Part shown: positions 1 through 34,560 of the stretch, piece after piece
Layout: every line of letters starts with the position of its first letter
Position numbering within the stretch: the stretch's first letter is position 1
Assembly: GCA_015272155.1 (NCBI GenBank)
Contig: JACYME010000129.1
Coordinates: 1 to 34,560 of the forward strand
Source: Leptolyngbyaceae cyanobacterium T60_A2020_046
GTDB lineage: Bacteria > Cyanobacteriota > Cyanobacteriia > Phormidesmidales > Phormidesmidaceae
Length of the DNA: 34,560 nucleotides
Reading direction: 5' to 3'
Made by a program: the position numbers and the translations under genes
The notes under the pieces: generated by a model
The model's input: only the letters and a program-made list of their open reading frames with translations
The model's database searches: none
What the model was told of the DNA's origin: nothing

Positions 1-266
1 CTGTTGAGCGCTTGAAATTCGCATCCGGATAGAGAAGCTGCTCCCTAGAATATAGAGAAGCTGCCCCCTAGAATTAGGAAACAGTTCAGGAACCTTCCTG
101 GGTATTCCCCAGTCCCCAATCGTCATGCTTTCGCGATTTGTCCGTTCTCAATGGACGCGATCGCTGAGCCCTGACACCGCCCCCGCCCCCCGACATCTCA
201 CCTTACGCAGCCATCCCACCCTTCGGGTGCTGTCGCGTTTTAGGCTACCCTTTTACCCTAAAAACC
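1..266. other. Intergenic stretch upstream of the diguanylate cyclase
   Basis: No open reading frame here has recognisable protein content. It holds the 23-bp tandem duplication at 29-74, one HIP1-like site near 158, and GC-rich simple sequence near 178-200. It presumably carries the promoter of the downstream gene, but I see no clear -35/-10 pair. Confidence 0.5.
29..74. repeat. 23-bp near-perfect tandem duplication
   Basis: Positions 29-51 and 52-74 are two adjacent copies of a 23-base unit beginning ATAGAGAAGCTGC and differing at one base. The surrounding 1-266 stretch has no convincing gene. It is the most diverged of several short tandem duplications in the window, so probably the oldest. 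Confidence 0.85.
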
Positions 267-1856
267 TTGGAGCAACCCTCTGACGCACCTCCCCAAGCCC
301 TCAGCCTGTGTTCGCCCGTAGGCAGCGTGGACTTCACCCCCTGGCTCAGCCTTTGGCAGGGGGCACCATGGCCTCATCTATCGTGGGAAGCGGCCCTCCG
401 ACAAGTTGCTGAAGCTGCGCAACAGGTTTGGCAGGGCGATCGCCTCCACATTTGGTGGCAGGGGGGCCATCATCCCACGGCAGACGTTGTGCCAGTTGTC
501 ACCGTGGGCGGAGACGCCATCGCCGCCCAGATTTCACTGGCGCTCGCGGCGGTGAGTCAGTTTTTTGAGCACGCGGGCGATGCGATCGCAGATATTGCGC
601 CCTCAACCTTGCCCGAAACACTCGCCACCCTGAGGACTTTGACGACCTCAGCGCGATTGCTCCGCCTCGTTGCCCTCTATCGCGAAGGGCAAATCACGGG
701 CTTTCTGTGTTGCGAATTTGCCGCACCTCCCACCCACGACGACATCACCCGCCGCTTTATTGGGCAATCCTTGATTCACACCGTGGGCCATATCCACGCT
801 TACCACCTCAATCGCCAGCTCACCACCCAAATCCATCGACAAAATCAGCTCTTGCGGCAACTTCAGGCTGAGTCAGAACAAGCCGCGATCGCCTGGCAAG
901 AAAGCCAACACTTCATTCAAGGCATTGCTAACGCCAGCACCTGCATCATCTACATCTACGACCAACGCGAAAACCGAGTCATCTATGCCAATCGCCAGAT
1001 TCAAGACCTGCTGGGCTATGCGCTGGAGGATGTGATGGCATGGGATGGCCCATTTTTAAATGACCTGACCCACCCCGACGATCGCAACGCCATCGCTCGC
1101 CAGCGACAACACTGGATGCAGGTGGCCACTCCAGAGGTCTTAGAGCTGGAATATCGCGTCATGGCCTATACCCAAAGCTGGCGCTGGCTACTTGTCCGCG
1201 AAGCCATGTTCCATTCTCAAACCGGAGTCGGATCTCAAATCATCGGCACTGCCACGGACATTACCCAGCTCAAAACCACAGAATCTGCCCTGCGATCGGC
1301 CAATGCCCAACTCCGCCAACTCGCGATTACCGACGAGTTAACCCAACTGGCCAACCGTCGCCACTTTGATGCCTGTCTTCAACGCGAATGGTCAGACATG
1401 GGGCAGCTCAACAGCCCGCTGGCCTTGATGCTATGCGACATCGACTACTTCAAACACTACAACGATGCGAAAGGCCACCAAGCTGGAGATGAGTGCCTCC
1501 AGCAGGTGGCGCAGTGCATCTGTCAGGCCGTGAAGCGGACGACGGATGTGGTAGCTCGCTATGGCGGCGAGGAGTTTGCGATTGTGCTGCCCGCGACAGA
1601 CTGTTTTGGAGCGCTAAAGGTTGCCGCCCGAATTCAACAATCGCTGGCCGAGCTTGGAATTCCGCACCCAGCATCCCAAGTGAGCCCGGTGATTACGCTC
1701 AGCATTGGCATTGCGGTGATTGTGCCGCCATTGCATACCGAACCTGAAAAACTCATCGCCGCTGCCGACCAGCAGCTCTATCGCGCCAAGCTTTTAGGGC
1801 GTAACCAATATCAGATTATCGATCTTGCTTATCCCCAATCGTCCTATGAGGCTTGA
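267..1856 (+). CDS. GAF/PAS/GGDEF diguanylate cyclase
   Basis: Makes the second messenger cyclic di-GMP from two GTP. The 529-residue protein has a GAF-like N-terminal region (about 30-190), a short helical linker, a PAS domain (about 210-340, with the 'YANRQIQDLLGYALEDV' type of sequence) and a C-terminal GGDEF domain (about 350-520). The active-site signature is GGEEF at residues 433-437, preceded by RTTD at 424-427. That is the RxxD inhibitory site spaced as in PleD-type enzymes, so product inhibition is likely. There is no EAL or HD-GYP domain, so no hydrolysis activity is expected. The chosen start is TTG at 267; no strong ribosome binding site precedes it. No transmembrane helix is obvious, so it is probably cytosolic. 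The signal sensed by the GAF/PAS part cannot be read from sequence. It ends about 120 bp from the convergent adenylate cyclase. Confidence 0.92.
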   Translation: MEQPSDAPPQALSLCSPVGSVDFTPWLSLWQGAPWPHLSWEAALRQVAEAAQQVWQGDRLHIWWQGGHHPTADVVPVVTVGGDAIAAQISLALAAVSQFFEHAGDAIADIAPSTLPETLATLRTLTTSARLLRLVALYREGQITGFLCCEFAAPPTHDDITRRFIGQSLIHTVGHIHAYHLNRQLTTQIHRQNQLLRQLQAESEQAAIAWQESQHFIQGIANASTCIIYIYDQRENRVIYANRQIQDLLGYALEDVMAWDGPFLNDLTHPDDRNAIARQRQHWMQVATPEVLELEYRVMAYTQSWRWLLVREAMFHSQTGVGSQIIGTATDITQLKTTESALRSANAQLRQLAITDELTQLANRRHFDACLQREWSDMGQLNSPLALMLCDIDYFKHYNDAKGHQAGDECLQQVAQCICQAVKRTTDVVARYGGEEFAIVLPATDCFGALKVAARIQQSLAELGIPHPASQVSPVITLSIGIAVIVPPLHTEPEKLIAAADQQLYRAKLLGRNQYQIIDLAYPQSSYEA

Positions 1857-1931
1857 GGAGATGATGGCCCGATTCGGCTCGGCGATCGCGCGGCTTGCTT
1901 TGCGCCATTCTCGCCCTGTTCTGTTGGCCCA

Positions 1932-1957
1932 GCAGAATGCTGAGGCAGAATGCTGAG
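1932..1957. repeat. 13-bp perfect tandem duplication
   Basis: GCAGAATGCTGAG at 1932-1944 is repeated exactly at 1945-1957 in the spacer between two convergent genes. It belongs to the same class of short tandem duplications as those at 29, 4708, 5996, 26482 and 32958. Confidence 0.9.
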
Positions 1958-1975
1958 AACAAGCCGCGATCGCGC

Positions 1976-2629
1976 CTAACGTTCGTGGAAGAGCCAGTAG
2001 GTCATCATCGGCCCTTTGCCTTTCACCTCAATTTCGCCCCGGGGTTCGAGGACGAAGTGCGATCGCAGGCGTTTGTAAGTCGCTTCCGTGACTTGAATGC
2101 GTCCCGGCAGGCCCGCAGTTTCCATCCGGCTGGCGACGTTTACCGTGTTGCCCCAAAGGTCATAGGCAAGCTTTTTGGTGCCGATGACGCCTGCCACCAT
2201 TGGCCCCGTATTCATGCCGATGCGCAGGGTCAGGGGTTTGCCGTCGGGAATGGTGAAGGTTGAAATCGCTTCTTGCATGGCGATCGCCAGCCGCGCCATC
2301 CGCAACACATGATCAGGCTCAGGGTTGGGCAGCCCGCCCGCCACCATGTACTCATCCCCCACGGTTTTGATTTTCTCAACGCCATAGCGATCGACGAAGA
2401 TATCAAATCGCGAAAAAATGCTGTTGAGCAACTCCACCAACATTTCCGGCGACATCCCCGCCGAAGCCTGGGTAAAGCCCACCAAGTCGGCAAACAGCAC
2501 CGTTACCAGATCAAAATGTTCAGCAATGACCGACGATCGCTGCTGGAGACGAAAGGCGATCTGATAGGGCAACGTATGGAGCATTGGGAAGGCGGCCTTG
2601 TCGGAATATATCGGGCAGTCTTCGCCCAA
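1976..2629 (-). CDS. Class III adenylate cyclase catalytic domain, stand-alone or N-terminally truncated
   Basis: Converts ATP to cAMP. Residue numbers use the TTG start at 2629. The first metal-binding aspartate lies in FADLVGFT (D48). The adenine-selecting lysine is in EKIKT (K86), followed by the second metal aspartate in GDEY (D92). The second specificity residue is D157 in YDLWGN, and the transition-state Asn and Arg are N164 and R168 in NVASRM. All catalytic positions are present and the K/D pair predicts ATP rather than GTP. The segment LPYQIAFRLQQ just before the domain is the usual end of a signalling helix, which in most cyanobacterial cyclases follows a large sensor region. Here nothing recognisable precedes it and a stop lies about 100 bases upstream. 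An ATG at 2584 is an alternative start. I read it as an intact catalytic domain that has probably lost its N-terminal sensor. Confidence 0.85.
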   Translation of the reverse strand: MGEDCPIYSDKAAFPMLHTLPYQIAFRLQQRSSVIAEHFDLVTVLFADLVGFTQASAGMSPEMLVELLNSIFSRFDIFVDRYGVEKIKTVGDEYMVAGGLPNPEPDHVLRMARLAIAMQEAISTFTIPDGKPLTLRIGMNTGPMVAGVIGTKKLAYDLWGNTVNVASRMETAGLPGRIQVTEATYKRLRSHFVLEPRGEIEVKGKGPMMTYWLFHER

Positions 2630-3000
2630 CGGAAACCGACACCGGACACCCGCAACGATCTTGGCGAGAAGGGTCAGAATGCTGCCGTTCCACGGTTATC
2701 CACAGACTGGGCGCGATCCATTCCTCAAACCCATCATCGCCAAATGCACGTGAACCTACGGTCAGTGCACCATGCACATCCCCTTTAGGTCGGTAGAAGG
2801 ACAGGGGCAAAGGGTTATCTTATCCGCTCAAGACCAGCGATGGGGACGGGTTGGCCGTTCTGTTTGAAGTTCGATATATCCTCACACATTCCGAACCGTG
2901 GCGATCGCACCCCGAGCATCGTCTACTCATCAGATTCTCAGGTTGCCCGACCAGGATGTGACCTATCATCGCAAGGGTATGGTAACGGAGTGTAACGGGC
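2630..3000. other. Divergent intergenic region
   Basis: This separates the minus-strand cyclase from the plus-strand DsbA-like gene. On the minus strand the cyclase frame stays open only to about 2690 and gives no recognisable sensor domain. It holds one perfect DnaA-box-like nonamer, TTATCCACA, at 2696-2704, alone. A GGAG at about 2986 serves as ribosome binding site for the gene at 3001. Nothing else is recognisable. Confidence 0.5.
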
Positions 3001-3816
3001 ATGGCGGATTCCTCAGAACAGCAAACCTCGCGTCCAACCTCGCGTCAATGGCCGCTGCGGTGGGCCGCGGGGGGTGTTGGCGCGATCGCGGTGCTTCTTG
3101 TCGCGGCGATCGTCGTGGTTGTGGGCAATTCCTCCGCACCCGAGCCTGAGCCCCCCGCCGAGCCACCCACCGCAAACACCCCCACCAGCGAAGCCCCCGC
3201 CCCGGCTGCGCTGGCGGATGACTTGCGGGCTCGGCAACAGCAAGTGAGTGCGGTGCTGCAAGACTTGGATCGGGAGGTACTGATTGGCGGTTCTCCTACC
3301 CGCGGCAACCCCGACGCTTCAGTGGTGTTGATGGAATTTTCGGACTTTCAATGCTCGTTTTGTGCGCGGGCGGTGCCAGAGGTGAAATCCTTTGTAGACG
3401 GCAATGAAGCCGATGTGCTGTTCGTCTACAAGCACCTGCCACTAATGCAAATTCACCCCGAAGCAGTGCCCGCTGCCCTAGCCTCTTGGGCGGCGCAACA
3501 GCAGGGCGAGTTTTGGGCCTACCACGATGCGCTATTTGCCAACCAAGATCGCCTGGGTGAGGATCTCTACGTCGAACTAGCAGACACCTTGGGGCTTGAT
3601 GTGGAGCAGTTCAACCGCGATCGCGCTAGCACCGACGCCCAAGCCGCGATCGCCCGTGACCTCGCCCTCGCCGCCGAACTCCAGCTCAATAGCACCCCCA
3701 CCTTTTTGATAGGAGATTTGCTGATCCCCGGTGCAGTGCCCGCCGACTTTTTTGCCGAAGCCCTAGCCCGATTGCAGGCGTTTCAGCAACGCGACAGCAC
3801 CGAAACCGGAGAATAG
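3001..3816 (+). CDS. Membrane-anchored DsbA-like thioredoxin-fold oxidoreductase
   Basis: Probable periplasmic or lumenal thiol-disulfide oxidoreductase. The 271-residue protein has a short basic cytoplasmic tail, one transmembrane anchor at about residues 21-42 (sequence around GAIAVLLVAAIVVVV), a Pro/Ala/Glu-rich linker (about 47-75) and a DsbA-type domain (about 95-262). The redox motif is CSFC in FSDFQCSFCAR. The cis-proline loop is STPTFLIG near residue 230. The insertion between these two motifs is helical, as expected of the DsbA (Thioredoxin_4) group. ATG at 3001 is supported by a GGAG 11 bases upstream. Its natural substrates cannot be told from the sequence. It is flanked by unrelated genes, so no operon partner is evident. 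Confidence 0.9.
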   Translation: MADSSEQQTSRPTSRQWPLRWAAGGVGAIAVLLVAAIVVVVGNSSAPEPEPPAEPPTANTPTSEAPAPAALADDLRARQQQVSAVLQDLDREVLIGGSPTRGNPDASVVLMEFSDFQCSFCARAVPEVKSFVDGNEADVLFVYKHLPLMQIHPEAVPAALASWAAQQQGEFWAYHDALFANQDRLGEDLYVELADTLGLDVEQFNRDRASTDAQAAIARDLALAAELQLNSTPTFLIGDLLIPGAVPADFFAEALARLQAFQQRDSTETGE

Positions 3817-4179
3817 CCCCACGCGGATAACGGATATCGACCAAAATCAGCGGGGGCAGATGACCGATGCATGATCATCGGCACTGGCTTGCTGAAGCAG
3901 GGCAATTTCTGGAAGTCTTGATGTTCAAGGATCTCAGGCAACGGAAAATCAAGGCTCCAACTTTAAGAGACCAGTGCCTCATCATCAATCATGTCGCTAT
4001 AGTGCCCAACTCAAATCACCCCACAAAGCCTTGACTTTGCAAGTCGTTCAATCCAGACATCAACTGAAGTTAGGCACACAAAAACTTTTCGCTTCTGAGT
4101 TTCATGCTTCAATCCTGGCCCTACAAAGGCAATTGATCACCCTCACTTTAAGGCGTTTGGTTTAGATGAGAAGATTGGC
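3817..4179. other. Gene-free stretch
   Basis: No open frame here has convincing protein content on either strand. A 63-codon plus-strand frame (3974-4165) lacks a ribosome binding site and any recognisable motif. The base composition falls noticeably from about 3890 onward, marking the start of the lower-GC patch that runs to about 4900. Confidence 0.5.
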
Positions 4180-4542
4180 TCACCAGTCATAGATTCCTGG
4201 GATACCAGGGCAATCAAAATCAACCCACATGCTACTTTGATCGCTCGGTGGGATACGGACTAAGTCTTCAGCATTTCTTTGTTTGCCAGAAGCATTTGGC
4301 CCAGTTTCTTTGGCTGGAAGAATCTCTTGAACAGATCGGCATTGCTCCCATATTTGCTTGTCTATCCCTGGAGGGGGGTGAGATTCATCGATTACCTGAG
4401 TCGAGGTGAGTGGCGTTTGAGTCGGAGCTGGCGCTTGGGCAGGCGTCGGTACCTGGGTAGGTGTAACCGATGATCCAGAACTTAAGTGAAGAACTACAGC
4501 GTTTCCTTGCTTGGTGAGGTGCGCTTCATCCCCGGATGTCAA
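4180..4542 (-). CDS. Hypothetical Pro/Thr-rich protein
   Basis: A 120-residue frame starting at TTG 4542. The middle is a low-complexity Pro/Thr/Ala linker (residues about 25-60: SSVTPTQVPTPAQAPAP and on). The C-terminal half is mixed charge with two cysteines (EQCRSV and DFDCPG) and ends GIYDW. I do not recognise a family. There is no signal peptide. It follows, in the same frame but after three stop codons in 13 codons, the broken two-helix membrane gene at 4576-4784. A Pro/Thr linker after two membrane helices would be a sensible design, so this may be the soluble part of a formerly longer protein or a separate small gene. Its base composition is lower in GC than its neighbours, which suggests transfer. 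Coding status is uncertain. Confidence 0.45.
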   Translation of the reverse strand: MTSGDEAHLTKQGNAVVLHLSSGSSVTPTQVPTPAQAPAPTQTPLTSTQVIDESHPPPGIDKQIWEQCRSVQEILPAKETGPNASGKQRNAEDLVRIPPSDQSSMWVDFDCPGIPGIYDW

Positions 4543-4575
4543 TGGTTACGTGGCTGTTTTTGCACCTCACTGGCT

Positions 4576-4784
4576 TCAAAAACGCTGTAAACCAATACAA
4601 AGAATAAATAGCCCAACCGGGATGGCCAACTTTTTTTGCTCTGGTGATACTTCTATTGTCCCGCCAATTTTTGTGACGAATCCCAAAACGAGAATAAACA
4701 GCGCTACAGCTATCAGAAGCTATCAGAAGCTATCAGAACAGTAGGGACTGGCGTGTCTTGTATTGCCTGCAAAAAGTCTCCCAT
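4576..4784 (-). pseudogene. Two-helix small membrane protein gene disrupted by a 10-bp repeat expansion
   Basis: ATG at 4784 opens a frame MGDFLQAIQDTPVPTVLIA that stops after 23 codons because the unit TCTGATAGCT (minus strand) is present three times at 4737-4708. With a single copy the frame continues directly into VALFILVLGFVTKIGG, then IEVSPEQKKLAIPVGLF and LQRF, stopping at 4576. That would be a 62-residue protein with two membrane helices and a short GG-containing loop. The reconstructed layout (short amphipathic start, TP.PT motif, helix, KIGG-type loop, helix) resembles a small membrane module common in cyanobacteria, often found alone or at the N-terminus of larger proteins. I know no function for it. 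Only the one-copy state is productive: two copies shift the frame, three or more reach TGA. Confidence 0.75.
4708..4737. repeat. 10-bp perfect tandem repeat, three copies
   Basis: AGCTATCAGA occurs three times without interruption (4708-4717, 4718-4727, 4728-4737). It lies in the first membrane helix of the reconstructed 62-residue protein and is the cause of its frameshift. Confidence 0.95.
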
Positions 4785-5011
4785 CGCCGCACCAGTTTGC
4801 CTTTATCAACTCAAAAGTTTTATCTTATGCAACTATTTCCAGGTCGTTATGACATCAAAATAGTTAGTTGGCAGCACGTTTAGCCATCTAAAAAATCCGA
4901 TCAATTGCGCGCACCACTCGCGATCGCAACGTTGGCTGAAAAACTGTGCGCCACCCTACTGCTTGGGCGATCGCAGTTTCGTTAGCCTACAGAGGCAGCG
5001 CAACATCGGCC
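4785..5011. other. Intergenic region between divergent broken genes
   Basis: Contains no gene I can support. It is AT-rich up to about 4900 and carries HIP1-type sites near 4920 and 4967, where the ordinary GC-rich composition resumes. Promoters for the minus-strand membrane gene and for the plus-strand urate hydroxylase remnant would be expected here, but none is clear. Confidence 0.4.
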
Positions 5012-5412
5012 ATGAACGATCTGAAAGTCATCATCGTGGGGGCGGGCATCGGCGGCCTCACCACAGACATCGCCCTGACCAAGCGGGCTACACCGTCACC
5101 CTCTACGAGCGCGTCACCGACCTGTGGCCCGTAAGAGCCGGAATTTCGCTGTGGTCAAACGGCGTCAAGGTGCTGAACTTCCTGGGCCTAGGCGACAAAA
5201 TTGCCCAAATCGGCGGCCAGATGAACCAGATGCAGTACCTCAGCAAAAAGGGAGAACTGCTGAACGACATCGACCTGCTGCCGCTGATCCACACCGTCGG
5301 ACAGCGGCCCTATCCCGTGGCGCGGGCCGACTTGCAGGGCATGTTGCGCGATGGGTTTCCGGGAGAAATTCACCTGGGCTGCAAGTGCGTTGCGGTTGAC
5401 AAGGAAGACGGA
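5012..5412 (+). pseudogene. hpxO: Remnant of FAD-dependent urate hydroxylase (HpxO-like)
   Basis: In the intact family this flavoprotein oxidises urate to 5-hydroxyisourate. ATG at 5012 begins [16 protein letters not shown], the GxGxxG dinucleotide-binding fold of FAD monooxygenases. After IALTKR the frame is lost: a G run at 5085-5087 appears one base short, and the next frame continues [10 protein letters not shown], then [13 protein letters not shown], and later [14 protein letters not shown], all typical of HpxO. About 133 codons remain of a family length near 385. The substrate-domain half and the second FAD motif (GD) are gone. The frame runs directly into the ATG of the 5-hydroxyisourate hydrolase at 5413, so a deletion removed the rest. 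The neighbour catalyses the next step of urate breakdown, which supports the HpxO reading over other FAD monooxygenases. Confidence 0.75.
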
Positions 5413-5769
5413 ATGACGGGAAAACTTACCACCCCCGTCCTCGATACGGCCCGGGGCTGCCCCGCCGCAGACCTCGTGATTGACCTCTGGCGGATAGAGG
5501 CGACGGGCGATCGCGTGTTGCTCAAAACCGTGCGCACCAATGCCGATGGCCGCACCGACGCCCCCCTCCTCGCCGAGGATACCTTTCTCCCCGGCGGCTA
5601 TGAACTGGTCTTTCACTTGGGCGACTATCTCCAGCGCCACATCCCCGACCTGCCGAGCCCGCCATTCCTCGATCAGGTACCAATTCGCGTCAATTTGGGC
5701 GATCGCGGCCATTACCACGTCCCGCTGCTGGCCTCACCCTGGTCATACAGCACCTATCGCGGCAGCTAG
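5413..5769 (+). pseudogene. 5-hydroxyisourate hydrolase (transthyretin-like), probably inactive
   Basis: The family hydrolyses 5-hydroxyisourate to OHCU, the step after urate oxidation. The 118-residue reading [15 protein letters not shown] ... [19 protein letters not shown] is full length and ends with the diagnostic YRGS tetrapeptide. The arginine of NADGRTDAP and the histidine of HYHVPLL are present. In the N-terminal motif the family has LTTHVLD with a catalytic histidine; here the codon is CCC and gives LTTPVLD, a single-base change (CAC to CCC) that should abolish catalysis. The gene is joined in frame to the truncated urate hydroxylase before it, with no spacer. I call it a pseudogene because of the lost catalytic residue and broken neighbours, although the frame itself is intact and could be expressed. 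Confidence 0.8.
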
Positions 5770-5888
5770 CCCAGCCCAACCGCGATCGCCCCATGCCATC
5801 CCCATCATCCTTCAAAAAATTTTGAACTTTGAATTCCACTCCCATCTCTCCGCTTTCGTCCTGCCCCGTTTCCTAGAGAGAACTTGCC

Positions 5889-6887
5889 ATGATCGTGACA
5901 CAACACACTGTCTTCAAACGGTTTTGGTATCCGGTGATGCCCCTGGCCCACCTGAGCGATGGCCCTCAGGGGTTCACGCTCTTAGGTCAACCGCTAGTGC
6001 AGTGCTCTCGCTAGATGAGGACGGGGCTCCGGCAGCGGTGCGCGATCGCTGCTGCCATCGCACCGCTCAACTCTCCCTCGGGCAAGTCAAAAAAGGGCGC
6101 ATCGCCTGCCCCTACCACGGCTGGGAGTTTGGCGGCGGCGGAGCCTGTGTGCGCGTGCCCCAACTGCCCGAGGGCGATCCCATCCCCGCTAACTACCGCG
6201 TTGAAAGCTATGCCTGCAAAGCCCAGTATGGCTATGCCTGGGTCTGCCTAGGGGACGCGATCGCCGATATTCCCCCCATCCCCGAAGTCCTCAGCGACGA
6301 CTATCGCATCATCCCCGAGTTCTACGAAACCTGGCGCTGCGCGGGCCTGCGCGTCATGGAAAACGAAATGGATTTGGCCCATCCCACCTTTGTCCACACC
6401 ACCACCTTTGGCAGCGAAGATCATCCCGTCCCTGACGCCCTCGACATCACCGAAACGGAAACGGGCCTGCACGTCTATGGCTTGCTCGGCGTCGTCAACC
6501 CCGAACTCCAGCAAAAGAATTTGAAGATGGAGTCAGCCCAGACCATGCGCACCCTGGCCATGGAGTGGTTTATACCCTTTACCGTCAAACTGAAGATCAC
6601 CTATCCCAATGGGTTAGAGCACATCATCGTCAACACCATGACGCCCATTGACGATCGCACGTCCCAAATGGTGCAGTTCTGTGTTCGCAATGACACCGAG
6701 GCCGACACCCCCAGCGCTGAAGTCATCGCCTTCGATCGCCAGGTCACCCTCGAAGATAAGCGCATCCTAAGAATCGACGGACTACGATGTGCCGCTTACC
6801 CTCAACGACGAACAGCACATGCTGACAGACAAGCCGGGGATCATGGTGCGCAAAAAGATTGCGGCGCTGTTGAAGGCGCATGGCTAG
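5889..6887 (+). pseudogene. Rieske [2Fe-2S] aromatic-ring-hydroxylating-type oxygenase, two frameshifts
   Basis: ATG at 5889 begins MIVTQHTVFKRFWYPVMPL and reads to GQPLV, where a 5-bp tandem duplication (AGTGC, 5996-6005) shifts the frame into a stop. Without it the frame continues LSLDEDGAPAAVRDRCCHRT. The Rieske ligands are CCH in RDRCCHR and CPYHGWEF. The mononuclear iron site has the usual N..D..H....H pattern in ENEMDLAHPTFVH. A second shift, an extra A near 6769 (CTAAGAATC for CTAGAATC), loses the frame; the corrected end reads TDYDVPLTLNDEQHML and on to LLKAHG, stop at 6887. The corrected product would be about 330 residues. The family oxidises small organic substrates with a partner reductase; the substrate is unknown. 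It follows the urate remnants in the same direction. Confidence 0.85.
5996..6005. repeat. 5-bp tandem duplication inside the Rieske gene
   Basis: AGTGC at 5996-6000 is repeated at 6001-6005. Removing one copy joins GQPLV to LSLDEDG in frame, giving the usual Rieske N-terminal sequence. Confidence 0.9.
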
Positions 6888-7025
6888 GGTGGGTCAACAG
6901 CGCATCCTAGAAGGTAAGAGTTCTTAAGGTGGTTTTAGGGTAGGCGCTGTATCTTTGAAGGGGATTCGCGTTAGCGACGGAATGCTGACGCACGGTTGTG
7001 TGATGTTTTTGGGTAGTCTTCACCG

Positions 7026-7679
7026 ATGATTGATCTCTACACGTTTCCCACGCCCAATGGCCGCAAGCCCGCGATTTTGCTCGAAGAGTTGGGCCTGCCG
7101 TACACGATTTACTCGGTGGATATTCGGAAGAACGAACAGTTTGAGCCGGATTTTGTGGCGATGAACCCCAACAGCAAAATTCCGGTGTTGCGCGATCGCG
7201 AGACGGATCTCACGGTGTTTGAATCGGGGGCCATTCTCATCTATCTCGCGGAGAAAGCGGGCCGTTTGTTGCCTACCACCCTAGCAGAGCGGATGTCTGT
7301 GCTCTCGTGGCTGATGTTTCAGATGGGCAGTGTGGGGCCAATGTTTGGGCAGTTGAGCCATTTTCGTAACTATGCCCCCGAAAAAGTGCCCTATGCCATC
7401 ACCCGCTATGAAAAGGAAGTTCACCGTCTCTTTGGGGTGTTGGAATATCAGTTGGCACGATCGCCCTTCATTGCGGGCGACTATTCCATTGCCGATATCG
7501 CCATCTATCCCTGGGTGGCGGCAGCCCTCACAGCCCATATGGACTTTGACATCGCCCCCTTTCCTGAAGTGAAGCGCTGGGTCGAAACGCTGCGGGCGCG
7601 GCCTGCGGTGCAAACGGGCATGGCAATTTTGTCGCCAGAGTTTCAGAGCGCCCACGGCGCGATCGCGACGGCATCCTGA
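7026..7679 (+). CDS. Glutathione S-transferase family protein (YfcG-like)
   Basis: A 217-residue cytosolic protein. The thioredoxin-fold N-terminal domain (about 1-82) begins MIDLYTFPTPNGRK, the TPNG active-site motif of the YfcG/Ure2p-like group, and contains the cis-proline loop NSKIPVL and the FESGAILIYLAE glutathione-binding segment. The helical C-terminal domain (about 88-205) carries SIADIAIYPWV, the conserved N-capping and hydrophobic motif. The group shows glutathione-dependent reductase or disulfide-bond oxidoreductase activity; the true substrate here is unknown. It follows the broken Rieske gene by about 140 bp in the same direction and is the only intact gene of this catabolic-looking cluster. 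Start ATG at 7026 has no strong ribosome binding site. Confidence 0.9.
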   Translation: MIDLYTFPTPNGRKPAILLEELGLPYTIYSVDIRKNEQFEPDFVAMNPNSKIPVLRDRETDLTVFESGAILIYLAEKAGRLLPTTLAERMSVLSWLMFQMGSVGPMFGQLSHFRNYAPEKVPYAITRYEKEVHRLFGVLEYQLARSPFIAGDYSIADIAIYPWVAAALTAHMDFDIAPFPEVKRWVETLRARPAVQTGMAILSPEFQSAHGAIATAS

Positions 7680-7779
7680 CGGGTGGCTTAAAGGGCGGGG
7701 CTGCATCTGGGAATGAACGCTCCCGAGCCCCTCTCCCTCTTCCCTCTCCCGAGGGCCTGCTGTGTATACACATCTTTAT

Positions 7780-7886
7780 CCCTCACCCCCTCAATCCCTC
7801 GCCCATTTTTGGGAGAGGGGGAGGCCGGACAAGGCTTTCCGGCCCCCCTTCTCCCAGGAAGGGAGAAGGGGTTGGGGGATGAGGGG
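7780..7886. repeat. Imperfect inverted repeat with central stem, non-coding element
   Basis: The left arm (about 7780-7820, starting CCCTCACCCCCTC) and the right arm (about 7845-7886, ending GGGGATGAGGGG) are largely complementary. Between them GGCCGGA (7823-7829) and TCCGGCC (7838-7844) form a perfect stem. Each arm has an internal small dyad of the form CTCCC-n-GGGAG. Related hairpins occur at 8055-8075 and 25437-25459, so this looks like a dispersed non-coding repeat family rather than a terminator. Confidence 0.6.
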
Positions 7887-8054
7887 CAAGCCCTGTCCAC
7901 AAGGATTTCAGGAGTTATATGAAGTCCTGCTAATCACCCGCAATAACGATGCCAACTCTGTAAAGATCCAGGAATTCTATTTATGGGTAAGCAACCGGAC
8001 TTGATATTATGTATGTACGGTAGCCCGAGGGCAGAGGGAAGCTGCCTTTTAAGT

Positions 8055-8075
8055 CCTTCTCCCGAGGAAGAAGGG
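8055..8075. repeat. Small hairpin related to the 7780-7886 element
   Basis: CTTCTCCCGAGGAAGAAGGG pairs with itself and is followed by a TTTAGGATGAGGGTG tail similar to the right end of the larger element just upstream. Confidence 0.5.
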
Positions 8076-8245
8076 TTTAGGATGAGGGTGATTCATCCTG
8101 GAAATCAGCACCGCCGCTTAAAGATTGAGGATCGAATGGCGTTTGGACTGGAACCTCGATCGCGCAACACTAGACAATAGTTCAAGGCAGGATCGCGGGA
8201 CGAGGATCGGATCCGCGCCTATCATCGCTGAGTCAGGACATCATT

Positions 8246-10852
8246 GTGCGCTTTTGGCGCTTTCACAAATTCTTGGGAGAAAAACGAGTCGCGATCGCCG
8301 AAGCCTGCATCATTGGGTTGGTGTCAGGGCTGGCGGCAGTGGCGCTCAAGCAAAGCGCTGAGGGGCTGGCTGACTGGCGACTCAACGCGGCCCAACCCCC
8401 ATGGCTGTGGCTGCCATTGATTGGGGTCGTGGGGGGCGCACTCACCGGCTGGCTGATTGAGCAGGCCGCTCCAGAAGCCTCTGGTAGCGGCATTCCTCAA
8501 GTCAAGGCGGTGCTGAGCTATGTGGATATTGCGCTAAACCTGCGGGTGGCGATCGTCAAGCTTACGGGCACTATTTTGGCGCTAGGGTCGGGCCTTTCCC
8601 TCGGGCGGCAGGGGCCAACGGTACAAATTGGGGCAGCCCTCGCCGCCCAGCTCAGCCGCTGGGTGCCGACTTCGCCCGAATATCGCCGCCAGTTGATTGC
8701 GGCGGGGGCGGCGGCGGGCCTGGCGGCGGGTTTCAATGCGCCCATTTCCGGTGTGTTGTTCGTGGTGGAGGAGCTGCTCCAAGACTTCTCGGGCTTGACC
8801 CTGGGTACCGCGATTTTGGCGTCCTTTGTGGGGGCGGTGGTGTCGCGGCTGCTGGGCGGTCAGGGGCTCAACCTCAGTGCAGTGGGGCTATTGCAAACCG
8901 GACTATCGGTGCAGGATTTGCCCTTTATGGTGCTGCTAGGAATCCTGGCGGGAATTTTGGGCGGTAGCTTTAGCAATGGGCTATTCGCGAGCCTGCGGCT
9001 GTTTCGACGCTTCAAGCATTGGACGCTACCGATGCGGGTAGGCGTGGCGGGCAGTCTGACGGGGATCGTCGGGGCGGGGCTGGCGATCGCTGCCCAAGAC
9101 AACACCGGGCTTCAGGAATTTTTGGTGACGGGGGCAGCGGGCTGGCAGGTGATCGCGATCGCCTTTGTGTCCAAGTTTGTGCTGACTCTACTGGCCTATG
9201 GCTCCGGCGCGCCGGGCGGCATTTTTGCCCCAGCATTGGTGTTGGGATCAGCCCTTGGCTGCTTGGTCAGCTTTTTGGCCCAGGCAACCTTTGGCTGGGT
9301 GGGGTTTCCAGTCGGCACCCTCGACAGCGCCAACACCACCACCTATGCTCTGACTGGCATGGGCGCATTTTTTAGCGCCGTGACGCGGGTGCCGATTACC
9401 GCGATCGTCATCGTATTTGAGATGACCGCCAACTTCAATCTTGTGCTGCCGTTGATGATTGGCTCGGGCATTGCCTACCTTATCAGCGATAAACTTTCGG
9501 CGGGATCGCTCTACACGCGCCTGCTGACGCTGCAAAACATTCACCTCATCCCCACGCCGTCGGAGGTGAATCCCTGGGCCGATCTCATCGCGGCGGATCT
9601 GATGCAGCGTCGCGTCGAGACATTATCCGCCAATATGGCGGTGACAGAAGCCCTAGAAGCCTTTTCGCAATCGCACCATCGCGGGTTTCCAGTTTTGGAA
9701 GCAGGGCGTCTAGTCGGCATTGTCACCCAGACAGATCTGGCCAATACCGCGTCTACGCCCAACTCCCGCCTTACCCTGGCGGACATCATGACGCCTGATC
9801 CCGTCACCGTCAGCCCCGATGCGTCGTTGCCCCAGGTATTGTACCTGTTAAACCGCTACAAAATTAGCCGCCTGCCGGTGATTGAGGGCAGCAAGCTGGT
9901 GGGGATCATTACCCGAGCCGACATTATTCGGGCAGAGTCCGAGAAGATTAGCGGGCAGTTGTCGGAGGCTGGCCCCTCGGCCTCCTCGTCCTATGGCGTC
10001 TATTGCCAGCGATCGCCCGCCCGAGGCCGAGGCCGCATGTTGGTGCCCCTCTGCGATCCAGAAACGGCCCCACTGTTGATTAAAATTGCGATCGCGATCG
10101 CCCAAGATCGTCACTACGAGCTGGAATGTGTCCACATCATCACCGTATCGCGTAGCCTCAACCCCGATGAAGTCACCGTTGACCTCACGGCGGGCAAACG
10201 CCTGCTCAAGGAAGCCGAACACCAGGCCCGCCGCCTAGACGTACCGCTGCATACCCAAATCCGCGTCGCCCACGATGTTGCCCCAGCGCTGCTCTCGGTC
10301 ATCAAAGCGCGCCACATCGACCTGCTGTTGATGGGGTGGCGACGGCGCACCACCACACCGGGACGAGTTCTTGGCTCCATTGCCGACACGCTGCTGCGCC
10401 AGGCACCCTGCCCCGTTGTCATCGTCCGTCCAGGAGAGAGTATGGCGCTCAATCGGTGGCTGGTGCCCACGGCGGGTGGCCCCAATTCGCAACTAGCGAT
10501 GACTTTGCTGCCCGCCCTGCTGCGCCTCAGCCCAGAGCCAATGGTGCATCTTTGTGCGATCGCACCCACCGATCGCGATCGCCCCGAAGTGCAAGACCGC
10601 CTCACCGAAATTAGCCAAACCCTGACGGCGCAACTGGGCACTAGGATCAAAAGCCACCTGATGACCTCACCCCACATTGCCACCGCGATCGTTCGCCTCG
10701 CCGATCGCTACCACAGCGACGTGATCATCATGGGCACCAGCCGCGAAAGCCTGTTTAGCCACGTCCTCAACGGCAACATTCCCCTCGCTGTCTCCGACGC
10801 TTTCACCCGCACCATCATCCTGGTGCAAAACAGCACTGCTCAGCCGGAGTGA
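8246..10852 (+). CDS. ClC-type chloride channel/transporter with CBS pair and two universal-stress domains
   Basis: An 868-residue inner-membrane protein. Residues about 15-430 form the ClC membrane domain: the GSGIPQ chloride-binding loop, LGRQGPTVQ, the paired glutamates of FVVEELL, and GAPGGIFAPAL. Residues about 450-565 hold two CBS domains (ADLMQRRV ... and ADIMTPDPV ...), which bind adenine nucleotides in relatives. Residues about 590-720 and 725-865 are two tandem UspA-like domains (GRMLVPL ... VVIVRPG; NRWLVPT ... IILVQ). The gating glutamate of the GREGP motif is replaced by glutamine (GRQGP), while the inner glutamate and the tyrosine of SLYTRLL are retained. Start GTG at 8246. It stands alone in its direction after a long spacer. 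Likely role: anion movement across the membrane under nucleotide or stress control; direct evidence of regulation is absent. Confidence 0.93.
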   Translation: MRFWRFHKFLGEKRVAIAEACIIGLVSGLAAVALKQSAEGLADWRLNAAQPPWLWLPLIGVVGGALTGWLIEQAAPEASGSGIPQVKAVLSYVDIALNLRVAIVKLTGTILALGSGLSLGRQGPTVQIGAALAAQLSRWVPTSPEYRRQLIAAGAAAGLAAGFNAPISGVLFVVEELLQDFSGLTLGTAILASFVGAVVSRLLGGQGLNLSAVGLLQTGLSVQDLPFMVLLGILAGILGGSFSNGLFASLRLFRRFKHWTLPMRVGVAGSLTGIVGAGLAIAAQDNTGLQEFLVTGAAGWQVIAIAFVSKFVLTLLAYGSGAPGGIFAPALVLGSALGCLVSFLAQATFGWVGFPVGTLDSANTTTYALTGMGAFFSAVTRVPITAIVIVFEMTANFNLVLPLMIGSGIAYLISDKLSAGSLYTRLLTLQNIHLIPTPSEVNPWADLIAADLMQRRVETLSANMAVTEALEAFSQSHHRGFPVLEAGRLVGIVTQTDLANTASTPNSRLTLADIMTPDPVTVSPDASLPQVLYLLNRYKISRLPVIEGSKLVGIITRADIIRAESEKISGQLSEAGPSASSSYGVYCQRSPARGRGRMLVPLCDPETAPLLIKIAIAIAQDRHYELECVHIITVSRSLNPDEVTVDLTAGKRLLKEAEHQARRLDVPLHTQIRVAHDVAPALLSVIKARHIDLLLMGWRRRTTTPGRVLGSIADTLLRQAPCPVVIVRPGESMALNRWLVPTAGGPNSQLAMTLLPALLRLSPEPMVHLCAIAPTDRDRPEVQDRLTEISQTLTAQLGTRIKSHLMTSPHIATAIVRLADRYHSDVIIMGTSRESLFSHVLNGNIPLAVSDAFTRTIILVQNSTAQPE

Positions 10853-11136
10853 GCGGGATGTGAGGGGATGGGGTGTGAAGGGGAATGGGGAGATGGGGAG
10901 ATGGAGAGGGAGATTCAGGCAGCAGGGTTCAGGGGTTAGGGTGGGTCGAATCGGGCGTGGAAGATAGGATGGCGGCACACTGCTCACAATTGCCGACCTA
11001 TGCAAAACCGCCGAAATCCTGTCAAAACAGACGGATTCCAGCGGCGTTTGGGGAGCGCTCAGACCAAAGCTTGGCGCTCAAATTAAGTCACCGGCAGGGA
11101 TAAAGAGACACCGTAGAGCGCGATCGCGCTGATCGT
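10853..11136. other. Intergenic region between convergent genes
   Basis: Begins with a purine-rich low-complexity run (about 10858-10915) that includes GGGGAGAT twice in tandem, and ends with a HIP1 palindrome near 11120. I see no clear terminator or gene. Confidence 0.45.
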
Positions 11137-11844
11137 CTAGACCGTAGCCAGTTCAGGGGTGGGGCGCTTGCTGTTGCGAATCCCTTCAATCGCGGCAGCA
11201 TAGCTGGGAGCCTTAAATACCGCAGACCCAGCAACGATCGCATTCGCGCCCGCTTCAATCACCTGCCAAGCATTATCGGGCTTCAGGCCGCCATCCACCT
11301 CAATCCACGGATCCAGGCCACGCTCGTCACACATTTTGCGCAGCTTGCGGATCTTGGGCACCACACCGGGGATAAACTTCTGGCCACCAAAGCCGGGGTT
11401 GACGCTCATGATCAGCACCAGATCACAGAGGTCAAGCACATACTCTAGCAGTTCCAACGGGGTGGAGGGATTGAGCACCACGCCCGCCTGCTTACCCAGT
11501 TCGCGAATTTGGCCCAGGGTGCGGTGCAGGTGCGGGGAAGCATTGTGCTCAGCGTGGACGGTGATGATGTCTGCGCCAGCCTTAGCAAAGTCCGCCACGT
11601 ACTTCTCGGGTTCAACGATCATCAGGTGAACGTCGAGGGGTTTTTGAGTGACCGGGCGCAGGGCGTCCACGATCAGCGGGCCAATGGTGATGTTAGGAAC
11701 AAACCGACCATCCATCACATCGACGTGAATCCAATCGGCCCCGGCTTCATCCACTGCCCGGACTTCTTCGCCCAACCGACTAAAGTCAGCAGACAAAATG
11801 GAAGGTGAAACGACAATCGGTTTCTTGGACGAGGTCTGAGTCAT
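11137..11844 (-). CDS. rpe: Ribulose-phosphate 3-epimerase
   Basis: Interconverts D-ribulose 5-phosphate and D-xylulose 5-phosphate in the Calvin cycle and pentose phosphate pathway; cytosolic. The 235-residue TIM-barrel protein shows all family signatures: [29 protein letters not shown] (metal histidine and catalytic aspartate), [20 protein letters not shown] (phosphate loop) and [11 protein letters not shown] (second catalytic aspartate). Full length for the family. ATG at 11844 is preceded by AGGAGA about 12 bases upstream. It is a single-gene unit on the minus strand, convergent with the ClC gene. Confidence 0.98.
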
Positions 11845-12213
11845 GGCAGACGGGTTCTCCTAGAAAAAAGTCTCTTAGGTATCTATCGTAACAAAATCTT
11901 CAGGATTCTCCGATATGTCAGCGTTTGACTGTTGTTTGCAGGGGGATGCGATAGGCTTGAATGAAATTCGGGATTGGCTTGGAGCTTGGGCATTTCCAGA
12001 GTTTTGCGATCGCCATCTCCCCCAAGAAAAGCCTACCCATCTGTTAAGAATTCATGGGTTCTCGCTGGTGGGCGATTGCGGCAGTTGCGGAAACGCAAAT
12101 TGATTTTCTAAATGAAGAGTTGCCCCGGCATCACCGTCAGGCTACTTTGGTCTTTCAGTACAATCTGAAACATGAGGGATAGGGGCTGAAGACCTTACCA
12201 ACTGCGGGATCGC
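11845..12213. other. Intergenic region with two doubtful short frames
   Basis: Separates rpe from the divergently placed protease gene. Two short plus-strand frames exist: 62 codons at 11915-12103 and 42 codons at 12054-12182 (begins MGSRWWAIAAVAETQIDFL). Neither has a convincing ribosome binding site or a family I recognise. They overlap in different frames and might be the two halves of one decayed small gene. I do not call either as a gene. Confidence 0.45.
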
Positions 12214-13998
12214 ATGTTTATCCAAACGGGCCTTTCGGGCCACATGCCGCACCGGATGGCTTCCTCCACGACCTTTGGCAAAAGTTTTGAACCACCGCAT
12301 TGGAGATTGGGTGTTTTGGGTCGTTGTACATTGCGCAAGCGCCGCGCTGGGTGGCGTCGAAATATTGGGCTCAGTCTTTGTTTGGGCCTGGGTGGGGGAT
12401 TGGCGATCGCAGGGCCAAGCGGTGCCCTCACCGCTTCCGTCGGGGCGGGCGGCATTGATGCTCAACGGCTGCACGCCCCACCCTACGATTTAACGGGCTA
12501 TAAAATCGCGATCGGGCAGGTCGAAATTGGTCGCCCTAGCCAGTTTGGCATCGACAAAGTTGCCCCCGCAGACACGCCCGTCACCGTCGGACGCACCTAC
12601 TATCTTGACCAAAACTCCCGCCCCAATCAGCATGTGGACAGCCACGCCGCCAATGTCGCTAGCGTCATGGTCAGTCAAGATAAGCTGCGGGTTGGGGTTG
12701 CGCCCAATGCGGTGCTCTATTCTGCGGCGGTTGGGCCGATTCGGGGGCGCAGCGGACAGCCAGAAGAATGCTTTGCCTCGCAGCAGGTGGCGCTGAGCAA
12801 TGGCGGCGACGTGCGCGCTATTAACTACAGTTTTGGGGAGTCCCTGAGCCGTGATCCCCGCGAAAATGCAGTCTTGGATGGCAACGCCCTGCTGACCCAG
12901 TGCATCGACTGGTCTAACCGCGTCCATGATGTCCTGTATGTGATTGCGGGCAACCAGGGACGTGGCGGCATTCCCATCCCCACGGACAACTTTAATGGCA
13001 TTAATGTCGCCTATTCCCGCGAGGTGGATGGCGTTTTCACGAAGGTGGATTTCTCCAACTTGGGGAGTGAGCCCCAGCCTCGCCCTGGTCAGACCACTGC
13101 GCCAGAAACGAATGTCGGCCCCCGTCGATCTATCAATCTGGTGGCTCCGGGCAGCCGGATCGAGGTGTTCAACCCCGATGGGACGGTGCGGCGAGTCAGT
13201 GGCACCAGTTTTGCCGCTCCCCATGTGGCGGCGACGGTGGCATTGTTGCAGGAATGGGGCGATCGCCAAATTCGACAAGACTTGCCCAACTGGAACCTGG
13301 ATGCTCGCAAGCCGATGGTGATGAAGGCCGTGTTGCTCAACGCCGCCGACAAAATTGTGGACACTGGGGATGGCCGACTGTTGGGCATGAGCCGTACCCT
13401 CTATGACCAACAAAACCGCACTTGGCTAGATTCGGACGCCTATCGCAATCCCCAGATTCCACTCCACGCTGAGTTGGGCACCGGACACCTCAACGCCTAT
13501 CGCGCCTTTTTGCAGTTCAACGGCGGCGCATGGTCGCCGGATGCGCCGATCCCCGGCATTGGTTGGAGCTATGCCACCCTGGCCTCGCCCGCTCCGCCCG
13601 AAGATTTGCCCCGCACAGCAGCAGCCACCCTCAGTCACGATTATGTGTTCGAGGCTCCGTTGCAGGGAGGCAGCTACCTGTCGGCGACGCTGGCTTGGGA
13701 TCGGAGAGTGGTGCTGCAGGATGACAACAATAACGGGCTGTTTGACATTGGCGAGTCCTTTGAGGATCGCGGGCTGAACAACCTGGATCTCTATCTCATG
13801 CGAGTGGAGGATGACGAGCTTTCTCAGAGTGTGTGGTCGTCCGTCAGCGAGGTAGACAGCGTAGAACACCTATTTTTCCGCGTTCCTACAACCGGGCGCT
13901 ATAAGCTGCGGGTGGTCTATCGCCAGCAGGTGACCGATGACCTCGCCCAGCCCTATGCGCTGGCGTGGTGGACTGTCCCGAGGGAAGGGCGTCGTTAA
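12214..13998 (+). CDS. Secreted subtilisin-like (S8) serine protease
   Basis: A 594-residue protein. A long basic N-terminus is followed by a hydrophobic segment (about 50-70, GLSLCLGLGGGLAIAG) that looks like a signal peptide, so export is likely; M11 or M15 are alternative starts. The catalytic domain runs about 95-430. The catalytic serine is S332 in GTSFAAPHVA, the histidine H144 in DSHAANVAS, and the oxyanion asparagine lies in YVIAGNQG. At the position of the usual aspartate (DTG motif) the sequence is GQVEIGRPS, with glutamate at 104. A C-terminal beta-rich region (about 480-590, containing DDNNNGLFDIGESFEDRG, which resembles a calcium loop) resembles pre-peptidase C-terminal or P-domain-like modules. 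Whether the Glu variant is active is uncertain. Neighbours give no hint of substrate. Confidence 0.88.
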   Translation: MFIQTGLSGHMPHRMASSTTFGKSFEPPHWRLGVLGRCTLRKRRAGWRRNIGLSLCLGLGGGLAIAGPSGALTASVGAGGIDAQRLHAPPYDLTGYKIAIGQVEIGRPSQFGIDKVAPADTPVTVGRTYYLDQNSRPNQHVDSHAANVASVMVSQDKLRVGVAPNAVLYSAAVGPIRGRSGQPEECFASQQVALSNGGDVRAINYSFGESLSRDPRENAVLDGNALLTQCIDWSNRVHDVLYVIAGNQGRGGIPIPTDNFNGINVAYSREVDGVFTKVDFSNLGSEPQPRPGQTTAPETNVGPRRSINLVAPGSRIEVFNPDGTVRRVSGTSFAAPHVAATVALLQEWGDRQIRQDLPNWNLDARKPMVMKAVLLNAADKIVDTGDGRLLGMSRTLYDQQNRTWLDSDAYRNPQIPLHAELGTGHLNAYRAFLQFNGGAWSPDAPIPGIGWSYATLASPAPPEDLPRTAAATLSHDYVFEAPLQGGSYLSATLAWDRRVVLQDDNNNGLFDIGESFEDRGLNNLDLYLMRVEDDELSQSVWSSVSEVDSVEHLFFRVPTTGRYKLRVVYRQQVTDDLAQPYALAWWTVPREGRR

Positions 13999-14079
13999 GG
14001 ACGGATGGGCGGCATCTGCATTGGCTGGGAACCTCTGTTACCCTAGGGAACAGATTTATTGGACGGGAGGAAACGGCCA

Positions 14080-14370
14080 GTGAGTTCTGCATCCACGGCC
14101 CAAATTCAGGTGGAACGCCAGCCTTCGCGCGATCGCGTGGCAGCACTGGGCATCTTTGAGTGGCCGATCTGGACGAAGGGAGCCTCGACCTTTCCGTGGG
14201 TCTACGACGACGCAGAAACCTGCTACTTCCTCACCGGGGACGTGGTGGTCACGCCCGAGGGCGGCGAGCCTGTGGTGATGGGCGCTGGAGATTTGGTAAC
14301 CTTTCCGGCTGGGATGGCCTGCACCCGGGAAATCCGTGCGGCGGTGAAGAAGCACGATTCCTTTGGCTAG
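14080..14370 (+). CDS. Cupin-fold protein (Cupin_3 / DUF861-like)
   Basis: A 96-residue single-domain cupin. GTG at 14080 is chosen because a strong GGGAGG lies 7-9 bases upstream; an upstream TTG (14059) would place the ribosome binding site inside the gene. The core has WVYDDAETCYFLTGDVVVTPEGGEP (given here in shortened terms: YDDAETCYFLTG, then VVVTPEGG), followed by GAGDLVTFPAGMACT and a C-terminal EIRAAVKKH, matching the small cupins that end CTW-x-R-KH. The usual tryptophan near the end is arginine here (CTREIRA). Function of these proteins is unknown; they are often linked with carbohydrate or organic acid metabolism. The DUF1232 gene follows 79 bases downstream and may be cotranscribed. 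Confidence 0.85.
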   Translation: MSSASTAQIQVERQPSRDRVAALGIFEWPIWTKGASTFPWVYDDAETCYFLTGDVVVTPEGGEPVVMGAGDLVTFPAGMACTREIRAAVKKHDSFG

Positions 14371-14449
14371 CGAAAGGGTTCGCGGGTGAGATCGCGATGG
14401 GGGCTTCAGGATTCAGACCGGGTTGAGTCGCAAGCGGTGACGAGTAGAC

Positions 14450-14758
14450 ATGAATTGGATTTCACGCATTGTTTTTGACGGCTATCGGCGGCTGCTCTTA
14501 CACCCGCGCTATGGCGTGTGGGTGCTGGTCGCGTCCTTGGCGTACCTGATTAGCCCCATTGACCTGTCGCCAGATCTGCTGCCGCTGCTCGGCCAGATTG
14601 ATGATGTGGCGCTGCTGATTTTGATGGCGACAGCGGCCAGCCAGTGGCTCAGCCAGCGATTTTCGGCTCAAGAAGAAGCTGCCAGCACGGCTGAGCCGGA
14701 GGCAGAGGCGGGCCAGACCATTGATGTGACGGCGATCGCGGTAGATCCCGATGCTTAG
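14450..14758 (+). CDS. DUF1232 / YkvA-family small membrane protein
   Basis: A 102-residue protein with the YkvA signature YLISPIDLSPDLLPLLGQID followed by a hydrophobic helix (about 55-72), and a preceding hydrophobic stretch (about 22-36, VWVLVASLAYLIS). The C-terminal 30 residues are acidic and Ala/Glu-rich. Probably membrane associated. No biochemical function is established for the family. Its stop lies 18 bp from the end of the convergent glycosyltransferase. Confidence 0.9.
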   Translation: MNWISRIVFDGYRRLLLHPRYGVWVLVASLAYLISPIDLSPDLLPLLGQIDDVALLILMATAASQWLSQRFSAQEEAASTAEPEAEAGQTIDVTAIAVDPDA

Positions 14759-14776
14759 GGGAGGCTCCCAGCGACA

Positions 14777-15697
14777 TTAAGCCAGTGGAATTTTGGGAAC
14801 CAGGGTCGTCTGGCGCGATCGCGCCAGACAGAACAACCGCCACGCCGCTGGCGACAGCACAGCGGGAAACCCCAACGCATAGGCCGCGCCTAGTCGTCGC
14901 TGTTTGAGCGCAACCAGCCCCCAGTGCAAGCTAAGGTAGTCGTTGACCACATCCAGGGTGGGGACGCGATCGCGATACGCGGCGGAAATGCGCTCGTAGA
15001 TGCGCTGCTTAATCAGCGCATTGGTGTCGCGGCGGCGGAGCAGGGCAATTTTTTGGTCATAGCCGCCGGGCCACATGGTGCGATAGGCCAGGTAGCGATC
15101 CAAGAACAGGGCATCTCCGTGCTCCGTGACCCGCACCCAAGAATCAATATCGTCGCAACTGGTCATCGATAGATCCCAGCAGCCCGACTGGAGAAAGGCA
15201 TCGCGCCGCACCGCCACCTGAATCGGTGTACCAAAGGGCACCTGCTCGATCAACATGCCGTAGTGAATCGCCGCCTGGGGTACGTAGAAGAGTTCGCTGG
15301 GGCCACGGGGTGGGGTGCGGCTGAGGGGACTCCCCTGGCCATCTACCTGAATCGCCAGACACGAACAGATCACCGCCTGGGGGCGCTGGGCGATCGCGTG
15401 GGTCATGGCCTCAATGCAGGTATCTGCTAGGTAATCATCATCATCTACGAGCTTGATCCAGTCGCCCGTGGCAAGGCTGGCTCCGGCATTTACCGCCCCA
15501 GAGTGGTTGGTATTCGTAGCGTTGCGATGATAAACAACGCGATCGCCTAGGCTTGCCACATACGCTTGGGTGTCGTCCGTTGACGCATTATCCACCACGA
15601 TCACCTCGCAGGGCACGGTTTGCCCCAGCGCCGACTCCACCGCCCGTCGGAGCAGGTTAACCCGGTTGTAGGTGGTGATGAGAATGCTGAATTTCAT
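14777..15697 (-). CDS. Family 2 glycosyltransferase
   Basis: A 306-residue GT-A fold enzyme that transfers a sugar from a nucleotide sugar to an unknown acceptor. The N-terminus MKFSILITTYNR starts the nucleotide-binding fold, with EVIVVDNASTDDT and the metal-binding acidic cluster WIKLVDDDDYLAD near residue 87. A later SCDDIDSWVRV motif gives the second acidic site, close to where the catalytic base usually lies. There is no clear transmembrane anchor, so it is probably cytosolic or peripheral. It is a lone transferase rather than part of a visible polysaccharide cluster. Its start lies about 90 bp beyond the end of valS, which runs in the same direction, so cotranscription is possible. Confidence 0.93.
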   Translation of the reverse strand: MKFSILITTYNRVNLLRRAVESALGQTVPCEVIVVDNASTDDTQAYVASLGDRVVYHRNATNTNHSGAVNAGASLATGDWIKLVDDDDYLADTCIEAMTHAIAQRPQAVICSCLAIQVDGQGSPLSRTPPRGPSELFYVPQAAIHYGMLIEQVPFGTPIQVAVRRDAFLQSGCWDLSMTSCDDIDSWVRVTEHGDALFLDRYLAYRTMWPGGYDQKIALLRRRDTNALIKQRIYERISAAYRDRVPTLDVVNDYLSLHWGLVALKQRRLGAAYALGFPAVLSPAAWRLFCLARSRQTTLVPKIPLA

Positions 15698-15789
15698 CGT
15701 AGAAAACTGGGGTGAAGCCCATTATCTGCCATCAACCCAAGGCAGACTCCCGTGACGAGAATTCGGCTGTCCCAACCATCTCCCAATCG

Positions 15790-18700
15790 CTACAGCATTT
15801 TAAGCCGTGCCCGGAGGATTTCGGCTTGGGTTTCTGCCTCGGCAAGGGCATCGCGGGCTCCTTGCACCACATCTTCCGGCGCTTTGGCCACAAAACCCGG
15901 ATTACTCAGCCGCCCGGAGAGCGCCGTGATCTCACTATCAATTTTGTCGAGATCCTTCTCAATTTTGGCCCGTAGGGCGTCAATATCCACAATGCCTGTC
16001 AGGGGAATGAGAACCTGGACGGTGCCCACCACGCCCGCAAACATTTTGGGGGCGGGTGCTGGGGGCGGCGGGGTCGCCGGGGCGATCGCGTCCGAGGGAG
16101 ACGCCGCCACCGTCGGACTTTGCTCAGAGGGCGCGGGCATCGCCACCGCCCCCCCACCGCGAGCCGCAGCCCGCGCCTTAAACCACGCTTGGGAGGAGCC
16201 GACAATTTCGCGTCGCCAGCGATCAGCGATCGCCCAAGTTTGCCGACGCTGTTCTGCAGTCAGCAGGTTTTGGCGGGCAAACCACAGGGTATACCCCAGA
16301 CCAATCAGGCGCAGGGTGGGGGCGAGCAACGGAACCGTTTCAATCGCGCCGATCAGCGCCCCAAAAATGTGGAGCGTCACCCAAACCGCCACCAGCAGCA
16401 GCACCGTGAACCCCGGTCGCTGCACGTCCTGAAAGAATCGGCTGATGTAGGTCAAGGGTTCTTCCAGCAGGGGGCGCATGGTTTCCCAAAAGTCCACCAC
16501 CTCGGCCTGAATTGCGGTCAGACTCAGGCCGTCAGTCCCATCTTGAGCAACGGCTGGGGAGGTGATTTGGGGCGCGATCGCCTCGGGCCGTGCAGGGGGC
16601 CTCCCTGAAGTCGGCTGTGCCGCCTGACCCGACTGAATCGTGAGCGTTGCCACCTTGCCGAGATCTTGGATATACGCCTGAGTGGCACTGAGAATATCGC
16701 GTTCAGCCGCGTTCTCCGATTGCAGAATCGTTTCGATCTGCACAGCAGGCTTGATCCCGGCCTCGGCGCGAAGATTGCGAATGGTGCGAATTGTCCCGAT
16801 CGCCAGTTGAAAGTCGTCTTCTAGTTGAGGATCAATCACCGATGGATCGGCCTTTGGATAAGCCTGCACCGACAGAAATGTCTCTTCACCCACCTGGTTG
16901 AGGGTATGCCAGACCTCTTCGGTAATGTGGGGCATGAAGGGGTGCAAAAGGCGCAAAATGCCATCCAGCACTTGGGCCAGGGTTTGCTGGGCAACACGCT
17001 TTGACGCGCCCTCCGCCTGAAACCGGGGCTTCACCAGCTCAATGTACCAATCGCAAAAGTCGCCCCAAATAAAGTCATAGAGTTCCTTAGCAGCTTCCCC
17101 AAAGCCGTATTTATCAATGTGTTGGCTCACCCGCTGCACAACGCCGTGGTAGCGCGACAGAATCCAGCGATCGGCCAACTCCAACGCAGCGGGATCGGGG
17201 GTGCCAAGCTGCGCCGGGGTTTGACCGCTGAGGTTCATCATCACAAACCGGGAAGCGTTCCACAGCTTGTTGGTGAAGTTACGCGCAGCTTCAACGGAGG
17301 CGGATTCGTCAGTTTTGCGATCGTACTCGAGGCGAATATCTTGCCCGGCCCCAATTACCTCACGAATCAGGGCGTAGCGGAGCGCATCGGTACCGTATTT
17401 ATTGATCAACAGCAGGGGATCAATGCCGTTCCCCTTCGACTTCGACATTTTCTGGTTATTTTCATCCCGCACCAGCCCGTGGATGTAGACGGTTTCAAAG
17501 GGCATGGTTTGGGTGAAGTGCCCGGCCATCATGGTCATCCGAGCGACCCAAAAGAAAATGATGTCAAACCCGGTGACGAGGGTAGTGGTGGGGTAATAGG
17601 TTTGCAGGTCGGGAGCGGTTTCGTCGGGCCAGCCCAGGGTCGAGAAGGGCCACAATCCCGAGGAAAACCAGGTGTCGAGTACGTCGGGATCTTGCTCCAG
17701 CACCACATCTTCGCCAAATTGCGCGATCGCCTTTGCCCGAGCTTCAGCCTCATCCATCGCCACCACAAAGGGGGTGTGATCGGTAATTTGCCCATCGGTT
17801 TCACTCACCGCATACCAAGCCGGGATTTGGTGCCCCCACCAAAGCTGGCGCGAAATACACCAGTCGCGCAGGTTCACCAACCAGTCGCGGTAAACCTTTG
17901 TCCAACGCTCAGGGACAAAGCGCGGCGATTGGTGATTGTCCAACGCATCCAGCGCATTGTCGGCGAGGGGGCGAATTTTGACGAACCACTGGGTCGAGAG
18001 CAAGGGCTCGATGGGCACCTTGCCGCGATCGCTGTAGGGCACCGTGTGGCGATAGTCCTCCACCTTGACGAGGAAGCCATCATCCCGCAGGCGATCGACC
18101 ACAATTTTGCGCGCCTCAAAGCGATCGAGGCCCTCAAACGGCCCCGCATTATGGTTCATCGTGCCGTCCTTGTTCATGACGGTGATGAGGGGAAGATCAT
18201 GACGCTGCCCCATCGCAAAATCGTTGGGATCATGGGCTGGCGTCACCTTGACACACCCCGTCCCAAATTCTCGATCCACAAAATCATCGGCAATGATAGG
18301 AATTTCTCGCCCCACAATCGGCAGAGTGATGGTTTTGCCAATCAAATGGGTGTAGCGATCGTCCTGAGGATTCACCGCCACCGCCGTATCGCCCAGCATT
18401 GTTTCTGGGCGCGTGGTAGCAACCTCCAGCGCCCCAGAACCATCACTGAGGGGATAGCGCAAATGCCAGAGATGCCCATCCACCTCGGTCGGTTCTACCT
18501 CTAGGTCAGACACCGCCGACTGGCTCTCAGGGCACCAGTTGACCATATAGTTGCCGCGATAGATCAGCCCCTCGTCATACAGACGATTGAAGGCCGTTGC
18601 CACCGCCCGCGACAGCCCCTCATCCATCGTGAAGCGCTCGCGGCTCCAATCGACAGAAACACCCAGCTTGCGAAGCTGACCGACAATTGTGCCACCGGAT

Positions 18701-19077
18701 TCTTCTTTCCACTCCCAGGCCCGTTTCAGAAACGCATCGCGCCCAACTTCTTCACGAGTTTTGCCCTGGGCTTTGAGTTCCTTCTCCAGAATGGTTTGGA
18801 CGGCGATGCTGGCGTGGTCAGTCCCCGGTAGCCACAGGGTATTGCGGCCCTGCATTCGCTGATAACGCACAAGGGTATCGATAAGGGCGTTCTCGAAGGC
18901 GTGGCCCATGTGCAGGCTGCCCGTGACGTTGGGCGGCGGAATGACGACGCAGAAGGGCTCTCCCGAATGATTTGGATCGGCCTTAAAAACGTGGCGAGCT
19001 TCCCAGGCCGCTTGCCACTTGTCTTCGGTGATGGACGGGTCGTACTGGCTGGAGAGGGTTGGGATGGTTGCCGTCAT
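15790..19077 (-). CDS. valS: Valyl-tRNA synthetase with internal CAAD membrane domain
   Basis: Charges tRNA-Val. The class I signatures are [12 protein letters not shown] (HIGH motif, about residues 48-59) and KMSKSKG (about 541-547). The CP1 editing domain and the anticodon-binding domain lie between and after them. At 1095 residues it is about 150-200 longer than ordinary bacterial enzymes. The extra part (about 815-1020) sits between the anticodon-binding domain and the C-terminal coiled coil ([17 protein letters not shown] to the end). It contains a Pro/Ala linker, an amphipathic helix, two membrane helices (about 880-930, around [21 protein letters not shown]), and a second Pro-rich linker. 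This is the cyanobacterial aminoacyl-tRNA synthetase appended domain (CAAD), known to anchor some synthetases to thylakoid membranes. Start ATG at 19077. Confidence 0.97.
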
Positions 19078-19188
19078 TGCAAAGAAGTCTCGTGTCAGGC
19101 AATCAGTTTACCTAATGATTTTGCCACGGTGACGGAATGAGTGGAGGGATGACGGGCCGGGGGAGGGGGATGTTGGCGAGGTAACCGC

Positions 19189-19224
19189 AAAAGCCACCCG
19201 ACCCACTCAGGCCGGATGGCTTTT
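19189..19224 (-). terminator. Strong rho-independent terminator
   Basis: Read on the minus strand, AAAAGCCATCCGGCC pairs with GGTCGGGTGGCTTTT, giving a stem of about 15 bp with two wobble pairs, a short loop and a TTTT run. It lies just after the stop of the small secreted protein gene (19250) and closes the minus-strand cluster that starts with ctaA. Confidence 0.85.
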
Positions 19225-19249
19225 GGTATCTAGTCTGGGGGCAGGGCGC

Positions 19250-19612
19250 TTAGAGGAGATCGCCTTCTACCGCTGTTGCAGGTTCCTCGGCGGCAGCACC
19301 GTCTTGTTGTTGACGGAGGATCTCTTGCTGGCGCAGGCGAAAGGCTTCAGCCTCGCTGGTGATGCGTCGCCCTTGCTGGTTCCGAAACTCTTCGCCAGAG
19401 ATGGAGGGGGCGAGGATGGCACGATGAATCAGTTCAAAGGGATTCCCGGAGTTGCCAAAGGGATTGTAGCCTTCGTCGGTGGTGACGTAGCCTTCAAGCG
19501 GATCGATATTGCCCGCGTCTTGGGCGATCGCGGGGGCAGCAATTGAGAGCGCACCAGCCCCGAGGAGGGAACCCAGGAGGGGCAAGAGTAAGGAATGTTT
19601 GCGAACAGTCAT
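19250..19612 (-). CDS. Small secreted conserved cyanobacterial protein
   Basis: ATG at 19612 is chosen because it starts an exact signal peptide: MTVRKHSLLLPLLGSLL, then a hydrophobic core and AIAQD as a likely cleavage site near residue 30. AAGG lies 8 bases upstream. An upstream ATG at 19738 would bury the signal peptide. The mature protein (about 90 residues) has the segment IDPLEGYVTTDEGYNPFG followed by an FELIHRAILAP helix and a Gln/Glu/Arg-rich tail (RLRQQEILRQQQD). Similar short exported proteins with a DPLxGYxTTxEG-type motif are known to me only as uncharacterised cyanobacterial proteins. It follows the ABC permease by 91 bases and precedes a strong terminator, so it may be the last gene of that transcript. 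Confidence 0.8.
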   Translation of the reverse strand: MTVRKHSLLLPLLGSLLGAGALSIAAPAIAQDAGNIDPLEGYVTTDEGYNPFGNSGNPFELIHRAILAPSISGEEFRNQQGRRITSEAEAFRLRQQEILRQQQDGAAAEEPATAVEGDLL

Positions 19613-19703
19613 AGATTTTGCCTTGTGTCTACACACCACAGGGTTAAAAGAGTGCCGTTGCTCCAAATCTAACAGAGACTTTCTGACGTGCAACAGGGAT
19701 GGG

Positions 19704-20630
19704 TTACGCAATTCGACGACGCAGGAGGGGGTGTACAAGTGCCAGGGACAGGCCGCAGAACCCGATCAAAACCGCGATCGCACCGCCCAGGGTGACCGCT
19801 CCAAAGGGAGCCTGCATGACCACACTGCCCAGCCCCCAATCCCCATGCAGATACACATAGCGGATGGGCTCGATCGCGTAGCTGAGGGGGTTCAAGCTGG
19901 CCACAACTTGAAGCCACGGGGGCATAAACGCCAGGGGCACGAGGGCGGTGCTGGCAAAAAGCAGGGGCAGATTGGTGACAAAGATAACGGCGATCAGCTC
20001 AATGTGCCCCGGCAGGCTGAAGGCGAGGCCAAGGCTGAGGGCCGTGACACCGAGGACAAGGGTTAAGACGATCAACACCAACAGGCCCAGACCCAGCACA
20101 TCGGGCAAGCCTGCCCCAAGGAAGGCGCTGAGACCCACGATCGCGGCGGTTTGCACGAGGCTCATGGCGGCAATGAAGATCGCCGAAGCCATCACGATGG
20201 AATATCGCGACGCCAGGGGCGCGACCAGAAAGCGGTTGAGAAAGCCAAACTCGCGATCGAACATCACCGGCAGCCCTGCGTTAAGGGCACCCCCAAAGGC
20301 TGTGAAGACAATGATCCCCGCGCCGAGGAACTGGCCATAGTTTTGACTGTCGCCAAACAAGCCCTGGGGCACATTTTGGAAGAGTGCGCCAAAGAGCAGC
20401 AGCCACATGACGGGCTGAATGACCCCAGCCGCCAAGGTTGTGGGTCGTCGCTGGAGCTGGATGAAAAGGCGGCGGGTCATAGCAGCGGTCTCTTGCAGAA
20501 AGGCGCTGGAGAAGAGTCCTGGCGGCGGGGTTTGGGCGTCGGCAGCGATCGCGGCCTTCCAATCGCGCAGCTCAGCATTCTCGATCGCAGTCGATTTCGG
20601 GGGAGTGGGGGGTGTGATAGTGGTGCTCAT
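19704..20630 (-). CDS. ABC-2 type transporter permease (DrrB-like)
   Basis: A 308-residue inner-membrane protein with a cytoplasmic N-terminal tail of about 55 residues and six predicted membrane helices between about residues 75 and 300. The conserved central segment MFDREFGFLNRFLVAPLASR is the typical ABC-2 coupling region between helices 2 and 3. It pairs with the ATPase encoded 97 bases upstream; both resemble the daunorubicin-exporter group, in which the ATPase and permease each act as dimers. Substrate unknown. ATG at 20630. The placement directly downstream of ctaA-ctaB suggests a link to haem or respiratory oxidase assembly, but that is inference. Confidence 0.92.
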   Translation of the reverse strand: MSTTITPPTPPKSTAIENAELRDWKAAIAADAQTPPPGLFSSAFLQETAAMTRRLFIQLQRRPTTLAAGVIQPVMWLLLFGALFQNVPQGLFGDSQNYGQFLGAGIIVFTAFGGALNAGLPVMFDREFGFLNRFLVAPLASRYSIVMASAIFIAAMSLVQTAAIVGLSAFLGAGLPDVLGLGLLVLIVLTLVLGVTALSLGLAFSLPGHIELIAVIFVTNLPLLFASTALVPLAFMPPWLQVVASLNPLSYAIEPIRYVYLHGDWGLGSVVMQAPFGAVTLGGAIAVLIGFCGLSLALVHPLLRRRIA

Positions 20631-20727
20631 AGCTTCCGAAAACGTCTCAGCAGTTTCAGCAGTTCAGGAATCGACGGAGGTCAGGGGATCGGCGGGGGCG
20701 CAGAAAGCAGCGCTTTCCCATCCGCCG

Positions 20728-21753
20728 TTACGCTCCCTTCATGGCCTGCTTGCGCTCGGCCTTGAGATCGCGATTGCCTGCGGCGGCAATTTCCGCATCC
20801 AGTAGGGTGCGCCCGGTGGCGGCAAGGTACACATCATCGAGGCTGGGGCGCGACTGGGCGATGCCAAAGGTGGGCAGCCCCGCCTCCTTAAGGGCTTGCT
20901 GCACGGTCATCAGGGCATCGGCCTGGGGTTCCACCACAAGGTTAAGGGAGTTGCCCTGGGCGCTATTGACGATCACCTCCTGCACGCAGGGGAGCTGGGT
21001 CAGGAGGGCGCGGGCTTGGTCGGCCTCAGCATCGGGGGTAAATTCGCGAATGCGCAGGGTGATGCGATCGCCCCCCACTTTATCCTTCAGTTCGCTGGGG
21101 GTGCCGGTGGCAATCACCTCGCCTTGGTCAATGATGGCGACGCGATCGGCGAGGGCGTCAACTTCTTCGAGGTAGTGGCTAGTAATCAGAATGGTGGTGC
21201 CCGCCGCCTGGAGCTGTCGCAAAAACTGCCATACTGCTGTGCGGGTTTCAATATCAAGGCCAACGGTGGGCTCGTCGAGCACCAGCACATCCGGCTGATG
21301 GAGCAGGCCCAGGGCCAGATCCAAGCGCTTTTTCAAGCCACCGGAGTAGGTTCCCGTTTTCTGATCGGCCCAGTCTGTGAGTTCCAGGAGGTCAATCATT
21401 TGGGCGATGCGATCGCGGGCCACCCTCACGGGCATATGATACAGCGCCGCCTGGAGTTGCAGCAGTTCGCGCCCGGTCAACACCTTGTCTAGGGCCACCT
21501 CCTGGGCAATGTAGCCGAGGCTTTGCCGCGCCACGCGGGGATTGTCAATCACAGAGATGCCATTCACCTCAATCTTGCCCGCATCAGGGGTCGAGAGGGT
21601 GCACAAACAGCGGATGGTGGTTGTTTTACCGGCCCCATTTGGCCCCAGCAGCCCAAAAATTTCCCCCGGCTGAATCGTGAGAGACACGGACTTCACGGCT
21701 TCGACAGCGCCGTATCGCTTCTTCAGTCCTTCGATCAGAACCGCCGCAGACAT
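20728..21753 (-). CDS. ABC transporter ATP-binding protein (DrrA-like)
   Basis: A 341-residue ATPase of an ABC-2 type exporter. ATG at 21753 is preferred over upstream codons because GGAG lies 5 bases before it and the reading MSAAVLIEGLKKRYG is the family start. Walker A is GPNGAGKT at residues 37-44, the signature is YSGGLKKRLDLA, Walker B is VLVLDEPTVGLD, and the H-loop is in ITSHYLEEVDALADR. The C-terminal extension (about 225-341), including RPSLDDVYLAATGRTL, is the regulatory part characteristic of DrrA-type subunits. It energises the permease encoded downstream. It follows ctaB by about 230 bases in the same direction. Confidence 0.95.
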   Translation of the reverse strand: MSAAVLIEGLKKRYGAVEAVKSVSLTIQPGEIFGLLGPNGAGKTTTIRCLCTLSTPDAGKIEVNGISVIDNPRVARQSLGYIAQEVALDKVLTGRELLQLQAALYHMPVRVARDRIAQMIDLLELTDWADQKTGTYSGGLKKRLDLALGLLHQPDVLVLDEPTVGLDIETRTAVWQFLRQLQAAGTTILITSHYLEEVDALADRVAIIDQGEVIATGTPSELKDKVGGDRITLRIREFTPDAEADQARALLTQLPCVQEVIVNSAQGNSLNLVVEPQADALMTVQQALKEAGLPTFGIAQSRPSLDDVYLAATGRTLLDAEIAAAGNRDLKAERKQAMKGA

Positions 21754-21985
21754 CGTTACTCCGCTTCTTAGCTGGATTACGTTTCTTATTCTACCGAAGC
21801 CCTCGGTGGGAATCGGTGGCGCGATCGTATCCAACGGGCTCTAGGACAGCGTTTCTCCATCATCCAAGACTTTCCGAAAATCTCTGCCCTAGGCAACGGG
21901 GAAAGCGCCCATCGGGGAGCAATGGGTTGCAGCGCCAGGTCACTCATGGGAGCAACTACACTGATCCCCAATCTGCCCAACGGGC

Positions 21986-22975
21986 TTAGAACAACGCGAA
22001 GCCTACCGCGCTGGTGAGGGTGGTCATGGCGTCGGCTAGGGTGCTGACGGCGCTGTGGGTGATGGGCAGTCGATCGAGCACCATCCCCGCCGACAGGGCC
22101 ATCATGTAAAGAATCGAGTATTTGAAGACGCCCTTGGCAATGTCGCGATCGGCGGGGGCTTGCAGCAGCGTCCATGCCTTTTGCAAAAAGAGGATGCCGA
22201 GGCCGATCGCGATCGCGAGATACACCATCCCCGTCGCGTGGAGGGGCACCGTCATCAATAGCGTGACGGGCACCAGCAGCAGCGTGTAGGCCCAAATGTG
22301 ACGGGCAGTGGACTCATCGCCTACCACAACGGGCAACATCGGCACGCCCACCTTGGCATAGTCGTCTTGGATGACCAGCGCCAGCGCCCAAAAGTGGGGC
22401 GGCGTCCACACAAACACGATCGCGAAAAAGAGCCACGCCGCCCAGCTCAGTTCCCCCGTTACCGCTGCCCAGCCCACCAGGGGCGGAATCGCCCCCGCTG
22501 CACCGCCGATCACAATATTCTGGGGCGAAGAGCGCTTGAGCCAGTGGGTGTAAACGCCGACATAGAGGGCCAGTCCGACCATTTCCAAGGCGGCACTCAG
22601 CAGGTTGACGACCAGGGTTTGCAGCGCAAAGGCTCCTACTCCCAGGGCGATCGCGAAGAGAAAGGCATCTCGAAGCTGAACCCGGCCCGAGGGAATGGGC
22701 CGATGGCGCGTTCGCTCCATGTTGTAGTCAATATCGCGATCGTAAATGCAGTTGATCGTCTGGGCCGAGGCCGCAGCCAGCGTCCCCGTGAGCAACGTCA
22801 CCAACAAAATCACAGGATCAACGTGACCTTGGGCGGCGACCCACATGCTCGCAGCGGTTTCAATCAACAACAGGGGAATAATGCGAGGCTTCGTGAGCTG
22901 GCAGTAGCTGCGACACACGTCCCAAACGGTGGCGTGGTGGCGAGCTTTATCCTGCCAGGTGGTTGACGGTTGCAT
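21986..22975 (-). CDS. ctaB: Protohaem IX farnesyltransferase (haem O synthase)
   Basis: Adds farnesyl to haem B to form haem O, needed for haem-copper oxidases. ATG at 22975 starts MQPSTTWQDKARHH, which gives 329 residues, the usual length. Earlier codons add a non-family extension that overlaps ctaA. The UbiA-family aspartate motif is NCIYDRDIDYNMERTRHRP, and a second polar loop follows as YTHWLKRSSPQN. Eight or nine membrane helices are expected. Downstream of ctaA, whose product uses haem O as substrate. Confidence 0.96.
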   Translation of the reverse strand: MQPSTTWQDKARHHATVWDVCRSYCQLTKPRIIPLLLIETAASMWVAAQGHVDPVILLVTLLTGTLAAASAQTINCIYDRDIDYNMERTRHRPIPSGRVQLRDAFLFAIALGVGAFALQTLVVNLLSAALEMVGLALYVGVYTHWLKRSSPQNIVIGGAAGAIPPLVGWAAVTGELSWAAWLFFAIVFVWTPPHFWALALVIQDDYAKVGVPMLPVVVGDESTARHIWAYTLLLVPVTLLMTVPLHATGMVYLAIAIGLGILFLQKAWTLLQAPADRDIAKGVFKYSILYMMALSAGMVLDRLPITHSAVSTLADAMTTLTSAVGFALF

Positions 22976-23078
22976 ATGCAGGCAATCCTTTTTGAGTCGT
23001 CGGCAAGGGAAATCAAGGCGTAAAATCAGGCGCGGCCCGGAAATGCAGCGCGGGAATTGTCCGCGCCGGGCCGTCGGG

Positions 23079-24065
23079 CTAGGCCATGGGCAGGCCATCA
23101 ATGGGGGACCGCACGGCGGTGCCGTGGTGGATGGGGCGCGGAGCGGTGGCGCGATCGCGAAATCCCAACACGCTGAAACACACCAACACCGCCAACAGCG
23201 TCACCCCCAGGGTGTGGTGAGTCACCGTGAGGGGCTCGACCTGGAGCCGCAGCCGAAAGGTCACAACACCCAACAAAATCTGGAAGGCCAGCAACACCCC
23301 TGCCCCATTGGCCAGGGTTCTGAGCCGGGGATGGAGCGCCGGAGTGCGCCACACCTGCAACACCAGCAGCAGGGTGGCTAGGGTGGGCGGCACCACCCCC
23401 AGCAAGTGACTATTCATCACCTGGCAAAGCTGCGCCATGCCCAGACATTGGTGAGCAGCCCAGCGGGACCCCACCAGCGCCCCTAGCAAACATTGGCCAT
23501 AGACCAACCCGGCGGCGATGCTGCCCCAAATCGGCAAAGATCCGGCGGTGCCCACGCTGTCGTAGGGCATGAGGCACATGCCAATGGTCAATAGGGTGAT
23601 GAGAAAGGCCATCGCGGTACCAAGGTGCGCGGTCACAATGTCAAAGCGCAGCAGCTCGGTCACCGTGAGACCGCCCAGGCCGCCCTGCACCACAATCAAC
23701 AGCAGCGCCCCCGTCGCGGCCCACGGCAGCCACCGGGGCACATCGCGCCGACACCACCACGCCTGGGCCGCAAGCCACAGAGACAGAAGACCAATGAGCG
23801 CCGCATCCAACCGATGAAACCATTCCAAGAAGACTTGGAGGTTCATTTGCTGACGGGGCACCAGTTGGCCATAGCAGAGGGGCCAGTCGGGGCAGGCGAG
23901 GCCCGCATTCATGACACGGGTGGCGCTGCCAACGGCCATCAGGAGGAGGGTCGCGATCGCGAGCTTCCAGACCAATTGGCGGATGCGATCGCGGGCGGCA
24001 GGTCGAGCATCGGTGTGAGAAAACCGGGAATCAGTCAGGCGGTTAGGCAGGGAAACGAAAGACAT
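23079..24065 (-). CDS. ctaA: Haem A synthase
   Basis: Oxidises the C8 methyl of haem O to formyl, giving haem A for cytochrome aa3-type oxidase; an integral membrane protein with about eight helices. The 328-residue reading starts at ATG 24065 (MSFVSLPNRL); a longer frame to 24134 has no family support. Key features are the first-loop cysteine pair in GLACPDWPLCYGQ, LEWFHRLDA with the essential glutamate and haem-ligand histidine, and later histidine-containing helices around TAHLGTAM, NSHLLGVV and THHTLGVTL. The first gene of the minus-strand cluster ctaA-ctaB-ABC exporter. No cytochrome oxidase subunit genes are present in the window. Confidence 0.95.
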   Translation of the reverse strand: MSFVSLPNRLTDSRFSHTDARPAARDRIRQLVWKLAIATLLLMAVGSATRVMNAGLACPDWPLCYGQLVPRQQMNLQVFLEWFHRLDAALIGLLSLWLAAQAWWCRRDVPRWLPWAATGALLLIVVQGGLGGLTVTELLRFDIVTAHLGTAMAFLITLLTIGMCLMPYDSVGTAGSLPIWGSIAAGLVYGQCLLGALVGSRWAAHQCLGMAQLCQVMNSHLLGVVPPTLATLLLVLQVWRTPALHPRLRTLANGAGVLLAFQILLGVVTFRLRLQVEPLTVTHHTLGVTLLAVLVCFSVLGFRDRATAPRPIHHGTAVRSPIDGLPMA

Positions 24066-24468
24066 AGGCACCGGGGAATCTTGACTCCAGTTCTGCAACC
24101 CCCCGTAGCATGGATTCGTTTTGTAACGAAACATGTCCTTGGGGCAGAGTCAGAGCTTCGGAAAAGCCCCGTCGCAAAAACTGGGTGAATTGCTCTTACT
24201 CTAAAAACCGAAATGCCCGCAGCGTGAAAGGTTTAGGGTTTTCTTCGGAATCTAAGGTCGTTTTCCGACTCACCGCAACAATTCGGTATCGCAATAGACC
24301 GTGATAGCAAGACGCACTCATTTACATTCCGTTACCAAAATCGTGGCCACATCAGTTCCCTCTCTCTATCCCACCCTCTCCCCTGCGCCCTCCCCAAGTT
24401 CATCCGAAATTTTTGCCGTCAGCGATCGCAGCGGTGGCAGAATAGGGGCGTCTTTTCTCGGCAGTGGC

Positions 24469-24828
24469 ATGACTTCTTTAACACCCGCACAGATCACCTT
24501 CAACCTGTTGCAGGGCGCGGTGCAGTTTCGCTTTTCCCCCGACGCTGCGCAGGAGCTCAAAGCCGCGTTGATGGACTTGGTGAGCCGCCTTAAGGCGATC
24601 GCGGCCCGCACCAGCCAAGGAGCCAGCCGCACGCCGGAGGCATCGCTGGAATATCAGCACACTGGGGACGTCTTTCTCGAAGTGTTTTGCAACCCCAATA
24701 TTTGGCCAAGTCCCTTCGCGGCAAAGCTGCTGATCACCCTCCGCGACGATCGCATTCGCCTCACCACCGAAGCCGAGCTCACCCAGATTCTCGACGACGT
24801 GAGCCAGTATCTCGACGCCGTTGCCTAG
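24469..24828 (+). CDS. Conserved hypothetical protein (cyanobacterial)
   Basis: The frame stays open from 24301, but the start at ATG 24469 (MTSLTPAQITFNLLQGAVQF) is preferred because everything before it is low-complexity Pro/Ser sequence, and the body from here is a compact 119-residue domain. It alternates helices (PDAAQELKAALMDLVSRLKAI) with strands (FLEVFCNP, KLLITLRDDRIRLTT) and ends DDVSQYLDAVA. There is no signal peptide, membrane helix or catalytic motif. I do not recognise a named family. It is divergent from ctaA. Confidence 0.65.
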   Translation: MTSLTPAQITFNLLQGAVQFRFSPDAAQELKAALMDLVSRLKAIAARTSQGASRTPEASLEYQHTGDVFLEVFCNPNIWPSPFAAKLLITLRDDRIRLTTEAELTQILDDVSQYLDAVA

Positions 24829-24903
24829 GCCAGGGTGTATCGCAGGCACGTTAAAATCGGAGGCGTCGAGCGTTCGTCAATCTTGGTGTAGAGGCTTACT
24901 TGC

Positions 24904-25284
24904 ATGAATCCAGACACCCTAACCCAGACGATTCAAAAAGGGTTTCGCGTCACCCTCGGCGCAACGGCGTCCCTCGTCGATGCCATCCGGGATCCCCAGG
25001 GTTCCCAAGCGCGGTTTTCGGAAGTGGGAAATGACATAGAGCGCCTGACCGCCCTGCTAGAAGCGCGGGGGGCTGATACCGAGCGGGAGGCCCGGGGCGT
25101 GGTGGATGAGCTGATGACGCAGATCCCCAATCCCTTCAAACCGACACCGGCCTCTGAAGCGACAGTGGACACCGTGGCGCGCCCAGTGGTGGATGCGGCG
25201 GTGCAGGCGGAGCTGACGGCACTCACCGCTGAGCTTTCCACCCTGCGTCAAGAAATTGAAGCGATGAAGGGCTCCCAAAATTAG
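24904..25284 (+). CDS. Conserved cyanobacterial hypothetical protein, helical
   Basis: A 126-residue, almost wholly helical protein. The first half (QTIQKGFRVTLGATASLVDAI ... EREARGVVDELM) resembles short cyanobacterial proteins of unknown function that begin with an 'IQ.GFRVTLGATASL' motif, reminiscent of phasin-like helices. The C-terminus (about 95-122, AELTALTAELSTLRQEIEAM) is a predicted coiled coil. Possible role in granule or membrane surface association, which is inference from the fold type only. ATG at 24904. It is followed by a bidirectional terminator and the convergent hisA. Confidence 0.75.
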   Translation: MNPDTLTQTIQKGFRVTLGATASLVDAIRDPQGSQARFSEVGNDIERLTALLEARGADTEREARGVVDELMTQIPNPFKPTPASEATVDTVARPVVDAAVQAELTALTAELSTLRQEIEAMKGSQN

Positions 25285-25335
25285 CGATCGCTGTTTCGCG
25301 ATCGCCCTTTAGACGCAGCCTGCGATCGCAGCATA

Positions 25336-25368
25336 AAAGCCCCCTCAGGCATCACCTGAAGGGGCTTT
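25336..25368. terminator. Bidirectional terminator hairpin
   Basis: AAAGCCCCCTCAGG at 25336 pairs with CCTGAAGGGGCTTT ending at 25368 around a short ATCA-type loop, with A- and T-runs at both sides. It lies between the convergent gene at 24904 and hisA, and can serve both. Confidence 0.75.
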
Positions 25369-25436
25369 ACTGTACCCATCACCGATGGCGTCCCATCCGT
25401 TCCAACGTCAGCTCGACCGACTATCCTCTCTCCAAA

Positions 25437-25459
25437 CCTCTCTCCCAACGGGAGAAAGG
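25437..25459. repeat. Small hairpin of the CTCTCCC/GGGAGA type
   Basis: CCTCTCTCCC and GGGAGAAAGG form a stem with one mismatch and a three-base loop. It resembles the arms of the inverted repeat at 7780-7886 and the hairpin at 8055-8075. Confidence 0.5.
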
Positions 25460-25516
25460 CTTCAAATTCTTAGGCGAGATCTGTGACGCTTCATCGAACT
25501 CACATCGTTCTAGGCT

Positions 25517-26290
25517 CTAGGCGAAGGAGGACGAGCCCAAATCGGGTGGCACGTCTTGCCAACGGCCCTGCCCCACTGCCCGAATCGCTTCCTTCAGCGA
25601 CAGATCACCCGTGTAGATGGCCCGCCCCACGACCGCGCCCGTGACGCCCACGGGAGCCAGCGCCAGCAGGCTCAGCACATCGGTCAGCGAACTGACCCCA
25701 CCGGACGCAATCACCGGAATGGAAATAGCTTCGGCCATCGTCCGCAAGGCTTCAAGGTTTGGGCCTTTGAGGGTGCCGTCGCGTTTGATGTCAGTGTAAA
25801 TGATGGCCGCAGCGCCGCGATCGCCCATCGCCTTGGCCAACTCGATCGCGTCCACTTCCGAGGTTTCGAGCCAGCCTCGGGTCGCGACCTTGCCATCGCG
25901 GGCATCGATCCCCACCAGGATGCGGCCCGGAAATTCTGCGCTGAGGGTGCTGACCAGATCGGGATTTTCGACGGCGGCGGTGCCCAAAATGGCATAGCGG
26001 ACGCCGAGATCAAAGAGGGCCGCAACGCGATCGCGATCGCGCAGACCACCCCCAACCTCGATGGGAATCTCCACCGCCCGCGCGATCGCCTCAATGGCCT
26101 GACCATTTTCCGGCTTACCCGCCTTCGCGCCATCCAAATCCACCAAATGCAGGCGAGTTGCGCCCTCTGCGGCCCACTGTCGCGCCACCTCCACCGGGTT
26201 CTCATTAAACACTTGGGACTGGTCATAATCGCCCTGATATAGCCGGACGCAGCGACCCTCCAGCAGGTCAATGGCGGGGATAATTTCCAT
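25517..26290 (-). CDS. hisA: Phosphoribosylformimino-5-aminoimidazole carboxamide ribotide isomerase
   Basis: Fourth step of histidine biosynthesis, an Amadori isomerisation turning ProFAR into PRFAR. ATG at 26290 starts [17 protein letters not shown], with the catalytic aspartate of the first strand (AIDL). The second catalytic aspartate is in YTDIKRDGT, and the phosphate-binding loops are [10 protein letters not shown] and IASGGVSSL. 257 residues, normal for the family, TIM-barrel, cytosolic. Seven extra codons upstream of ATG 26290 are not family-like. The other his genes are not nearby, as is usual in cyanobacteria. Confidence 0.97.
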
Positions 26291-26375
26291 GACAATCGCG
26301 CACAACACCATCGCCTATTTTATCGCGCTGCGCGAATTGGCCTGAGCGATCCCTACGGATGAGCGGCGATCGCCC

Positions 26376-26402
26376 AAAAAAAGCCCAGATAGTCCAGGCT
26401 TT
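26376..26402 (-). terminator. Rho-independent terminator after the MocA-family gene
   Basis: On the minus strand AAAGCCTGG and CTGGGCTTT form a stem (two wobble pairs) around ACTAT, followed by a run of seven T residues in total. It lies about 75 bases after the stop of the oxidoreductase gene. Confidence 0.75.
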
Positions 26403-26478
26403 CATGGGCAAGGTGCTATTTTTCGCTCTGGGCTTAGAGTGCCCGGAATTTTGAGCGCGGTATCAGGGTGAGGGGATA

Positions 26479-27588
26479 CTACTCGGTGGGAACATCCACC
26501 TCGGTGGGAACATCCACCCAGGCGCGCTGTTGGTGAGATTGGTGGGCCAGATCCATCAGCAGTTGTGAATAGACGCCTTCCGCGATCGCGGGAGCTTGGG
26601 CGTGGCCGTGATCAATGCAGTCAACCCAGTGATTGACGACCCGGACAAAGGGCGCGATGCGTCCGTCGTCCCAGGTTTTGGGAAAGGCGAGCCGCTCAGG
26701 AATCGGTAGGGGCGCGAGGGGCTGCCCCGCCTCTGCGCCGTGCAGGGTAAAGCCGTGGACGTAGTCGCTGAGGTTGTCGCTGCCAAGGACGAGGGTGCCG
26801 CGATCGCCGTAGACCTCAACCCAGTGGCCACGTCCGGCGTAGGTTACTGAACTGATGGTGATCTGAACCGGGCAGCCGTTGGTGAGTTCGAGCATGAGGG
26901 TACAGGTGTCATCAGCATCCACGGGTTTGCATTCGCCAGTGCTGGGATCAGGGCGCTCAGCGATCGCGGTGGTCAGGTTGGCGCAGAGTCGCTGCACTGG
27001 GCCAAACAGCCAGGCAATGTAGTCAAAGGTGTGGGAGGCAAAGGCTCCCAGCGCACCACCGCCCTGATCCCGACGGGCGTACCAGTTCCACGGGCGGTCG
27101 GGGTTGGCACGCCCCGGCACCATCCAGTCCACGTTGACCAAGCGCGGCTCGCCCACAAACCCCTCGGCCAGCAGTTCCGACAGGCGCTGCCACGCGGGCA
27201 CAAAGCGAAATTCAAAATCCAGGCCAACGACCTTGTGCTGCTGCTGCGCCAGGGTTTGAATGGCGCGGGCTTCAGCCACGGAAAGGGCGGTGGGTTTTTC
27301 CAGCAGGACGTGTTTGCCCGCCCGCAGGGCCGCGATCGCCATGTCGTGGTGCAAAAACGGCGGGGTCGAAATGCTTACGGCGTCCACCTTGGGCAGGGCC
27401 AGCAGGGCCTCAAAATCAGCGATCGCGTGGGGAATGGCATGGGCGGCGGCGATCGCGGCGGCTTTCTCCGCATCCCGATGGTAAACCGCGACGATTTCAG
27501 TCCGGTGATGGGCCTGAAACCCCGGAATATGAACCTTTTGGCCGAAGCCTGTGCCCACAATCGCGACACCCAAAGGAGCAGCAGCCAT
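26479..27588 (-). CDS. Gfo/Idh/MocA-family NAD(P)-dependent oxidoreductase
   Basis: A 369-residue enzyme. The N-terminal Rossmann domain (about 5-125) has GVAIVGTGFGQ and the EKP catalytic motif in HVLLEKPTALS. The C-terminal alpha/beta domain (about 130-350) includes GGALGAFASHTFDYIAWLFG, whose histidine fits the family's conserved catalytic position. The family acts on sugars, inositols and related polyols; the substrate is not readable. ATG at 27588 is chosen because GAGGGG lies 6 bases upstream. The last twelve residues are VDVPTE twice, the product of an 18-bp tandem duplication right before the stop. Confidence 0.93.
   Translation of the reverse strand: MAAAPLGVAIVGTGFGQKVHIPGFQAHHRTEIVAVYHRDAEKAAAIAAAHAIPHAIADFEALLALPKVDAVSISTPPFLHHDMAIAALRAGKHVLLEKPTALSVAEARAIQTLAQQQHKVVGLDFEFRFVPAWQRLSELLAEGFVGEPRLVNVDWMVPGRANPDRPWNWYARRDQGGGALGAFASHTFDYIAWLFGPVQRLCANLTTAIAERPDPSTGECKPVDADDTCTLMLELTNGCPVQITISSVTYAGRGHWVEVYGDRGTLVLGSDNLSDYVHGFTLHGAEAGQPLAPLPIPERLAFPKTWDDGRIAPFVRVVNHWVDCIDHGHAQAPAIAEGVYSQLLMDLAHQSHQQRAWVDVPTEVDVPTE
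26482..26517. repeat. 18-bp perfect tandem duplication in the 3' end of a gene
   Basis: CTCGGTGGGAACATCCAC at 26482-26499 is repeated exactly at 26500-26517. It encodes an in-frame repeat of VDVPTE at the C-terminus of the oxidoreductase. Confidence 0.95.
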
Positions 27589-27745
27589 AAATTTCCCCTC
27601 GCTAAACATCACGCCCTTTCAGGGTATAGGGTGGGGGGAACGCCCTACAAGCGGCCTACAGAAAGCTTTTAGACACGGGGTTTAGGGCCGTCGCTATAGT
27701 GAGGAGGTGTTGGATCTCCGTATTTTGGGAGTCTGAAAACCCCTT

Positions 27746-29113
27746 ATGCAACTCCCTGTTGTGGGCAAGGTGCGGCGTCCGCTGCCCTGGATTGTGGGCG
27801 CGGTGCTGGTGGGCACGCTGGGCCTCGGTGCGATCGCCGTCTCGACTCGGAACCGCGCCCCCAGCTATGACCTTGACGCCCTCACCGTGCCCGTTGAGCA
27901 GACGGCGCTAACTGTGCGCAACACCGCCAGCGGCACCGTCAAACCCGTGCAAACCGTCAACCTCAGCCCCAAAAGTTCCGGCATTCTAGAGCGCCTTTTT
28001 GTGGAGCAGGGCGATCGCGTGGTGCAGGGCCAAATCATAGCCCAGATGGAAAGTCGCGGCGTTGAAGCCCAACTGCGCCAAAACCAGGCCGCCGTCGCCG
28101 AGGCCGAGGCCCGCTTGGCGGAGGTGCGGCGCGGCAATTTGCCCACCGCCATTTCCCAGGCCCAGGCCAGGCTTGATGCTGCCCAAGCCCAGGTGGAAGA
28201 TGCCCGCGCCCGAGTCGATCTCGCGGACGAGCAACTGGCGCGGAATCGGCAGTTGGCACAGTCTGGGGCAATTTCTGAAAACGAGCTGGATACCTTTGTC
28301 CAGGCCCAGCGCAGCGCGATCGCGAGCCTCCGCAGCGCCGAATTCCAGGCTGAGGAAGCCCGCCAACGCCTGGCCGATGTGCGCAACGATCCCCAACCCG
28401 AAGCGATCGCCCAGGCCGAAGCCCGCCTTCTCCAAGCCCAGGCCCAACTCGAAGCCACCCAGGTTTTGCTGGAAGAAACGCGCATTCGGGCTCCCTTCTC
28501 GGGCATCATCACCCAGCGCTTTGCCACGGAAGGCGCGTTTGTGACGCCCACCACCTCCGCCTCCGATGCGTCGTCAGCCACTTCGACCGCGATCGTCGCC
28601 CTCGCCAGCGACCTTGAAATTGTGGCGGAAGTGCCCGAAGCGGACATCGCCGAAATTCGCCCCGGACAAGCCGTGGAGATTCGTGCTGACGCCTTTCCCG
28701 ATGATCTCTTCGAGGGCGTGGTGCAGGTGATTGCCCCAGAGGCGATCGAGCGGCAGAATGTGACCCTCTTTCAGGTGCGCATTGACCTCCGCACGGGCGA
28801 AGATCAACTGCTGTCCAACATGAATGTGACCGTCGCCTTCATTGGTGAACAGGTGGACAACGCGCTGGTAGTGCCGACGGTGGCGGTGATTACCCAGGCT
28901 GGACGAACCGGAGTCTTGGTGCCGGGGGATCAAAATCGGATTCGCTTTAAGCCCGTGACCCTAGGATCGCAGACGGGCGATCGCATCCAAATTTTGGAAG
29001 GGCTAGCTGAGGGCGATCGTGTCTTCGTCGATCTCCCCCCCGGGCAAACCCTCGACAGCATCACCTTCGGCCAAACCGAAACCACCCCCCAAACCGACCC
29101 CGCAGACGAATAA
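27746..29113 (+). CDS. HlyD/MacA-type periplasmic adaptor of an ABC efflux system
   Basis: A 455-residue membrane-fusion protein. One N-terminal membrane anchor (about 12-32), a first lipoyl half (about 60-100: PKSSGILERLFVEQGDRVVQG), a long alpha-helical hairpin (about 105-245, rich in Ala/Gln/Glu), the second lipoyl half (RIRAPFSGIITQRFATEG), then beta-barrel and membrane-proximal domains (to about 440) with ALVVPTVAV. It bridges an inner-membrane ABC transporter to an outer-membrane channel. ATG at 27746. The permease and ATPase genes follow with gaps of 53 and 35 bases, in the order adaptor-permease-ATPase seen also in DevBCA systems. Substrate unknown. Confidence 0.94.
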   Translation: MQLPVVGKVRRPLPWIVGAVLVGTLGLGAIAVSTRNRAPSYDLDALTVPVEQTALTVRNTASGTVKPVQTVNLSPKSSGILERLFVEQGDRVVQGQIIAQMESRGVEAQLRQNQAAVAEAEARLAEVRRGNLPTAISQAQARLDAAQAQVEDARARVDLADEQLARNRQLAQSGAISENELDTFVQAQRSAIASLRSAEFQAEEARQRLADVRNDPQPEAIAQAEARLLQAQAQLEATQVLLEETRIRAPFSGIITQRFATEGAFVTPTTSASDASSATSTAIVALASDLEIVAEVPEADIAEIRPGQAVEIRADAFPDDLFEGVVQVIAPEAIERQNVTLFQVRIDLRTGEDQLLSNMNVTVAFIGEQVDNALVVPTVAVITQAGRTGVLVPGDQNRIRFKPVTLGSQTGDRIQILEGLAEGDRVFVDLPPGQTLDSITFGQTETTPQTDPADE

Positions 29114-29166
29114 CGCACCGATTCCCCCATTCCCCTGTCCACGCTAAACCCCTGTCACGCGAAACA

Positions 29167-30390
29167 ATGGACTTCACCGAAAGCCTCCAAATGGCCGTCA
29201 AAACCCTCACGGCCAACAAGTTGCGCAGTAGCCTCACCATGCTCGGCATCATCATCGGCAACGCCTCCGTAATTGCGATGGTGGGGATTGGAGAAGGCGC
29301 GCAAAAATACATCAACGAACAACTGCAAACCCTGGGGCCAAACGTGCTGTTCATCGTCCCCGGCAATCGTCAAACCCGCGAATTGGGCGGGCTGGAGATT
29401 CCCCGAACGCTGGTGGTCGCCGATGCCGACGCCATTCAGGCCCAGGTGCCTACGGTGGTGGGTGTAGCGCCCGAATTTAGCAGCCGCGATCTGATCGTGT
29501 TTCGCAATCGCAGCGCCAATGCCAGCGTCGTCGGCACCAACGAGCAGTTTTTGACGGTGCGCAGCTTTGAAATGGCCCAAGGCCGTTTTTTGTCCAAGCT
29601 GGATCTGGATCGCCACAGTCAGGTGGCGGTGCTGGGGGCCACCCTGGCAGAACGGCTGTTTGACCAAACGCCGCCGATTGGGCAGTCGATTCGCATTCGC
29701 GGAGCCAGCTTTGAAATCGTGGGGATTATGGCGAGAAAGGGCTCCAACCTAGGGCTCGACTACGACGACGCGGTAATTTTGCCGATCACCACCCAGGCGA
29801 GCCGTCTGGTGGGGCAGCGCCAGTCGCCCTATGGCATTGAGGTGGCGTTTATCTCGGTGTCGGCAGAAAGTCGCGAAAGCATGAGCCGCGCCGAGTTTCA
29901 GATCACCAACCTGCTGCGCCTGCGCCACAACATTCGGGATGAGGATGACTTTTTCATCCAAAGCCAAGACACGCTACTGAATATTGCGGGCACCATTACG
30001 GGCGCGCTGACGGTGATGCTGGCGGCGATCGCGGGCATTTCGCTATTGGTCGGCGGCATCGGCATCATGAACATCATGCTGGTATCCGTGCGGGAACGCA
30101 CCCAGGAAATTGGCCTGCGCAAAGCGATCGGCGCATCTCAGCAGGATATTTTGGCGCAGTTTTTGATCGAGGCCATCATTCTGTCCATCGCGGGCGGAAT
30201 TGTGGGCACGGGGCTCGGCATCAGCGGCATCCTGGTGATCAGCACGCTGACGCCCTTTGAGGCGGGGGTGTCGATGGGCGCGATCGCGATCGCCGTCGGC
30301 GTCTCGGGCGGCATCGGCCTCTTCTTCGGCGTTTTTCCAGCCCGCCAAGCCGCCAAACTCGACCCCATCGTGGCCCTGCGCACCGCTTAA
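29167..30390 (+). CDS. MacB/FtsX-type ABC transporter permease
   Basis: A 407-residue inner-membrane protein with the classic architecture: one N-terminal helix (about 18-42: RSSLTMLGIIIGNASVIAM), a large periplasmic MacB_PCD domain (about 45-270), and three C-terminal helices (about 285-395) including GGIGIMNIMLVSVRERTQEI and the following GLRKAIGAS motif. This type works by mechanotransmission rather than by passing the substrate through a membrane channel, with the adaptor carrying the movement outward. ATG at 29167. Encoded between its adaptor and ATPase. Confidence 0.95.
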   Translation: MDFTESLQMAVKTLTANKLRSSLTMLGIIIGNASVIAMVGIGEGAQKYINEQLQTLGPNVLFIVPGNRQTRELGGLEIPRTLVVADADAIQAQVPTVVGVAPEFSSRDLIVFRNRSANASVVGTNEQFLTVRSFEMAQGRFLSKLDLDRHSQVAVLGATLAERLFDQTPPIGQSIRIRGASFEIVGIMARKGSNLGLDYDDAVILPITTQASRLVGQRQSPYGIEVAFISVSAESRESMSRAEFQITNLLRLRHNIRDEDDFFIQSQDTLLNIAGTITGALTVMLAAIAGISLLVGGIGIMNIMLVSVRERTQEIGLRKAIGASQQDILAQFLIEAIILSIAGGIVGTGLGISGILVISTLTPFEAGVSMGAIAIAVGVSGGIGLFFGVFPARQAAKLDPIVALRTA

Positions 30391-30425
30391 ACGCCGCCGT
30401 CCCAACCCAATTCACCGAGTTCACA

Positions 30426-31142
30426 ATGACGCCCCTTATTCAGTTTCAGCAGGTTTCTAAGGTCTACGGCATGGGCAACACCGAGGTTCATGCCCTCTGG
30501 CAGGTGGATCTCACCATCTCCCGAGGAGAATATTGCGCCATCATGGGGCCGTCAGGGTCAGGAAAATCCACGGCGATGAACGTGATCGGCTGCCTCGATC
30601 GCCCGACCAGCGGCAGCTACTACTTTGATGGCGAAAATGTTGCCGCCCTAGACGACACCGCCCTGACTCACATCCGCAATCGCAAGATCGGCTTTGTCTT
30701 TCAACAGTTTCATCTGTTGCCCCAGCTCACCGCCCTCGAAAATGTGATGCTGCCGATGGTCTATGCCGGGGTGCCCGCCGCAGAACGGCGTGATCGCGCC
30801 ACCCGGGCACTACAACAAGTCGGGCTTGGCGATCGCATCGTCAACAAACCCACCCAACTATCGGGCGGCCAACAACAGCGCGTCGCGATCGCCCGCGCGA
30901 TCGTCAACTGTCCCCTGCTGATTCTGGCCGACGAACCCACCGGAGCCCTCGACTCCCACACTACCCAAGAGGTGCTCACCATCTTTGAAGAACTCCACCA
31001 GAGCGGCATCACCGTCGTCATGGTTACCCACGAGCCCGAAGTCGCCAAACACACCCAGCGCATCGTTTGGTTTCGCGATGGTCAAGTCATTGAGCCCCAC
31101 CTCAACCCCAAGGACATTGGCGCCCTCACCGCACCAGCCTAG
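30426..31142 (+). CDS. MacB-type ABC transporter ATPase (LolD/MacB group)
   Basis: A 238-residue cytoplasmic ATPase. Walker A is GPSGSGKST at residues 41-49, Q-loop in FVFQQFHLLPQLTALENV, signature LSGGQQQRVAIARA, Walker B LLILADEPTGALD, and switch histidine in VMVTHEPEVA. It energises the permease encoded 35 bases upstream. ATG at 30426. Separate ATPase and permease subunits (rather than one fused MacB) make it YknYZ- or DevA-like in organisation. Confidence 0.96.
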   Translation: MTPLIQFQQVSKVYGMGNTEVHALWQVDLTISRGEYCAIMGPSGSGKSTAMNVIGCLDRPTSGSYYFDGENVAALDDTALTHIRNRKIGFVFQQFHLLPQLTALENVMLPMVYAGVPAAERRDRATRALQQVGLGDRIVNKPTQLSGGQQQRVAIARAIVNCPLLILADEPTGALDSHTTQEVLTIFEELHQSGITVVMVTHEPEVAKHTQRIVWFRDGQVIEPHLNPKDIGALTAPA

Positions 31143-31296
31143 GAACTGCCACTTTGCGACATCACCTTTGGCCATGCAGCACTTTCAGCACGGCAAATCA
31201 ACACGGCAAAGTTGCGATTGCTGACAACCCTGACCACCTGCCCAAAAAGTCGGCATACAATAACCCCTTAAGCCCGCGCAATTCAGGACATTCGCC

Positions 31297-31710
31297 GTGT
31301 TTCAAACCATCCTCGTCGCCCTTGACCACTCTGCATCCGCAGACGCGATTTTGGGCGCACTTGATCAGTTCAAGCTCGGCAGCCACAACCGGGTGGTCTT
31401 AACCCACGTCCTCGCCCTCAACCGCGATTCTGAGGATGCCACCCACCCCCGCCCCACGATGGATATGGACTGTGACCAGGCAGAACATCAGCTTTACCAG
31501 TACCAGGCCAAAATCCCCTGCTCTAGCCGCATTGAGGTCGTCCAGGGGGAGCCAGTCGAAGAAATCCTGCGGCTTTCAAAAATTCATGGGGCTGACCTGA
31601 TCGTGCTGGGCAGTCGAGGGCTCACCGGGCTCAAGCGCATTTTAGAAGGATCCGTCAGCAGCCAAGTCCTCGAAGATGCATCCTGCTCGGTGCTGGTGGT
31701 CAAGGCCTAA
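31297..31710 (+). CDS. UspA-family universal stress protein
   Basis: A 137-residue single-domain protein. It starts at GTG 31297 with FQTILVALDHSASAD, and carries the ATP-binding signature G-x-x-G-x9-G-S-V in GSRGLTGLKRILEGSVSS, so it belongs to the nucleotide-binding class. Ends CSVLVVKA, as usual. Cytosolic; role in stress adaptation known for the family, the specific trigger unknown. It follows the efflux operon by about 150 bases; a GTG start with weak ribosome binding site suggests a separate transcript. Confidence 0.93.
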   Translation: MFQTILVALDHSASADAILGALDQFKLGSHNRVVLTHVLALNRDSEDATHPRPTMDMDCDQAEHQLYQYQAKIPCSSRIEVVQGEPVEEILRLSKIHGADLIVLGSRGLTGLKRILEGSVSSQVLEDASCSVLVVKA

Positions 31711-32032
31711 AGTCTCGATCTCAAATCGCGAGGAACCGGGTTTCTGCACGGGCTCGTTCCCAGGATTTGGCGAAACCCTGGCGTGAAAATGTCGCTGCTG
31801 CCAGTGCCCTGAGGGCAATGCCGAACCGATAGGCCGACCCCCGTAGACATCCACCAGCCGATTCCATATCCAACCCACGATGATGACAGGTCGGTGGCGT
31901 TCACGGTTCACGGGTTACAGTCCACGGGCCAGAGGTCACGGATTGCCTTGTCCTATGCGCTCTCAGGCGGGGCCTCCTGTCAAAATCAGCCGGGTCGATT
32001 ATTAATAGAGTTAAAGATGTGGAGATTGCCCC
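31711..32032. other. Intergenic region with short repeats
   Basis: No gene recognised. It holds a 7-bp tandem duplication TTCACGG at 31900-31913, a small palindrome GCCCTGAGGGC near 31806, and a GAACCGGGTTTCT-type sequence near 31732. GGAG about 10 bases before 32033 is the ribosome binding site of the YccF gene. Confidence 0.5.
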
Positions 32033-32401
32033 ATGAGCTTACTCGGCAACATCATCTGGCTTGTCTTTGGCGGCTTTATGAGCGCCGTGGGCTACATTCT
32101 CGGTGGCATTAGCACCTGCCTGACCATCATTGGCATTCCCTTCGGTCTCGAGACAATCAAGCTTGGCATTGCCACCCTGACACCCTTTGGGAAGAAAATT
32201 GTGGAAGGGCCAGGCGTCGGGACGCCGCTGATTCAGATCTTGAACATTATTTGGTTCTTTTTGTTTGGCTGGGCGATCGCGCTGTCTCACCTCGCCTGGG
32301 GCGCACTTCTCGCCATCACGATCATTGGTTTGCCCTTTGCCAAACAGCATTTCAAGCTGATGGTGCTCGCGATTATGCCCTTTGGCCGCAGCCTAGAGTA
32401 A
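32033..32401 (+). CDS. YccF-family inner-membrane protein (DUF307)
   Basis: A 122-residue membrane protein made of two similar halves. Each half has a helix followed by a short TIIGIPFG or TIIGLPFA loop, and a second helix, giving about four membrane segments; the halves start SLLGNIIWLVFGGF and ILNIIWFFLFGWA. This internal duplication and the IGIPF motif define the YccF family. No function is established. ATG at 32033 with GGAG about 10 bases upstream. Confidence 0.95.
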   Translation: MSLLGNIIWLVFGGFMSAVGYILGGISTCLTIIGIPFGLETIKLGIATLTPFGKKIVEGPGVGTPLIQILNIIWFFLFGWAIALSHLAWGALLAITIIGLPFAKQHFKLMVLAIMPFGRSLE

Positions 32402-32528
32402 GCCGCATGGATATCGGCCAATCCCCCGTAAATCGCGTTCTTTTACTCCCGTGTCTCGCAAATCCAGAGGCGTTTTGATTCGGCTAATCCAATGGTGGGG
32501 CAGCATCCTCTGAATTTCTGCGAGGCTC

Positions 32529-32557
32529 TTTCTCCCCCGCAGTTCGCCTGCTATGAT
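32529..32557 (+). promoter_or_regulatory. Possible promoter of tRNA-Thr
   Basis: TATGAT at 32552-32557 matches a sigma-70 type -10 box, with a weak TTTCTC at 32529-32534 as -35, spacing 17. The tRNA starts 15 bases after the -10 box. The -35 match is poor, so this is tentative. Confidence 0.35.
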
Positions 32558-32572
32558 GGAAAATCGAGTATT

Positions 32573-32644
32573 GCCGATGTGGCTCAGTGGTAGAGCACTC
32601 GATTCGTAATCGAGCGGTCGCGGGTTCAAATCCCGCCATCGGCT
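32573..32644 (+). tRNA. tRNA-Thr (anticodon CGT)
   Basis: Acceptor GCCGATG (32573-32579) pairs with CATCGGC (32637-32643), discriminator T at 32644. The anticodon stem CTCGA/TCGAG encloses loop TTCGTAA, giving anticodon CGT (32605-32607), which reads the threonine codon ACG. The T-arm has the usual GGGTTCAAATCCC. CCA is not encoded. A run TTTT follows. Confidence 0.95.
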
Positions 32645-32904
32645 TTTAGCCATAGCGCTCTCAGGAAAAAGCCAGGACAGGAGTCAAAGGAGAACTGCGG
32701 TGCCCTTGACCGAAGTTGATAGAATGGGGCCTCAAACACCTCAGACGGTGAGTCCTGGGTTAGGTCTGGGGATGGGGATTGCTTCCAGGGGAGTCATCAA
32801 GCAGTAGAGTCATTATCTCCAGAGAAAATACGAGGTTTTGGGGCAGTCCATCTCCGCCACTGACTGCCTATGATGAAGCCGCGCCAATCCCTTGAGACGC
32901 AAAG

Positions 32905-33160
32905 TTGACTCTGAAAGTAGAGCTGACGCGGTTTCGGGTGAAGTCCGGCAAGAGTGCTCAGGTTGATGCCTGGTCAGGTTGATGCCTGGATGGCCACCCT
33001 GAACGCCCGCATGGCCGAGGTGCGCGAAACCCTGGTGCGAGAGCACATGCTGGTAGAGGTGATCTTTCGCGAAACCCTCAATGGGGCGGAGTATTTGAGC
33101 TGGTTCTCCATGCAAGGGGGTGGGGGTGAACCGGTAGAAACCTCACCCCACGACCTGGAT
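32905..33160 (+). pseudogene. Remnant of a DUF6176-family gene with a 16-bp duplication
   Basis: TTG at 32905 begins [23 protein letters not shown], then a frame break. The 16-bp unit TCAGGTTGATGCCTGG is present twice (32958-32989); with one copy the frame continues [15 protein letters not shown], then [19 protein letters not shown] and [14 protein letters not shown]. This matches small DUF6176 proteins ('SGK...VDEWL', 'ETIFRE', 'GGEPVE.S.H'). The C-terminal part is missing: after SPHDLD the frame passes into the LOG-family remnant. About 80 codons of a family length near 100-110 remain. Function of the family is unknown. Confidence 0.7.
32958..32989. repeat. 16-bp perfect tandem duplication
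   Basis: TCAGGTTGATGCCTGG at 32958-32973 is repeated at 32974-32989 and shifts the reading frame of the DUF6176 gene. Confidence 0.95.
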
Positions 33161-33669
33161 CTCGGCCAGAAGCTTGCCGCCCGCCATATCACTCTGGTCT
33201 ACGGCGGTGGCAACGTAGGGCTGATGGGGGCGATCGCCGATGCTGCCCTAGCTGCTGGGGGAACGGTCATTGGCGTGATTCCCCAGGCGTTGGTCGATAG
33301 GGAGGTGGCCCACAGGGGGCTCACCGATCTGCGGATGGTGCCATCAATGCACGATCGCAAGGCATTGATGGCCAACCTATCCGATGCCTTCATCACCTTA
33401 CCCGGCGGCCTCGGCACCCTGGAGGAACTCTGCGAAGTTGCCATCTGGACTCAGCTCGGCGTTCACCAAAAAGCAGTAGGACTGTTGAATGTAGAAAGCT
33501 TCTACGATGGGCTGCTGGGTTTCTAGACCATGCGATCACTGAAAAATTCATCCGCCCCGAACACCGCCAAATCCTAATCTCTGCGACCGAACCCGACGAT
33601 CTCCTTGACCAACTCGCCCAGGCTACAGTGCCAACCGTGACGAAGTGGCTTGGGCGAGAAGCGGTGTAA
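33161..33669 (+). pseudogene. LOG-family (cytokinin riboside monophosphate phosphoribohydrolase-like) gene, broken
   Basis: Family enzymes cleave nucleoside 5'-monophosphates to base and ribose 5-phosphate. From [17 protein letters not shown] the sequence follows the family closely, including [29 protein letters not shown] and the catalytic [14 protein letters not shown]. The N-terminal 25 or so residues (the CGSS region) are missing, replaced by the in-frame junction to the DUF6176 remnant. After GLLGF the frame hits TAG because the T run at 33520-33523 is one base short; corrected, it continues [16 protein letters not shown] to KWLGREAV, stop at 33669. So it has both a 5' deletion and a -1 frameshift. 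Confidence 0.85.
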
Positions 33670-33711
33670 AGCTTCCCCTCGTCCCATCAACTCATTAACC
33701 CTGCTATCCCA

Positions 33712-33813
33712 ATGCCCAGCCTCTACACCTTCACGGACTATTTCCTCGACTGGCCCCTGGCCTTTGAGCAGGCGGCGGCTCAACTGCGATCGCTGCTCGG
33801 CAACGGCCTCATC
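33712..33813 (+). pseudogene. 5' fragment of a GrpB/UPF0157-family gene cut by a mobile element
   Basis: ATG at 33712 reads MPSLYTFTDYFLDWPLAFEQ, then AAAQLRSLLGNGLI, as in the N-terminus of GrpB (UPF0157) proteins, which continue with a VHHIGSTSV-type nucleotidyltransferase motif. That motif is absent: about 34 codons in, the sequence changes to AGGACTTACGCATTGAC, an insertion-element end. Function of the family is poorly defined. Confidence 0.6.
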
Positions 33814-34360
33814 AGGACTTACGCATTGACAAATTCAACAAACCCATCATTCAATCGGTTCTGCCTATCAGCGGCGATTGGAGGATGAACTGACGAGCGA
33901 CATCTTGATAGAGGTGACGTTGTCGCTCACACCAATTACCTAACTGCTGCTGCCAGACTTGCAACTCCAATTCATCAAAGGCGCGTAAGGCGCAGAAGAT
34001 ATGGGTGTGAATGGCTTCCTTTAAGCGCACCCGAAAGCGTTTGAGGGCACACAACTGTGCCGCTTGGGGATAGGCTAAGGTTTTGATTTCCCCGTCAAAG
34101 TTCTGAGTCACCGACAAAAACAGCCTTTCAACTTGCCATCGGTCTCGGCAGAGTTGCACCACCAGGGGAGCCTCGGCCTGAGGGGTGGGTAGGTTGGTCA
34201 AACAGACAATCTCATCGTCCCCATGCCGAGTCGGTCGAGCTAAGCGCAGGACAATGCGGCGCAGGATCAACGTTTCCTTCCTCTGCTGAATCTGGACAGA
34301 TTGTTCCCATACCTCACCCAATCCAGTCCAAAATCTCGGTCGGCGGAGGTCTTGTGCCAA
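33814..34360 (-). mobile_element. IS4-type insertion element remnant, 3' part
   Basis: The boundary near 33814 is AGGACTTACGCATTGAC, a sequence typical of insertion-element ends. It lies where the GrpB-family homology stops, and the element contains the C-terminal part of an IS4-type transposase on the minus strand. The other end is not identified; transposase homology stops near 34340, before the window end. No target duplication can be confirmed from one end. Confidence 0.6.
33851..34360 (-). pseudogene. IS4-family transposase, C-terminal fragment
   Basis: About 160 residues from a DDE transposase. The segment RKETLILRRIVLRLARPTR, then GDDEIVCLTNLP, and the catalytic region CRDRWQVERLFLSVTQNFD followed by EIKTLAYPQAAQL match the C-terminal Y-R-E-K signature of the IS4 group (Y(2)R(3)E(6)K), though the tyrosine is cysteine here. 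The N-terminal two thirds, with the first two aspartates, is missing: a stop lies just upstream of the TTG at 34360 and the sequence beyond shows no transposase content. It cannot be active by itself. Confidence 0.75.
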
Positions 34361-34560
34361 CTGTCGTTACGCAAGCCAGCACCGACGCTTGGCAGGTGTC
34401 GGGCCGACGCGACGATAGACCGGGCGCCGTGGGTGAAATCCAGGATACACCCTCGCCTTTTTCAGGATTTCTTCAACAGATCTTCAAAAGAACGGATAGC
34501 AATCGTCACGCAACCTTAAGAAGTCATGCTCTTTTTTACGCGATGCAGCGTTTTTTGAAT
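34361..34560. other. Unassigned sequence at the window end
   Basis: No transposase or other recognisable protein content. A minus-strand frame around 34370-34470 gives an Arg/Pro-rich stretch (GFHPRRPVYRRVG) without known match. Whether it belongs to the mobile element or to the interrupted host sequence is undetermined. Confidence 0.4.

Follow-up and report, generated by a model that had tools for sequence, protein, structure and literature searches.

Two lesions, a 10-bp tandem triplication and a 93-bp MITE, very probably make a pseudogene of a cyanobacterial membrane-anchor gene

Tandem repeats of short units underlie slipped-strand phase variation in Neisseria (PMC5084427). Among mobile elements, Nezha is a cyanobacterial MITE of the TA-duplicating IS630/Tc1/mariner type (cited in PMC10969869). 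Duplication of a TA dinucleotide marks transposition of the Tc1/mariner (IS630) kind, and the TA rule has been demonstrated for ISY100 (PMC2170065). The palindromic elements of Rickettsia (PMC10969869) provide a further point of comparison.

The locus considered here lies in a window of 34,560 nucleotides, which is the whole stretch of DNA that was analysed and which belongs to a draft assembly of 250 contigs. As in slipped-strand loci of the Neisseria type, a coding region contains tandem units of a length not divisible by three. Unlike in those loci, there are just three units, relatives lack the array, and the protein cannot be regained at any repeat number because a second lesion is present. 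This second lesion is an element that resembles the TA-duplicating MITEs derived from IS630/Tc1/mariner in being short and free of a transposase, in having terminal inverted repeats with TA on both sides, in existing as many near-identical copies and in being able to inactivate genes. It differs from the known examples in that no transposase-bearing element with the same ends was found, and its likeness to Nezha is one of general description. With the Rickettsia palindromic elements it shares a length of 31 codons, the occurrence, in one orientation, of frames free of stops, and one in-frame copy in an enzyme gene, whereas the copy in the window has the other orientation and brings stops; here also the likeness is one of form. 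We found no description of the 93-bp element in open-access papers.

The first-pass annotation of this region had reported a 10-bp repeat whose expansion would switch off a small membrane protein. Three exact tandem copies of AGCTATCAGA are indeed present, starting at 4708, 4718 and 4728 on the plus strand, and Tandem Repeats Finder gives 3.1 copies with a 100% match for the array at 4708-4738. This is the sole exact array with at least three copies in the window (periods 4 to 30), and none of 40 random windows matched in dinucleotide composition gave an exact array of at least three copies at a period of at least 6. The 10-bp repeat is therefore real in the assembly and not a product of chance. 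The 20-mer formed by two units of AGCTATCAGA has no second site in the 4.2-Mb genome. On the minus strand the unit reads TCTGATAGCT, and the array begins after 16 codons from an ATG at 4784; these codons (MGDFLQAIQDTPVPTV; 4737-4784, minus strand) align with the start of the orthologue described below.

The frame arithmetic that accompanied the original proposal can be reproduced in full. From ATG 4784 on the minus strand, a single unit (obtained by removing two copies, or 20 bp) gives a frame of 62 amino acids that ends at 4576, two units shift translation into a different, third frame of 82 amino acids, and three to eight units lead to a TGA after codon 23. When 0 to 8 units were tested, the frame ended at 16, 62, 82 or 23 amino acids, compared with 159 in the orthologue, and none of these readings is a complete protein.

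The orthologue was found by a DNA search of relatives combined with a protein search. The closest match (locus L006) is in genome G029, the MAG casp40-mb.232, which belongs to another genus. It is an intact ORF of 159 amino acids that begins MGDFLQAIQNTPIPTILIVVGLFILVLGFVTKIGG and lacks both the repeat and the 93-bp element. Its protein continues for about 100 residues beyond position 62 (VLYLHSGSPSG..., then a Pro/Thr-rich linker, and finally ...IYDW), and residues 59-159 match window positions 4183-4497 on the minus strand with 57% identity (E 1.7e-29). This match shares its frame with the middle piece of the coding region (4590-4707, minus strand), which encodes the remainder of helix 1, the loop and the start of helix 2, and an extra 93 bp lies between the two. 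The ORF at 4180-4542 (minus strand) is the remainder of the gene in that same frame; its gene-derived part, at 4180-4494, encodes the end of helix 2, the linker and the C-terminal domain up to ...IYDW. With the two surplus units and the element left out, the window reads as one open frame of 163 amino acids to the stop of the orthologue, with no third lesion and with 67% identity to the 159-residue protein. By this lesion-free reading, the whole broken gene extends over 4180-4784 on the minus strand (original stop TGA at 4180-4182) and encodes a two-helix membrane anchor, a Pro/Thr-rich linker and a C-terminal domain. Searches of the same genome with this gene matched just the pieces at 4180-4784 and gave no other copy. 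There is no synteny with the contig of the orthologue beyond the gene itself, and the region upstream of the ATG is without similarity.

Of 159 codons compared between the window gene and its orthologue, 44 differ at the first position, 26 at the second and 95 at the third, a distribution that shows selection on this frame until recently. Codon-position counts were used for this comparison because synonymous change is close to or past saturation across the whole gene (YN00, NG86). The first 65 or so residues, in which two helices flank a conserved GG.IEV...Q.K loop, are common to other genera, with 32-67% overall identity. The part behind the linker varies, being an SH3_3 domain in G004, an unnamed domain in genomes of genus g12, and a third type of domain shared by the window gene and G029. 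Given this conserved two-helix part and the differing C-terminal parts, the former appears to be a membrane anchor held in common by proteins with different outer domains. Neither Pfam nor NCBIfam has a model that matches the gene above cut-off, the 62-residue reading gave sub-threshold Pfam matches alone, and Rfam returned a single chance match, far under cut-off, over 3700-5800.

In a DNA alignment with the orthologue, the array at 4708-4738 (minus strand) corresponds to a 20-bp gap. The orthologue is repeat-free and has one unit-equivalent, and no array is present at the corresponding place in the DNA of any of eight homologous loci read from relatives. As the relatives show one unit-equivalent, the array is best read as a local 10-bp triplication that constitutes the first lesion. 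Slippage is the usual route to short tandem triplications and is probably its origin.

Comparison with relatives upholds part of the earlier interpretation and overturns the rest. The frame restored at one copy matches the orthologue and can be taken as the real ancestral frame; a search with the reconstructed protein, which had been proposed as a check, yields homologues, and those read are in the unexpanded state. Relatives carrying the same three copies, which had been named as a finding that would speak against the proposal, were not encountered among those read. The parts that fail concern the product. The 62-residue reading had been credited with two full membrane helices, but windows of 19 residues with a mean hydropathy of at least 1.6 occur only in residues 7-40. 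In the orthologue, helix 2 spans residues 45-68; in the 62-residue reading it breaks off after roughly codon 59, and the 1.6 level is not attained by any 19-residue window in that part. Nor is the stop at 4576 the end of the gene: removal of the extra repeats alone gives MGDF...CIGL-QRF-stop, in which the last three residues are derived from the inserted 93-bp element, as is the stop; the element contains another two in-frame stops. Contraction to one copy, held to be the productive state, would consequently leave a truncated protein.

The second lesion was recognized from further copies in the same genome and from the empty site in the orthologue. It has a 91-bp core at 4497-4587, with TA at 4495-4496 and at 4588-4589, and represents a net insertion of 93 bp. 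Positions 4495-4589 read TA-CAGCGTTT...AAACGCTG-TA, the ends being inverted repeats. The element, whose ends can be written TACAGCGTTT...AAACGCTGTA, is short, is without a transposase gene and folds end to end with about -37 kcal/mol. Twelve copies with 94-100% identity were read in the same genome, on different contigs, and eight of the 12 have TA flanks on both sides; copies in other genera of the family have 71-78% identity and the same 91-bp core. When the flanks in the window are joined at one TA they give GGTTTAGTTCTT, and the orthologue has GGACTAGTTCTC, which identifies the two loci as the filled site and the matching empty TA site. The window copy is identical to the copy on contig C197 over 89 aligned bases, and this identity points to a recent insertion. 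We classify the element as a TA-target MITE, presumably moved by a transposase of the Tc1/mariner (IS630) type. Among the DDE_3 loci examined in the same genome and in five relatives (draft assemblies), there was no IS630-type partner with both ends matching.

Several other elements bear some resemblance to this MITE. The IS copies of one relative (L078-L086) carry a single TACAGCGTTT about 80 bp upstream of the DDE domain, and with no partner end this was taken as a chance occurrence. An IS630-type element with perfect ends TAGTACAGCGTAAATT is present on contig C38 of genome G024 (L061, 1325-2554); its TACAGCGT resembles the first 8 bases of the MITE, and the remainder differs. The MITE itself (TACAGC[AG]TTT) has numerous copies in several of the family's genera (G008, G010, G024, G017, G032 and others); almost all of them share the 91-bp core and have a conserved inner stem, GGTGAGGT.../...ACCTCAC.

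With two disabling lesions relative to an intact orthologue, and no intact copy elsewhere in the genome, we consider it very likely that the locus is a recent, doubly hit pseudogene of a single-copy gene for a membrane-anchored protein of approximately 163 residues. Directly behind codon 16, a 10-bp segment has become three tandem copies, probably through slippage during replication, which added 20 bp and shifted the frame. Independently, a 93-bp TA-duplicating MITE inserted into the part that encodes helix 2, and its orientation and frame are such that stops are introduced. No functional product is expected to be made. Because the MITE also cuts the gene, a shortened array cannot by itself turn the protein on. 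It is highly improbable, then, that slippage in the array turns a 62-residue two-helix membrane protein on at one unit and off at two or more, even though the copies are exact, their length is out of frame, and with a single unit the ancestral frame is regained as far as the MITE. The product of such a switch would be a truncation that takes its last residues and stop from the MITE, with helix 2 cut and about 100 residues of conserved position gone; moreover, three 10-bp units make a short array, and the relatives were read without one. A switch would be possible only if MITE-free alleles circulate, which we regard as scarcely credible, and we attach an equally minute probability to a population in which alleles vary in repeat number and MITE presence, such that full-length protein is still produced in some cells and the sequenced genome represents an off state.

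Two other explanations accept that the gene is damaged. The extra 20 bp could be an assembly or sequencing artefact, so that the MITE alone breaks the gene, and both the draft state of the assembly and the frameshifts in the neighbouring genes at 4963-6910 are in its favour. An exact 20-bp triplication would nevertheless be an unusual short-read error, and the 31-bp array is shorter than the read length, which makes an artefact very unlikely. Alternatively, some function might survive in the separate pieces, for instance if the C-terminal piece were produced as a separate protein from a TTG inside the MITE. The ORF at 4180-4542 does have this TTG start, and its frame carries no further lesion; however, the piece would lack the membrane anchor and could begin only at that codon, and the N-terminal product at three units is 23 amino acids long and contains no complete helix. 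The chance that the pieces function separately is accordingly slight in the extreme.

Genes broken by MITEs and by small duplications are common, and a doubly hit pseudogene carries little weight in itself. A plausible case for phase variation built on the sequence alone falls apart when the orthologue is considered, since what had been predicted as the protein's end belongs to a mobile element. The 93-bp element itself has some modest interest, as it adds 31 codons, is distributed over several genera and has one in-frame copy in an enzyme gene. Read in one orientation, nearly all copies of the same genome are open in two frames. The in-frame copy (G000:C106:4741-4831; L026, 1501-1591), which has this orientation, is located within a dienelactone hydrolase gene. 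In the homologues from G025 (70-71% identity) and G003 (64-68%), the parts that match residues 8-85 and 117 onward are adjacent, so that residues 85-116 or thereabouts are the insert, a stretch of about 31 residues absent from the homologues. Another copy, 1 bp shorter (G000:C247:30500-30589; L032, 1501-1590), lies at the 3′ terminus of a GGDEF/EAL-like gene, whose stop codon it provides.

Genes adjacent to the pseudogene candidate also appear to be damaged. At 4963-5769 (plus strand), the start of the FAD-dependent urate hydroxylase HpxO runs straight into a complete hydroxyisourate hydrolase; the HpxO piece matches profile positions 20-131 of 381, and its first codons are in another frame. 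An internal deletion seems to have fused these two uric-acid genes. The Rieske oxygenase ORF at 5540-6910 (plus strand) reads as if it carried frameshifts, as its first 110 and last 45 residues, approximately, look out of frame. Taken with the broken gene, the apparent HpxO fusion and Rieske oxygenase frameshifts make the region from 4180 to 6910 look like a decaying stretch.
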